A stretch of DNA of 64,000 nucleotides from positions 1 through 64,000 of the forward strand of contig BCJJ01000012.1 of the NCBI GenBank assembly GCA_039545355.1. Reading direction: 5' to 3'. Position 1 is the stretch's first letter; the number at the start of each line of letters is the position of its first letter. A model generated the notes under the pieces. That model did not search any database. It was not told the origin of the DNA and saw nothing but the letters and a program-made list of their open reading frames with translations. Source of the DNA: Trichosporon coremiiforme. Taxonomy: Eukaryota > Basidiomycota > Tremellomycetes > Trichosporonales > Trichosporonaceae. The position numbers and the translations under genes were made by a program. Shown piece after piece: positions 1 through 64,000 of this stretch.

Positions 1-27
1 AACCCCTAAACCCCCTAACCCCCTAAG
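1..27. repeat. Telomeric repeat stub (CCCCCTAA / TTAGGGGG)
   Basis: The window opens with about three slightly irregular copies of C4-5TAA, ending at base 27. TTAGGGGG is the telomere repeat known from Cryptococcus and relatives. The tract runs straight into coding sequence of PRP6 with no subtelomeric spacer. It is short, so it may be only the inner edge of a telomere or the end of an assembled contig. Confidence 0.8.
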
Positions 28-2736
28 CGGCTGAGCGGCGTCCGCCTTCTTGCGCACCTCCTCGATACGCTGCGGCTCGCCGTGCTGCTTCTCAAACTTG
101 AGCCACCAGCCGTAGGCGTCTCCCCAGTCCGGATCGGCCGTGATCGCGTTCTGCATCCATTGTCGCGTCTTCTCGATCTTGCGCTCGGCCCAGAACAGAC
201 GCGCAACGGCCATGATGACGGCCGGGTGCTCGCCTGCCTTCTTCAGCGCATCGACGGAACGTCCCTTCCGCTGCTGAGGGTTTTCCATGAAGATGGCCAT
301 GGCCCAGAGCAGAGGCGAGGAGGGACATTCCTGCATTGCGCGGGACAGGACAGCCTTGGCTTGCTGCGTTGAGCCCGCGCGCTCCTCGATCTTGACTGTC
401 TCCGTCCACAGAACATCGTTCTTGGGGTTGTGCAGACGCGCCTTCTCGAGAAGTGAACGTGCCTTGATGACGACGCCGGCCTTCTCCTCCAGCCGGGCAG
501 AGAGGATCCACAACGGCACACTCTTGGGACAGGCGCGGCAACCCTGGGCGTACGCCTTGCGCGCGCCAGCGATGTCGCCCTTCTCCTCAAGCACCTGTCC
601 GCGGATCATGTGCAGCTTGTCGAATGACGGGAAGCGGCCAATAGCATCGTCGAGCGTCTTGAGAGCCTCGTCGAGCTTTCCGAGCTGTCGCTCCAGCACC
701 GCGCTCTTCATCCACACGCGCTCCGTGTCGGCCTGTCCGCGCGCCTTCTGCAGAATCTGTTGGGCCGCTTCCACCTCGTTCGTCTCGGCCGCAATCTTGG
801 CAGCAGCGAGGAAGATCGACTCGGAGTCCTCGTTCTGCTCGAAAGCGCGGGAGAGTACCTGCTGCGCACCGACGACGTCGCCACCGACCCATTTCTCCTT
901 GGCAGCCATAAGCCACAGCACCTCGGCGTGCGGGCAGTGCTCGGCTCCCTGGGCAAGGATCTCTTGCACCGCCTCTGGCGTGCCGTGCGCCTTCTCGAAC
1001 TCGGCCGCTTTGCGCCATACACTCGGCGAGTCGGGGAAGGACTCGATGAGCACAACGAACACGGCGCGCGCGACCTCGTAGAATCCGCCGAGGGCTGCGC
1101 GCTCCGCGTCCTCGAGCCAGACGGTCCGCCGGTCCTCCTCCTCGATGTCCAGGTGGATTGTGGCCTTCACGATCGCCTGGGCCGTGAGCGGGCTACCGTC
1201 GCGCTCGCACGCCTCGGCCTCCTGCAGCCACTGCTCGCGCGTAAGCACCGCCTGGTGCTTCGTCAAACTGCCGACAGCGAGCTTGATGAGACGGTCGACC
1301 TGGGCGGCAAGCTTCTTGCGCGCCGCCACGTCCTCCTCTGCGCTCGCATCCTTACTGACAGCGCTCGGGGACTGCTCTGCCAAACGTCCGGCGGCAATCC
1401 AGATCTCGTGACTCGTCGGAATCTTCTGTCGAGCGCTGTTAAGAACCTGCTTCGCCTTGTCGGGCGTCTCGAGACGGGCGAGCGTGAGCCAAAGCTCGAC
1501 GCTGGTGGGGATAACCTCGACGGCGCGCGTGAGGAGGATACGAGCGTCCTCAGGGTCGTCCTCGAGGTTGACGACCTCCTTCCACAGTCGAACCGAGTTG
1601 GGAATGAACTCAAGGGCCTTGCGCAGTACGCGGCGCTTCGCGTTCGGGTCAGCCTCGAGCGACGCAGCCTTGAGCCAGATCTTGACGGACTGCGGGACGT
1701 TCTCGACCGCGCGGGCCAGGATGCGCTTGGCGTTCTCAGGCGTGTTGAGCTCGGCAGCGTGGAACCACACGTCCTCGGACCGGGGACATTTCTCGCAACC
1801 CTCGGCGATGATCTTGCGTGCGGCAACCATCTTCTTCGCGTGCACCTCCAGCGATGCGGCAGCGATCCAGCCCGGGGCGTGCTTTGGGTTACTCTGGATA
1901 AGGTTCTGGAGCAGCTGGCGCGCCTGCTTGATGTCACCGATCTGCGCGTCGGTCTGCAGCACCTGCGAGTTGAGCGCCGTCATGTATCCTCGCGGGTCGA
2001 CCGAGGTGCTCGATCCGTTGGCAGCGTCGCCGGATGCCTGGTCGAGCTTCAGCGACAGAACACGGTCACGCGCTGTTCCCATAGCGACGAAGTCGGTCAT
2101 CGTACCGTCGGCATCGGCGGGTCCATCGTCAATCTCGCCCATAAGCTGCGTGCTGGCGGCGGCGCCGGCGAGCACCGAGTCGGAGACAGCATAAAGCTTG
2201 CCGTTCTGGTTCTCCTCCAGTCGGGGGTTCTGTTTCCGCCTCTTGCCGGTCATGTTGCCCGCCTCGGGGATGGCCTCCCAATCCTCATCCTTGAGCACGC
2301 TGAGTCCACGCTTCAAGTCTGCAAACTGCGTCTGGATTTTGGGATTGTTCGCCCTCTCCTTGGCGGCAGCTTCGGCCTCGGCAGCCTCGCGCTGCGCCTT
2401 CCTCCTCTCGTCCATGCGCGCGTCGACCGCGTCCCAGATCCGGTCCGCCTCCTCGTCATCCGCCTCGTACACCGTTCCAGCGAAGAGGTTGCGCTCGTCC
2501 TCCGGGTCTTGGAACTGGTCGGGGTCCGGAATCTCCTCGCCGCGCTTCGCCATCGCCTCCTGGATCGTCTCGGCTGACGGTCCCTCGCGCGCAGGACCGA
2601 TATCGGATCGAGTAGTGAATCCGCTCGCTCCACGTCCCAGACCCGCGACGTAGGATGCCGGGGCCTGCATGTTCAGGAAAGCATAGCGGTGCTCTTTCGG
2701 GATCGACCGCACCGTGCCGATGTGGTTGCCCGACAT
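1..2736 (-). CDS. PRP6: Pre-mRNA splicing factor Prp6 (Prp1 in fission yeast), 3' end replaced by telomere repeat
   Basis: Prp6 is a U5 snRNP protein that bridges U4/U6 and U5 in the tri-snRNP. One uninterrupted frame runs from an ATG in a CACCATG context (2736-2734) to the window edge, 912 codons. The N-terminus has the PRP1_N hallmark YVAGLGRGASGFTTRSDIG near residues 32-50. The rest is HAT/TPR repeats with the usual W..AA..E pattern (for example AELWLTLARLE-type helices and CPxSxxLWxxxAxLE). Full-length family members end about 30 residues after the HGxxxxxEEV helix. Here that helix (HGEPQRIEEVRKKADAA) is followed at once by residues encoded by telomere repeats, and no stop occurs before base 1. 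The gene is therefore truncated, or the locus is a chromosome-end variant. No intron is seen. It shares a 372-bp divergent promoter with CFD1. Confidence 0.93.
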   Translation of the reverse strand, partial: MSGNHIGTVRSIPKEHRYAFLNMQAPASYVAGLGRGASGFTTRSDIGPAREGPSAETIQEAMAKRGEEIPDPDQFQDPEDERNLFAGTVYEADDEEADRIWDAVDARMDERRKAQREAAEAEAAAKERANNPKIQTQFADLKRGLSVLKDEDWEAIPEAGNMTGKRRKQNPRLEENQNGKLYAVSDSVLAGAAASTQLMGEIDDGPADADGTMTDFVAMGTARDRVLSLKLDQASGDAANGSSTSVDPRGYMTALNSQVLQTDAQIGDIKQARQLLQNLIQSNPKHAPGWIAAASLEVHAKKMVAARKIIAEGCEKCPRSEDVWFHAAELNTPENAKRILARAVENVPQSVKIWLKAASLEADPNAKRRVLRKALEFIPNSVRLWKEVVNLEDDPEDARILLTRAVEVIPTSVELWLTLARLETPDKAKQVLNSARQKIPTSHEIWIAAGRLAEQSPSAVSKDASAEEDVAARKKLAAQVDRLIKLAVGSLTKHQAVLTREQWLQEAEACERDGSPLTAQAIVKATIHLDIEEEDRRTVWLEDAERAALGGFYEVARAVFVVLIESFPDSPSVWRKAAEFEKAHGTPEAVQEILAQGAEHCPHAEVLWLMAAKEKWVGGDVVGAQQVLSRAFEQNEDSESIFLAAAKIAAETNEVEAAQQILQKARGQADTERVWMKSAVLERQLGKLDEALKTLDDAIGRFPSFDKLHMIRGQVLEEKGDIAGARKAYAQGCRACPKSVPLWILSARLEEKAGVVIKARSLLEKARLHNPKNDVLWTETVKIEERAGSTQQAKAVLSRAMQECPSSPLLWAMAIFMENPQQRKGRSVDALKKAGEHPAVIMAVARLFWAERKIEKTRQWMQNAITADPDWGDAYGWWLKFEKQHGEPQRIEEVRKKADAAQPLRGLGGLGV

Positions 2737-3108
2737 GGTGAAGCGTCGGCTGTTGCCGTCAAGGTAGCCTCCGAGAGTAAGCTGAAGGTCGGCTCTGGTG
2801 TCGTCTGAAGTCGGGTGGCGCCTTTCGAGTCGTCCTTTTCGCGCTTTTTGACGTCGGATGCTCGTCGCTGGGCTCGAGATGGGGAAGAGTCTTGGATCAA
2901 CAACTGGGGAAGAAGCTTCGATCGCTGATGTCTGGTCGAGTTCAAGATCGGTTGGTGGCAAAGTGGGGCTCGAATAAACTTGGCCACGCGAGATAATTCG
3001 CCACCACCAGTGATGTCGACCTCTACCACAGAGGTTCGAGTCATTTCGGCCGGCTGACCAAGCATCCAGCGCCTCTCTCATCTCACTACTCACGTACCTC
3101 GACAGAAG
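2737..3108. promoter_or_regulatory. Divergent intergenic region, PRP6 / CFD1
   Basis: 372 bp separate the two start codons, so both promoters must share this space. No clear TATA box or long repeat was seen. Confidence 0.5.
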
Positions 3109-4234
3109 ATGAGCGACCAGCCGCTGTCCACGCCGGTCTCTAGGCGCCTTTCAAGCGTTAAGAACATCATCATCGTGCTTTCGGGCAAGGGTGCGTAGTC
3201 CCAACAAGCTCACAGATTGGTCAAGATCGAGCTGACCTCCAGGCGGTGTCGGCAAGTCCTCCTCTGCTGTCCAGCTCGCGCTCTCCCTTCTGAACACTGG
3301 CCCGAATGTGCGCGTAGGACTCCTCGATCTGGACCTGACTGGTCCCTCTCTCCCGCGCATGGTTGGGCTGGACGACCCGGGCGCGACAGTGAAGCAGTCC
3401 TCGGCTGGCTGGGTGCCCGTGTACGTGGACAAGGAGGGCCGGCTGGGCGTCATGTCGATCGGTTTCCTGCTCAAGAACCGCGGGGACAGTGTCGTCTGGC
3501 GCGGACCAAAGAAGGACGGCATGATCCGCCAATTCCTCCAAGAGGTCCGATGGGGCGACCTCGACTACCTCGTCATCGACACGCCGCCCGGAACGACGGA
3601 CGAGCACATCTCCCTCCTCACCCACTTGCACCCCCTGTTCACTCCTACAACTGCCAACCCGACGACACCGACTGCTGTCATGGTCACGACACCCCAGAAG
3701 ACGGCTATCAACGATACGATCAAGAGCGTGTCTTTCACGCGCAAACTTGGACTGCCCGTGCTCGGTGTGGTTGAGAACATGGCGGGATACGCGTGCCCGT
3801 GTTGCCACGAGATCAGCGCCTGTTTCGGCAAAGGAGGAGGAGAGGATATGGCCAAGGACCAAGGACTCGAGTTCCTCGGCAGTGTGCCGATTGACACGAA
3901 ACTGGTCGACCTCCTCGATGCAGTGAGCAAGGGCGAGGTACCCGGAGAAGGGGCAAGGGGGGAGGAGGCGAACGAGAGCGCGGCGGCGTCCAGCGCAGCA
4001 GCCGAGGCGACGACCGAGCAGACAGCGAAAGCGGGCCAGGAGGTCGAGGACGGTCAAGAGGTCAAGACGGTCAATGGCAGCAATGGTCACAAGGAGGCGT
4101 TCCCCCTCCTGGACCGGTACAACGAGACGACCTCGGCCCGGGTCTGGAAGGATATTGCGGGCAAGGCGGTTGATGACATCAACAGACGAAGGGGCAAGAT
4201 CAGCGCCAAGCTCCAGGCTCAGTCGGCTGCTTAG
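3109..4234 (+). CDS. CFD1: Cytosolic Fe-S cluster assembly scaffold ATPase Cfd1/NUBP2
   Basis: This is an Mrp/NBP35-family P-loop ATPase that forms a scaffold with Nbp35 and builds [4Fe-4S] clusters for cytosolic and nuclear proteins. Exon 1 is 3109-3190 and exon 2 is 3243-4234, with a 52-nt intron at 3191-3242 (GTGCGT...CTGAC...CAG) that splits a glycine codon inside the deviant Walker A motif SGKGGVGKSS. The spliced protein has 357 aa. Other motifs seen are [12 protein letters not shown] (Walker A'), [10 protein letters not shown] (switch II/Walker B) and MAGYACPCC, whose CPCC supplies the bridging cluster cysteines. The absence of the N-terminal four-Cys ferredoxin-like motif marks it as Cfd1 rather than Nbp35. 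Near the C-terminus an acidic, Ala-rich insert of about 50 residues ([12 protein letters not shown] onward) is longer than in the usual family members. Confidence 0.95.
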
Positions 4235-4984
4235 ACATAGATGGGATGTTGTATGCATAGTTTGATAGATCTTGCCCGCGCTTACCACTCGCCACCATGG
4301 AAGACTGGCATGCGAGTCAGGTGGAGAAGTCTGGCAAGGTGGGCAGCGATGGCGAAATAGGTGGTGTGAACGGGAAGACATGGTGATGAGAGAGGCGAGG
4401 GGTGGAGGTGATGGCCGCAACGTGGCAAAAGAATGCGGCCAGACGCTCCTACAGATTAAACAACCCAGATCGGCCTCTCCCATCTCGCTCGAACACGAGC
4501 TCCTCTGAAGCTAACGAGAGGGGCGGATCTGCGATGGTTAATCTGTGGGGGCGAGGGACCGCTGATCCACGCTTCACGGGAGCCTTAGCTGACTGCAGGC
4601 TTGAAAGCGGGTTTCGGGCGAGTCGGGGGCAAGAGGGGAAAGAGGGGGCTCGAGAGAGGGGGCTCGTGGCACAGGGAGATGTGGTGGGCGATAGGGGTGC
4701 TGGAAGGGAATTGGGGGACGTGGAAGTAGGAGGAGGAGAGGTGGACGTGGAGGTCGAGGTCACGGAGACGCTTGGACCCCGACGAACGCCTCATACCGCC
4801 TCACACCTGCCGCCAGGCCGCCAAGCGGCCGCTGAGACTTGAAGGGTTTTTGGCACCCGGGCGTACAGGCGTCGGGCTGCGGTGGGCTCGGCATCTCATC
4901 GTACACGTGCAACGCAATCGTCCTCGAGCCTAGCTCCGATCCAGACAGTGGCAATCTAATACATCTTAATGTGTCTATTCTAGC
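4235..4984. other. Convergent 3'-3' spacer, no gene seen
   Basis: This lies between the 3' ends of CFD1 and LHS1. It contains purine-rich runs around 4620-4770 (GGAGG/GTGGAGG tracts) but no ORF with coding character. Confidence 0.5.
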
Positions 4985-7629
4985 TTAGAGCTCGTCATGC
5001 TTGATCTCCTCCGTCTTCTCTTCCCGCACCGGCTCCTCGAACACCCTCTGTTCCGTCTCCTCGACGACGACCTCCTCAGGCTTGGCCTCCTCCTCCTTCT
5101 TGTCCTCCTTAGGGACGACCTTCTTCTTAGGCCGGGGGACACGGGGGTCCTTCCTCTTCTCGAGCGCCTGGACGTAGATCTGGAGCGCCTTGCCCTTGTC
5201 GTCCAGGTCCTTGGTGAAGATGACCGGGTCCGCCTTCATCTCCCCGTTCAGCTTGACCTGTTCCGTCATGAGCGGATCGATCCAGCCCTCGTACTCCTTC
5301 AGCATGTTGGCGACCTTGAGCAGCTCCTCCTCCGTGTACTTGGGCGGCGCGACGGGGTTCTCGTCCGTAGCGCTCTCGGCAGCCTTGAGCGCGTTGGTGC
5401 GGTTCTCAGTCGCGGCGAGGAGGAAGGCGCGGCCAGCGTGCATCGCCTGCTGGAACTTCTCGACAGCCGTGGGGCGCGACATCCACTCGGTGTAGCGGGT
5501 TGCGATGGGCGCCTCGAGCGCCTCGAGCTCGGTCAGGCGCGACACGAGGTCGCCGACGGGAGCGGACTCGGCGTACTCGGCGAGCCACTCGAAGGCAGAG
5601 GCGACGCCAGACGAGAGACGCTCGCGCTCCCCGTCGGTTCCAAAGTCGAAGAGCGCCTTGCTGTCTGGCTCGTCGGAGAGATAGTTCTGTACGCGGTAGA
5701 GGTAGCCCTCAAGACGGTTGCGGGCCTCCTCTCGCGCGCGGAGGGCGGCCTCGTACACGCCAATGCTGGCCAGACGCTCCTTCGTGATACGCTTTTCGTC
5801 CTTGGACATCGTCTTGAAGAGGGGCTTTGAGGTGTACTTGAGGATGACACGGGGCGCCTTCTTGGGCTTCTCGGCCTTCTCGGTCTCGGTCTTGTTCTCG
5901 GCCTCAATCTCAGCCTCCTCCGCGGAGGACTCAGCCTTGTCCTTCTTGCCGAACAGTCCGCCAAGAACGCCCTTAGCCTTCTCGGGGACCTCGGTCTGGT
6001 TGCTCGTGAGAGCGGCCTGGGCGACGGAAAAGAAGCCGCGCTTGTCGAGACGCAGGGTCAGGTTCACGACGGGCTCGGGGGCGGTGAAGTTGGCGAGGGC
6101 GGCGGAGATGTCAGGGATGTTGACTTCGAGGATCGGGCTGCCGCTCTGCTCGAACACAAGGTCGAGCTTGTCCTCGGGCTTGAGGAGTAGAGTCTTGCGC
6201 TCACCCTGGACGGTGCCCTTGGGGAAGACGACGTCGTTGCCGAGGGAGTAGTCGTAGCTCGAGTGCTCGTCGATCTCGATCGACTTCATCTTGAACTGCC
6301 TCGAGATGGAGGCTCCGTAGAACGCCGCACCCAGCACGGCAGCCTCGTCGCCATTGACGGACTGCGCAATCTTGTCGTCATTTCCGCCAAGGTAGTCGCG
6401 GACCGCAGTCTGGACCATGGGCACACGCGCGTTGCCGCCGAAGAGGAGAACGGAGGTGATGTCGTCGATTGTGAGGCCGGCATCCTTGAGCGCATTCTTG
6501 ATCGGGGCGGTGAGCTCAGGGAGCTTCTTAGCCATCTTGTCCTCGAGCTGCTCGCGCGAGACCATGCCGCGGAAGTCGAGGTCGTCGAACAGCGACTCGA
6601 CACTGGCCTGCGCCTCCTGGTTCGCACTCAGGATCTGCTTCACTCGGACAGCCTCCTTGGACAGCCTGGCCATGGCGCGCGCGTCGTCCTTGATGTCCGG
6701 GCGCGAGGTCTTCTTCACGAACGCGTCCTGGATCAGGTCCCTGGTCGCAATGTCGAGGTTGACGGCGCCGACGTGCTCGTATCCGACGGCCAGGGCCTCA
6801 ACGTGCGTCGTGTTGATGAAGTGCTTCGACTTGGGAGTCACGCGCTCGCTCGTCTGGTACATCGCAAGCACGGTCGCAGACGTGTAGATCGCACCCGAGT
6901 CGTAGACGATGTGGTACTCCTTCTCGCCTTCGCCAGTTGCCGGGTCGAAAGTGGGGAACGTCCGCGTCATGGCGTAGTTGAGTCCAACGGCGGTGCCCTC
7001 TCCGATCATGGCGAGGCACTGGAGGCCCTGCAGCTCGAGAGCGTCGCGGTACGCACGGCGCTGCTGCTGGTCAAACCAGTTTGGGACGGTGACAACAACT
7101 TGCGAGACGGTATCAGGAGCGGCAGCCTCGTTGGCGAGACCCTTGAAGTAGGCGATCTGGTGAGCGAGAAGGTCGACTGGCGTCCATGCGGCGTCGGCGG
7201 AGGGGGAAGGCTTGATGTGGTCCGGGACGTTGGCGTGCTTGAAGATGAGCGAGCCATCGTCGGTCAGAAGAGGCGGGTTAGGGTAGATCGGGAGATCGGG
7301 AACTTCGGTCGCGGCAATCAGCGGCTTGACGTAGGGGAAGTTGGTGGAGGGGAAGCGCGATGCCTGAATGTTAGCTACATGGCGCCGACGCGTGAGCTAC
7401 TCACGGACATCTTGCCCTCGGCGCCGAAGACACGGTCGTTCTTCTTCCATCCCACGACGGAAGAAATCTTGCGCTTGGCGTCGCGGTCGAGGAGGACGTC
7501 GAAGGAAGTGCCGGGCTTGACGAGGGAGAGTTTTGTAAACTCTGCTCCATAGTCGATGGCGAGGATCGCGCCCTGCACCAACGGCGAGAGCAGGGCGAAC
7601 AGCAGGAGGAGGCAGTGGTGCAACCTCAT
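4985..7629 (-). CDS. LHS1: ER Hsp70-superfamily chaperone Lhs1 (GRP170/HYOU1 type)
   Basis: This is a large lumenal Hsp70 relative that acts as nucleotide-exchange factor for BiP/Kar2 and in protein translocation. Exon 1 is 7629-7405 and exon 2 is 7363-4985, with a 41-nt intron (7364-7404, GTGAGT...CAG). The product has 867 aa. It starts with a clear signal peptide (MRLHHCLLLLFALLSPLVQG), continues into the Hsp70 ATPase start ILAIDYGAEFTKLSL, and shows VVTVPNWFDQQQRRA and LLFGGNARVPMVQ, the Hsp70 phosphate and adenosine motifs. After the ATPase domain comes a KE-rich acidic loop (about residues 540-575), then the extended alpha-helical domain. The C-terminus is IKHDEL, an HDEL-type ER retention signal. 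A TATA-like TTATAT and a TGACGTG element lie 55-90 bp upstream. Confidence 0.95.
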
Positions 7630-7714
7630 GTTGTCTGTTGGGTGTGTGTTTTTGTGCACGCGGGGGTGCGGAGTGGACGGTGAGGATATAAGAGCAAGGA
7701 CAAAGAAACACCGA

Positions 7715-7721
7715 CACGTCA
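7715..7721 (-). promoter_or_regulatory. UPRE-like TGACGTG element upstream of LHS1
   Basis: On the gene strand the bases read TGACGTG, the core recognised by XBP1/ATF6-class and related bZIP factors. It is 86 bp upstream of the ATG, and a TATA-like TTATAT (about 7684-7690) lies between. An ER chaperone is an expected target of the unfolded protein response. Control by this site is inference. Confidence 0.5.
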
Positions 7722-8352
7722 TGTCCGTCGTGTCCGGAGTCTTCCACAGAAATCGCCACGGAGTCAGCCAAGACCTCCACGCACCTCCACCGAGCCTGCC
7801 ACGTTGTGCGGCAGTCGCCACCCAGCCACCCCCTGAATAGCAAATTAGATTCCGCTATTCCAGTGCTGAATACCCCGCGCTTGCACCGCTTCCTAATCAC
7901 CGCAAACGCGTTCTGAAACGCTGTCGTCAGCCGTCAGTCGTCTTCGCTCAACAGCGGTTGCTGAGGTTGTTGACGTTCTTATCAACTCAATATTCGTCTG
8001 ACTGCCCCTCGGGATGGAACTAGGCTCTTCGAAACCTTCTGACTGAACTTGCGCCTGCCGGATATTGGCCAACTTGCCTGCCATGTGATGACAAGAGGAG
8101 ATGAATGTCGAGGCGGCTGCGCAAGCGTCAAGAACGGCAAGTTAGATATGGGTGGCAGTGGAGGGGAGGGCCCAGAACTAAGACTACAGAGGGACGCTGA
8201 ACGGTGAGGGGGCGTCCCTTCTAACATCGTCATCAGAAGTAACATTCTTCTAAGCATCTAATCACAGCAGGTCCAGAACTCTGGAATGGACAATACAGTC
8301 GACTACACACGCAGCCGCGGCAGCGCGGAGGCGGCGAATCGACTCATCACTA
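7722..8352. other. Upstream region of LHS1, no gene seen
   Basis: This is intergenic sequence between the LHS1 promoter and the decayed gene that begins near 8353. ORFs here have no coding character. Confidence 0.4.
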
Positions 8353-9272
8353 TTGACACATACTAGCTCGTCAGTTCTCAGCTCATCTGCAACATCAATA
8401 ATGATTCGAAGTCATCATCCTTTCTGCCAATGTCGGGACCCGCAGCACCGAGCGAATCTCTGGGCACCCCTCGGTGATGGCAAGATGGCCACCACCGTGT
8501 TCGGCGTCGACTGCGAGCCTTGCACTTTCCCGCGAGTTGCCAAAGAATACTTCGCTCTTCTGGCTACGCCGCCGCCTTAATCGGAGGACCTGTCCTCCAT
8601 CTATCGTCTTCCTCCGCCGTTCAGAGAGGACAGCCCGTCCTTCAACGTTCTCGTGGACAAGGGTCTGGCGCTGATGAAGGAGAAGCGGTCTAGTGGCGAG
8701 GGGTAAGCAACGCCAAAGTGTGCAGCGCTAAACCCAACAGGGTGTTCTACAATGCTACAAGCTTCAGAGATGCCGCTCGGCCGCTGATGCCGTTCCTCCC
8801 TAAAGATCTTGCCCAGGACGAGCTGGAGGAGATGATCGACCCCCGTCACATGATGGGTGGACCGGCCTATGCCATCTACAGTATACCGTACGTGCTGACA
8901 AGCTACCGATACTGACACCCAGAAGAACGTAGTGCCACCCATCCCCCAGCCGTTCGTGCATGCGCCCGAGTCTGTCTTCCACACCGTTGTTAGGTCGCTG
9001 TACGGCTCGATGTGGCCGCCCCTCATCGTCTCCCGAATGCCTCGCCAGGACTTCGACGAGGACGACATCATCGTGCCGCTCGACATGGACGCTGAATACG
9101 GATGAGGATATCGCGGCTGTTATCGGGGGCAGAATGCTGGGCAAGGTTCAACGCTTTCCGCTTTATGAGACGGGACACGAGGGTGAAGTACCGCGAGTAC
9201 TTGGCGGACTGGGTGCAGGAGAACGGCCTGTTCGCCAACTACAACAAGAAATCTGGATTTTCAGCCGCCTGA
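8353..9272 (+). pseudogene. Decayed unknown gene with in-frame stop and frameshifts
   Basis: Coding-like stretches in one orientation can be joined in order. A first part (MATTVFGVDCEPCTFPRVA...) runs into an in-frame TAA at 8578-8580, then continues in the same frame (SEDLSSIYRLPPPFRED). A good 38-nt intron follows (8703-8740, GTAAGC...CAG), then an exon with MPFLPKDLAQDELEEMIDP. The next intron-like gap (about 8890-8932) joins only with a frame change. The following part (FDEDDIIVPLDMDAEYG) stops at a TGA near 9102. A last part in another frame (REYLADWVQENGLFANYNK) ends at TGA 9270-9272. I do not recognise the family. Unusual splicing could rescue some breaks, but the TAA at 8578 has no obvious intron around it. 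Confidence 0.6.
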
Positions 9273-9649
9273 GTAATGTGTCTTTTGTGTCAGTAGTGTT
9301 GTATGCGTTGTCCCGCTTAATGTATGCGACTGTCCTTGCTCCTAAGCTGTGGACTCCGTATGTTGTCCTCGATCCGCTGTCACCAACACGGTCAACACAA
9401 GGAGCGAGCGGATCGAGTCGGTGATGCTTATTTGGCTCCGCTAATGGAAGCTGATTAGATATCGCTCTTCGCTCGTTTCAAATAAGGCTTAATCAGAACG
9501 CTAATCGCAGGGCTCACGCTCACCGCCCGTCAGCACCCTGAAACCGCTATCCGCCGGGCCGGACGCACACTCACGCGCCTGTCACTCGCTCGCTCATCGT
9601 CTACATTCCCAGAATCATCTCATCGTCATCCTCTTCATCGCCACCCACC
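9273..9649. other. Promoter region of the CUE-domain gene
   Basis: 377 bp of intergenic sequence with a pyrimidine-rich leader before the CACCATGG start at 9650. No other feature was seen. Confidence 0.4.
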
Positions 9650-11332
9650 ATGGCCGACACAATCAAAGACGAAGACACCAAGGCAGCCCTCGCAGAGGCC
9701 ACCGCCACCGACCTCGCCGACAAGCCCGCGGCCAAGGAGGACAAGACTGAGGCGGCTACTACTAAGGCAGATGACGCAAGCGCTACCGAAGAAGCAGATG
9801 TCACGAAGGAGGAGAAGGACGCTAAGGTCACGAAAGACGCCGAGGTTGCCCCCGCCGCTGCTACCGCCGAGGAGGATGACGATGACGACTCGGTCAAGAA
9901 CGTTCCCATCAAGGCGAAGGATGCTAAGGAAGCTGTGAAGCCGGCCGCGGCCACCGATGCCCAACCCGCGGCTCCCAAGTCCGACGATGCCAAGCCGGCT
10001 TCTCCTGCCGCTGAGACCGAGACCTCCCCCGCCACCGCAGCAGCTCTTGCGGCCCCCGCCGCACCGCCAGCTGCCCCCTCCCCCGTCCCCGACGCCTCCC
10101 CCGAGGTGCGCGAGCTGCACGCCATGTTCCCTAGCATTGAAATCGGCGTGATCGCCATCGTGCTCGAGTCTGTGGGCGGCTCGCAGGACCGCGCCATCGA
10201 GCAGCTTTTGGCCATGAACGACCCCGACTTCCGCCCCGACGACGCTTCGGCCCGCCAAGCCGAACTCGACAGGCAGGCAGACCTCGATGCCGAGTTCGCT
10301 CGCGCGCTCATCATGCAGGAGCAGGAGGATGAGAGGGCGCATCGCCGGGCCCGTCCCGCTGCCGGAGGCATTCCCTCCGACCCGAGCCAGCTGCCGTACC
10401 AGCCCCGAGTTCGGCGTGCACGCCCCCACCCCGACGCCGAACATGAGGGACAGCACGGTCAGCAACCCGGCCAGCAAGGGCAGGGGCAGGGCGAGGATCA
10501 GTTCGCTGCCTTCGAGGAGCGCGTAACCCAGATCGCGGAGCAGGGACGACAGACGTTCAACACGCTCTTCAACCGCGCCAAGGCCAAGTATGACGAGTTC
10601 TCTGCCCAGCAGCAGGCCGCGGCTGCTGCTCGACAGCAGGCGCAGGCGGAGGGCAACGGCGGCCCCGCTGCCAATGCCGGATGGCAGAACAGGGCTAGCG
10701 GCGCTGCGGCCGGTGCCGTGGCCGGAGCTAGCGGACTGGCCGCTGGGGCGAGTGCGAAGTTGAATGCGCTCTGGGGTACTGGACAGCAGCAGGGACAGCA
10801 GGGGTGAGTTTAGAGGAGCTCCATGGTAACTGACCAAACAGACCGGAACGCACGGACAGCACGTCCCCAAGTGGACGACCTGCACGCTGGTCCCCGACCG
10901 ACTCGTATGAGGACATGCACGACGCCCAGCCGCTGAGTACGGGTGCGACGATCAACGTCGGTGGAAGGGCGAGTCCGAGGGACGGCGCGAGTCCCCCTCC
11001 CACTGGCCAGGCGGGCAAGATCGACATGGGTACGTGACTCCCCTCACAGCTCCTCCATCTCGGCTGTTTTTCGTCTGAGCCCAGCTAACATGTCAGCAAA
11101 ACTCGGCTTCTTGCCCAAGAAGCGCGTCGACCTCATGTCCTCGTCGCCCGCTCCTGCCGCCACTGCTGGTGCCGGAGCAGCTGCTGGCAGTGGCAACGCG
11201 AGTGCGACTTCGCTCGCTTCGGGGGAGAGCGGAAAGAGTCTGGTTGACAAGATCCCTAAGTCCCCAGTTGGGGAGACGAGCCCGCACACGCTTGGCGACT
11301 CCGACGATGAGGAGCTGGAGTACACTGAGTGA
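9650..11332 (+). CDS. CUE-domain ubiquitin-binding protein (Cue5-like)
   Basis: Three exons: 9650-10803, 10842-11029 and 11097-11332, with introns of 38 and 67 nt (GTGAGT...CAG and GTACGT...CAG). The spliced product has 525 aa and starts at a CACCATGG Kozak context. The N-terminus is a long Lys/Ala/Asp-rich disordered region. Residues about 150-192 form a CUE domain with the ubiquitin-contacting MFP (159-161) and the paired leucines of EQLLAMND. A Gln/Gly-rich linker and a helix with FNRAKAKYDEF follow. The C-terminus carries LGFLPKKRVDLM and a final acidic DSDDEELEYTE. Cue5 in budding yeast is an adaptor that brings ubiquitinated aggregates to Atg8. The domain order fits, but no Atg8-interacting motif was verified, so the Cue5 role is inference. 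Confidence 0.85.
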
Positions 11333-11689
11333 GCTTGAGTTGTGATGACAGCTGACAGGCAGGAACCCTTTTGAAAAGAAGTAGACCGGGTACGGAAGAA
11401 GGGAGCGACATAGAGGTCAGAAGCATGTAATCTGCAGAAACGGCGGGGGTGCGGTGCATACCACTAACTTTGACTGAGCTTGTCCGTGGAACGCGTCACC
11501 CCTCATACACCGTACCGCACCGTTGCCTAATGGCAGCGTCGATCGCACTGAACAACAGGCGTGCGTGTGGGGGCGCCTCCTGTCAAGGAAGAGGAGGTGC
11601 CGAGGTCCTGCACTTCCATCTCGCCACTCATTCAGATTATCTCTCACCCTCAATCATCACAGCTTTCACCCTCTCCTTGATCACTCCAA
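11333..11689. other. Intergenic region before the F-box cluster
   Basis: 357 bp with a pyrimidine-rich leader just before 11690. No gene seen. Confidence 0.4.
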
Positions 11690-13029
11690 ATGACTCCAGA
11701 GCCGGCGGTCATTGCGACAGACCGCCCAACGTACCTCACCGCCGCCCTCGATCGCGTGCCATCCACCTCGACCTCGATCTTCATGCCTTCCCCCGTCACC
11801 AGCTCGGTTCTTCCCTTCGAGCTGTGGCTTGATGTCTTCGCCCACTTGACTCGACACGACATCCGTACCCTGCGCTGCGTGAACCGCGACTTCAGCACGC
11901 TCGTCCGGCCCTTGCTCTATCATCACGCCGAGTTGACTCGACTCGGCCTGCGCTTCCCCTTCGCGGCCAAGGTGTTGCGCTTCCTGTCCATACCGGAGCT
12001 GGGAGTCGTGCCTGTAGGCAAGGGAAAGAAGGACGCCATTCTGTACGACCTACGCACACTCGAGCTGCGCCTTCACTTACCCGAAGAATGTACCATGTTC
12101 GACATGCTGTGGGGTCGGAAAAACGTCTTCGTGGGACGCCAACTGGATGTCTTGCTGTTAGAGCTGACCAACTGCGTGGAGCACGACCTCCTCGAAGGAC
12201 ATCTTCCCGGAGCCTACTTTCATCATTCTCCGGCGGACCACCTCTACCTCCCGAAGCGGAACGTTGATCCCGACAGCGACTACGACTACGAGCCTGAGCA
12301 CGCAACCTGCCGTAGGTCATGCTTCTACGTCAGCTCCACAATGCTAGACCTCGCTCGTCCCCGCCGGCTTGTCTACAGCAACGCTCCCACTATATGGCAC
12401 TCTCCCGAAGAGAGCATTTAGTACTCATTCATCGACGCGCACGAGTGCGTGTACATTCTGCACTCGGCGCTCCTCACCGACCACGGGCCCGAGAGCGACA
12501 GCCGTCCCCTCTGCGAAGAGGATGGACCCGATGGCGTGATTCCAGTGTGCGGTATCCGGCCCACGCCGCCTAAGCGCACGAGCATCTTGACTATGGTCTT
12601 CTGGACCGGCGCGCCCCGTGCGTCTCACGTGCATCCAGTCGCGCCCACGCCCTGGGTTGCGCACTGCGGACGCCTGCTTCCAGTCCGATACGATGGGTGC
12701 CTTGCTATGGAGCAGCTGTGGGGCGACATCGTGCAGCACATCGTAAGAACAGCTACATCAAGAACGTCTGCCTCGTCAATGCCGACTCTGTGCCGTGCAT
12801 GGAGCGGTTTGACCTCGACCGTGACTCACACTGGCCTGGCCAAGGGAAGAAGCATGCTGCCAGCCTCCAGACTCGCTGCAACGAAGAGCTTGCGGACATA
12901 GATACCCAACGCCGCATTCTCTGCGAGGCTCTCTCGATGAGGCAGTGGATTGACAAAGGCGGAGCCAACGACGTTCTCGAACCTGATGAGATACGCCGCT
13001 TCCTGCGTCAGCCTCCTGACAGTGAATGA
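11690..13029 (+). pseudogene. F-box-like family member A, broken
   Basis: First of seven paralogs. It starts at ATG 11690, with an F-box-like helix set (LPFELWLDVFAHLTRHDIR) near residues 43-61 and the family segment YHHAELTRLGLRFPF. The frame is closed by TAG at 12419-12421, continues in the same frame (DAHECVYILHSALL, then the signature MVFWTGAPRASHVHP), and shifts frame near 12745. The last part has the family C-terminus MRQWIDKGGANDVLEPDEI and ends at TGA 13027-13029. One nonsense and one frameshift change are enough to explain it. No intron seen. Confidence 0.8.
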
Positions 13030-13441
13030 TGGCGTGCATGTGGGGATAGCAGGAGTAATATAGGAGGATTAGAGCCATGCAAGCAGAGTCATGTAGGGTG
13101 CATCGAGCAGCTGCACACATCACAGCTGCTGGCATCGGGATGCGGCGCCGGCTCATGGTCGTGCTCATCGTCCACGCACTCATCACCCCGCTCGTGCTAC
13201 GCGAAAAAGTGACTCCTGGCGCACGGCTGGACCAACCACAGATAGACGGGGTTGCAACCGCGGTTATCTCGCATGCTAAGGCGGAGATCATGCACGCATC
13301 GAGTGACATCCTGCTCGACACGGCTCCAGATCACTGCGTCTCACCGTCACATACCAACGAGAGCGCAAGTTACCACCATCCACGCCTCCACCTTGCATTA
13401 AAGACGACGGCATACCTCCACTCCACACCAAAGCCAACGGG
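13030..13441. other. Spacer in F-box cluster, no gene seen
   Basis: 411 bp between broken member A and the first copy of the small unknown family. ORFs here show no coding character. Confidence 0.35.
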
Positions 13442-14202
13442 ATGCCTCCCAGCTTCACCGGCTCCTCAGCACCCTTAGACTACACCTTCGACATCGACCT
13501 GCCTCCAACGGTGCATCCGCCCCATGTGCGAGCCTCCTTGTACTGTCTCGGCTCGCCGTCTCCGTCCCCTTCGCCAGGCGAGGCCGACAGGGGCTCGGGA
13601 ATGGAAGCAGGAGCTCGTCTCCTCCGGTCCGCCCATGACGGTGGTGATGGGTGAGTCCGGTTATCGGAGGTTGGCTAACTCGCAGGTTCTTCATTCCAGT
13701 CCCGACCTGTGAGGCGATGGACGCATGTTCCTCATTGCCTTGGCTGCATGGGCTCTCCTACGACCAAGTGTGCAAGGCCACGATGAAGCTGAGGGAGGAC
13801 ATCAACCCAGTCATGGCCAATGGGGGGGCAAAGGCAATGGCAGATCAATGCAACGTCATTATCATCGTGCGTTCTTCACCTGCTGCCGTTTGACAAACAC
13901 TCAAGACGCTTGTTGACTGAAGACCGACACCCGCGTCCCCGCTCCCAACGGGTCTCATCGGCCCAGAGCATCCCGACTGCATAAGCATGATCGCGTACGC
14001 TTACTCTAACCAGCCCGCCATCCTTCGTCTGAATGCCTTCGATCCACAGACAGTCTGTTGGCCGACCGATGACGGACTTAGACGCAATCGTGATGGTCTC
14101 ATGTGGGTTTCGGCTCCTGATTATGGCGGAGATCCCGGATTCGGTGCAGCGTTTTACATTCTCGACGAGGACAGTGAGCTTGATTGTGAGTCGGCGCTGT
14201 GA
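13442..14202 (+). pseudogene. Unknown subtelomeric family, copy 1 (frameshifted)
   Basis: Exon 1 is 13442-13650 (FDIDLPPTVHPPHVR...), followed by a 35-nt intron (13651-13685, GTGAGT...CAG) and exon 2 from 13686 (FFIPVPTCEAMDACSSLPW). By comparison with copy 2, a second intron runs 13867-13922 (GTGCGT...GAAG). After PAPNG the frame must shift by one near 13957 to reach LIGPEHPDCISMIAYAYSN and the end at TGA 14200-14202. The pairing with copy 2 supports the exon model and the frameshift. I do not recognise a domain. Confidence 0.5.
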
Positions 14203-14560
14203 ACGGCGGGGTGCCGGCACTGAGGGATTGTATCCTGAGGACCACTCAGTACTGCGATCTCGATCTCTGAGGAGCCTCCACAGACTGCTTCTCGAGAATT
14301 AAGCTCTTGAGGGACGGATGGGGACTGATGACCCGTTCAGAGAGTGATGGACTGGGGGAGGCTTCCTGAGACACAATTGCACACCACGGCTAGGCTGTTC
14401 ATGCATTGAGTCGACGCACATTTGTCGAGTCGACGGCGGCATACTCACTGCAGAGCTTAAAGCTGTCCATGTCGGTTATATACATGATCTGAGACAAGGT
14501 CGGCATTGCTGCTTCGCCTAGCCCATTCCATCTTATCATCGTCTCCGGCAACCTTTCTCC
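14203..14560. other. Spacer between the two copies of the unknown family
   Basis: About 360 bp with no coding character seen. Confidence 0.35.
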
Positions 14561-15327
14561 ACCCTCCCTATCCATCCCTGAACGGGGTCCTAGCCATCTG
14601 CACAGGTTCCGCCGTAGCTTCCAACTACGTCTCCGACATTGATCTCCCCCCTCTCTCGCATCCGATCGACGAGCAGACCTACCTGTACGGGCTTGGCTCA
14701 TCGTCGCCAAGCAAACGAACGACAAGACTGGGTCGAGGGAAAGGAGACCGGTGCTCAGTTGCTCCGCGGAGCCAGGGATACTGGGGAAGGGTTGGTATCG
14801 GCGCCCGCTAATGCTGACGCACAGATTCTTCGTTCCGAACCCAAGCTCTAAAGCCATGGCGGCATGTCCCAACTACCCTTGGATCCATGGTGTGACCATC
14901 GAGCACGCTGCAGAAGCGATTGGCACACTGAGGGCGGACGTGTCTGCCGCGATCGATCCCTCCAACCGCTTGAGTGTTCATGCAAACCACCTGCCTCTTG
15001 TATGTGTTCCTTCCCACCCCCGTAAAAGACGCACTGCAGACGATCTCGGCTGATATCTCAGACAAATGCCTGCATTCCTCTCCCAGAGGGGTACATCGGT
15101 CCCGACAACAGGCAGTGGTCGAGATGATCCTCTGGGCGTATGCAAACCACCCCCTGTCTTAACGGCTTGATTTGGCCAAGCACGGAGACAGGGTGTGGCT
15201 CAAGAACGCTGGGTTGAGGCGGGGTCAGGAGTGGATTATGAGGACCTCTTGCCCAGAGTACAGACCTCCTGGCTGGGAGGGCAAGTGGCCGTCTCTCGAC
15301 GCCGAGGGCGACGATGATAACTATTAG
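14561..15327 (+). pseudogene. Unknown subtelomeric family, copy 2 (several frameshifts)
   Basis: This parallels copy 1 block by block: SDIDLPPLSHPIDEQ matches FDIDLPPTVHPPHVR; after a frame change, EGKETGAQLLRGARDTGEG matches the exon 1 end; a 34-nt intron sits near 14791-14824; FFVPNPSSKAMAACPNYPW matches exon 2; and a second intron (about 15001-15059) precedes EGYIGPDNRQW. The frame then shifts into MILWAYANHPLS, followed by a stop (15160-15162) and a further open tail to TAG 15325-15327. At least two frameshifts and one stop. No clear ATG was found at the expected start, so the left boundary is approximate. Confidence 0.5.
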
Positions 15328-15654
15328 TTCGCTCCTGATATCCTGGGTGGAGAGCACAGACCACGATCGGCGCGATTGGCGGTTACAGCAGGCGTCCATG
15401 CCAGACGCACTTGTGATGTCGGCAGTGCTCATTCGTCTGTTTCCGTGTTCAATTTGACACAATGACGCCCCTCGACATCGCGCGTTCGGCCGTCGCTGCG
15501 ACCTTCTGCAGACGCGGCCCTGCATCAAGCACTACATGGGCACCATACATGTGACAGCCTTCATCCGCTCTGTGCAGACTTGCAGTGTGCGATTAGACTT
15601 CTCATCACCTTCAGAGACCCTTCTCCGGCTGGCCGTCTTCCTCCTTGCTCAACA

Positions 15655-15680
15655 CCCCCCCCCCCCCCCCCCCCCCCCCC
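15655..15680 (+). repeat. 26-base poly-C tract upstream of an F-box gene
   Basis: An unbroken run of 26 C, immediately followed by AGAGGTACCTG and 22 bases before the likely ATG of the next gene. It resembles a polypyrimidine tract with a CAG acceptor, so it could end a 5' UTR intron. A homopolymer this long is prone to length change and to sequencing error. Confidence 0.9.
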
Positions 15681-15702
15681 AGAGGTACCTGAACTTTCCG
15701 AA

Positions 15703-17238
15703 ATGCGGCTGCCTAAATGGTTGCGTCGGCGTCGTACTCAAACTCGAAGCTCGCCGACCACCTCCAAGGGAGTAGAGGCCGAGCTCTCTAAGCCACCGAC
15801 TGCCTCCAAAAGCGTGCAAACCGTGCTCTCTGAGCCGCCCACTGCCTCCAGGGGGTTACAAACCGTGCTCTCTGAGCTGCCGACCACCTCAAGGGGGGTG
15901 CAAACCGAACACTCTGAGCCAGCGCTAACCAAGAATAATAGCGACGCCCAAGTGCTTTGCACAATTGAGTCGCTTCCCAACGAGCTGCTCATAGACATCT
16001 TCACTCAGTTGGACGGCAACGATTTGCGGGCTCTGCAGAGCGTCAACCAGCGATTCGCCTTCGTCTTGCAAAAAGCACGATTGCTATACCGGCACGGCAG
16101 GTTCACACGCCACGGTCTCCGCTTCCCTGGGGCTTCAACACCCCTTCCTTTCTCTGAGGCACCTACGCTTGGACTGTCTCCGCTTTATATGAAAGACGCA
16201 ATAAGGCTGCTAGACAGCCTGCAAAAGATCGAGCTACGGCCCCATTCCCCCGAAGACTGCGTCGCGTTTCACCTCATCTCTGTAAGAGCTGTGAGCGGCG
16301 TGCTTCTCAGCAGGGGCCCGAGCACCGATCACTCGCCTGTGCTTCTCATTGAGCTCCGCAACGCCGATCCTAGGAGTCCCAGTCCCAGTCTCCAGTCTAG
16401 ACACGAGTCTGGGCTCCTGAGCACTCTCCTCCACGATGTCACTCGCCGATTCAACGTCGACGGCACAGATGAGTTCCGCGCCCTGCGCTTCTCCGCCCCA
16501 GCAACGCCACTCGGCCGTTCCGGGCAGGGCAAAGCAGGTTGCTGCTACATCGACCACCACATCCTGAGACACAGAAACATCAGCTTGCGCCGTGTCGTGA
16601 TCCGCAACGCTCCCGTGATGCTCTACCACCTCGACTTCTCGAAGCTTACGCTTCCGGTTGACTTGTCTTGGAACGGTGAATACGTGTTGGTGCTGAACAC
16701 AGCCGCACTCTCGTCGGTCTTCCCGGAAGACCAGTGCAGTGACCGGAAGCGTGGGCTCCCTCCGCTGTTCTGGGGCGCTGGACCCGCACCCCCGATCGGT
16801 ACCAAGCGTATCACCGTTGTGTTCTGGACGGGACAGCCAGGCCGCCTCTGGATCCCGCCATGCGCCCATCTGATCGGCTGGCCGTGGTCCGTTCAGGAGC
16901 ACGCAGACAGGATGCGTGCTTGCGACGCCATGCCTCAGATCTGGAAGGGAATCATGGATCTGGCTAAGCCTACTCGCAAGAACAGCAAGGGAACCCTGAC
17001 GTTCGTGAACGCGGCCGCCGTCATGAATGGATCCTATCCCACAACGGCCATGTCAGCCCGCGGAACGTCGTCGCTGGAGGCGTACCTTCGCCATCGCTTT
17101 GCGGACAGCTTCCAGTCCGCCAGCTACGACTTCCCCCAGGTTTGTCTGCGTACAATGCAGGAGTGGATCCGAGAGGGCAACGCAGACGACGTCTTCTCAC
17201 ACAAGGAGCTGGAACCCTTCCTCGGCACCAGCGGCTGA
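15703..17238 (+). CDS. F-box-like family member C, intact
   Basis: A 511-aa ORF from ATG 15703; the frame stays open upstream through the poly-C run, but 15703 is the first ATG after it. Residues about 14-80 contain four degenerate copies of a 16-residue unit (PTASKSVQTVLSEP type). The F-box-like domain (LPNELLIDIFTQLDGNDLR) follows, then the family blocks YRHGRFTRHGLRFPGA, ITVVFWTGQPGRLWIPPCAH and, at the C-terminus, MQEWIREGNADDVFSHKEL. F-box proteins are substrate adaptors of SCF ubiquitin ligases. The partner and substrate here are unknown, and SCF membership is inference from the F-box-like start. Confidence 0.8.
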   Translation: MRLPKWLRRRRTQTRSSPTTSKGVEAELSKPPTASKSVQTVLSEPPTASRGLQTVLSELPTTSRGVQTEHSEPALTKNNSDAQVLCTIESLPNELLIDIFTQLDGNDLRALQSVNQRFAFVLQKARLLYRHGRFTRHGLRFPGASTPLPFSEAPTLGLSPLYMKDAIRLLDSLQKIELRPHSPEDCVAFHLISVRAVSGVLLSRGPSTDHSPVLLIELRNADPRSPSPSLQSRHESGLLSTLLHDVTRRFNVDGTDEFRALRFSAPATPLGRSGQGKAGCCYIDHHILRHRNISLRRVVIRNAPVMLYHLDFSKLTLPVDLSWNGEYVLVLNTAALSSVFPEDQCSDRKRGLPPLFWGAGPAPPIGTKRITVVFWTGQPGRLWIPPCAHLIGWPWSVQEHADRMRACDAMPQIWKGIMDLAKPTRKNSKGTLTFVNAAAVMNGSYPTTAMSARGTSSLEAYLRHRFADSFQSASYDFPQVCLRTMQEWIREGNADDVFSHKELEPFLGTSG

Positions 17239-17550
17239 ACGTTCTTCATCTTTCTCGCCTCCGTTCGGCTCCTTGATCCCTCCCACTCTATAGTTGTGAA
17301 CATAAGTTATTCAATATCAATAGCACTCGTCATGTTTCGCCAAACCGCTGTGTTGGGATGTCATCATGGGCACACAAGGATACGGTGGATGTACGCACAT
17401 TGGCCGCCCTGTGTGCGACACACCAGGGGGGGGGGCCGATCTGCCTCGTGCAAATCCTTCCGCGATACTTCACCTTCCTCCTTTCCTTCTTGGCCCTTCT
17501 CATCCTCATCTATCACTCTACTCACCTTCACATCGTTTTGAGGACTGAGC
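17239..17550. other. Spacer in F-box cluster
   Basis: 312 bp with a 10-base poly-G run near 17426-17435 and a pyrimidine-rich leader before member D. No gene seen. Confidence 0.35.
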
Positions 17551-18980
17551 ATGAGCGCGCAATCAACGCAGCCATCGCAGCAGCTCTCGCTCCCAGACCC
17601 AGCTGTGACGCGGCGTGTCGACCCCCAGTCCATGCTCTCGAGAGTCCAGGGTGGCCGCATCCTCACCGACTTTCCCAAACGAGCGTCACAGTGTTTCAGC
17701 ACCTCGACGGGCTTGACCTCCGGACCATGCGATGCGTAAACCGCTGCTTCAACTACATCATGCTCCGTGGGCGGTTGCTGTATCGCCATGGTCACTTCAG
17801 TAGGCTCGGACTTCGGTTTCCGGGAGCGCCGCGAACAACCCCGTTTCTGGAACTGCCGGAGCTTGGGATAACCCCAGTCAACGTAGCCGACGGAGCAAGA
17901 ATTTTCCGCGGTTTGCAGCGGCTAGAACTACGGCCACACGCTCCAACAGAAAGTGTGTTGTTTCACATCACATGGTGAGGATGGCCTGCGCAGGACGCTG
18001 TGGGCTCTCCGCGCTTGGATGGAAGTCCAGACCTGGTGTCGTCCATCGAGCTTTTCGGCCGCGATCCTGAGGCACCTGCTGCAGACGATCAAGACCGAAA
18101 AGGAAGAGATCAACTCAGCACACTCCTGCAGATAGTTTCCGATGGCTCTGATGCCACTGGTGAGGTGCTTCGTGGAGACTCGGATGACTTCCGAGCCCTA
18201 CAGTTCTCTGCCGCTTCTCCAGGATCCCCGGGGCAGGACAGCTGCGGCCAAATCGGGTGCTGCTACTTGAATCATACCATAGTCAACGACCAGACAGTGA
18301 GCTTGCGCAAGCTCATCATTCGTAAGGCCCCCGTTCTGTTCTATGACAACTCCCCCAACAGTCTGTCTCTTCCCGACGAACTCTACGCCAAGGAGCAGTG
18401 TGTACTGGTGGCAAACTCCGCATGTCTCTGGAAAGACAGCCCGAAAGACACTTGCCCAGACTTGGACCCGGATGAACCGTGTGTGCACTGGGAAATCGGT
18501 CCATGGCCAGTAGGAGGAATACAGACGCTCACTATTGTGTTTTGGACGGGAAGTCCTGCAACCCCTTGGCTCCCACCTTGCTATCATTTAACTCCCAGCC
18601 CACGTTCTTCCCCGGGCATCGAGAGTTCTTTGAGTGAGTGTAGCGCCATGTATCATATCCTCAAAGGTATGATGAAAACGCTACGTTCTCTGAATCGGTC
18701 GGGCTCGGGTTTTAACAAACTATCCATTACGCTAGTCAACATCAAGTCTTGTGTCGGAGAGATCTACCGCCGCCGAACTCGATCCGATAATGATGGTCCT
18801 TTGTCTCCTGAGGAAAACCTTCGAGACCGACACTCAGGGTAGTTTGACGAAGATAACACAAAGCGCCCCACCATCCATCTCCTCACAATGAAGGAGTGGA
18901 TTGAGAGCAGCGATGCAGACGATGTCTTCTCATCCAGAGAACTAGCGCCGTTCCGCACCACCCCCACACAGCTCGAGTGA
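17551..18980 (+). pseudogene. F-box-like family member D, broken
   Basis: It begins at ATG 17551 (MSAQSTQPSQQ). The frame must shift near 17650-17690 to enter the F-box-like part VFQHLDGLDLRTMRCVNR. An in-frame TGA at 17976-17978 interrupts the family block RPHAPTESVLFHITW. The frame reopens to LTIVFWTGSPATPWLPPC, and a TAG at 18840-18842 precedes MKEWIESSDADDVFSSREL. The end is TGA 18978-18980. One frameshift and two nonsense changes, with family homology preserved throughout, point to a relatively young pseudogene. Confidence 0.8.
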
Positions 18981-19180
18981 TTGTGGAGTTCTCCCGGTCA
19001 ACACTTTCTGTCAGGTGTTCAAGATGCTCATACGCTTCTTCGGCATGGCACTTGCCTCTCTAGTTGTGATTGTAGTCAACATTTGTCCATGCATGCTGTG
19101 CCTTAGATCGCGTGAGAAGACTGCCTTTCAAAGTGCCTATAACAACATCGCGTTCGCATGCACGCGCTCTACTCCTGATC

Positions 19181-20404
19181 TCACTTGAGGAACGGCGCGA
19201 TCTCCTTGTGCGAGAAGACGTCCTCGGCATGACCGTCCGCGACCCACTCGTCAAAGGTCACACACTCCAGCTCGGGTTGCTCGCACTCCAGATGTCCCCT
19301 CTCCTTGAAAGCCGCTTCAAAGCGGGCCGCGACATCGTTCTCGTAGTACTCCTCCGTCTCCCCCTCCACACCGCGGCCCCGTCGCGTCGCTTCCGAGTTC
19401 ACAACAGTGATGCGCTTGAGTCCACGCTTCGGGTCTGTGCGCATCTTCAGGGCTCGAATAGCAGAACCCAAGCCAAACCACATCCTAGCGAGCGCGGTGC
19501 AGTCTCCGGGCTCTTCGAGCTCCCAGGGATTCTCGTCCGCATAGTGAGTGCATGGCGGCACCCAGTGCCTATCCGGCGCGCCCGTCCAAAAGACAATCGT
19601 GAGGCGTTCGCAACGCCACGGCGGCCCGGGCTGAAAGCCCCAGTTCACCCTGCCGTCTGAACAGAACCCAGTCAGGGGTTCCTCCCAGGGTCGCTTGGAT
19701 CTGATGTACTCGGCGTCCAGGGCTGCGGAGTTGACGACGAGGACGCACTCGTCCGTTGTTATGTCGTTTGGGAAGAGGAGAGGCGAGTCGGGCCCGTCGA
19801 ACCACAGCACGGGCGCGTTACGGAAGACGAGCCTGCGCGGCCGCGCGCACCAGAGGGAGGAGTTGTCGATGTAGAAACACCGGTGCCGGCAGGTCGCAAA
19901 CTCGTCGGCGCCCTGCTCTTCGTAATCCGGCGTTGGGTTGCTGTGCCCCTGATCGCCCTCGTGGACGAAGGTCGAGAACATCTCGCCCGACGACTCGGCG
20001 TGCGTCGGGCAGCTGAAGAGCTCAATCCACAGCACGTCAAGCGACATGGCCTCGTTAGGACGGAAAGCACGGTGCCCATGCAAGTAGCGGAAGGTTGTGC
20101 AGTCGTCCACGGCATGCTTCCGCAGCTTGACGACCCTGAGGTCACGGAAGATGGTGTCGCGCTTGTTCTTGCCTAGACGTCTTTGTTGGAGTTCCGGCAG
20201 CTTGAGGAAAGGGTACGGATTCGGTGCACCAGGGAAGTGGTAGCCGAGTCTGGAGAAGTTGCAGTAGCGATACAGGAGCGGACGGACGATGGAATTGAGA
20301 AGCTGGTTCGCCGCGCGCAAGCTACGGAGGTCGTGTTCGCCAAAGTAAGGCAGAATCATCTGCCATAGCTCGACAGGCAAATCGAGCGATCTGTTTGAGT
20401 TCAT
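19181..20404 (-). CDS. F-box-like family member E, intact
   Basis: A 407-aa single-exon ORF that starts with MNSNRSLDLPVELWQMI. The F-box-like domain is at residues about 8-50, then YRYCNFSRLGYHFPGA, a central block with CVLVVNSAAL, the signature LTIVFWTGAPDRHWVPPCTH, and the C-terminal FDEWVADGHAEDVFSHKEI. This is the most regular copy and a good reference for the family. It is oriented against members A, C and D, which are on the plus strand. The likely role is as a protein-protein adaptor; no substrate-binding repeat (LRR, WD40, Kelch) was recognised. Confidence 0.85.
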   Translation of the reverse strand: MNSNRSLDLPVELWQMILPYFGEHDLRSLRAANQLLNSIVRPLLYRYCNFSRLGYHFPGAPNPYPFLKLPELQQRRLGKNKRDTIFRDLRVVKLRKHAVDDCTTFRYLHGHRAFRPNEAMSLDVLWIELFSCPTHAESSGEMFSTFVHEGDQGHSNPTPDYEEQGADEFATCRHRCFYIDNSSLWCARPRRLVFRNAPVLWFDGPDSPLLFPNDITTDECVLVVNSAALDAEYIRSKRPWEEPLTGFCSDGRVNWGFQPGPPWRCERLTIVFWTGAPDRHWVPPCTHYADENPWELEEPGDCTALARMWFGLGSAIRALKMRTDPKRGLKRITVVNSEATRRGRGVEGETEEYYENDVAARFEAAFKERGHLECEQPELECVTFDEWVADGHAEDVFSHKEIAPFLK

Positions 20405-20700
20405 GGCGTGAGCGTCGTTGGTTGAGTGGGTGAGAAAGAGGTGTTGTCAAAGTGCAAACATCGCTTGTACGCTCATTTGGAAGTGTGTAAGGGCGTGGAT
20501 CTGGTCGCTGATGGCGTACCGGAGGCGTCAAAGCGTCATGGGGCGAACCCCTTCACTGTCGGCGGCGGAACTATCACCGAGCACCACTGCATACACGGTG
20601 CTCCTTACCGCATAGCGTTGCCCTTGCCATCGTCGTCCCAAGTCTCTTTAGGACTGCGCTACGAAGCCGCATTACATGAGCAGCGGAGCTTGCGCTTGGC

Positions 20701-22110
20701 CTAGCTGGATGACGGTTCTAGATCGTCCGTTTGCGCGCCATCATTGGTGTCGCCGTCCGAAGTCGCATCGCTGCTCGGCGGAGTTGGAGTCCAACCCGGC
20801 ACCCACGATGGTCGCAGGTACACTGGCCGGTCCTGGTCGTTCAGATAAGCTTGAATATCTGTCGGCCGGAGAGCGTCATCGGCCGCACCACTCTTGATCC
20901 AGTCGCACATGGACACGAAACGGATCTCCCCACCCCAATCGCGCAGGTACTCCTGGATGCGGGACTCTGCCTGGGCCACCTCCTCCTGTGTAGCGCGCGG
21001 CTTGAACTGCGGCCACTTCCCTTTCCAACTTTCCTGAACTGTGGGGCCAGTGTACGCCCCCTCCTTCACAATAGAAGTTCCGTTGACGAGCGTAAGCCGC
21101 TTCACGTTCGTGTCCGGGAGCATTGCAGCCAGGCTGGTCCACATCCGGTGCTCGGCCCGGCAAGGCGTGTACTCGGACCAGTCTTCCAGGCCCTCGAGAG
21201 GCGCATAGTCTTTGAGGCCCTCGAGAGGCGCATAGTCTTTGCAGTGCATGCAAGGTGGAACCCAGCCGTCAGCGTGCCGGAAGGTATGGAACGCGATCGT
21301 GAGGTCCTGCACCGCCTGAGGCGGGATGGGACGAAAGCCCCACTGCCATGTCTCATCGCTGCAGCCGGTGGAGAAGCTCCTCCACTTCTTATCCCAGGTG
21401 CTCGAGATGACCACGAGCACCAACTCTTTGGCTACCACCCATCTTTTGCTGAGTTCTGCACTCGGGTTTTCCTCTTCCCAGTACGTCGGTGCCCCGCGGA
21501 TGACGACTTTGAGGGCAAGTGCATCCCATACCCGCCCTTTGTTCATGAAGAAGCACCCCGACGGCAAGTGTAGGAGCCACTTTCCTGCGATGGCCAGCCG
21601 TCGATGTTGCCGAAGAAATGCCCACAGTCATCCGTGAGGCAAGAGTGAACAAACGAGCCCGGAATGTCGCCCTTGTGGTACGCGTGATAGAACGACGGCA
21701 TCATCTCCAGGTACAGCACGTCGACGTGATTGAAGTCGTACTCGGGTATGCGCCAGGAAGTGAACGCCGCGCACTCTCGAACGGAGTGCCACGGGACCTT
21801 GAGTCGTCAAATGCCGTCGGCGAGCTGTTGCAACTGGTCCTTCTTGAGGGGTTCGTTGCCAAACTCTGGCATTCGCAAGAACGGGTACGGTGCCGGGGCA
21901 CCGGGAAACTGTAGTCCGAACTTTGAGAAGGTCGCGGTCTTGTAGAACATGGGTCTGGCGAGGTCGCGCAGCACAGAGCACGTCTGGCACACGCGCGCTA
22001 GATCATGCCGCTCCAGGCCATCCAGGATCATGCTCCATATCTCCGGCGGTAGAGTAGGCAGCGGCCGACGACTGTTGATAGCGATTGCATCGTCGCTGGT
22101 TTCGCCCATG
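20701..22110 (-). pseudogene. F-box-like family member F, broken
   Basis: The start is ATG 22110 (MGETSDDAIA). The F-box-like domain LPPEIWSMILDGLERHDLA and the block FSKFGLQFPGAPAPYPFL are present. A TGA at 21807-21809 interrupts the frame, which then continues (RLKVPWHSVRECAAFTSWR). A frameshift near 21575 is needed to reach GCFFMNKGRVWDALALKVV and the remaining long ORF to TAG 20701-20703. That part has the degenerate signature LTIAFHTFRHADGWVPPC and MCDWIKSGAADDALRP. It also holds a perfect 27-bp in-frame tandem duplication at 21188-21241. The 289-codon 3' ORF could be expressed by itself, but this is not supported. Confidence 0.78.
21188..21241. repeat. Perfect 27-bp tandem duplication inside member F
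   Basis: Two identical 27-bp units (21188-21214 and 21215-21241) add nine residues, giving DYAPLEGLK twice. The lack of any mismatch suggests a recent event. Confidence 0.95.
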
Positions 22111-22321
22111 ACGAGACAACGCGCTATGATGAGTTGCGCCAAGATGAGTAAGGGTGAATACGGGCGATGATCATTGGGTGATGATGCAAAAACAACATCG
22201 ATCTACATCTCGAGTGCAAGATCGTAACGTTTGGGAGGGTTGCGTGTTTCATGTCACGCTGTGGCCCCCGCGTTCGGACTCTGACACTCCTCCGGATCAG
22301 ATAACAGCTGACGGCCATGCT

Positions 22322-23782
22322 TCATGCAGGTCGAGCAGTGTTCAAGTATGGCTGTATCTCCTTTCGAGAGAAGACGTCTTCCCACTCTCCGCTGTCGATC
22401 CACTCGCTCATACTCTGAATGAGAAGCTGCGGCGGTCGGCCGCTTTTCAAGTTGTCCTTGTAATCCGACGTCCAACCGTCCCACTCCCCCGAATCCGAAC
22501 CCCAACTCTCATCGCTTTGCGACTGGCTGTACTCCGAATCGCTATCGGAAGAGTCGCCGGGCTCTGAATCGCTGCCATCGAATTCGCTGTGCGCGGCGTC
22601 CTCGTTGGTACCATTGACTTCGGGCTCGAGGGGGACCCTGCCTTCGAACGGTCCGAAGATGCGCTGCCGCAATTCCGATATGGGGTCGATCGGCGTCTGC
22701 TCCGCCCGAATGCCCGGCACAGACTCCAGCGCGTCTGCGTTGACAATCGTAAGACGCTCAAGCGCAGTATGGTGGGCGAACTCGACGAGATCAAACCACA
22801 TACGCGTGTAGGCTGAGCAACCGCTGAGCTCTGCTTCCTCCTCCGCCGCAGCGTGGCCGTGAAAATGGCCGCATGGTGGGGTCCACAGAGTGTCTGGCGA
22901 GCCAGTCCAAAACACGACAGTCATGCGGCGAATGGTGTAGCGGCATGTGGTGCGATCGAGCGGTGCGAAACCCCAGCGACAGACGCTTTCTCCGAGACGG
23001 TTTCGGAGCTCATCTTCTGATCCCGTGCGGAACTCGTGTTGGGCAAAGCCATCGTCAAAGCGGCGGTACACGCAGGTGAGAGCCGTTCCCGGCGGTTTGT
23101 ACCATAAGCGGGAAGAGTCCACAACGAGTACGGTTTCCTCGTGGCCGAGCCCGCCTGGAACCCGATAGTCTTCCCGTAGTCTGTCCCACCTGACTTGAGC
23201 GCCGCGAATGACAAGTTTCCGAACCCTAGCTTCCCACAACGCCCCCTCGTACAGATAAGAGCATGAACGCAGGCAAGCCGAATCCACATGAGGCAGACGC
23301 CCGTATCCCGGACCCAGTCCATCGGGGACATCGTTGTGGACGAACGCAGCGGGGAAGATGGGACGCAGGTGAAAGTAGACATTGACCTCTGGACACCTGA
23401 AGAGCTCCAGCCAAAGCACGTCGAGATGGAACGTCTGCTTCCTCCTCCAGAGCATCGCGAAGAGATCACACTCACGCTTTCGATGGACCTTGACGTCGAT
23501 GCGGCGCAAGGTCTTCAGAATTGCTCGCCATTGCGACTTAGGAGCCCGAGGTTGACCGAACTCAGGCAGGTCCGTGAATGGGAACGGGTTTTCAGCGCCA
23601 GGGAAACCAAGTCCGAATCTTGAGAACGTCCCATACCGGTAGAGAAGCGGACGAGCAAGAGATCGCAGGGCGGAGTTGACGGCACAAACACTCAACAGGT
23701 CGGCGCGTTGAAGGTGATCGACAATCACAAGCCAGATCTGGGGGGGAAACCGGCCGGTGTCAGTCGAGAACGGCCCTGCCAT
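22322..23782 (-). CDS. F-box-like family member G, intact
   Basis: A 486-aa single-exon ORF from ATG 23782. The F-box-like part is FPPQIWLVIVDHLQRADLL, then YRYGTFSRFGLGFPGA, the signature MTVVFWTGSPDTLWTPPC, and the C-terminal MSEWIDSGEWEDVFSRKEI. Between the last two blocks is an inserted acidic Ser/Asp/Glu-rich stretch (about residues 400-450, SDSEPGDSSDSDSEYSQ type) that the other members lack. It is probably disordered and could be a phosphorylation target. Function beyond a presumed SCF adaptor is unknown. Confidence 0.82.
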   Translation of the reverse strand: MAGPFSTDTGRFPPQIWLVIVDHLQRADLLSVCAVNSALRSLARPLLYRYGTFSRFGLGFPGAENPFPFTDLPEFGQPRAPKSQWRAILKTLRRIDVKVHRKRECDLFAMLWRRKQTFHLDVLWLELFRCPEVNVYFHLRPIFPAAFVHNDVPDGLGPGYGRLPHVDSACLRSCSYLYEGALWEARVRKLVIRGAQVRWDRLREDYRVPGGLGHEETVLVVDSSRLWYKPPGTALTCVYRRFDDGFAQHEFRTGSEDELRNRLGESVCRWGFAPLDRTTCRYTIRRMTVVFWTGSPDTLWTPPCGHFHGHAAAEEEAELSGCSAYTRMWFDLVEFAHHTALERLTIVNADALESVPGIRAEQTPIDPISELRQRIFGPFEGRVPLEPEVNGTNEDAAHSEFDGSDSEPGDSSDSDSEYSQSQSDESWGSDSGEWDGWTSDYKDNLKSGRPPQLLIQSMSEWIDSGEWEDVFSRKEIQPYLNTARPA

Positions 23783-24205
23783 GGCTGCTTGATGGGCAAG
23801 CGGGAACGGCGGAGAAGCTTTCCAGAGCTGTGAGAGATTGCGGTAAACCGGTGTAGCGACCGGAGTAACGTATTGGTGGAGGTTGGCTGAAACGGACGGA
23901 GCGATGTGATCGCGGGAATGACCTGCTTTCAGGATGGACGAGGACGATCAGTGCAAGGAATGGCGGCGGTCCCGATGAGGTTATGTGTAGTGACGCTATG
24001 CAGACGCGAGAGGATGGATGAGAGATGTCAACAACCTTGGTGGAGCTGTCCAACATCTACGGGGCGCCAGGAACGCGACGTGCGATATTGGTTCCGCATC
24101 CGCGCAACTGATTTAATAAAGGTAACAACGGGACAAGGACACTCTTGATACATGGCCATGAATAAGGAACTGCTTGTACTCAATAGTGCTTCTATTCGGC
24201 GCGCT
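23783..24205. other. Spacer between members G and H
   Basis: 423 bp, no coding character seen. Confidence 0.35.
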
Positions 24206-25277
24206 TCAGATAGGGCCGATCTCCTCGAAACAGAACACGTCCTCCCATTCTTCGTCTTCCGCCCACTCGTTCATGGTCTGAAATGAGAGCGCCGGCGGCT
24301 CCTTGCCGCGCTTCTTGGGGTAGGCTGCAGCAAGCCTGGTCTGCAGTTCGCCCGCAATCTTGGTCTTGTCGATCGGCTTCCAAGGTTTGCGCGGCCGACG
24401 CTTGACTCCGGGCTGCTCCGACATTGCTACTGTGTTCACGAGACAAAGCTCCTGTAGACTGGGGACGCGGCGCACCATGGCCACGATAGCGTCCCAGATT
24501 TCAGTATGAGAGTTGCAGATACCCCGGCAGGTCCAGTGCTCTTCCGTGGTGAAGTGCCCGCACGGCGGGAGCCAGGTTGCCTCTGATGACTCTGTCCAGA
24601 ATATGATTGTTAGCCTTTTGAGGCTGGTGCTGTCATACGGGAATGGACTGAGGCCTGCGATGGGGTTTTTAGCGGGACCGTACACTCGGTGGTACTCTGG
24701 GCACATGCGCACCACTTCACCGATCCAAGAGATCCATTCCAGAGCAGAGTCCACGACGAGAACGTACTCTGTTGCCCAACGGCCGCCTGGAACTGGGTGG
24801 GGCCGTTGTTGACTCTTCCAAACGAAATGCGCACACCGGATCACAACCTTGCGCACCTTGGCAGACGAGAGGTCCGGCTCATCAAGGAAGGAGCAGGTCC
24901 GTAGACAGGCTGTGTCGATGGGGGCTCCTTCCACGATATCACCAAGGCCATTCTTAGCGGATTTCGAGCTGTCGTTGTACTCAGTGTGTACAAAGCATTC
25001 GGGGAAGAGTGGTCTTTCCCTGGGCGCAGAGTTGTTTCAGGAACTTGCTCTACTTGGAAGCACAGAACGTCGGCATGCAGCTGTTGAGCTTCCGGCCACA
25101 AACCATTGAACACGGTTGAGCAGCTCCTACTCTTGTGGGTCGAGATCTCGAGGCGCCGAAGGTTGCGAACAATAACGGTCGAGCTCAGATTGCTGAAGTG
25201 AAACTTGGCCGAACTCGAACAGATTCGTGAAGGGGAAAGGGACAGGCGCACCAGGGAAGTGGAGGCCGAGTTTTGTA

Positions 25278-26643
25278 CAGTGGTGGTTTTTAGTTTCCGG
25301 ACACCCCCCCTCCGTGCGCGACTCGTCGTGACACATCAACCACGGTTGCTATTGTTGCATGCAGCATATCGGAAGAAAGCTGAGACACAGGGCTATTGGC
25401 ATGTATAACTTTCGAATGCATAGCTACTTGAATGTGTTGTCTCCAGCGTGTTCTATGACAAGTGGAATTCTGTCAAACATCGTCAGGATGCAGTTATTGA
25501 TCTCCTTCTGTGGTATCTCTCTCCAGAGCATCTGAGCGCGCTTGATCATCCTTGGGATGCTATCCTTTTGAGGTCTGGTGCCGTAGACCCTGCGCTTGAG
25601 CGTGGCCCACTCATGTTCAATGGGGTTGAGATCAGGAGAGTTGGCAGGATGAGGAAGACTGACCATGTTGTGGCGCTTTTTTGTCTTGTTGCAGAGAGGT
25701 GTGTGGTGCAACCTGGCGCCGTCCTCGAGGATAGAGACACTGCCATAGCCCCTCCAGTTGGCCTTTACTCTTGCATGCGCTCTGCGCAGCTCCTGGCTTA
25801 AGATAAGTTCGTTGTAGTCGAACTGGTCCATTCCTTTGCGCTTGTATCGCTTCTTGCCATTCTTATCCCAGTAGGGGATCATAGGGGTGGGGATGTAGAC
25901 GAGTTCAGAGCGTCCATTCCACCAGATAGCTGCCCAGAACATCGCACCCTGTGATCCAGGAGGCCTTGCAATGCGTCTAAAGCGCTTTGGGCAGCGCTGG
26001 CCTTGTTTGCCAGTCCACCAGCCGCTCATGGAGCCGTCCAATGTAATGAAGGTCTCATCTGAGTAGATGACACTCTTCCAGTCGAGTTTCTGATGGTCCA
26101 GGGCGTATTTGAGGCGAGCAGCCTTCTGCTTGTCGGTCAGATAGGGCACTCTGGGTTGCCTGTAGCGCTTGAGCTTCTTCTTCTTCATTGCCAAGCGCAC
26201 AGAGGAGCGAGAGGGTGAGACAGAGCTGTTGGCCTTCTCCTGGAGGAGTGTGGCAATCTTTCTAGGTGATGCCTCGGGGTCTCTCTTCGCCAGGGTGACC
26301 ACTTTCTGCATGAAACTCGGCGTAGGGACTGTTCTGGGTCTGCCTGATCGAGGTAGATCGCGTGTGGAGCCAGTCCTTTCGTATTTGGCTACAAGATCGC
26401 TGATTGAACTTCTAGGTACTTTGAAGTGGCGATGTGCAGCCCTGATGCCATGAAGTTGGGCATAGTTGACGATTGCACCGCGTTTTGAGGGCGATTTGGG
26501 CATCCGCATCATGCTAGGTCAATGGAGAAGACGCGACTGATCTTGCATGCAAAGTTTAAGAGGCACCGGTGCAGTACGGCAAAAGTTATGTGGCATCGCG
26601 CGACAAGGTCATGTGAGTGTCCGGTTACTTATAAACACCACTG
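25278..26643 (-). mobile_element. Complete Tc1/mariner element with TIRs and TA duplication
   Basis: A 1366-bp element. The left end reads CAGTGGTGG...CCGGACAC. The reverse complement of the right end reads CAGTGGTGT...CCGGACAC. Over 27 bp the two terminal inverted repeats match at 22 positions. The flanks are TA on both sides (25276-25277 and 26644-26645), the duplicated target expected for this superfamily. Inside is one intact transposase ORF. The insertion lies in F-box member H. Confidence 0.93.
25424..26512 (-). CDS. Tc1-family DD34E transposase, intact
   Basis: 362 aa. The N-terminal helix-turn-helix (about residues 10-55) ends in the GRPR hook (57-60) typical of Tc1 transposases, followed by a second HTH region. 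The catalytic residues seen are Asp152 (YSDETF), Asp264 (ILEDGARLHHT) and Glu299 (SPDLNPIEHEW), with exactly 34 residues between the last two, hence DD34E. No stop or frameshift was seen, so the element could still be active or was so recently. It excises and reinserts the TIR-flanked element at TA sites. Confidence 0.95.
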   Translation of the reverse strand: MMRMPKSPSKRGAIVNYAQLHGIRAAHRHFKVPRSSISDLVAKYERTGSTRDLPRSGRPRTVPTPSFMQKVVTLAKRDPEASPRKIATLLQEKANSSVSPSRSSVRLAMKKKKLKRYRQPRVPYLTDKQKAARLKYALDHQKLDWKSVIYSDETFITLDGSMSGWWTGKQGQRCPKRFRRIARPPGSQGAMFWAAIWWNGRSELVYIPTPMIPYWDKNGKKRYKRKGMDQFDYNELILSQELRRAHARVKANWRGYGSVSILEDGARLHHTPLCNKTKKRHNMVSLPHPANSPDLNPIEHEWATLKRRVYGTRPQKDSIPRMIKRAQMLWREIPQKEINNCILTMFDRIPLVIEHAGDNTFK

Positions 26644-26798
26644 TAAGTAGACCATAACGGTACAGGAATGGCTGAGCGATGGCACTGAGAGCAGAGTTTA
26701 ACGCTGCGAAGGTTGAGGAGGTCGGCTTGACCGAGGTGGTCGAAGGCCATCTGCCATACCTCGACGGGGAGACGGCCAAGACAATCGTTGAGACTCAT

Positions 26799-27656
26799 CT
26801 GAGGTGACGTTGTCGGAGGTAGCCGGAGGGCTGCTGTGAGGATCAAGGAAGGGAGTGATAAGTTCCACACGGGTGGTGCGAGGTTGAGTGATTGTCTTGG
26901 GTCCAAAAGATTGTGCTGTGAGCTCAAACGAGTGCCGTGGGGAGCAACGCTGTGCAGCAGTGTGAGCAAGGGGAATGGGCGATGTTGAGTTGTTGCCTGT
27001 GAGTCGTAGCAGGTTGACGCGTGTTGCTTGCAAGAGCGCAGTCATGTTTGGTTCCGTGGTGGCGACGCGACTGATTTTCGATTGCTCGTCACGATCCACA
27101 CATTCTCATCCTCACGTGAGTGTCTCCGCGAGTGTCTCCGCATGGTCCTGCCAATGCTTCCCTATGCATTATTGCTGCACAGGCGTCAACGGTGCGAGAT
27201 TGAGAGTCGGTGACATCGATCAAATGGAGCATTAAACCTCCTATCCAGACTTCGTAGATGTCGAAATTGCCTTCCCTCCCTGAAATCAGGCTGCACTTTC
27301 GATCTTTTTGGCAGTTACACCGAACGATAACTTCTCTGCTCTGCGCCTGGAACGTCCCATGATGCCGCCCATGACGTATCGAGGCCGGGCCGGCACAGGC
27401 AGCGCCACATTGCAGAATACGGCATGTGGCCAAGCCTGCTCTGTGCGAATGAGGGCCCCGTTCCCCATGTGCCACCGTGCGACTCGACCCAGGGTTCAGA
27501 TCGTTCAGAGCCGGGTATTGATGGCCGTGTCTGTCGACCGCGTCTGCCATTGTCCAGAGAGTATATGAGGCAGACTGCATCCTCGACTGCACTCCAACCT
27601 CTTCTTGCAGCTCCCGACGCTCTTGTTTGTCCCTCTACACCAAACCCAATCTCACG
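26799..27656. other. Divergent spacer, member H / CxxC protein
   Basis: 858 bp; several random-looking ORFs but nothing with coding character. It must contain the promoter of the small gene at 27657. Confidence 0.4.
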
Positions 27657-28046
27657 ATGACTGCCTACGCCACCCTGTACTGCCCCTGCTGCGGCGGCGA
27701 GACGAACACGGTGAACACGGCTGGCGAGGGCCAGAACTGCCGTGACTGTGAGTCCTCCCCTCCTCAACCACTCCCACTTCCCGGGCTCTTTCACCCTGAT
27801 TTTCCTCTGCTAACAGTCAGGCTGGCTCAAGACTCTCTACGAGCCGTTCAAGTTCCCTCCCTGTGATGTCTGCGGCAAGGGCGATGATACCCGAACCGGC
27901 GACATCCACGGCGAGCACCTCTGTGACGGCTGTGAGTCCCCCCTCTTCCACGTCTTACTTCGGTACTAACGTCAGGCGCCGAGCGCAAGTACGACCAGGT
28001 GCCGTACAGCTTCAAGAAGGGCGGACAGAGCATTGCGGCTGCCTAG
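27657..28046 (+). CDS. Small CxxC zinc-ribbon-like protein, 90 aa
   Basis: Three exons: 27657-27747, 27821-27931 and 27976-28046. The introns (73 and 44 nt) both start GTGAGTCC, end in GTCAG and split a TGC codon. The protein starts MTAYATLYCPCCGGE and has paired cysteine motifs CPCC, CRDC, CDVC and CDGC, which could bind one or two zinc ions as a double zinc ribbon. It ends at TAG 28044-28046. The regular phase and the recovery of a Cys codon at both junctions support the model. No family is recognised, so the function is unknown. The near-identical donor and acceptor contexts of the two introns may reflect an internal duplication of the zinc-knuckle half. Confidence 0.8.
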
Positions 28047-28690
28047 TCGCGGAGCAGTGAAGCTGCGTAGCACTTTTGCTGTGTAACCGCGTTCTCCGCT
28101 GTCGCCGTCACCGAATAGCCCAATAATCACGTAACCCCGTTGTAGCTGTATGTATCCTCCGTCCGTTGTCCCTCCCTCATTTTCGTCCTCGTCATCATCG
28201 GACGACGTCAAGCGTAGAGCAGTGGGTCCCGCAACCCGGCGAACAAGCAGCGAACAGCGGCGACTGCGTTGCCGGAGTGGGTCAGAGTGCGGGCCCCCTC
28301 AGCGAGAGTAGGGACCGGGACGCCATCGGCCCGTGTGCGCAGGGTCGTGGTCGCCGCACAAACGGGGAAGCGGTGTCGAACGTCTCTGTGCTCTTCGCCA
28401 TCGCTTGTGCGTGGAGGTCAGCTGCCTCGTCCTCGGCAGACAGCTAGCCGGCGTCTTGGCATCCTGCTGTCGAGCTCAGCACCAACGTTGTGGAGAGAAA
28501 AACGAAGGACCTCCACTCGCCAGATTTGTTTGGTTCCAAATGCCAAGATCGGAATTTAGATCCCGCACCCAGGGCGCGCCTAACTTTTCCACTTATCCTT
28601 CCCGGCAACCTTTGTCGACCAACCCTACTCTTCCGTCCAACAGCAAGCCTCCAACATGCATGCGTGCATGCAGATGAGCGAAAAAGAGAG
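28047..28690. other. Spacer, no gene seen
   Basis: ORFs on both strands lack coding character. Confidence 0.4.
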
Positions 28691-28769
28691 TACATCCAGG
28701 GGGAATAGAACCCCCACCGCATCCAATCGCTCGTGGCAAGGATGCATGATACCATTTCACCATAGATGT
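28691..28769 (-). tRNA. tRNA-Gly (GCC) with an 8-nt intron
   Basis: Read on the minus strand: acceptor ACATCTA pairs with TGGATGT (7 bp, one G-U) with discriminator A. The D arm is GTGA/TCAT around AATGGTA. The anticodon stem CATCC/GGATG encloses a 15-nt loop that fits a normal 7-nt loop plus an 8-nt intron after position 37, with anticodon GCC behind T33. The T arm is GGGGG-TTCTATT-CCCCC. Just downstream is TCTCTTTTTC, a good Pol III terminator. The total is 79 nt (71 nt spliced). The anticodon assignment assumes the canonical intron position. Confidence 0.86.
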
Positions 28770-29480
28770 TGGGACGCTCTCGTCTGTGAGAGCGGGCGGG
28801 CGGGCTCTTGTACTTACGCGTTTCCACTTGAGCTCGAAAATCTGAAGCCTAGGACGAGGTGGCGGGGAGAGCAGTCGCTGCTGGAAGCTTGGCTGGTTAT
28901 CAGGAGGTGAGTGAGGTGGTCCAGCGAGTGAGGGGAGAGGGGTGGCTTGGCGGCCACTCCGAAAGTCCGTCGGTGCTGGATAGGTTCACGAAGCCACACC
29001 CACCGCCGCCATCGCACTCCGGATCTTGTTGTGGCTGCAAGTTTGCTCGCTAGGAGCGTAGCGAGCATAGCGAGCACAGGTGAGGGTTGAGGGTGGAGTG
29101 GCAAGTGGCTACCTGTCTCCCTTATCGTGTCACAGCCACGAAACTCGTCGCAATTACATCTGTAATGGACGGCGAAACGTTCTTCCGCTCGTCCTCGCGT
29201 TTATCCGAGACCTGCACTGTCGCCGTCACATAAGTAGGTACTGCAGACAATGCACGCGCACTCTCCAACCCCCGAGGAGCGCGCAGACGGGGCTGAAGAG
29301 GGGCACATCACTGGAATTGACCGCAAGCTATTCTTAGCAGCATAGTTGCCCGCCGCACTGTTCGTGCCGGGCGTGCCGGGGGTTTCCGACGCCTGAATGG
29401 CGCGTACACGACTGGAATGCGTAAGGAGTGTGTCCTCAGCGCTCCGCAGGGTGGCACCGAAGCATGTGAGGCCCCGCCTG

Positions 29481-29519
29481 GTTCCAGGTGTTCGTTCCAG
29501 GTGTTCGTTCCAGTTGTTC
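29481..29519. repeat. 13-bp tandem repeat, three copies
   Basis: GTTCCAGGTGTTC is repeated three times in tandem, the third copy with one change (GTTCCAGTTGTTC). Confidence 0.9.
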
Positions 29520-32140
29520 GGACAGCATGTCGGTATTGGTATAACGGTGCACGAAAACGTACGAGGATCTGTGCAGTTGTTGTGCGGTTGGAGAACAGGC
29601 AGTGCGAGCCCCGCCGGATGACAAACGCGCCTAGTGCGAGCATCTGGGGGCGGGGCGCGCTCGGAGGAAGGGGTGGGGCCGATGAACTGAACGAGCTTGC
29701 ATCGGGGCCCGAAGACGGCTCGTACTCATTGACTTCGCCATGGGGCTGGGAGAGCAGCAATGCAGACCACAGTCAAGCAACTGGACCACAGTCGTGAGGC
29801 CAGAATCGCAGAAGCCGCACTGGGATGGCAGCGATGATCTCTATCTTCCGTGGAGCCGGCCATCAATAGTGTCTGACTGGTGGCCGCGTCGTCTGCTTGC
29901 TGAACCTGCTGACATGAAGCATAATGCGCCAACTCTGAGAACCAGAGAGCTAGATGGGGTCACCTTTGCACCTTTGCCGCAACCTCATACGTGCGGAGCG
30001 TTGTTCTCCAGGGTGGGGCCGATAGACAATGGGATACGCGCAGGGTCGATCCAACTCCGACGCCCCCGACGTTTCCGAGTGCGAGCCTGAGAGCTGCAAG
30101 CCCGTGCGTCGGGGATGTTTGGAGAGAGGGGCAATGTTGGGCAACGACCTGGGAGAGCAGAGGCACGGCAACTCGGACCGGGCCCGATGCTGGTCCCAAT
30201 GTTGGTCGATGGGTGACTGCGGAGAGTGGGAATGGTGATCTGGGTGAGGTCATCGCTGGAATGGCTTGCAGAGGTGTGAGAAGTCTCGGGCTGTTGTCGG
30301 CTCCTGGCGCGAGAGCTGGTCCCCAGGATCTGGGGCACCGGGCTCAGTTTGCATAGCGTAACACCTGGCTGTGCTGGTTTGGCGTTGGTTGCGCCTAGGT
30401 GGGCTCGTGACCAGTCGCATGACTCGTGGAGCGCAGGTCGCGGAATGCCAAGCCGGTGCTAACGTCAGGAATAGCCGCATAACGGGCACGCTGGGCACGG
30501 TGAGCACGCACCTTCCAGGGCCATGCGTTATCTGCGCCTATGGCGCTTACAGCGCTTAGATGCGACTGCGGGCTCGGCTGATTGACATGTCTGCACTGGC
30601 GTTGAGCATTATTCGAAATGAACGTCGAATGTTTGCAAGTCGGTGCAGATACGGCCCCGGGGAGCCTCCTGGTGCCCGAGGAACAAGTAGGTACGACGAG
30701 GGGCAGCAAGGGGTAACGAGGAGGTGGCTTGGGACCATATTGGAGCAATGGGGACTCTCTGGGCCCCGATGTGGGTGGGAATCTCCGTTGTTCACGGTAC
30801 TCACGGCCGGCACGGCCGTTACTTCTGTTGCCTTGTTCCTCCGTTGAATCTCGCCCGAGACAGCCTCTGCTTTGAGTTTGCAGAAAGATCGTCAAGGGCT
30901 CACGTCGCCGGTGGCTTTCTCGTGGAGGCTGTCGTCTTCGTATACGGGTCCGCCGATTGACGACTGATTCCCGAGCAACATGCATGTACTGCGTCTGCAT
31001 ATGAATGTAGGAGTGCCTGCCGGGTCTGCGGCCGGGGCCGACGAGGCCGCGGCAAGCACCGAGACTGGCGAGACTACCGATGTGCCGTCGGCGCATGAGA
31101 TATCGCGACAGCGGCGTGGACGCGACGACGAATGATAACGAGCAGAGTCGAGATCGGGGCTGCAGGGTGTGCATGGCCGTCCAGTCATGCTGGGGGCGCC
31201 CCGACATGCCTCCGCAGCCCTCGTGCACAATGTGGGTGTCAGGAAAGCGCCATCGACGCCTCGTGCGCCAGGGTGGGGCCGGCATCGACGGCAAGGGCCG
31301 CCATCTCGCGGCTGTGTACCGCATGTACCGAGGAAGTGACGTCTCAGTAACTTTTACGACGGCGTCCTTTAGAACTCCAATCAAATGAGCCAAATTCAAA
31401 GCGACTCAACTGGAAACTTGCTGGAAACGCTGGAGGTCACCTGCGAAAACAATCCGAGTCGGCGCGTCGGCAACTTATCGCCAGGGCGGAGAGAGCCTGA
31501 AATTGCAGAGGCTGCCCTGCCCCACTTCCCGGGTGAGCCTATGTTGTCCTCGTGATGGGTGATGTGCAAGGATGGGCCAGGAACAGCAGCCATGCGTATC
31601 AGCCTCCTGCGCACGAGGCTCCGCTGCCCCTTCCGGGTCCTGCGCTCGATTGGGCCAAGCGCGCGACCCAGGCTATTTTGGGACAACCTGCTTGTGTTGG
31701 AGCTAACATCTGAGCTAACATTCGACGGCACTGGACCCCATACCTGCTCCCCCTTCCACTCCCCAGCGGGCCCAGCGCGCGCAGCTCGACTGCCCCGCTG
31801 CCCCGCGAGACCCCGCTGGTCGCCTTTGCCAACATCCCACCCCCAAGGGACCCCGGGGCGCTCAGGCCAGTCGCGGCGGGCAGCTCTAGTGAGGCAGTCG
31901 CCTGATTTCGAATCAAGCATGGCCCCTGTTCCTCTTCCAGCTGCGGATGATACACTCTACCGAGTCGGGAGACTCTGGCGAAGGGGCAGGGACGAGACCC
32001 GACAGGCGAGTATGGCGATCTGGCCAGTCATCTGGCCTGGGGCAACAGCGCTAGCGCTGGATCCCGAGATCTTTTTCTGCTCTCACGCGACGACCTACCG
32101 ACCCGTTCGAGGCCGATTCCGGGCGTTGGCTAGATGACTC

Positions 32141-32148
32141 ATAAAAGG
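32141..32148 (+). promoter_or_regulatory. TATA-like box of the carboxylate transporter gene
   Basis: ATAAAAGG lies 59 bp upstream of the ATG at 32207, a plausible TATA position. Strong regulation of Jen1-type permeases by carbon source is known in yeasts, but no specific operator was recognised here. Confidence 0.35.
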
Positions 32149-32206
32149 TCGGAAGGGCAGCGTGACCTGCTCTCTCTTCCCCAGCAGACTCACACCCACC
32201 ATCATC

Positions 32207-33896
32207 ATGGTCTCACCACCGCAGTCCATCAAGGACACACCCCGCCACTATGAGGAGTCGGATGACGGCCTCGCGCACACCTCTGTCAAGTCGCAGCTGA
32301 GTCACTGGCACGCGATTAAGGGTCGCGAGCACCGTCCGTTTGTCCGCAACATCATCCCGTCGTTCCGGTGGAAGACGCAGAAGAACTCGCCAAACGAGGT
32401 CGTCATCCACAACCCCATCAAGCTCCTCCGCTCCGTGCCCGCCAAGGGATGGCTCTACTTCCTCGTTGGTTGGTTCGCCTGGACCGTGAGTAGCCTTACT
32501 GGCAGCATCAGCTACCGCATCAGTAAACATTAGTGGAGCCCCGAGCTAACTGTCGCAGTGTGATGGTTTCGACTACTTCGCTGTCTCGGTCACGATGACG
32601 GACCTCGCCCACTACTTCGACAAGAGCAACTACGACATTTCGACTGCTATCACCCTCACACTCCTTTTCCGCTCCCTCGGAGCCTTCCTGTTCGGTATCG
32701 CCGCCGACCGCTTCGGCCGCAAGTGGACTCTTTTCGTGAACCTGCTCATGATTGCCGCACTCGAGCTCGGCTCCGGCTTCGTCCAGACTTACAGTGCCTT
32801 CCTCGGTGTCCGCTCCATCTTCGGTATCGTCATGGGCGGTATCTGGGGTACTTCAGCTGCTATTGCGCTCGAGAACGTCCCCCCGCATGCCCGTGGTCTC
32901 ATGTCCGGCATGATGCAGCAGGGTTACGCCGTCGGCTACCTCCTCGCCGCGTCTGTCGACTTCATCACGCCGCACAGCAAGTACGGCTGGCGCTGCGTCT
33001 ACTTCTTCGGTGCCGGCTTCTCTCTCCTCGCCGCTCTTCTCCGTCTTGTCGTCCCCGAGTCTCAGCAGTACATTGAGGCGCGCCAGCGTGCCAAGGCTGA
33101 GGCTCTTCCCGCCAAGGAGGCTACACGCCGCTTCGGCCGTGCGATCTGGGACATGCTCAAGACGAACTGGATCCGTGTCATCTGGGCCATCTGCTGCATG
33201 ACCGGCTTCAACTTCCTCTCCCACGGCTCCCAGGACCTCTACCCAACTTACCTGAAGGAGACCAAGCTTCTCAGCCCTGCCGTCACGAACCGTGCCGTCA
33301 TCATCTCCAACGTCGGCGCCGTGTGCGGAGGAACGATCGCCGGCTATCTGTCTCAGTACTCTGGACGTCGGCTCACTGGGCTGATCTTCCTGTGCATTAC
33401 TGCCGCGTTCATTCCTCTCTGGATCCTCCCCGGTAACTTCTCGGGTCTCGCCGCCGGCGGCTTCTGGATGCAGTTCGGTGTCCAGGGTGCCTGGGGTATT
33501 GTGCCCATCTACCTGTCCGAAGTCTCGCCCCCGTCTTTCCGTGCCCTCTTCGGTGGTCTCTCGTACCAGCTCGGTAACATGGCTTCGTCGGGTGCTGCCC
33601 AGATCGAGACCGACGCCGGTGCTAGCATTCAGATCCCCAATCCACGGAAACCCGGCGAGATGATGCCCGACTACGCGACCGTGCAGGGCATTCTGATCGG
33701 CGCCGTCATTGCCTGGCTCATGATCTTCCTCATCCTGGGACCCGAGGCCGACGGATCCCACTTCGAACACGCCAAGGCGGCCTACGAAGAGGGCGCCGGT
33801 AAGGAGACCGGAACCCGCCTTGTTCATGAGGACGAGTACATCCGCCGCGAGAGCCAGATGGACCGCGAGGAGCGTGAGGCGGAGAAGGCGGCTTAA
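32207..33896 (+). CDS. MFS monocarboxylate/H+ symporter, Jen1-like
   Basis: Plasma-membrane permease for lactate, pyruvate or other carboxylates (SHS/Jen1 branch of the MFS). Exon 1 is 32207-32485 and exon 2 is 32559-33896, with a 73-nt phase-0 intron (GTGAGT...CTAACTGTCGCAG). The product has 538 aa with a hydrophilic N-terminus of about 85 residues and a charged C-terminal tail. Family marks: FDYFAVSVTMTDLAHYFDKS, GAFLFGIAADRFGRKW (the MFS motif-A loop), GIVMGGIWGTSAAIALENVP, RGLMSGMMQQGYAVGYLLA and NFLSHGSQDLYPTYL. NFLSHGSQDLYPT closely matches the Jen1 signature NxxSHGSQDxxPT, whose His and Gln act in substrate transport. Substrate choice cannot be told from sequence alone. Confidence 0.92.
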
Positions 33897-34195
33897 GTGC
33901 GTTAAGCAAGCAGAGGGTTTCGGATCGTTTCAGTATCTTAAATCACAAAACTCAGTAATATCAGTCGCTTAATAATATGGCTGCGGTTAGCATGCCACTT
34001 GTACATCACTGAATGCAACGATAAGGCTAGCTGTGAGCTGCTGCATAGTCGACTGTGAAGCATGGAATCGTGTGCTTCGATAGACATCGACATCTCGTGA
34101 GGGTGTTTCTGTGGAGCAGTGATCGGCATCTTGGTAGGTGAAAGCCGCCGACCCTGGCAATCTCATGTCTCTCGGTGACTACCGCCTCCACTCCA
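33897..34195. other. 3' spacer of transporter and of the micro-exon locus
   Basis: Convergent end region. It may contain the last, mostly untranslated exon of the minus-strand micro-exon locus; no end point can be defined. Confidence 0.35.
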
Positions 34196-37100
34196 CTAAC
34201 AAACATACTCGACCCTCGTCATCGCGTTTCACTCACCAGATCTAGAAGCCAAGACAGCTCCACACAGGTACACTTCCGAGAGCTGCTTGGGCCCGTGTCA
34301 TTGCATTGCAGAAGCAAGCCAATAGGGCACGATAAGGAACGGGTGGAGCTGGCCGACACAGGGTCGAGAAATTCGCCGACAATCGCCCTCCTCGATTCGA
34401 GCACGGAATCCGTTTCAGTGGCTTCTTGCGTGGAGCGTCGCTTCGAGGACTGAAGAGTTGGCTCGACTACGCTGCATGGGTAGCTAGGTATGAACAGACT
34501 CACATCTGTGTTGCGGAATGATACGGTGCTGCTTGACAGCTTAAAATTGTCAGATGCTTCACAGCTAACTAACCAGAGAGGCTGACACAGCGATCTGCTA
34601 AGCAGCTCAGCAAGAGATGGCAGTGCTAGCTAACTCACCTTGAGTCGAGGTGGTGCCTGTGGGCAGTTCTTTCTTTCAGCTAACGCATCTTCATATGTCA
34701 GCTACTTACCTGGCTGCGCTGTTGGCGCCCTTCTTCCGAGGAAGAGCACAGAATAGGGGCTCAGAGACTGAATGTGAGCTTAACGACGCTCAACCAAGAT
34801 ACCTCGCCGACTTACTGTTCGACACTTGGCGCGAAGGCGTGTACCTGGTTGCTGAACAGCTTAGCGGGACCGATGTTGGAACTGGTCCTAACGCACATTG
34901 ATGTGTCAAAGCGGGAATCCTTCCAGCTGTCTGGTCGAATGGCCCAAGCAACGACAGTTTCGAAGTCCTCTGTGGGTGGGGGCGAACGTAACTGACCAGG
35001 CCCAGCGCGGTTATGGCCATGACAGTCGATGGCTGCCGCTGACGCGCATTTCCCAGCACGTACCTTAATTCTCAAAGTCGCGAATCTGCGATGGCATACC
35101 TCCAGTCCGCGACGGACAGCCCGCGGACGCTGGTGGAAGCTGTAGTCAGCTTAGATGTTCGTTGCCTTCGCTGACCTGTTCAAATGCCTGCAGTCAGTCC
35201 TGTCGTGAACCGCCGGCCCAACTCTACAGAAGCTTCGCCGTTGACATGCTCACCGCTCCTGCCGAGGAAGCTCACGACTGGATCCTGGGGTGAGCTCGGT
35301 TACAAATGGTCAGCTCACCTCCGTGAGCGATCATTTCGGTGGGTCTAGCTATCTGATTCCAGTAAGCGGTTCGCACTGATGCATGCCGCTCACGCCTGAC
35401 GTCTGAGTGTCAGTTTAGGAGCGTTTACGAAACTCACTGCGCGGAACTGCATTCGGTTTGGCTCTGGGACTGGGGTTCGCTACAGTGGAAGGTACTTTGT
35501 AGCTGACAGAAACGCCTGTGGGTCAGTTCGCTATATGGGCCAGCCAACTCAGGCCTCTGGATGGCATCGGTTCCCGGGAACCGACGAAATCATCACGGCC
35601 GAGGAGGGACTGGAAGCGCCACGGCTCGATCAGCTGTAGCCGCGCGAGGTAGCAGCAGACCGTAATATGGTGTTAGCTCGTCGCCGACGTATTGAGAGCT
35701 CACACTGCACTGTCCGAATTTCTGGCTGGTGATCAGCTTGGAATAGCCACTGGCGAGCTGCTTGCACTTTGGGAGTCGTACGCGTTAAGATGTCGTGGCG
35801 TGAGCAATGCGGTCTGGGAGTTAGCTGTGAGGACGTTTCGAGTAGTTTTCAAGTAAGCTGAGGTGTGGCTTGCCTCAATCGATGCCTCCTGACAGCTCGA
35901 GACGGTGGCCAACTGTGGATGAGTTAAACACAGAGGTTCCTCAGCTCATTCTTGCGCCATTGCTAGGACTCACAAGCAATGGCGATCTGTCTTGCGCGGG
36001 TACATGACTATCTGTAAAGTCAGCTGGCTTGGTGCATGGCGAAGCTGTTGACGCTTACCTGTTCGTCAGTTACTTCGAGGCGGCACAATCAACTCACCCT
36101 ACGAGACGCGACGCGATGACAGCGGCCGATGCTATCTACCGGGGCTGAGGAAGTTTGCTTGATGGCTCACCTGGCAGACCTGGATGTCAGGCTGTTAACA
36201 ACCCCACGCAGCCCATTCAGTGTCTCACTGTACTGGGCGCTAGCTAGTGGACGTCGACAGACAACTACCGGGTAACGTCTAATGTCTGATGCCAGTTCAT
36301 GTCAGTTGAGATAAACTTGCCTGTTGAGCCGACCGTTAGCTGGGAGGAGACGAGTGGTCTGAGCGTCAGCTAACGAGCACAGCCAATTTAGCTCCCCAAG
36401 CTCCCACGCGCTTTTCAACTGTTGTCTCCACCTGAGTAGTCAGCTTCAGAACGCTCTAGTGAGCTCACTGCTTCCGTCGGTCGTCTCAGTCGCGAGCCCA
36501 TGACCATCGCCGAACCTTCAGCGACACCAGTCCAGTAAATGTAACTCACAGAATCGTGGCAGCCCACACGCCACACGCAATCCTCAAGTAAGCTCAATCG
36601 AAGTCCTCTGTCGTCAGCGCCTGGACGTCAGTTACCACTGAGCGTACAACGACGTCCTGGTCGACAGCTGTGATCCACGGTGCATCAGCTTACGTCTCGT
36701 CCTGATGTCGTTCATGTCTACCACAAACTGAGCTCACCTCCGTTCCGGCTCTGGTTGACGCCGCGTCATCTGGGATAAGCTCCAAAAGCTTTTTAAAGCT
36801 TACCAGGACTCTGCCTGTCAGTTGTTGCGATTGTGGTGTAGCTCACGAGACCTCTGCCTCAGACTGCAGACTGTCAGTTTACCAAGCGCCGATTGAAAAG
36901 CTCACCACCCGTGCTGGTATCGGCTCTCCGCATGCAATGAGTAGCTCACTACTTCCGCTGTGCTGGATAGTTAGCTATCCCCCAGGGATATCAGCTCACA
37001 GCTCCGTCCTGCAGGTCAGCTTCTGTCCACCAGACCCAACTGACCTACTCCGAGCCCGGTAGCTGTTCTGGCGTGTCAAACTAACACTAACCGGTTGTAA

Positions 37101-38128
37101 GCTCACTGATCTGTCTGCTAGTTCTCGTTAGATCCAAGCACAACTCATTGAGGCATTGAGACACTGGCTCGCCTTGTGTGGCGGCAGGGTGAGGCGGACT
37201 CGTCGTCGCCTGTGGGTCAGTTGAAAAGCTCAAGCCCATAACTCACCGGACCATAACTCCATGTGCTGAGCGAGATGCAGTTCCGTAACGACGGGTTGGA
37301 ACCTATGCCCTGACATGTGTGGGAGGACGGGGGCGCAGGTGTCGATGATATGATCTCACAGCCAGAGCGGAGTCCTGGAACATCAGCTTCCAAAGGAGGG
37401 CCAGCTCTGCGTGTCAGTTCAAGAGAGTCTACTCGAACTCACAACTCAGTACGAGGTCCGCGGACCGCTGGACAGGGCGGTGGTTATGACTGTTAGAGAG
37501 GGCCCCTGGTCGTCAGCTGGGGGGAGCTCACCATCCCGTCGACCTCTGCCGCACGTCAGCTTTCCGCACAGCTGAAGAAGCTCGCGCGTATTGATTCTCA
37601 GCTATACCTCACTGCCAAATCTCACTGTAAATATCCTAAGCGGGGTGACTGAACAGTCAGCTTGCCGTGGGAGCGTGAGAGCGTGGAGCTCACACCAGGT
37701 CTGCGCGTCAGTTATGTTCGTGGGAAACGCGCAGCCTAACTGACTTCATAGCGGCTTTGCTGTTGGCACTGGCGTGTCAGCTGGAAATGAAGTGAGCAGC
37801 TTCTTACGGCTCTGATTGTCAGTTTCTCCGAGAGTTCGGACCAACTCACAAGCGCCGGATCTGAGCAGCGAGATCGAAGCACTGCCGCCGTTGACGGACC
37901 TGAACCCGCCTGTGGTCTGGGTGCTTTCGATGACGGGCTAATTTGCCTGCTGAGGGCGGTGTGGGTGTTGGAGCGATGGTGAGAGAAGAGGTCAAACCCA
38001 GTCAAGTGCGGGCGACGTGGAGTCCGCTCGGGGGCGTGGGAGAGGGGCGCAAGCGATGACGATCGTTCACCATGTTGCAGATCGACCTCCTCCGACGACC
38101 TCTGCTGTGCTGTGGTGGATGACAAAAC
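34196..38128 (-). CDS. Hyper-intronic micro-exon locus (about 35 introns in 3.7 kb)
   Basis: No long ORF exists here, but the minus strand is packed with complete intron signals: donors GTGAGC/GTGAGT/GTAAGC, branch sites CTGAC or CTAAC, acceptors CAG or TAG. The first units, in order of transcription, are introns 37812-37849, 37769-37807, 37701-37744, 37649-37693, 37546-37625 and 37506-37531. They delimit candidate exons of 4 nt (37808-37811), 24 nt (37745-37768), 7 nt (37694-37700), 23 nt (37626-37648) and 14 nt (37532-37545). About 35 donor-like sites follow down to 34236. Longer exons bracket the array: about 37850-38128 (open, Ser/Arg/Pro-rich) and 34237-34471 (235 nt, open). The exact chain and start codon are unresolved: the first open frame has an upstream TGA (38129-38131) and no in-frame ATG, and some micro-exon combinations meet stops while others stay open. 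It lies only about 50 bp downstream of the acyl-CoA dehydrogenase stop on the same strand, so it may be part of that transcript. Confidence 0.6.
36012..36097 (-). other. Two abutting introns with a zero-length exon
   Basis: On the minus strand, intron 36097-36059 (GTGAGTTG...CTGACGAACAG, 39 nt) ends exactly where intron 36058-36012 (GTAAGCGT...CTGACTTTACAG, 47 nt) begins. The junction reads CAG then GTAAGC with nothing between, the layout of a recursive (ratchet) splice site. It could equally be one 86-nt intron. Confidence 0.6.
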
Positions 38129-38174
38129 TCAATGCATTGGTTATGACTTCTCCCCTACGTCCTTACATCGCTGC

Positions 38175-40019
38175 TTACAACTTTGCGCTCTGCTGCGCCT
38201 CACGATCAAACGCAATCCGGTGGTCCCACTTGCTGACCTCCTTCCAGTCTCCACCCGCCCTCTTCTCGCCCTTGAGCGTACCAGCCACAAACCTCCGGGC
38301 ACACTCGGCAGCGACCGCGTCTCCGTCCCGCTGCGCATCGGCGAGGAGCAGCACAGCACACACAATGTCCCCGAGCGAATGGTACACGTATCGAGACAGA
38401 GAGAGTAGCTCCTCCTTCTCCTTCGGCAGGGCCTTGAACTGCTCCCACTGGCTCTTGATCTCCTTCTTCTCGCCGTCGAACCCGCGAACAGAGTCGAGGG
38501 TCGAGTTGATCCACCGGTCGAGGGCAGCAGTGACGTCGGCCCCCTGTCGGCCGGTGAGACACTTGACCGTGTCCGTGGCGAGGACGTCGGTGGTGCCCTC
38601 CCAGATAGAGAAGACGTTGGCATCACGGAAGATACGCGCGACGTTGATCTCGGGCGTCTCAAAGTTCTCCAAGTACCCGACACCGCCCAGCGCCTCCATG
38701 CACTCTTGCAGACCGTGAATACCGTGCTTTGTCGTGTACGCCTTGGCCACGGATGTGAGAATGCGGAGAAGAAGCTCTGCGTCCTTACCCTCAGGAACGA
38801 GGGGGTTGGGCGCATTAGCTTGGACACTGCCCAGCAGCGCGGCGAGGAAGAATGTCAGAAGCGTGTCAGCGCGATACCGCAGCGTCGTGGCCGCGAGCGT
38901 CTTGTTGAACAGCGGGATGGTCTTGAGTGCCGCCCCCGTCTTGGGGAACGTCCGGACACGAGAGAAGGCGCGGGCGATACCCAGCCCGCGGCCGAGGAAT
39001 CCGACCCCGCGCGCCGCATTGTGGAACCGCGTCACGTTCAGCACTGTCGCGATGACGGAGACGCCGCGGCCCTCCTCGCCGACGAGCCAGGCGCGCATGC
39101 CCTTGATCTCGAGTTCGGCAGTGGGCAGCGCCTTGGTCCCGAGCTTGTTCTTGAGACGCTGGATCTTGATGCCGTTCATTGCGCCGCCGGCCACGCGCGT
39201 CGGGGCGAAGAAACACGACAGGCCCTTCTCTGTCCAGGCCAGGACGAGGGCGCAGCCGCAGTCCGTCGCACTGGAGAACCACTTGAACCCGCTGATACTG
39301 TAGGGACCGAGCGGCAGCCCGTCGGCGTCCGTTCGGTCGTCGAGGCCGACCCAGGTCGCGAAGGTCTCGGTGCCGGAGACGTCCGACCCGCCCCGGCGCT
39401 CTGTCATCCACTGGCCTGAGGTCCAGGCGTTCTTGGGGTTGGTGTCGAGGAGGTGCGAGAGGGCCTGCTTGAACACTTTCGTGCGGGTGTCGACCATCTC
39501 CTTGGGCAGGGAGGAGGGCGGGGGACGTGAGAGCTCTGCGATGAGCACACTCGTCGCGCCGTCCTGCATGCCACTGGGGCAGACGACCATGGCGCTGCTG
39601 GCGCCCCAGAGGTGGATCTTGATGACCTGGACCACACGGGCGGAGCCGGCCAGATCCTTCGCGTATCCCGTCGCGACGACGCCGTTCTCCAGTCCAAAGT
39701 CCTGCAGCGCCTTCCATCCCGGAGACGTCACCAGCGCCGCAGAGTCTTTAGGCACGCCGAAGGAGTTGAACCCGTCTCCGTCGATGTAGGGCGGGTTCTT
39801 CTCTGCGTTCGTGACGTGGTTGAGGATCTCGGGGGTGAGGACCTCGGCGCCGAGAGTCGAGAGTTCCGAAGACACTTTGGAGAGTACGGAGGGAGGGATA
39901 AAGAGGGCGGACGCACGGCGCAGCGCGGCGTCCTCCTCCCACTGGTTCTGGACGACGGGGGTGGGCTGGAAGAAGCCCGTCGTGCTCGATGCCGCTTGGT
40001 GGGTCTGGGGTTTCGACAT
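38175..40019 (-). CDS. Peroxisomal acyl-CoA dehydrogenase, AidB-like
   Basis: 614 aa, single exon, ATG 40019, TAA 38175-38177. FAD-dependent dehydrogenase of the AidB-like branch. Motifs: SGQWMTERRGGSDVSG (about 201-216, the flavin/substrate loop), the C-terminal domain around LQECMEALGGVGYLENFETP, and RDANVFSIWEGTTDVLATD (catalytic-region and FAD-binding segment of the family). The C-terminus is QQSAKL, an AKL-type PTS1 that should direct it to peroxisomes. AidB-type enzymes have a long N-terminal part, as here (WEEDAALRRASALF). The natural acyl substrate is unknown. It is divergent from the GPI-type gene and lies next to the micro-exon locus. Confidence 0.9.
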   Translation of the reverse strand: MSKPQTHQAASSTTGFFQPTPVVQNQWEEDAALRRASALFIPPSVLSKVSSELSTLGAEVLTPEILNHVTNAEKNPPYIDGDGFNSFGVPKDSAALVTSPGWKALQDFGLENGVVATGYAKDLAGSARVVQVIKIHLWGASSAMVVCPSGMQDGATSVLIAELSRPPPSSLPKEMVDTRTKVFKQALSHLLDTNPKNAWTSGQWMTERRGGSDVSGTETFATWVGLDDRTDADGLPLGPYSISGFKWFSSATDCGCALVLAWTEKGLSCFFAPTRVAGGAMNGIKIQRLKNKLGTKALPTAELEIKGMRAWLVGEEGRGVSVIATVLNVTRFHNAARGVGFLGRGLGIARAFSRVRTFPKTGAALKTIPLFNKTLAATTLRYRADTLLTFFLAALLGSVQANAPNPLVPEGKDAELLLRILTSVAKAYTTKHGIHGLQECMEALGGVGYLENFETPEINVARIFRDANVFSIWEGTTDVLATDTVKCLTGRQGADVTAALDRWINSTLDSVRGFDGEKKEIKSQWEQFKALPKEKEELLSLSRYVYHSLGDIVCAVLLLADAQRDGDAVAAECARRFVAGTLKGEKRAGGDWKEVSKWDHRIAFDREAQQSAKL

Positions 40020-40991
40020 TGTCAGAGGTGATTGGGGGTCATGAACGGGGTAAGTGGAGTTCTTATTCTGATGAAGTTATGAGGAACCGGAGTGCAAGCG
40101 AGGTTGGAGCCTGCATGTGCGGCTGCAGGCGTGTGGTGGGTGCGGAATGAGGACGGAGCATGGGATGGAGGCGGAGATGGCCGCGATATGGCGAGGATGA
40201 TGGCAGCAGGCACCGTAAAGACCGATTACCGAGCGCGTGTGGAGAACGAGACGATGCCCACCCAAGCGACCAAAGTGGGCCGGCCGTAAGAGGCTGATGC
40301 CAGGCACCGTACGCGCTCTCAAGTCCGTGGAATGGATGCTCAACAGATTGAGCTTTTTCGAAACGAATGCGGAACTCGGAGCAGGTCAGCATGCATGAAG
40401 CGGACTCTGCGTGTGCAGCCCTGTCGCCGACGCTCGACTCCGAGATGACGCACGCCGACAGCCAACGTTCACCAGGAGCCGCCCGTCCGATTTTCGGCTC
40501 GAACGGGAATCAGCAGTCCAGAACCACAAGTTCAGATCGACCGATCACTCTGCGATCTACCGACGACTCTATGGGATGGCTGTTTGTTTGTACGCGAATT
40601 GCGAATTTCGTGTGCCTTCTGCACTCCAACCCAATGCAACACCAGCACTAGGAATCAATGCAAGTCCAGCGCCCCCCTCACCATCTGGCCATCTGTCTGA
40701 ATGCAACAACAGCCTTGGCGTCAATGCTCGACTGCGCCGACGACGTATCCTGACGCGTGCGGCCAATCCTGGCGTCGCTCCGATCGGTCCCGTGCGCCGA
40801 GTCCCTGTCACGAACTTTTCTTTTGTGCGTTTGAGCGTTGAGCCTCGCGAGCCCTCGCTACTGCTCGAAGGGAGCGTAGGAGCGCGTAGCGAGGGAAGGC
40901 GGTGAGCAGGACATGCGCATGCACAGTACAGCGCACGGCGTAGAGTTTCGAGACGAACCAAACATTGCTCACATCTGCACAAATCTCCACC
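40020..40991. other. Divergent promoter region, acyl-CoA dehydrogenase / GPI-type protein
   Basis: 972 bp, no gene seen. It contains a 10-bp inverted repeat (40852-40861 and 40886-40895, CCCTCGCTAC/GTAGCGAGGG) with a 24-nt loop. Confidence 0.45.
40852..40895. repeat. Inverted repeat CCCTCGCTAC / GTAGCGAGGG
   Basis: Perfect 10-bp arms with a 24-nt spacer, able to form a GC-rich hairpin. Related GCTCGCTA/TAGCGAGC pieces occur at 29045-29075, and CTCGCTACGCTCG lies at about 56473-56485. Confidence 0.8.
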
Positions 40992-41669
40992 ATGCTCGCT
41001 GCTACCCTATTCAGCGTCCTGTCGGCTGGTGAGTTACCTCTCTTGCAGGCTCGCTTCGCAGCGTCGCTCAGCTCCGCTGCTCTCGCTGACGTCCAGTCGC
41101 CGCCGCGACCCCCACGCTCCTTACCCGTGCCCCGTTCCCTGTCGATGCGATCCCCGACGTGTGCTCCACCCCCTGCGAGACCTACAAGAGTGTTTTCGGC
41201 ACCGATGCCTCTGCGGACTCGCGCGCGACTGCGTGCCAGGGCGCCGTGTTTGAGCAGTTCAACATTTGCATGAACTGCACCTCGATCGAGGGCGTGCCGA
41301 ACGGCATGACCTCGGAGCAGGTCCAGCTGCTCTCGCTCGCCGTCCAGCAGATGGGCCAGGAGTGCATCGAGTCCCACTACACGTCGCAGTACGCCGGCGA
41401 GATCCCCGCCCCGACCTCGCTGCCCAAGTCTGTGAGTTTTGCTGCCTGCTTTCACCGCTAACGGATAGTCGTCCACCTCCCTCGCTCCCACCGCCAACGC
41501 GACCAAGCCCGCCGTCACCTCGACCTCCACGATGCCCTTTGCCGACGCTTCTCCTTCTCCTTCCGCCTCCGGCGCCGCCTCCGCCGACGGCAAGTCGAGC
41601 GCTGGCACGACTGGCGCGTCTCTCCCGGCTGCTCTCGTTGCCGTTGGCGCGCTTGCTCTTCTGGCCTAA
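40992..41669 (+). CDS. Secreted Cys-rich protein with GPI-anchor signal
   Basis: Exons 40992-41028, 41097-41431 and 41469-41669, introns of 68 and 37 nt (both GTGAGT). The 190-aa product has a signal peptide (MLAATLFSVLSAVAAAT), then a domain with CSTPCETYK and NICMNCTSIEG (spaced cysteines likely to form disulfides), a Ser/Thr/Ala-rich stalk, and a C-terminal hydrophobic segment LPAALVAVGALALLA after a small-residue cluster, as in GPI-anchored cell-wall proteins. The start at 40992 has a CACCATG context. The layout is common in fungal surface proteins of unknown function; no specific family is claimed. Confidence 0.83.
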
Positions 41670-42013
41670 AGCACCCACCGATCTCGCTATCCCCTTGTGT
41701 CCCGCTCTAGCTTTCTTTTTTCTTGTCCCACGCCAAATGTAAGGATTATGACTATTCAGACCGGCACCGACCGCACTTGCGCGCTCACGTCACTCCCGTT
41801 GAAAATGGCAAAAAGGTCCAGCGTGGAACGGCCCAAGGCGGGCAGCACGCGGCGTGAAATCCCCGCGAATCACTAACCTACTGACCGCCGGTCTAACCTT
41901 GTTAGCGCGTCTTCCGGTTCGACATCCTACCCGGGCAGCATCCATTCAATGCATACATATACCCGTTATCGCTGCATGGATCCGCCCTCATCCCGCCCCT
42001 CTCTCAAGCAATC
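41670..42013. other. Promoter region of the esterase gene
   Basis: 344 bp with a TATA-like CATATAC near 41953. No gene seen. Confidence 0.35.
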
Positions 42014-43258
42014 ATGTCCGCCGACCTCGACTGGCCCAAGCTCCGGCGCTCGCCTCCCGACCCGACGGCGCCGCGCACGCCCCCCGCCCCCCTTCTGGCG
42101 CTGTACAAGCTCCTCGCGGCGCTGGGCGTGCTGGGCTCGCTCCCCTTCGTGATCCCGTACACGATCCTGACGCACTTCCTGCGCGGCCCGCGCTTGCGCT
42201 GGCAGACGCTGCGCGACCACCTGATCACGAACATTGTGCGCGTCGCGCTGATCCAGCACACGCTCTTCCTCCCAGGCGTCGACTGGTTTGAGTGGCGCGC
42301 CGTGCGCTCCAAGTCGAGCGACGCCCCCGGCGCGACAGTGACAAAGGTCACGCTCCCGCCCGCCAAGCTGCCGCGCACTGGCTTTGCTGTCTGTCCTGCT
42401 GTTCCCGCTGTCCCCCGCCCTGGCTTCATCGTGACCCCGAAGACGAGGCAGGCGCTCGCCAAGGCCGCCCCGGGCGAGAAGGCTATGCTCTACTTTGTCG
42501 GAGGAGGGTATGCGTTCGGTCACCCCCTCGAGCGCACCTACGTCTTCAAGGTCGCACACGACATTGGCATCCGTGTCTTGGCCGTCAACTACCGCAAGAC
42601 GCTCACGCCCGAGACGGCGTTCCCCGCCCCGCTCCTCGACGCCGTCGCCGGGTGGGAGTACCTCACCAACGAGCTCGGTTTCGAGCCCAAGAACATCACC
42701 GTCATGGGCGAGTCGGCCGGCGCGAACCTCTCCCTGCTCCTTCAGCGATACCTGTACGACAGCGGTGTCGAGGGACCGGGCCAGCTGGCCCTCTCCGGCC
42801 CCTGGGTCGACATGTCGCCGAACAACAGCACGCGTGCATCGATGGTGAACAACTGGGGCGTCGACTACATCACCTGGCTGGCCAAGCTGTCCGCGCACGC
42901 CGCGCGCCAGCACTACACGGACGAGGCGGCTATGACGCCGTACTTCGCCCCGGCGATTGCGACGGGCGCGCAGTGGTCAAACCTGATCAAGCCCGGCGTC
43001 AAAGTCTACATCCACGGCGGCGAGAAGGAGATTCTCATCGACGAGATCCGCCTCTTGTACAAGAACATGAGCGAAGCGGGCGTCGACGTCGTGTACGTCG
43101 AGGAGCCGCACGGGTTCCACATCACCCCGACCATGAGCGACATCTTCCAGGGATCGAGCGGCTACAAGGTCTTCTCGAAGGATATCTACCCCTTGATCCA
43201 CCGCGAGGTCGACCCCACCAACTGGCCCCCGTCCCAGGGCGACAAGAAGAACGTCTAG
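42014..43258 (+). CDS. Alpha/beta hydrolase (HSL/steryl-acetyl-hydrolase type)
   Basis: 414 aa, single exon, ATG 42014. An N-terminal hydrophobic helix (LLALYKLLAALGVLGSLPFV, about 28-47) may anchor it in a membrane. The oxyanion-hole motif is YFVGGGYAFG (about 158-167), the nucleophile elbow GESAGANLSLL (Ser about 234), the acid probably in VYIHGGEKEILIDE (about 335-348), and His in EEPHGFHITP (about 362-371). The arrangement matches fungal Say1-like deacetylases that act on steryl acetates and other small esters, but substrate is inference. The frame continues for 23 codons after the TAG (to 43330) with basic, coding-like composition. Confidence 0.85.
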   Translation: MSADLDWPKLRRSPPDPTAPRTPPAPLLALYKLLAALGVLGSLPFVIPYTILTHFLRGPRLRWQTLRDHLITNIVRVALIQHTLFLPGVDWFEWRAVRSKSSDAPGATVTKVTLPPAKLPRTGFAVCPAVPAVPRPGFIVTPKTRQALAKAAPGEKAMLYFVGGGYAFGHPLERTYVFKVAHDIGIRVLAVNYRKTLTPETAFPAPLLDAVAGWEYLTNELGFEPKNITVMGESAGANLSLLLQRYLYDSGVEGPGQLALSGPWVDMSPNNSTRASMVNNWGVDYITWLAKLSAHAARQHYTDEAAMTPYFAPAIATGAQWSNLIKPGVKVYIHGGEKEILIDEIRLLYKNMSEAGVDVVYVEEPHGFHITPTMSDIFQGSSGYKVFSKDIYPLIHREVDPTNWPPSQGDKKNV

Positions 43259-43517
43259 AAGACGTCGGAGCCCGTGCGGAAGCGCAAGTGGGGTCGGAAG
43301 CGCGGCGAGCGCGAAGCCAGCCCCGCGTAGGTGTGAGCGTCGAGCGAGCGAAGCAAGACGGCGAAAGCGAAGTGTCGTCGCGATCTGTAACGCAACGCGT
43401 CATCGTCGAGCGCAAAGCCTCCCCCGAAGCCATCAGGATTCCATCTTATACCCCCAAATCTTGTAGTGAAAATGCATATTCCTGTCCGATGTACAACTTC
43501 TGACCCTTGCCTCCCTT

Positions 43518-44708
43518 CTAGACGTGCTTATCCAGGAATCGCAGCGCGGGCACAACACTCACGTCCCACCCAGCATCGCCCGCCTTCTCGAATCCAAAGT
43601 CGTACACATGGCCCGCTCCCTCGACATACACCTCTTCCGTCTCCACACCGGCCTTTCTCAGAGTGTTGGCAAAGTTCTCAGAATGAGAGGCGGGGACAAT
43701 GTCGTCAGCCAGGCCGTGCATGAGGAACGTGGGGATGAACTCCCCCCTCTGTTCCAGGATATGCTGGGGCGAGTCGGCCTCCACTCTCTCCTTGAAGGCT
43801 GCGTCGGAGGGATAGTCCTTCATTCGACAGACGGACTCGAACAGGTTCCCATGGCAGGCGACATAGGAGTACAGATCGACGCGTCGCAATTCCGTATCGG
43901 AGGGCTGATAGTCTGGCAGACCGAGATGGTCTCTGATCTCCTGCAGCGGGACATGGGGAGGCAGCTCCGTGTCCCAGGGATTCTGCACGCTGGCCTGCTC
44001 CGGGTCCGGGTTGGCATATATCTCGGCCAGCTCTTGATCTGTCGAGACGAGGTAGGATGGAGGGGGTTGCGGACCCTGGCCCCGTTCTTGATCCAGGTAG
44101 GCTAGTGAATCGAGCAGGCCGTACACGCTGAGGAAGGCTCTCGGCGCCCCGACTCTTGCTCCCTCCACAGCTTCCCCGCCCATCTCGTTCCCTTTCTCCC
44201 GCTGTCGATCCCGGCGAATCAACTCCAGCGCCGCCAACGCGGCCACAGTCGTACCCGCGCTCGCTCCGCCGATTACACACCGCGGCCCAAGACCCAGAGA
44301 CTTTCGGGCGTAGACGTACGCGTCAACGACATCCTCGGCCATCTCGGCAAGTGAGGCTTCGGGTTGGAGACGGTAGCCAACTGAGACGAGGCCGTAGGAT
44401 GTGAACGCGGGGAGGAGCCATGGTGTCGGATGCGCCCATTTGCCGCAGGTGTAGCCGCCGCCGTGCACCCAGAGCAGCCAGGGAGTGTCCCGGGCGCAAC
44501 GAGGGAGATTTCCGTTCACTTGAGGGTCGTTGGGTTGGCCATTGGGCTGGGCGTCGCCGTTACTGATCGGGGCGTTGGAGGGGGGGTTGGATGACGCTGA
44601 GGGGGAAGAAGGAGTGCGCGGGGGCCAGTATCGAAGCGGCAGGGCGAGACCGTGGACGCGCTTGAAGATGTGGTCCGTGAATCCGGGCGGACACTTGGGT
44701 AACGGCAT
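43518..44708 (-). CDS. Alpha/beta hydrolase (HSL / alpha-beta-hydrolase-3 type)
   Basis: 396 aa, single exon, ATG 44708. Motifs: LWVHGGGYTCG (HGGG at 82-85), the elbow GGASAGTTVA (Ser about 150), the acid in HGLADDIVPASHSE and the histidine in EGAGHVYDFG. A disordered Ser/Pro/Asn-rich insert (about 33-68) precedes the HGGG. The protein is likely cytosolic, as no signal peptide is seen. It is convergent with the preceding hydrolase gene, their ends being 260 bp apart. The two are not close paralogs: the motif contexts differ. Substrate unknown. Confidence 0.87.
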   Translation of the reverse strand: MPLPKCPPGFTDHIFKRVHGLALPLRYWPPRTPSSPSASSNPPSNAPISNGDAQPNGQPNDPQVNGNLPRCARDTPWLLWVHGGGYTCGKWAHPTPWLLPAFTSYGLVSVGYRLQPEASLAEMAEDVVDAYVYARKSLGLGPRCVIGGASAGTTVAALAALELIRRDRQREKGNEMGGEAVEGARVGAPRAFLSVYGLLDSLAYLDQERGQGPQPPPSYLVSTDQELAEIYANPDPEQASVQNPWDTELPPHVPLQEIRDHLGLPDYQPSDTELRRVDLYSYVACHGNLFESVCRMKDYPSDAAFKERVEADSPQHILEQRGEFIPTFLMHGLADDIVPASHSENFANTLRKAGVETEEVYVEGAGHVYDFGFEKAGDAGWDVSVVPALRFLDKHV

Positions 44709-45198
44709 TGCGACAGAGCGAGCCTAACCCCATGGAGCGCTGAGGGCCTGTCGCTTCGATGTCGCACTTGTCTGGGAATGAGAGGGTGAGTGACAGCAAG
44801 GTCTGTGCGAGGACAAGGTCAGTGTGAGGCCGATATCACAAGTAGGCGAGAGGTGAAAGCCAAGAGCACACTCGCTCCTCGCTCGGTGTTTCGGTTACTT
44901 TCTGGCTTGAGCCGAGATCATCCCCCGTCAAGAAGGACACCGGACCCGGGACTGAACGCATTCCGAATCCGGACCCGGCACTTGCCCACTCGGACTGGGA
45001 CTCTGTGCGTGGACACATCGACATCCTCAACGTTGACCACTCTCCTCCATCGACCGCACCATTGTCCCAACTCAGTGTCTCCCACCTCATCCGCGAGCTC
45101 GCCTCTCACAAAGCGAGACCAACCACCACCCCGCCTAACCACCTGTCGGCCTTCTCCGACAACCCTTCCTCAACACCCTCCCACCCGCCCAACTCACC
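44709..45198. other. Divergent promoter, hydrolase / methyltransferase
   Basis: 490 bp, no gene seen. A pyrimidine-rich CCACCC/CTCACC leader precedes the ATG at 45199. Confidence 0.4.
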
Positions 45199-46088
45199 AT
45201 GGCCAGCGAGGACGTCTGGGACGGCGCAGTCTACCTCAACAAGCCCGGGGTTAAGGAAGCCGCCGAGATCAACGGGCGCACGATCAAACGTGCCCTCGTC
45301 GAAGCCGGCATTCCCGAATCCAAGTTCCCGACTCTGGACGTGCTCGAAGTCGGCGCGGGAGTCGGCACAGTCACGCGTCACCTCACGGGCTTCCACAGCG
45401 TGCACTCCATCGAGCCGAGCCGGTCCATGATCTCGGTCCTGAGCAAGCAAGTCGAGGGGCTCGACAACGTGACCTGGGCCATGCACGAGTTTGGCCCGAC
45501 CTCTGCTGCCCAGTTCGACAGGGAGGAGCCCATGCCCTCCCCCATTGAGAGCGATCCGGAACGCAAGCTTGCCCCGCCTAGGAAGAGGTTCGATGTCGCT
45601 GTTGCGACCCTCGTTGCGCACCATGTGGGAACCCTTAAGCCATTCTTTGAGGGTGTTCTTAGTGTGCTCAAGCCCGGGGGTCTGTTTATCCTTATCGAGT
45701 TCAGGCATGGGGAGGACGGAGAGGACATTTCCGCCGTGTTCCACGTCAAGGAGGAGCCGAAGAATGAGCCTGTCGAGGACTGGGACCAGGGTGTGAGTGT
45801 TATCATGGGATTGATGAGATGATGAGAACGTGAGGAGGGAGGGGAAGTGAGATGGACTGAGAGATGGACCGAGGAACGGAACGAGAAACTCGAGACCAGC
45901 TCGCTGACGTTTAGGTGATCACCGGTAACCAGTTCCGAACCACGCCCACCAAGGCTCAGCTCGGCGGTCTGCTGACCAAATACGGCTTCACGGGCGTCGG
46001 CGACATGGACGGCGAGGGCGTGCCCGCCTTCCGGCTCGAGAGGGGACCGGTGCCCACGCTCGTGGTCTGGGGCAGGCGACCGGAGTAA
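45199..46088 (+). CDS. Class I SAM-dependent methyltransferase
   Basis: Exon 1 is 45199-45792 and exon 2 is 45915-46088, with a 122-nt phase-0 intron (GTGAGT...CGCTGACGTTTAG). The product has 255 aa and starts in a CACCATGG context. SAM-binding motif I is VLEVGAGVGTVT (49-60), the acidic loop SIEPSRSM follows, motif II/III is FDVAVATLVAHHV, and motif IV is LKPGGLFILIEF. The second exon gives the terminal strand LVVWGRRPE. The fold resembles small-molecule methyltransferases such as the UbiE/Coq5 class, but nothing points to a specific substrate. Confidence 0.85.
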
Positions 46089-47105
46089 GCTCCATTCGCT
46101 GAAGGCGCTTCCCACGCCACGAGCGCAGCCTTACGACGAGACAGAGACAGAGAATGTAGAAGCGAGGACGCCAAGTCGGAGAACAACATGTAGACGAGGC
46201 ATGAAGAAGGATACACAAAGCAATCCATGCTGGCCGACAATGCAGACGGAGGTTTGTACGTAGGGCCAGCCGGTCCCACGTTCGAGGCTGACCAGAAGCT
46301 GAGATATGGTGCCCTGACAGCAGTCAACGAGACCTCTACAACAAATGGGCCGAACTGACACAACGCAACCAACACGTCGTCCGAGCCGGCGGGACGCGCT
46401 GTCTGTTGCCCCACCGACCCAAGCCGCGAGCCCACAGACACTCGACCCCGTTGTCGTCCGTCGTTGAAACATCGTTCCTGTATTCTTCAAACAATAGCAC
46501 TGGAACCGTTGAAACCGGCTCCCGGAGCGTTTGAGGGTCGCCACGTCGTGTTCTCGGTGAGACAGCGGCGGTCCAAGCGTTGCTGTTTGGTGCCCATTGT
46601 CCGCCATTTTAACCCCGACGATCAGCATGCAGGACCTCATTCCAATCAAATGTGCAGCGGTCGCTTTCTGGGCTATTCCGAGTGTAGAAGACGCACTTCT
46701 GGGCCGTTTGATAAGATGAGAGAACGTTTCGAAGGCGATAAGATAGCCCTGGCGATCTCCCGAAAGATCGGGGCGGGGTTGACGTTTCTACGACGAGAAT
46801 TGGGAGTTCTGGGAGCAAGCCAGCTGGCTAGCAACGTCCATCAGCTGAGGCGCAAAGCCTCCTCTGCTCACCCGCCCGGAGGGGATACTGACCCCAGACT
46901 GACCCAGAACCACAACATGCATGTCTTCATTGTCTACGGTCGTCCAGGGGGCGCCTTGGCTCCTTCACCTCGATCCACGGACCGAGAATCGCGGATTCAT
47001 CGACGCTGCCCCGCAACAAACACGCCCCAGCGAAAGCATATAAGCTAGCTCTTTCTTGCTGCGTTGCTGATCCCCCATCTCCCGAAGACCTCGAGACAGC
47101 TTACA
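46089..47105. other. Spacer before the carboxylesterase gene
   Basis: About 1 kb without coding character. A TATA-like CATATAAG lies at about 47037-47044, some 62-69 bp upstream of the esterase ATG. Confidence 0.45.
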
Positions 47106-49048
47106 ATGCTCTCCCTCTTCGGCCTCCTCCCCCTTCTCGTCGTGAGCGCGGTGGCCGCCCCGGCGCCGCTCACTGAGCGCGCCGCCTGCTCCATCACCTG
47201 GAAGGGCCAGACGCTCACCGGTGCCACCGACGGCAACGCCTGTCGCTACACAGTCAAGTACGGCTCTGCTTCCCGCTGGGCTCACTCCTCTGCTGCCCGC
47301 TCGACGTGAGTTGCCTCCCATGCTCAAGGCTGACAGACAGGCCCTCCGACGCCTCGAAGTGGGCCCCCCGCTGCCCTCAGGCGCACGCCTACCCCGCCGC
47401 AACCGACGCGCAGTCCGAAGACTGCCTGTACCTCACCATCTGGGCTCCGTCGTCGTCCAACCAGAACTCCCAGCTGCCCGTGTACGTCTACGCCCCCGGC
47501 GGGTCGAACATCGAGGGCGGCGCGGCCGACGACGGCATCGACGGCGCCGGCATGGCGTCCCAGGGCCTCGTGGTAGTGCACGCGCAGACGCGTCTGGGCG
47601 TGCTCGGCTTCCTGCCCCCCTCGTGGCTGCGCGTCTCGGACCCCAACTTTGCGCTGCGCGACATGCTCCTCGCCCTCCGCTCTGTCAAGGACAACATCGT
47701 CGGAGCGGGCGGTAACCCCTCGGTCGTCACGCTCGGCGGGCAGTCGGCAGGCGCCCTCGTCGTGCAGGCCATGCTCGGCGTGCCCGAGGCCGCGGGGCTC
47801 TTCCAGCGCATCATCCTCCAGTCCGGCCCCCTGAACGCCGGCACGCAGAGCGCGGCGCAGACGACGGCGCTCCAAAAGCTCTTCTACCAGGACATTCTCG
47901 GATGTCGCGACGCGCGCTGCGCGCAGGGCAAGACCGCCGCGCAGCTCATGACTGCTACTGGTGAAGACCTCGTCAGTTCCGCCCAGTCCGTCGAGGGCGT
48001 GTCGTATGTCGCGTTCGTGCGCCCGGTGTTCGGCACCAAGACACTGCCCAAGGACCCCTCGAACGTGCTCTTCAACAATCCCAGCCAGCTCGCCGTCAAG
48101 CCCAAGGAGGTCCTGGTCACCACTCTCCTGAACGAGGGAGGCGCCGGAGCGGCCATGGTGACGCCCCAGTCCGGCGGTGGTCCCTTGACTGGCAACATCG
48201 AGCCGCGTGGCCGCGGCGGCAAGGGCAGGCAGGAGAGGGACAGTCACCCAGCCTACGTGGCCAAGATTGATTTGCTTTTCGAGCAGCAGCGCGCACTCTG
48301 TGACCAGACCGAGAATCTTCGTGTCAGCGAGCTGGGTCCTTGGGAGGAGAAGTGGCAATCGTTCTACGACCAGATCGTGGCGGCCAGTGCCGAGTACACC
48401 CACACGGATGTCAACGATCCCGAGAACGTGAAAATGCGCGAGGAGATGCGGCCCTACACCCTGAACAGCCAGTGTCCCTACGGCAATTTCCTGCAACCCG
48501 GGCCCCGCCCGGAGCGGCGCAACCTCCCGCGCGACATCTCCCCCGCCGACGTGTATCTGGACGTCCTGCGTGTCCAGCTCGGCTCGCGCGCCGAGGCTGT
48601 CGCGGCCCAGTACCCTCTTCCCTCCGGCATCGAGCTCGGCTCGGCCATGACGGCCCCGATCGAGCGTGTATTCACGGACGGCGGCTTCCGCTGCCCCTCG
48701 CGCGCCCTCGCGGCCAAATTTGCAACCATCGCCACGACCTACGTCGGCGAGTTCACTAAGGCGGGCAACCACGCCAACAACGAGTACTTCGCGTATTGCA
48801 AGGACCACGCCTGCCACATGGACGACGTTTACGCGTGGTGGGGCACGGGACCCACCGGCTCCGACGCCTTCAGCCAGGACGTCCAGGGGCGCGTTGCGTC
48901 TTTCGTCAAGAACGGAAACCCCGGCTCTGGGTGGAGCAAGTTCCACGACGGCAGTGTGTTTGCTATTGGTGGCGGGGAGACGCAGGCCTGCCCCGCTGGC
49001 TTCTGGGGGGAGAAGGTCAAGTTCGACTTCCAGCTTTATAGCCAGTAG
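47106..49048 (+). CDS. Secreted type-B carboxylesterase/cholinesterase-like enzyme
   Basis: Exon 1 is 47106-47305 and exon 2 is 47341-49048, with a 35-nt intron (GTGAGT...CTGACAGACAG). 635 aa with a signal peptide (MLSLFGLLPLLVVSAVAAPA). Type-B carboxylesterase marks: SEDCLYLTIWAP (second family signature), VYVYAPGGSNIEGG (a changed oxyanion loop in place of HGGG), NFALRDMLLALRSVKDNI, the elbow GGQSAGALVVQ (Ser about 201, Gln replacing the usual Glu), and HACHMDDVYAWWG near the C-terminus, which carries the probable catalytic His in place of HGxD. It likely hydrolyses extracellular esters. After the TAG at 49046-49048 the same frame stays open for 75 codons, rich in Asp-Gly repeats. Confidence 0.88.
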
Positions 49049-49276
49049 GGTTGGCAGGGCGGCGGCCTAGTCTCGACCATAAAGGGGTCGGACGGGTCGC
49101 AGGACGACGAAGACAAGAACGGTGACCTGGACGGACACAGGGACGGACACAGGGACGGACGCAAGGACGGCCATGGGGACGACCACGGTCATCGCGGCGG
49201 CAACGTGAAGGACAACGGAGGGGGTCGTGGTGACGACGGCAAGAAGAACGGACGAGGGAAGCGGAAGTGCGCGTAG
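49049..49276 (+). other. In-frame open extension after the esterase stop
   Basis: 75 sense codons follow the TAG of the carboxylesterase in the same frame and end at TAG 49274-49276. The segment encodes DGHRDG-type repeats (12-bp units GGACGGACACAG near 49130-49170) and a basic end, GRGKRKCA. It could be a readthrough tail, the lost C-terminus of a longer ancestor, or chance openness of a repeat. Confidence 0.45.
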
Positions 49277-49353
49277 TAAGCCGTTGCCGCCCTTATATCT
49301 AGTTGGGACTCTATAATCGCATGCATGAATACGCATCTGTGCTATGTTTACTT

Positions 49354-51184
49354 CTAAAGCTTGGCGCGGTTCAGCTTCGCAAACTCGGCCGCAACTATCT
49401 CCTTGATGTCCTTCTTCAACACCTTGCCTGACGCAGCGCGCGGGAAGTCGTCCTCGAACACCATGACGAAGACTGGCCGCGCGGCATGCCTGAGCCTCGG
49501 GAACGCAGTCTCGATGATGCTTTCTGGCGTAGCTTGTGCTCCCGGGGCAAGCGTGACAGCAACAGCGACGAGTTCTCCCAGCGTCCGATCCGGCACTGGG
49601 ACCGCGGCAGCGTGCTCGATCCGGTTATCGGCCGTGATGGCGTTCTCGACCTCTCCGCTCGCAATGTTCTCTCCGCCGCGGATGATGATGTCCTTAGCGC
49701 GGTCGCTGATGGTCACGAAGCCCTCGGAATCGACGTACCCCACGTCGCCGGTGTTGAACCACCCGTCCTCGGAGACGGCGGCGCGCGTCGCCTCCTCGTT
49801 GCGCAGGTAACCTTCCATCAACATGCTCCCGCGGGCCATGAGGACGCCCGGCGTGCCCGTCGGCATCTCCTTCGTCGTGTCCTCGGGATCGACGATGCGG
49901 ACCTCGCAGATGGGCACGGGCGGTCCGCACGACGTGTTGTCGCGCACATAGTCGGCGCCGACTAAGGACGTGATGATGCCGTTGGTTTCCGTCATGCCGT
50001 ACCCGTTCGCAATCTTCGCGTTCGGCCAGCGACGGACAATTTCCTCAGGCAGCCCAGCGGGCGGGGGCGCGCCTCCGTATCCGACGCTCTTGAACTGCCA
50101 GTCCTCCGGCAAGAGCCCTGACTGGATGATACTCGTCGCGATGGCGGGCACGCCGCCGATGACGTCCACCTTCTCCTCGACGATCAGCTTCACTGCGTCC
50201 GGAACGTTCCAGCGGCGCGTGAACACGACCTTGTGTCCATACGTCATCGCCTTCAGGAGCCAGGAGAGGCAGCCCGTCACGTGGAACAGGGGAACGGGGA
50301 CGAGCATGACGGAGGGTTGGGCGGGGGGGTCGTGGGCTGCGAGCGCGTCCTCGATGGAGCCGCCGGCGCGGAGGATGGCGCGCGCAACGGGGAAGGCGGC
50401 GGTGGGTACATGACTGAGCGCGCTCCGCTGCGTGACGAGGACGGCCTTGGGGTGGTTCGTCGTGCCGGACGTGAACATGATCATGCCGTCTGATTCGGGG
50501 TGGAGCTTCTGCGTCGCACGACCCGAGTCGAGGGCACGGACGGCCTCGGCGCTCGCTGTTGGTCGGAGCGGACGGAGACCGCACTCCATCCCGTGGTCCC
50601 AGCAGTAGGGGTCGATGCCCTTCGCCCGGAGCTCGGGGAGGATGGGCTGGATGAGCGCGGCGAGCTTTCCGTCCACCAGCGTGATCTTGGGCTCGGTCAG
50701 GAGGAGACAGTGCAGCTGCAGCGGGGCCGGCAGCGTCGAGTTCAGGAGCACAGGCACAGCACCAGCAATGTGCACGGCACAAAAGGCGACGACCCACGCC
50801 GCGCTGTTCAGACCACCCAAAGCGACTCGGGTTCCGACACGCACGCCCTGGTCCCAGAGCCACCCGGCCAGGATCTGGCTACGCAGCCTGACCTCACGGT
50901 ACGACAACTGCTCGCGCGCCTCGCCGTCTGGTGTCGGCGAGGAGAGCAAGGGTCGGTCGCCGAACATCTTGAGACGCTGCAGAATGAAGCTCCGGAAGTC
51001 GCGCGGTTGCTATCATCAGCGGTGCACACAGGCCGTGACTCACATTCTTCCACACGAGCTGCTTGCGCCCCTGGATCATCTCGTAGTCGAGCTCGAAGTG
51101 TGTGCCGGGTCCAGCCTCGACGAGCATCCTGTCGACCTCGGGCATCGACGGTTGGAGCTTGCCTTGTGTCGCGGTAGGTGCCAT
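49354..51184 (-). CDS. Peroxisomal acyl-CoA ligase (AMP-binding family)
   Basis: Exon 1 is 51184-51044 and exon 2 is 51009-49354, with a 34-nt phase-0 intron (51010-51043). 598 aa. It activates a carboxylate to acyl-AMP and then acyl-CoA. Motifs: MFTSGTTNHPKAVLV (A3 phosphate loop, about 225-239), NGYGMTETNG (A5), the hinge region GWFNTGDVGYVDSEGFVTIS with DRAKDIIIRGGENI (A7-A8), and the A10 lysine in RAASGKVLKKDI. The C-terminus RAKL is an AKL-type PTS1. Class resembles medium-chain acyl- or coumarate-type ligases; substrate cannot be fixed. It has the same targeting signal as the acyl-CoA dehydrogenase at 38.2-40.0 kb. Confidence 0.92.
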
Positions 51185-51761
51185 CTTCGTGGTCTCTCTG
51201 TTGTCTGTGTTGTCCAAAGGGGGACCTTTCACACCTCTGAGCTTGTATATATTGGGCGACTCAGGCCCCCAAGCTGCTATCTTCTCCACCTCGGCGACTT
51301 CTCCACTCTCTCCACCCCCAGGAACAACATGCCCGACAGGCCCCGGAATCGCGGTGTTCGGTAAAACCAGCCAGAAAGGTGGAGATAAATCCACAGGCAA
51401 GGCGGAGATCTCCGCCTGGCTCGTGCGGAATGTCGTCGTGCCTGACTCGCTACGTCAATCGAGCTCCGTGGAGTCCGTCTCGTGCGGAATGTCGTCGTGC
51501 CTGACTCGCTACGTCAATCGAGCTCCGTGGAGTCCGTCTCGTGCGTCTCTTACGGACGCGGTAACGCCGTCGAGTCCGAGTGCTCTCGGACCTGTAGTGC
51601 GTCTGTCTGACATTCCATGCACTCGCTTACTGATTGGAGTGCATCATTGTTCGTGGCATTACGTTTTGCTCTACGTGGTTTCAAATATAGACAACTAGAC
51701 TATGTACAAAGGGTGCGCCACGCTCTGCGCGGCAGGTGGGCAATAGGGGAAGACTGCCAGG
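51185..51761. other. Spacer with a 59-bp tandem duplication
   Basis: Promoter side of the acyl-CoA ligase and 3' end of the zinc-finger-like gene. It contains the duplication listed separately. No gene seen. Confidence 0.45.
51421..51538. repeat. Perfect 59-bp tandem duplication
   Basis: 51421-51479 is repeated exactly at 51480-51538, starting TCGTGCGGAATGTCG. A third copy begins (TCGTGCG) and breaks off. It lies about 240-350 bp upstream of the ligase ATG. It could be recent or an assembly artefact. Confidence 0.95.
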
Positions 51762-53709
51762 TTACAAATGGTTCAGGAACTGGAGACGGTCAGGCAGGTC
51801 TCCGGGACGGCCGTCCTCGCCTGAGAAACGCCTGTTACGGCCGTCGGTGTCGCTGTGTTTCGGGATCTTGTATTGCGACAGGGAACTCCGTCTATTGTCG
51901 GCGGTCGTCGGACCAGGTGTCGGTGTCGCTTGTGTTCTGGTCTGTTGCGGGCGTCCGACAGCGATGGAGGGCGCACGAACATTCGAGCTCGCTGCTTGCG
52001 CTGCACGTTGAGGACTGGGCGTGGCGCTTGCAGGCGCAGAGGGGCGTGTAAAGTCTGAACTGTCGGGACACTTGTGTCTCCCGCCTTTGGTCCAGACCTT
52101 GCCACAGCACGCTTTCAGGCCGGGACAGTCAAAGTCATTGCTCGTGACGTTGATGTTGGCATGTTTACGCTTGAAGTGGCCCAGGAGATCCTTCAGATTC
52201 TTGTCACAGAGGTGGCATGTGCCCGCCTTGCTCATGGGGACCTTATTCACATTGGGAGGCGCCATACCGAGCTCAATCTTGCGCTCGAGAGGCAGGGAGC
52301 AGAACTTCAGGTGGTTGCTCAAGTATGTGGACTTGATGCAGGGCCGGCCACAGCCGCAGAGGACGATCTTTGGACAGCTGAAGTCGCTTGGCGACAAGGT
52401 GTCATACCGGTGATCCAGGCTGAGATGGTTGTACATGTCCGGGAAAGTGGGCTGGTTCGGGCAACGGAGACATTGACCAGCACAAATCGCCTCGGACAGG
52501 AGCTTGGTCTTCTTGGCCGCCTTCTTTGAAAGCTTGCCACCTTTACGCTTGCCCTTGGGAGTGGGCTCAGCATCGACATCGGTCGGCTCGTCAACGTTGT
52601 CGATGTCCTCGTCGTCGGAATCGTCCTCAGAGTCGCTGACGTCCATGTCCGGGTTCTGCCGCCTGGGGTCGATGTACGGTTTCACGTCCTCGTCGTCAGA
52701 GTCGAGCCCGTCCTTCTCTTCATCCTCAAATATTGGCCCGAGGCCTTCCTCGTCCTCAGGTTCAGAGCCCCACAAGTCGTCCCGCGTGGGCACGGTCGGG
52801 AGTGAACTGAAGTCCTCATCCTCGAGCTTAACGAAGGGCGCCTCGAAGAAGAGCGGCTCCCTGCAGGCTCGTCTGCAGCGGCGGGAGGGGCGGGAAGGAC
52901 GGACGCGGTGTACACGACATCGGAAGACTCCGTACGCGCGCTCGTGTTCTTGCGCTCTGCGTCAGAAACATCAGTTGCAGGCGGCTGAGTGGACTGTTTC
53001 TGCCTCCTCTTCCAGCTCGCGAGAGCGTGGTCGAACGCCCGCATTCCAGCTGATGATGCAGACTTCTCGGGTGGAGGACGGAGCCGGGACTGAGACGGCG
53101 AGCGAGGCGTCGGAGAGTCGGGAGGCGTCGGTGGAGCGCCCGATGACGGAGGTGGAGGCTGCTGGCTCCGTTCATCAGGTTGACGCGGAGGAGGTGCAGT
53201 GCGAGACGATAACGGCTTGAGCGGCGGAGGCGGGGTGCGACCTCCCGACTGCGGTCGAGGAGAGTTATCCCCCGAGGCAGTTGCTCGCTGGCCGAGAAGA
53301 GGCGGAGAGCGTGGACGGCGGGCGAGCAACCACCGGCGGAGTTGTAGGGCGACTGTCCGCTGTGGTGCTGTAGATACGGCGAATCTTGACCACGCTGATA
53401 CGGCGGCTGCACTTGCTGCTGCTGGTACAGCGAGTGCTGGCCATGCTGCTGAGCCGGAGCGTAGCCGCGGTGCTGCTGCTGCTGAGGCGGAACATAGCCC
53501 TGGTACGGCTGCTGGTGGGGCTGACCATAGCCGTACAGGCCCTGCGCGTACGGCTGGTATCCTTGATACTGCTGCTGCTGTTGGTGTCGCTGGTACGTCT
53601 GCCAACCAGGCAGCTGCTGTTGCGGTGGAAGTTGGAACCCGTGCTGCTGAGGCAGGGACTGCCATGACTGTCCGGGCGATGTATTGCCCTGCTTCGGGCT
53701 CTTAGTCAT
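51762..53709 (-). CDS. Zinc-finger-like nuclear protein with Q/P-rich N-terminal exons (splicing unresolved)
   Basis: The 3' part (about 52860-51762) is one open frame with an acidic stretch (DVSDSEDDSDDEDIDN), a basic KGKRKGGKLSKKAAKKTK likely to be a nuclear signal, and paired zinc-knuckle-like units: CLRCPNQPTFPDMYNHLSLDH, then CHLCDKNLKDLLGHFKRKH, each CxxC plus HxxxH. No ATG opens this frame, so it needs upstream exons. Upstream on the same strand are a Q-rich frame from ATG 53709 (MTKSPKQGNTSPGQ, with QQQQQYQGYQPYAQG) and a Pro/Ser-rich frame (about 53300-52870). The splice junctions joining the three frames were not identified, so the single-gene model is inference. DNA binding is plausible but not shown. 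Confidence 0.6.
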
Positions 53710-53892
53710 AGCGAGGGCTCCTTGGAGCAGCGGCATTTGGCTTGCAGTCACATTGGCCCTGATCGCGTTGGCCCCGGTCGCCTTAGGTCCGCAGTGCAGG
53801 TTCTTGATCCATACGCTCTGGCGCTCGGGGTGGGCCTCGGTCGAGGGCGCCGGGGGCGTGCTGACGTTCGATCTCGGCGGGAGGGCGTGCTT

Positions 53893-54130
53893 CTAATTCA
53901 TCGACAGGCGGCGACGCTTGTTCTCGTGTACTGGGGCACGCCCCGTACCGGCGTGCACGGGCTCGAACGTAAGGCGCGATTGCATGTCGGGCTTGGTAGT
54001 TGCCCGAGACCGGCTCTCGTATGACGTTGTTTGGGTGCAGCGCGCGCTTCATCTCGATACGCTGCGTGCTCTCGATGTCGCGACCCTTGGTCGTCTTCTT
54101 CAGGAAGGACGGCGTGCTGGACGATTTGCT
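53893..54130 (-). CDS. Possible small spliced gene or remnant
   Basis: A coding-like segment TKGRDIESTQRIEMKRALHP changes frame to MQSRLTFEPVHAGTGRAP and ends at TAG 53893-53895 after KRRRLSMN. A 34-nt intron (GTCATACG...CAACTACCAAG) would join HPNN to PDMQ in frame, although GTCATA is a weak donor. The 5' end is unclear. No family recognised. Confidence 0.3.
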
Positions 54131-54471
54131 CGATGTCGAGGTGGGGAGTGAAGGTCGAGTGGAGATAGATGAGGAGACTGGGGTGGAGGCTTGAGCCCCA
54201 CAGAGGAGTCACGTGGCATGACCCTTACAGCCGCCATGGAGATCCCCATGGAACGCCGACGCGGGCCTACCCCGGCGCCTGCGTTGTCAAGTCGCGGGCC
54301 TACATGCGATAAGCCGAGCCACGCGAGGATGTCTGACTCGTTATCGGCCGAAGCCGACGTCATGCATTCAGTCCTGGTGACTCCGTGCCCGACATCGCGT
54401 CAACTTGTCGTACAGCTCACGCGATAACAACAACAAAACCCATCATCAGACGATAACCGACACCGAAACGG
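54131..54471. other. Promoter region of the F-box-like gene at 54472
   Basis: About 340 bp with an A-rich AACAACAACAAAA leader (about 54426-54438). No other feature seen. Confidence 0.35.
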
Positions 54472-56379
54472 ATGGAATCGAGCGTCGCACGGAGCGGCGC
54501 GGTGACAGCGTCGGCGGCGACGGCGACGGCGTCGACTTTGCTAAGCAAGAAAGGCGAAGCGGCCGAGACGACATGGACGCCCCGGGGCCGCCTGCCACTC
54601 GAACTGGTGCAGTTTGTCGTTGACGAGCTCTATCGGCAACAAGCGCGGGGGACTCTCGCGTCGCTAGCAACAACGAGCGGACCGATGAACGCCCTGGTTC
54701 TGCCGGTGCTGTATCGCCGCATCGTGTTGACACGCGTGAATGCGGAGCGCGTCTTGGGTCTACGACGATCCACCACCGGGCCCGCCGACGCATCGACGAA
54801 CGGATCGACGGCGAACGGATCAACAGCGGATGGAGAAGGAGACGAAGCCCACGACGAAGAGTACGATCCCCGCCGTCCGCGGTGGCACGACGCCCTCGCG
54901 GGCAATGTCGGCGCGCACCTCGCCAAACTGGAGGCTGACGAGGTATACTCGCAACGTTTCGCCTTACCCGTCGATCTAGCCCCAACAGGCGCCGAGACGG
55001 ACGACGAGCTCTACCGGCCGTGTTCGCCCCGCTCTCGCCTGAACCCCGGTCTCCGCTACACCACCCACCTCGTGCTTGCGCAATGGCCCCAGCCTCACCT
55101 CGTGCGGTCCGTCTGTGCCCATCCCACCACCTTATTCCCCAACGTCCAGCACTTCAGCATCTCCGCCCGCGCTGTCGCCCGATGTCCGAAACTCCACGAA
55201 GCAAGTGGGTCCGACGACGTGAGCTCGTTCCTCACGAATCTGGCGCGGGCGGAGGAGGTCTGCGTTGCCATGCCTGGCAGTGAGGCGGCATCTACGACGG
55301 GACGGACGGAATGGATCGTCGGCTGTCTCATGCGCCGGGACTATGCGCCGAAGGGCGTCACAGTGCATTTGGGCCGACACAGCCCGCCCGGCGAGGTCAG
55401 TGGAGGCTACGTCGCGCCGGAGCCGAGGGTTGAGGGCGTGTTCAGGCTGGCTGGGGCTTTTGGGTGGTTCCCGCGCCCGGGCGGAGCGAGGGCGCGGGCA
55501 GGGAGCGCGGCGAGCGCGGCAAGTCGTGCGAGTCCGAGAGTAACGGAGGGGTCGGAGGAGACGGAGACAAAGGCAGAGGCACTAGTGACGCTGCTCTACC
55601 CGCCCAACACACCCTACGCGCGCGAAGACATCCAGTCCTGGGTCCACGCCACCTCCCCCTCCCCCCACCGGCTAGTCAAGCTCTCGCTCCGCACATCCTC
55701 TCCCTCCGCCGACGAACAGTCCTTCCTCGAGGAAGGGTGGAGCGCCTTCGACACCTGGTCCAGCGACGTCGGGTCCTGGGCCTTTTCTTCTTCCGACTCT
55801 GATCCCTCCCTCCTAGCAAACTTGGAGCGGGCTGAGGCGTATGCCTCCGCACTTACTAGACGGGCGGTGAGGCTCAGACAGTCGCTGGAAGAACCCCCCG
55901 ATGCGGGGAGTGTGGAGGAAGCTGAGAGGATTCTTTCTGCAGCGCATACTGCTCTGAAAGAGGCCACTGCGGCCCTAGACGCGACGGACGCCAAGACCCC
56001 CAAGCCCGAGTTGAGCCGGCTGAGGGAGGAGAGACACAGTGCCGCTGTCCAGGTCGGGTTAGCGTCCAAAGCCCTCAAGGCGGCCCACGCCGAGGGAGAG
56101 CGGAGGAGGTCAATCAGACAACACGATGCCGGACTCCGATACGTCTTGACGGAACTGCATGCTGCTGAAGACGCGGCGGGGCGGGCGAGGGATGCGTATG
56201 AGGAGGATAGGCGGGAGAAGCGACGGGCTAGATTGGAGGGAATACCTGTTCCAGTGGGCAGGATCAGCTTCAGAGCTGAGGGGTGCGGGGTGTGCGGACG
56301 TGAGACGGCTGGACGGCGAACTCTGAGGCAGATCGTGGATGAGGCGTGGCTTGGACCCGCCGAGGAGATAGATCAGTAA
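54472..56379 (+). CDS. F-box-like protein with C-terminal coiled coil, not of the subtelomeric family
   Basis: 635 aa, single exon, from ATG 54472 to TAA. Residues about 40-90 (LPLELVQFVVDELYRQQARG ... LVLPVLYRRIVLT) look like a diverged F-box. The middle carries an Ala/Ser-rich low-complexity insert (about 330-365). The C-terminal third (about 455-600) is helical and charged (EERHSAAVQVGLASKALKAA, ELHAAEDAAGRARDAYEE), a likely coiled coil. It ends with a CGVC motif. The FWTG and EWI...DVFS blocks of the 11-27 kb family are absent. Function unknown. Confidence 0.75.
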   Translation: MESSVARSGAVTASAATATASTLLSKKGEAAETTWTPRGRLPLELVQFVVDELYRQQARGTLASLATTSGPMNALVLPVLYRRIVLTRVNAERVLGLRRSTTGPADASTNGSTANGSTADGEGDEAHDEEYDPRRPRWHDALAGNVGAHLAKLEADEVYSQRFALPVDLAPTGAETDDELYRPCSPRSRLNPGLRYTTHLVLAQWPQPHLVRSVCAHPTTLFPNVQHFSISARAVARCPKLHEASGSDDVSSFLTNLARAEEVCVAMPGSEAASTTGRTEWIVGCLMRRDYAPKGVTVHLGRHSPPGEVSGGYVAPEPRVEGVFRLAGAFGWFPRPGGARARAGSAASAASRASPRVTEGSEETETKAEALVTLLYPPNTPYAREDIQSWVHATSPSPHRLVKLSLRTSSPSADEQSFLEEGWSAFDTWSSDVGSWAFSSSDSDPSLLANLERAEAYASALTRRAVRLRQSLEEPPDAGSVEEAERILSAAHTALKEATAALDATDAKTPKPELSRLREERHSAAVQVGLASKALKAAHAEGERRRSIRQHDAGLRYVLTELHAAEDAAGRARDAYEEDRREKRRARLEGIPVPVGRISFRAEGCGVCGRETAGRRTLRQIVDEAWLGPAEEIDQ

Positions 56380-56494
56380 CATACAGGAGAGGGTGCAAAT
56401 GATTCAGATGCATCTTTTCTTCTTTCTCTGAGGGCTTGGGCTATTTCAGCCCGTCACCGCTCGCAGCTCGCAACTCGCTACGCTCGTTGCTCGT

Positions 56495-57936
56495 TTAGAG
56501 CTCGTCCTTGAGAACAACCTGCTCGTCGACCTCGATGACGTCTCCGTCCTCGTCGGCCGTGATCTCGTCAACCTTCTTGGCGACAAAGGCGTTGAGAATG
56601 TTGATCTTGACCTTGAGCTCGTCAAGCTTCTTGCCCGCCATGCTCTGGGACGACAGGAGGCCAGAGAGACGGTTCTTCTCCTTGTCGAGCCAGGCGTCGC
56701 CCTTGGCCTTGATGCGCTCCATGGCGCGGACATAGTACTCGGCCGCGACGCGGGCCTTCTTGCTCGCCTCGTCGGAAACACCCGCGGCGGCGTCAGACGC
56801 CGACGAAGTCAGGTTGGAGACATAAGCCTTGGCGGCGGCGTAAGCCTCCTCGCGCGAGGGGATGGAGGCAATGTAAGTGGCCGCGAGGTCGTTGAGCTCG
56901 GCCACCGTGCCGGCGACGTCGTTGAGGAGGCCAGAGGCGGAACGCTGCGTGCCGCAGTGCTCGTTCAGGAAGGTCGCGAACTGCTCCGCAGTGCGGCCGG
57001 ACGAGTAGGCGACGGGGATGGTCCAGTCCTTCGGGAAGAACTTGATGGTGGGGAAGGATTTGACCTCGAAGCGCTGCGCGATGGGGCGGTTCGCGTCGTC
57101 GTCCGCGTTCATGAGCGCGACGACCACGTCGTCCTCCTCCTTGAACGCACGGGCGACGGCCTCGTACGCAGGCTTCATGTTCTTGCAGTGTCCGCACCAG
57201 GGGGCCGTGAAGGCGACGAGCACGTTGCGCGCGCCGTCGACGACGTCGTCAAAGTTCTCGGCCGTGAGCTCGACGGCCGCGCCGGGGGGAGGAGGCTTGA
57301 TGGTCGACTTGACACCGGACTTGGACGTGACAAACTTGGCGAGCGTGTCCAGGTCACGGCCGCCAGAGTAGTCCTCCGCCTCGAGAGATCCGGGAGGGAA
57401 CCACTTGAGCGTCGGGTAGCCGCGAACACCGAAGCGGTTGCCGAGGTCCTTGCCCGGTCCGTCCGCGTCGGTCTTGGCGATGATCACCTTCGAGGTCGGG
57501 AAGGCATCGGCGAGCTGTTCGTACACGGGGGCAAGGTTCTTGCAGTGGCCGCACCAGGGGGCGTAGAACTCGACGAGAGCTCCCTTGTCCTGGCCGACGA
57601 TCTGAGGTTAGCGCGGGCGCCGATGGCTTGAGCGGAACGAATGTCGGAGCAACCGGATTGACCAGACGGCGAGCGACGGGGTACAGCGAGCGTCCATGTG
57701 TCTGCGTGCAGCATGCAGAGACGCTGCGAGACGGTTGAGCACCGACCTCGCGGTGACAACCATTGCTCTTTCAGACGCCAGCCGATCTTAGTCATGTCCC
57801 CAAAGCCCAAGTGGAGGCCACAACCGACGGTACCACTCACCGAGTCAAAGTTCTTGCTGTCGAGCTCGACAACATTCGAGGCAGACACAAGCCCAGCAAG
57901 GGCGAGCACAGCTCCCGAGATGAATGAGAGCCTCAT
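56495..57936 (-). CDS. ER protein disulfide isomerase, PDI-D type (Erp38/TigA-like)
   Basis: Exon 1 is 57936-57841 and exon 2 is 57601-56495, with a phase-0 intron of 239 nt (GTGAGT...CTAACCTCAG), by far the longest well-supported intron here. 400 aa: signal peptide MRLSFISGAVLALAGLVSAS, thioredoxin domain 1 with APWCGHCK (CGHC 49-52), thioredoxin domain 2 with APWCGHCK (CGHC 168-171), then the helical ERp29 C-terminal (D) domain, and the C-terminal KDEL. This architecture is typical of fungal Erp38/TigA. It forms and rearranges disulfides in the ER lumen. Two TGACGTGG/GACGTGG elements lie upstream. Confidence 0.95.
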
Positions 57937-58493
57937 GGTGGTTGTTGCAGTTGCTGAGTCACTTTGTCACAACTTCTTGACTTCACGGGACGCAAGCCGC
58001 CGCGCAATGAGCTGGCGATCTCCGGTCCGTGACGTGGAAATCCGACGTGGCTGTATTGCTCCATCAGAGAGGCTATTAGAACTCCGCGATTTCAGCTATT
58101 TCAAAGGGTGGAGGATTACGGTGCGTTGTAATCGCTGGAAGGGGAGTGACGTAAGGGCAACAGTGGTGTCACGTGTCCAGGTGGCACTGGGCCATGTTAG
58201 AGAGGAAAGGAATAGATCCTGCGAGCAGGAATCGCGTAGTGTACACAGATGCATTGATGATTGATAGTCCTTAAGTTCTAATTAGCCCATGTTCCGTGCT
58301 CAAGTCCGGGTCAGAATGCACGTTATCCTATGATGTGGGAGATGATGTCCGAGTCAAGAGAAGTCCAGTGGCTGGGGGGGTCAAATTGCGAGTCGAATAG
58401 TCGTTGGAGGAGTGGAGGGAGCGTGATGGGAGTGTGGAAGGGGCGTGAAGAAGTGGGGGCGAAGGGGAGAGCGCAGTGGAAGGAGATGAGAGC
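57937..58493. other. Promoter region of the PDI gene
   Basis: 557 bp between the PDI start and the 3' end of the next minus-strand gene. It contains the TGACGTGG and GACGTGGC elements near 58030-58051. No gene seen. Confidence 0.45.
58030..58051 (+). promoter_or_regulatory. Tandem UPRE-like elements upstream of PDI
   Basis: TGACGTGG at 58030-58037 matches the UPRE core exactly, and GACGTGGC follows at 58044-58051, about 95-115 bp upstream of the PDI ATG. The spacing of 14 bp places the two sites about one and a third helical turns apart. UPR control is inference from the motif and the ER product. Confidence 0.5.
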
Positions 58494-61400
58494 CTACGAC
58501 TGCTGCTGCTGGTTCAAGAGCGAGTCAGACTCGAGCGGCGTCGTCGGCGCAGAGTCCCCGGCCTGGAAATATCCGACGGGCGGGCCGGCGCTCGTGTGCC
58601 GAGCGCTAGGCGCTCCGGGGGAGGTGGGAATGCCCATCGTCGCGAACGGCTTGGTGGGGATCTCGATGTCGGGAGGTGAGGGGCGGCGCATTGGCGGTCC
58701 AGCGCTAGTACGCATGCCCCGGGTCATGGAGCTTATGGAGCTCGACGTCGGCAGCCCGGTGGTCGGTGCTCCAGGGGAGGTGGCAGTACCCATGCTCGGA
58801 AGACCCGTCACGGGTGCTCCTGGGCTGGTGGGCAGACCCATGCTCGAGCGGGTGGGCAGGCCGGACTCGGGCCCCTCAGAGTTGCGGAGACCGGGTGCCG
58901 CGGCACCCGCTGCGACGGCACCGGCACCAACGCCGGCGGCGGTAAGGGGAATGTTGGAAGAAGTGTCAATGGTGGAGGAAACGCGACCCATGGCAGCCAG
59001 ATGGGGAGGCAGGGCGGGAACAGCGGGAACCTCGTGGTCTCCCTCGGGGACGGGGAGCATGGAGGTACGGCGGCCCGGGCTCGTGCGCTGGCTGTACACG
59101 CTGTCGGTCGAGAAGGCGCTGATGGGCCTGCCATCGAACGACGTAGCGGTGGCCGTCTCCGGCGCGAGACCGACAGGGGTCATGCCCGCCACGCCGAGGC
59201 CATCACGGGTAGCGGACGGCGTCATGGCCGTAGGAGTCGGGCCGGGGGTGGGACCAGTGGGGGTCGTCTGGTCCGAGCCGAGGATGGAGGGCGGGTTGGT
59301 GGGCGAGGCGCCAGCGATCTCTCCGGAGGGAACGGGGAGAGCAGAGGGCACGTTCGGGGTCGGGATCGAGGTCGGCGACGTCGCGCTGGGGTCGGGCATC
59401 TCGGGCGAGTCGAGACCGCGCTGCACCGGTGCACCCGTTCCCGGGTTGATGGGAGCGGGGACGGCGCGCTCAGCAGTAGGGGCACCGCTCTGGAGGTGGG
59501 CGGGGAGCTGCTGGATGTTGGAGACAACGCCCTGGGCACCCTGAGGGATGTTCTGGGCGAACTCCTGCGGCGCCGCCTGGGCGCGCTCACGGGCGTTGTT
59601 GACCATGCCCATCACGCCAGCAGCGCCGGCACCGAGACCAGCGCCAGCGAGACCGGCCATGGCAGCGTTCTGCACACCGCTCATGTCACGAGGAACACCT
59701 TGGGGAATACCAGTCTGGAGGTTCTGGGGAACAGCGGACTGGAAGTTCTGAGGAACGGCAGACTGGACGTTCTGAGGAATGTTCTGCAGGTTCTGTGGAA
59801 CAGCGCTCTCGACATTCTGCGCCATGTCGCGCGGGATACCCTGGAAGTTCTGCAGCGTCTGAGGCGCGTTCTGCAGGTTCTGCGCGAGGTTACCCTGCGT
59901 CACGTTGTGTCCTGCAGTCTGCGCCATAGGCTGCTGGCCCATGAGACCCGCCATACCCTGTGCGTTCTCGACGTAAGACTGGTTCGGGACGGCGGGAGGG
60001 TGCTCCGTCTCCGGGGAGTGGTTCAGATCGATACTCTGAACAGCGGGGAGCTGGGGCGCAGGCGAAACAACGGGGCTTCCGGCGGGCGAGGAGCTCATGC
60101 GTGCGCCGGCTGCGAGGGCGGCGGTAGCAGCAGTGCCACCGAGAACGCCACCGGCGACACCGGGAACGAGACCTGAGAAGTTGGCAGAGGTGGGAGAGGG
60201 AGCCTGAACGCCGCTGGCGGCGGGGGCCGGGGTCGCGATGGGCTGACCAACCACCTCGGGACGGTCAGCGAAGCTGTTCTGGTTGGGCTGGATGAAGCCG
60301 CCAGCACCGAACTGCTGCGCCTCCGCCTCGCGCGTGCCCTGTGCCGGAACGGCGGCGGCAGGAGCGGCAGGCATGCCCGGAACGGCGGGGTTGAGCTGCT
60401 GAGGTATCTGAGCCTGAGCCATGGCCTCAGGAGACGAGTTGAAATAATTGCCAGTGACGTTGTTGGCACCTATGCCAGCGGTAGAAGGGAGAGGAGCGTA
60501 ACCAGCACCTCCGGCGATACCAGCGGCAGCAGCGGCAGGATCCTCGCTCTGGCGGGGCGTGTAGTCGTCGCCGCTGGTAGGGACGTAGCCAGCGATGGGC
60601 GGGTGGTCGGCGCTGTCGGGGATCGTGGGCATGTTGGGGTACGACGACGAAAGCGGGATCTGGCTGCTGCCGGGCGAGGAGAGGTAAGGGTTGCTGACGT
60701 TGTACTGGCCGAGGAGATGAGAGGTGCTGCCGATCTCAGAATTGACGGCAGTTAAAGCGCCACCGTCAGACGTCGTGTCGCCGCTAGCGCCAGACTGGTG
60801 CTTGTGAGCCGCAACGGCGCCTGCGCCAGTAGCCAGACCGGCGGCGGCGCCGATGCCGGCAGCAGCAGCGTTGGACTTGAAGGGGTTGTACTGCGAAGCG
60901 AAAGAGGAGATGCGGGACATGGGAGGAGTAGCGAGGTTGAAGCCGGAGCCGGAGGTGCCGTTCGGAGGCTGCAGGCCGCCCATGTTGTTCGCCATGCCCT
61001 GCAGGTCGACGCCGGAAGCACGAGACGCGAGGCCAGAAAGCGAGAGCCCAGAGCCACCGCCAGAGGCAGCCTTGCCTGCCATGCCGGCGAGGTTGAGAGC
61101 AGAGCCACTGCCACCCGCACCGCCGAGAGACGAGAGGTTGATACCGGAGCCACCACCGCCAGCCTTGCCAGCCATGCTGGCAAGATCAACGCCAGAGGCG
61201 CGCGAGATCATGCCGCCAGCAAGACCGCCGGCCAGAGAAAGCATGGAGCCGCCTCCGCCAGCCTTGCCGGCCATGGAGGACAGATCAAAGCCGGAGCCGC
61301 TGCGGGCGCCAGCGCCAAAGCCACCACCGCCGCCACCGCTCTTGCCCGTGAGCTGGGAGAGGTTGCCGAAGCTGTTGTGCTTGCCTCCCGCGCCGAACGC

Positions 61401-62854
61401 GAGCGTGTCCGCGGCGCTGTTCGAGCGCATCGGATGACCACCATCGGGCCCGCGCGGTTCGTTCGGATTGCCGTCCTTGTCCGTGAGAGCCTGTTGTTCT
61501 TCGCCCTCGTGCACAATGTCGATGGGCGCGGGCGCGCCAATGAGTGCAGGACCGCCGCCAACCGTGCGACCGGTGATCTTATGGAAGAGGAAGGCGAGGG
61601 CCGTGAACACGACACCGAACAGCGCAAACATGAGACCGAGCACGGAGACGACAAAGTCGGCCGGCTTCTTCATGCGCATCACCATGCAGAGGTAGCTGGT
61701 GCGGACGCGGGCGACGCCGGCGGGCTGGAACTCGGGCGTCGTTAGGAAGGCGCGCGCACCACTGAGCGCGTTCATGGGGTAGTTGGCGTCGGTGACGTTG
61801 ACAAGGCGCGGCGAGTCCTGCGTCTGGATGATCTGGCCCTTTACAGTGTTGTTGGAGAAGAGATTGTTGGTCATGTTAGCACCAAAATCATATCTCGCGG
61901 CCGCGATCACCGCCTGGACAAGGTTGTTGGTCGTCACGTTCCAGACGACGGGCTCGTGGTTGGTCTCGCTGATTGTCAGGTTCGGGTACATGTAGAAGCC
62001 GTCCGTGTCGTTGCTCCATTGGAGGGGCTTCTCGAAGCACGACTTCTTGTCCTTGGTCTCGAACGCGCAGTTGTTGCTGTTGCGCACCCGGAAGCCGCGC
62101 ACGAGCGGATAGTCGTTGCCCGTCGTGTTCAGGTACATGGCGCGCTGGCGCTTCCACATGTCGTTCGCGAGGTCCTGAATCGGGGAAACGATGTCGTTCG
62201 ACTCCTTGCTCTCGGGCTGGATCACGTCGCCGTACCAGAGCGAATTGTCGATGCCGGCGGCCGAGTTGACCGAAAACTTGACGTCGGAGCGAAGCAGCGC
62301 CGGCCACGTCGGGTCGATGCATGTCGCATAGATCTGCACCGCGACCTCGGCGCCGCGGAGGTCCATATCGATCTGCACTGAGCGCGTCAGTAACCAAAGG
62401 CAACGCGTAACTCACGTCCAGAAACATCGCAATGCGACAGCGTGTAGTCCGAGTACTCCTGCAGCGTCGAGTTGAAGTTGACGGAGGTATCGTTATTACC
62501 AAACGCTTTTACGGCCGACACGTTGAAGCCCTTGCCCATCTGCCAGAGGAAGATGCCGTTGGTCGTGTAGAACTCGGAGCCCGTGTTGATGAACGCGGGC
62601 TGGCACAGGGGCGGGGGACGCGGCGGAGTGAACTTTGCGAACCAGTGGTCGTTGTCCGTCATGTTCCAGTCGGGCGACATCTTGGATGCCGTCTCATAGC
62701 CTGCTGTTGCGGCGGCCCACAAACCGATAAGAGCGAGCACGATCAGGGAGAACAGCAGCGACATCAGCATCTCGCCCCACTTGCGGCCCCGGAGGTGGTG
62801 CGACACGGGGTGGTCGCCGAGCTTGTCGGCGATCTTGTCCGTGAACTTGGCCAT
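58494..62854 (-). CDS. Two-TM glycoprotein with a large repetitive cytoplasmic tail
   Basis: Exon 1 is 62854-62416 and exon 2 is 62377-58494, with a 38-nt intron (GTGAGT...TTACTGACGCGCTCAG). 1440 aa; ATG 62854 has a GCCATGG context. TM1 is at about 28-52 (SLLFSLIVLALIGLWAAA) and TM2 at about 389-411 (SVLGLMFALFGVVFTALAFL). Between them lies a luminal or extracellular domain of about 335 residues with many N-glycosylation sequons and several cysteines. The remaining 1000 residues are low complexity: repeated SMAGKAGGGGS/SGVDL units (about 500-630), Pro/Ser/Ala-rich parts, and SAVPQNLQ/QNFQ repeats (about 1000-1070). The layout suggests a cell-surface or cortical scaffold protein. Orientation follows from the short basic N-terminus. 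No named family recognised. Confidence 0.8.
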
Positions 62855-64000
62855 GGCGGCGGGGCCTGAGTCAGGCAAAGAGGAATGTGAGGAGAAAAGG
62901 AGTTGAGTGGTCGAAGTAGGTCAGGAAAGGGGGTTGAAGGAGGGCGCGTCCGCGAAGAAGAAGAGGAGGAAGGGGGGTCTGTCGGGGTCGCGTGTCGGAC
63001 GGCGGAAGGGAGGAGTCGAAGGAGTCGAAGGGGACGAAGGAGTCGAAGGAAGTGAAAGGGTAGTGTTACAGAAGCGGCCAAGGTAACTCTTGCGCGGCGG
63101 CCAAGCCAGCGATGGATGATGAAAAGAATAGTTGGAGTTGGAGATGCAAGTCACCCGACAAGACTAGGGCTGGCTGGCTCGAGGTAGGACACTGGGCCCC
63201 TCGCTGGTGCTCGCTGGTTTGGGTCGTTGTTCCGTTGAGGCGTTGGGCCCTGAGCAGTGATGCGCGAGGCCAATTGTAGTACATCCTTTTGCTGCTCCGC
63301 TGATCCAGAGCGTCAAAGCGCCTGCACGACTGACTCCTGGCGCAGATGTTCGGCCAGGAGCATGCCAGGAGTAGGCAAGGAGCTAACCCTTTGCATGGTA
63401 GGGGGGTTCGTGGAGTCGGGGTGGAGGACGATCAACTTTTGCAGCAGCTGGACAAGGTGATGCGCCAGGCACGCGAAGGAACATCCAGACCCTGCAGTCC
63501 AGGGTCTCTCGTAAGCCAAGCTCCTTGTCCCTCCCTCGACCCGACTCGACGTTGCTGACTGCCCACTGGAACCCACTTGACTGCTACGCTGCAACAAAAG
63601 TTTTCCTTCGAATGCTTCGCAACGTACCCCAATGCATAATGGAGTTAGGCTCTCGGGACAGCCGGCCGCACCAAGTATAGGGCGCCAGTCCGCAGCCAGT
63701 GCTATAAAGAGATCCACTCCAACAAGCGCACTTTCATCAAGCGCGTCAGCGGCTCAACGGCAGCGGGAGCACAAGCATGGAGCAGCATGGGTCCCATGGA
63801 CCCAGGTTGGCCCAGGTTGCATGCAATGGGCGAGCGAGCGCCGAGCCGCGCCAGTGAACGCCATGAGTTATCGTCCGTGCCACCCGTGCCAGGAGTGACG
63901 GTCAGCCGGGTGCACCACTGCGACGCCGGAAGAACAAGGGGGAGCCAAGTTGAGCTAGGGGCCTGGCCAGCCTTGCCTCAGCAACTCAAAGAGCCTGGCT
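62855..64000. other. Upstream region at the right edge, no gene seen
   Basis: About 1.15 kb. It holds a short purine-rich repeat (GAAGGAGTCGAAGG units, 63004-63055) in the leader of the membrane-protein gene and random-looking ORFs beyond. No RNA gene found. Confidence 0.4.
63004..63055. repeat. Degenerate GGAGTCGAA tandem repeat
   Basis: Several copies of GGAGTCGAAGG and variants in a row, about 150-200 bp upstream of the membrane-protein ATG. Confidence 0.7.

Follow-up and report, generated by a model that had tools for sequence, protein, structure and literature searches.

The window analysed here is the whole 64,000-nt stretch of DNA, and positions are counted from its first letter. On its minus strand lies a dense array of predicted introns (Table 1), flanked by a gene for an acyl-CoA dehydrogenase upstream and by a convergent gene for a sugar-type MFS transporter. 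The relatives of the dehydrogenase (58% in Vanrija humicola, about 55% in Cutaneotrichosporon and 88–93% in further relatives) point to a Trichosporonales-like genome. The array locus also has a second copy in this genome, with collinearity spanning 30 kb.

Table 1. Features at the array locus, with splice-model scores for the predicted introns
Feature	Positions	Strand	Remarks
MFS (sugar-type) transporter, last long ORF	32550..33896	+	convergent gene
Conserved 60-nt block	33960..34019		95% identity to partner copy, 20-nt bins
Possible terminal intron, 256 nt	33981..34236	-	GTGAGT donor, GCTAACCGCAG end; by eye
Hyper-intronic array	34196..38128	-	dense part 34450-37849; 30 introns, score 446
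Predicted intron 1, 38 nt, first donor	37812..37849	-	29.8
Predicted intron 2	37769..37807	-	23.8
Predicted intron 3, GTCAG donor	37701..37744	-	24.0
Predicted intron 4	37649..37693	-	30.0
Predicted intron 5, 120 nt; maybe two introns	37506..37625	-	25.9
Predicted intron 6	37407..37442	-	29.8
Predicted intron 7	37210..37246	-	29.8
Predicted intron 8, weak, GC donor	37106..37172	-	13.2
Predicted intron 9	37009..37044	-	27.9
Predicted intron 10	36963..36999	-	29.6
Predicted intron 11	36864..36905	-	25.2
Predicted intron 12	36811..36846	-	30.3
Predicted intron 13	36657..36693	-	24.7
Predicted intron 14	36608..36647	-	23.0
Predicted intron 15	36432..36468	-	31.2
Predicted intron 16	36359..36407	-	21.8
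Predicted intron 17, weak	36233..36333	-	12.1
Predicted intron 18	36180..36228	-	19.6
Predicted intron 19	36059..36097	-	29.8
Predicted intron 20	35516..35585	-	18.5
Predicted intron 21	35470..35507	-	19.7
Predicted intron 22	35403..35437	-	29.8
Predicted intron 23	35353..35393	-	16.2
Predicted intron 24, GTGAGCT...AGCTCAC, perfect inverted repeat	35285..35318	-	26.2
Predicted intron 25	35188..35275	-	22.6
Predicted intron 26	35140..35175	-	25.1
Predicted intron 27	34768..34815	-	21.0
Predicted intron 28	34595..34638	-	17.0
Predicted intron 29	34529..34569	-	20.6
Predicted intron 30	34450..34503	-	17.7
ATGCAT, poly(A)-type motif	38132..38137	-	37 nt past upstream gene's stop; kept in partner
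Acyl-CoA dehydrogenase, AidB N-terminal domain, 614 aa, one exon	38175..40019	-	upstream gene

A splice model combining donor, branch, acceptor and length, built from introns at other loci of the same genome, places 30 non-overlapping introns at 34.45–37.85 kb, with a median length of 40.5 nt (most 34–50 nt) and ~15 predicted introns per kb of internal exon. This chain scores 446, the best on the minus strand of 34101–38190, whereas 100 dinucleotide shuffles of the stretch averaged 21.5, with a maximum of 64.6 and at most 9 introns. Background windows (72 of 4 kb, both strands, taken from the 64-kb window and the 30-kb partner region minus the array locus and its partner) reached 70.9, 65.1 and 48.6 at best. 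The strict pattern GT[AG]AG[CT]...CT[AG]AC...[CT]AG has 13 matches on the minus strand and none on the plus strand of 34196–38128. Elsewhere there are 155 in 208 kb with both strands counted, and that comparison set itself includes 30 loci chosen for holding a match. On the plus strand of the array stretch, the best chain has 10 introns and a score of 80.9, higher than any minus-strand shuffle reached; this may reflect the near-palindromic donor/branch pair (GTGAGCT/AGCTGAC).

The earlier note's description of dense minus-strand donor-branch-acceptor sets, far above the density of the rest, is borne out, although its count of about 35 falls to 30, a number returned under each of four cost settings; two of these introns are weak. 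Its chain of micro-exons is likewise recovered, as 16 of the 29 predicted internal exons are shorter than 30 nt. From the 5' end, the best chain gives internal exons of 4, 24, 7, 23 and 63 nt. The sizes of 4, 7, 23 and 24 nt named earlier therefore recur, while the proposed 14-nt exon falls inside the 120-nt intron, and the proposed 235-nt exon near the 3' end becomes one of 213 nt by eye (34449 down to GTGAGT at 34236). As had also been claimed, the signals resemble those of coding introns: donors, branches, acceptors and lengths are alike, apart from some shift at +6/+7. A hyper-intronic fungal locus with predicted micro-exons is thus supported. It is not unique in the genome, since eight more similar-looking loci were found among 30 seed matches.

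The spliced exons of the array carry no coding signal; stops occur near the chance rate, and codon bias is absent. No stop-free chain exists among the candidate introns of 34441–37860, and none exists in any of 15 shuffled versions; consequently, the graded cost of avoiding stops is the telling test, and it came to 70 score units, against 49–106 in 15 versions with shuffled exons. Codon-bias sums of the frame-aware readings were -41, -5 and 0; the four seed loci whose frame is significantly open (L006, L013, L017 and L019) gave +57 to +241. Relatives at E <= 1 were absent for a 222-aa frame-aware reading among 613 word-sharing candidates and for a 136-aa ORF among 51, and neither sequence has a Pfam match. 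The earlier analogy with schistosome micro-exon genes and aphid bicycle genes, in so far as it implies a protein gene, finds no support in these results.

However, the power of such tests is limited. The whole-array frame test made every hyper-intronic locus tried look noncoding, including L042, and it was supplemented by segment tests, with L019 as the coding control, and by codon scores with coding controls. L042 and its partner L014 represent a coding hyper-intronic gene: the introns of L042 are in frame in 8 of 8 cases, the L014 protein is alignable, and the alignment shows a coding stretch covering part of L042. Nevertheless, L014 passes neither the test on stops nor that on codons (p = 0.12 and 0.15 by segment), so a fast-evolving protein can escape them; L035, L029, L015 and L007 have positive codon sums with stops that are not significant. 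Among 13 six-intron segments of the array, two overlapping ones at about 37103–36333 reached p = 0.049 and are readable nearly without stops, whereas the rest gave p >= 0.098. A micro-exon gene for a fast-evolving, perhaps secreted protein, with some exons misplaced by the chain, would draw on this stop-poor middle part, on the predicted micro-exons, on the example of L042/L014 and on the last stretch of the partner copy, whose reading frame can be followed by eye into the conserved 3' end. We consider it unlikely, given a stop cost inside the shuffled range, codon sums that never exceed zero, the lack of relatives and domains in these searches, and array copies between which no alignable protein was seen, in contrast to L042 and L014.

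The flanks bear on whether the array belongs to the gene before it. In both copies, the array follows the dehydrogenase stop codon directly, with no change of strand, the array at L046 (C5) also closely follows a same-strand gene, and passages of PMC3990503 count 1,025 introns in 3' UTRs of Cryptococcus. The array may accordingly be pictured as an intron-rich 3' UTR tail whose read-through form could be a target of nonsense-mediated decay. This reading is quite improbable: the ATGCAT kept past the stop suggests that the dehydrogenase mRNA ends before the array starts, alignability is lost soon after it, and L059 and L061 have no called same-strand gene just upstream of their arrays. Poly(A)-type motifs (as defined in a passage of PMC3990503) number 10 on the minus strand of the 4.3 kb, hence the motif alone is weak; the partner stretch has only two, both at kept places. 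At the other end, the conserved 60-nt block holds one ATGHAH-type motif per strand (minus 34006, plus 34013) and could mark where the transporter gene, the array transcript or both have their 3' end. The donor and the end of the possible 256-nt terminal intron, which exceeds the length limit of the model, are both present in the partner copy.

The partner copy shows what has been kept. It spans only ~0.98 kb where the array has 3.83 kb and is almost unalignable, the exceptions including 37178–37223 at intron 7 (76% over 46 nt) and 36992–37046 at intron 9 (77% over 56 columns). Even so, its same strand carries 6 introns with a score of 95.6, against a maximum of 32.7 in 200 shuffles. Score units per kb are 123 in the partner and 130 in the array for the dense parts, and 96 and 113 for wider stretches. 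Random mutation of the array to 80%, 70% and 60% identity left 28, 12 and 7 units per kb, and random 780-nt windows at 70% identity retained at most 66 in 40 trials. Unconstrained sites between the copies are near saturation; only 155 of 325 fourfold sites of the dehydrogenase are identical, while its protein is identical at 574 of 614 positions. The array is therefore conserved in density, strand and place, and its sequence is not. The earlier note had expected splice sites decaying at the neutral rate in a relative if it was wrong; because single sites do not align between the copies, this was checked on density only, and density has been kept. Compared intron by intron, the array and its partner give a best score of 56, and unrelated arrays give 58. 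With no excess likeness, orthology rests on position, strand and ends.

Two further pairs behave similarly. In C5/C17, 13 introns score 245 (shuffle maximum 32) and 16 introns score 295 (maximum 51); in C1/C25, 8 introns score 154 (maximum 34) and 11 introns score 179 (maximum 28), with 100 shuffles each. In both pairs, the arrays lie on the same relative strand and their middles are nearly unalignable. The examined part of the partner region of L061 (L062) shows 0 and 1 intron, and no usable partner with array DNA was found for L022 and L043. The partner regions C12/C6, C5/C17, C3/C1 and C1/C25 suggest that the genome is of hybrid nature. These comparisons weigh on the idea that the two copies are remnants of a protein gene, hyper-intronic like L042/L014, that has died in each of them. 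The genome does hold genes of this type, and noncoding exons are consistent with a dead one. However, splice signals should decay along with the frame, yet they are similarly dense in both copies and denser than at the coding loci of the seed sample, and three partner pairs would have to have died with their signals kept, which makes this history very hard to credit.

The donors and branches of these introns covary as Watson–Crick partners. Among 145 listed matches, donors with C at +6 precede G in 85 cases and A in 12 before the branch, whereas those with T precede G in 22 and A in 18 (p = 7e-5). The effect sits in listed matches of up to 46 nt (70/5 for C and 10/17 for T, p = 1e-8) and was not detected in longer ones (p = 0.21), nor in a simple +6/-1 table within the array alone (p = 0.19). 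Within an intron, donor and branch complement each other better than after swapping, both in the array (p = 0.021, 25 introns) and across all arrays (p = 0.0002, 187 introns); coding introns behave likewise (p = 0.010, 61 introns). The share of T at +6 varies by locus, at 10/25 in the array and 4/5 in its partner and low in C17, C25 and C3x (2/30), as if the introns of one locus had a common origin. Although this locus-specific share, the covarying near inverted repeats and the diverged internal duplications in two of six other arrays tried (L045 and L057) would suit inverted-repeat units (GTGAGCT...AGCTGAC) spread by insertion or copying at the DNA level, spliced or not, this is the least probable of the readings, since the asymmetric consensus, with CAG mostly 2–4 nt past the branch CTRAC, matches the introns of coding genes, the array has no internal duplication or self-match, and its DNA at 35000–37900 matches the genome once, at itself.

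We favor a multi-intron lncRNA that would belong to a class of such RNAs in this genome and would maintain its density of splicing instead of its sequence, and we give this reading a probability of roughly 0.6 on the sequence comparisons above. A noncoding RNA gene on the minus strand would lie between the dehydrogenase and transporter genes, transcribed and spliced, its precursor cut by about 30 introns that are each recognised as a unit through intron definition. Complementarity between donor and branch (GTGAGCT with AGCTGAC, GTGAGTT with AACTGAC) may help to pair the right sites, possibly across exons as small as 4 nt. That the partner keeps its splice-signal density despite a changed sequence suggests that being spliced may matter, and selection may act on splicing density itself. 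The simplest reason would be that splicing shields an otherwise unprotected RNA against nuclear decay, an idea drawn by analogy from Cryptococcus, where introns act cumulatively on the level of mRNA (PMC3744415). The biological effect would then probably lie in transcription, or in the presence of RNA, in the intergenic space.

A more far-reaching version of this lncRNA reading is tentative and rather doubtful: a genome-wide class of perhaps a hundred loci, conserved only for being spliced, with splicing itself as the product. The two subgenomes would keep place, strand and intron density in common, with exon and intron sequence replaced to the point of saturation. Splicing might count through RNA licensing, exon-junction loading or the excised introns, and donor-branch pairing could be the device that makes 4–25-nt exons workable.

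The array allows the conservation of introns in noncoding RNA to be measured within one genome, and because density is kept and sequence lost, selection for splicing itself could be tested by intron removal alone. A 2018 review of Cryptococcus introns states, in one of its passages, that miscRNA introns had been identified and that their function, splicing and conservation were unstudied (PMC5851062). By title and opening of abstract, the papers found in one open library on fungal micro-exons and intron-rich noncoding genes name no intron-saturated noncoding gene, and those on donor-branch complementarity name no fungal pairing, apart from a study of intron structure in S. cerevisiae (PMC12350175); a search on Trichosporon intron numbers returned nothing relevant. 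If the donor-branch covariation is true of RNA-supported introns, it would provide a simple rule defining very short introns. Furthermore, annotation pipelines that expect coding exons may skip such genes or call false proteins.

Among known systems, schistosome micro-exon genes and aphid bicycle genes encode secreted proteins through very small exons and evolve fast. The array shares the chains of tiny exons and the fast evolution, but those genes are protein-coding, and no coding signal was found here. Introner elements are mutual copies, some with terminal repeats at their splice sites; they resemble the array in the many introns gained and, in some cases, in these repeats. They were rejected, as no intron similarity beyond the ends was detected here, the array having no self-match, a single genome match and introns no more like those of its partner than like those of other loci. 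Genes hosting snoRNAs have noncoding exons and many introns. Unlike them, the array has no Rfam match, either at the gathering level in the 64-kb window or at E <= 1 over 33.9–38.18 kb, and most of its introns, at 34–50 nt, are short for a snoRNA; a diverged fungal snoRNA could escape such a scan, which found tRNAs in two of 14 loci and nothing else.

Very small exons are reported in fungi for Xlr2 of Trichoderma virens (PMC11121469) and for Phanerochaete P450 genes (PMC1184071), but these appear to be protein genes. In the related yeast Cryptococcus, passages of PMC5851062 describe SCANR, in which RNAi arises from stalled spliceosomes on inefficiently spliced, typically transposon-derived RNAs; intron signals are tied to RNA fate there, whereas most array introns have strong signals. 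Intron-dependent expression in C. neoformans, which involves Pab2, Xrn2 and Rrp44 and is cumulative with intron number (PMC3744415), would offer a reason for keeping introns, namely RNA level, but it is shown for protein genes. Introns in C. neoformans UTRs keep their positions far less well than introns in coding sequence do (PMC5006051), a precedent for intron turnover outside reading frames, although they belong to mRNAs and the array is an intron-saturated noncoding locus. The closest comparison is with the miscRNAs of C. neoformans, which passages of PMC3990503 describe as lacking obvious coding capacity and as spliceable, with exons down to 1 bp; 765 of 1,197 have introns and/or are counted with spliced introns, for 1,434 introns in all. 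The array likewise shows no coding capacity, with two of the 13 segments borderline and tests that miss L014. Like them, the array would yield a spliceable noncoding transcript in a basidiomycete yeast, but the miscRNAs have ~2 introns each and the array has about 30 in 3.4 kb.

The window forms the start of contig C12 in an assembly of 42.0 Mb and 134 contigs. The array, a predicted hyper-intronic locus, is flanked on the plus strand by an MFS transporter gene and on the minus strand by an acyl-CoA dehydrogenase gene of a single open frame (614 codons), whose nearest named relatives are Trichosporonales yeasts. Donor, branch, acceptor and length signals were scored with a splice model trained on 134 strict introns from other loci of the genome, 30 of these loci having been selected by intron pattern; nine coding-region introns, each retained at one position in the two copies, share this form. 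The best minus-strand chain over the array comprises 30 introns with a summed score of 446, compared with maxima of 64.6 in dinucleotide shuffles (n=100) and 70.9 in background 4-kb windows excluding the array and its partner copy (n=72). The dense array with tiny exons described in the earlier note is thus borne out, with 30 minus-strand introns rather than about 35. Predicted introns measure 34-120 nt (median 40.5) and internal exons 4-473 nt (median 25), 16 of the 29 being shorter than 30 nt and 8 no longer than 9 nt. The plus strand has no match to the strict intron pattern, against 13 on the minus strand; under the looser splice model it yields 10 introns (score 80.9).

Coordinates of the array, its surroundings and the compared loci
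Feature	Contig	Position	Strand
MFS transporter gene	C12	end at 33896	plus
Conserved noncoding block	C12	33960-34019	
Array (dense part)	C12	34196-38128 (34450-37849)	minus
ATGCAT motif	C12	38137	
Acyl-CoA dehydrogenase gene	C12	38175-40019	minus
tRNA-Gly call (ARAGORN)	C12	39007-39097	
Collinear region, window copy	C12	3829-50611	
Collinear region, partner copy	C6	64000-93999	
L014, partner of L042	C1	982367-985403	
L024, array beside transposase gene	C1	2194538-2197576	
L042, protein gene	C3	2211000-2215500	minus
L045, array	C1	2036178 on (array at 1565-4805)	
L057, array beside transposase gene	C4	around 955-961 kb	

A DNA query with the dehydrogenase gene revealed a partner on contig C6 (82%), and the two regions are collinear across 30 kb, with about 70-90% DNA identity where aligned. 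Collinearity of this kind is what a hybrid or duplicated genome should show, and judging from the pairs C12/C6, C5/C17, C1/C25 and C3/C1, this genome looks like a hybrid (allodiploid). The array interval spans 3.83 kb in the window versus about 0.98 kb in the partner; its ends are alignable, and its interior retains short matching pieces only. The longest of these, one of 46 columns (E 5e-4) and one of 56 (E 4e-5), both touch predicted introns and occur in reversed order in the two copies. The partner interval nevertheless carries six introns on the same strand, scoring 95.6 versus a shuffle maximum of 32.7 (n=200).

Because only 155 of 325 fourfold-degenerate dehydrogenase sites agree between copies despite 574 of 614 identical residues, unconstrained DNA is near saturation. 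Splice density is similar in both copies, at 130 (window) and 123 (partner) score units per kb in the dense parts and 113 and 96 in wider stretches. Random mutation of the window array to 90, 80, 70, 60 and 48% identity left means of 66, 28, 12, 7 and 3 per kb (40 trials each), and maxima in random 780-nt windows of the mutated array were 126, 83, 66, 30 and 14. The dense splice signals can hardly be a mere leftover; something maintains or renews them.

The array exons are noncoding with a probability of about 0.8. Penalizing stops costs the array 70 score units, inside the shuffled-exon range of 49-106 (n=15), and its frame-aware readings have codon-bias sums of -41, -5 and 0. Searches for protein relatives and domains found none for the array. 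In a six-intron segment test, the coding control L019 (8/8 introns in frame, 908 aa) showed zero loss with p at its floor of 0.024, and the array reached p = 0.049 in 2 of 13 segments. These results make it unlikely that the array is a protein gene. Caution comes from L042, a fast-evolving protein gene with eight introns in about 1.6 kb, every one in frame (segment p 0.024 and 0.049). Its partner L014 escapes the coding tests (segment p 0.12 and 0.15, codon sum -14); only alignment revealed the coding nature of L014. No Pfam family was found for the L042/L014 protein. By eye, its C-terminal motif GWRAVLKGLGF resembles GWKGVLRELGF in the adjoining gene, and the two genes possibly form a tandem family.

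A slightly less likely alternative is that the array is the 3' tail of the dehydrogenase gene. A poly(A)-type ATGCAT, conserved 37 nt past the dehydrogenase stop in both copies, precedes the array. Among the variants of the Cryptococcus poly(A)-associated motif, ATGCAT is the most prominent (PMC3990503). Motifs of this class are frequent, with 10 on the minus strand over 4.3 kb, but the partner stretch has only two, both at conserved places. Since ATGCAT is kept in both copies and alignment is lost shortly beyond it, a separate array RNA is favored. At the far end, a 60-nt noncoding block, 95% identical between copies and with a poly(A)-type motif on each strand, could be the 3' end of the transporter mRNA, of the array RNA, or of both. 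The tRNA-Gly call within the dehydrogenase coding region is probably false.

Similar loci occur elsewhere in the genome. The seed sample comprised 30 loci that match the strict intron pattern; they are the first of 401 matches and come from contig C1 plus 0.86 Mb of C2. At least three introns were predicted in 28 of 30, and 14 of those 28, representing 10 distinct loci, had at least eight introns in 1.5 kb. Both tests class L013, one of these 10, as coding, and L014 pairs with the coding gene L042. The remaining eight (L008, L020/21, L022, L023, L024/25, L026, L027/28 and L032/33) have negative codon sums and stops at about the frequency expected by chance (p from 0.19 to 0.87); some may be coding too, because L014 fails the same tests. 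Of these eight, the region around L022 is the most extreme, with 40 introns in 5.6 kb (score 739). The deliberately chosen clusters L042-L044 are also dense (18, 15 and 17 introns). Crude scaling from eight loci in 3.3 Mb to the full 42 Mb, rather than a count, gives an estimate of about a hundred array-type loci genome-wide. L045, whose 38 introns fall within 3.4 kb, is the most extreme of all arrays seen, and its multi-intron stretches are internally duplicated, with diverged copies. The L024 and L057 arrays adjoin seemingly the same transposase gene, presumably of Tc1/mariner type, which shares an identical 110-aa stretch.

Arrays keep their place and strand in other partner pairs too. L044 on C5 (13 introns in 1.4 kb, score 245, shuffle maximum 32) and L050 on C17 (16 in 2.4 kb, score 295, maximum 51) both lie on the minus strand between a PDZ-domain gene, which we take to be PSMD9-like, and a convergent ApoO-family gene. 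Their flanks align at 80-91%, and matches between their middles (1.26 and 2.44 kb) are limited to 40-nt and 18-nt pieces. Place and strand are likewise conserved between L064 on C1 (8 introns, score 154, maximum 34) and L065/L066 on C25 (11 introns, score 179, maximum 28). L059 and L060, with 15 and 10 introns on the same strand and only 46 shared bases, may be a further pair. L061 is a counter-case, as the examined stretch of its partner L062 had 0 and 1 intron. The C5, C1 and L059 arrays were found through the intron pattern; the window array, its partner, C17, C25 and L060 were found otherwise. Donor +6 T occurs in 10/25 introns of the window array and 4/5 of its partner, versus 2/30 in C17, C25 and L060 together, none of which was selected by this letter; introns of one locus may share an origin or rules.

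The donor +6 letter covaries with the letter preceding the branch CTGAC (+6 C: G 85, A 12; +6 T: G 22, A 18; p = 7e-5, 145 matches). Covariation is stronger at the usual intron size of 46 nt and below (+6 C: 70 G, 5 A; +6 T: 10 G, 17 A; p = 1e-8) and absent above it (p = 0.21), where some matches may join sites from two introns. In the window array, the donor and branch of one intron are more complementary to each other than pairs with swapped partners (25 introns, p = 0.021; p = 0.0036 for +6/+7 alone). The same holds for all arrays (187 introns, p = 0.0002) and for coding introns (n=61, p = 0.010); the single +6/-1 table for the window array is not significant (p = 0.19). Both array and coding introns show Watson-Crick covariation between donor +6/+7 and branch -1/-2. 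GTGAGCT is the preferred donor of pooled array introns (+6 C 75%, +7 T 81%), and coding introns prefer +6 T (62%), a contrast biased by the selection of many arrays through the GTGAGCT pattern. Neither +6 C nor +7 T pairs with U1 snRNA, which makes a short donor-branch stem a natural reading of this covariation. Each intron would be set off as a unit by such a stem, as micro-exons require.

The computation thus gives an array with a defined strand, no coding signal, maintained density and like loci elsewhere. We propose that it yields a spliced noncoding RNA; transcription toward the end of the convergent transporter gene may itself be the role. In Cryptococcus, intron removal lowers most tested mRNAs, and intron number and position act cumulatively (PMC3744415). 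Without ribosomes as protection, the array RNA might rely on splicing even more than mRNAs. In the literature searched, no intron saturation with density kept but sequence unkept was found. Spliced noncoding RNAs are known from a basidiomycete yeast, where PMC3990503 reports 1,434 introns in 765 spliced miscRNAs, about two each, versus the 30 predicted in the array.
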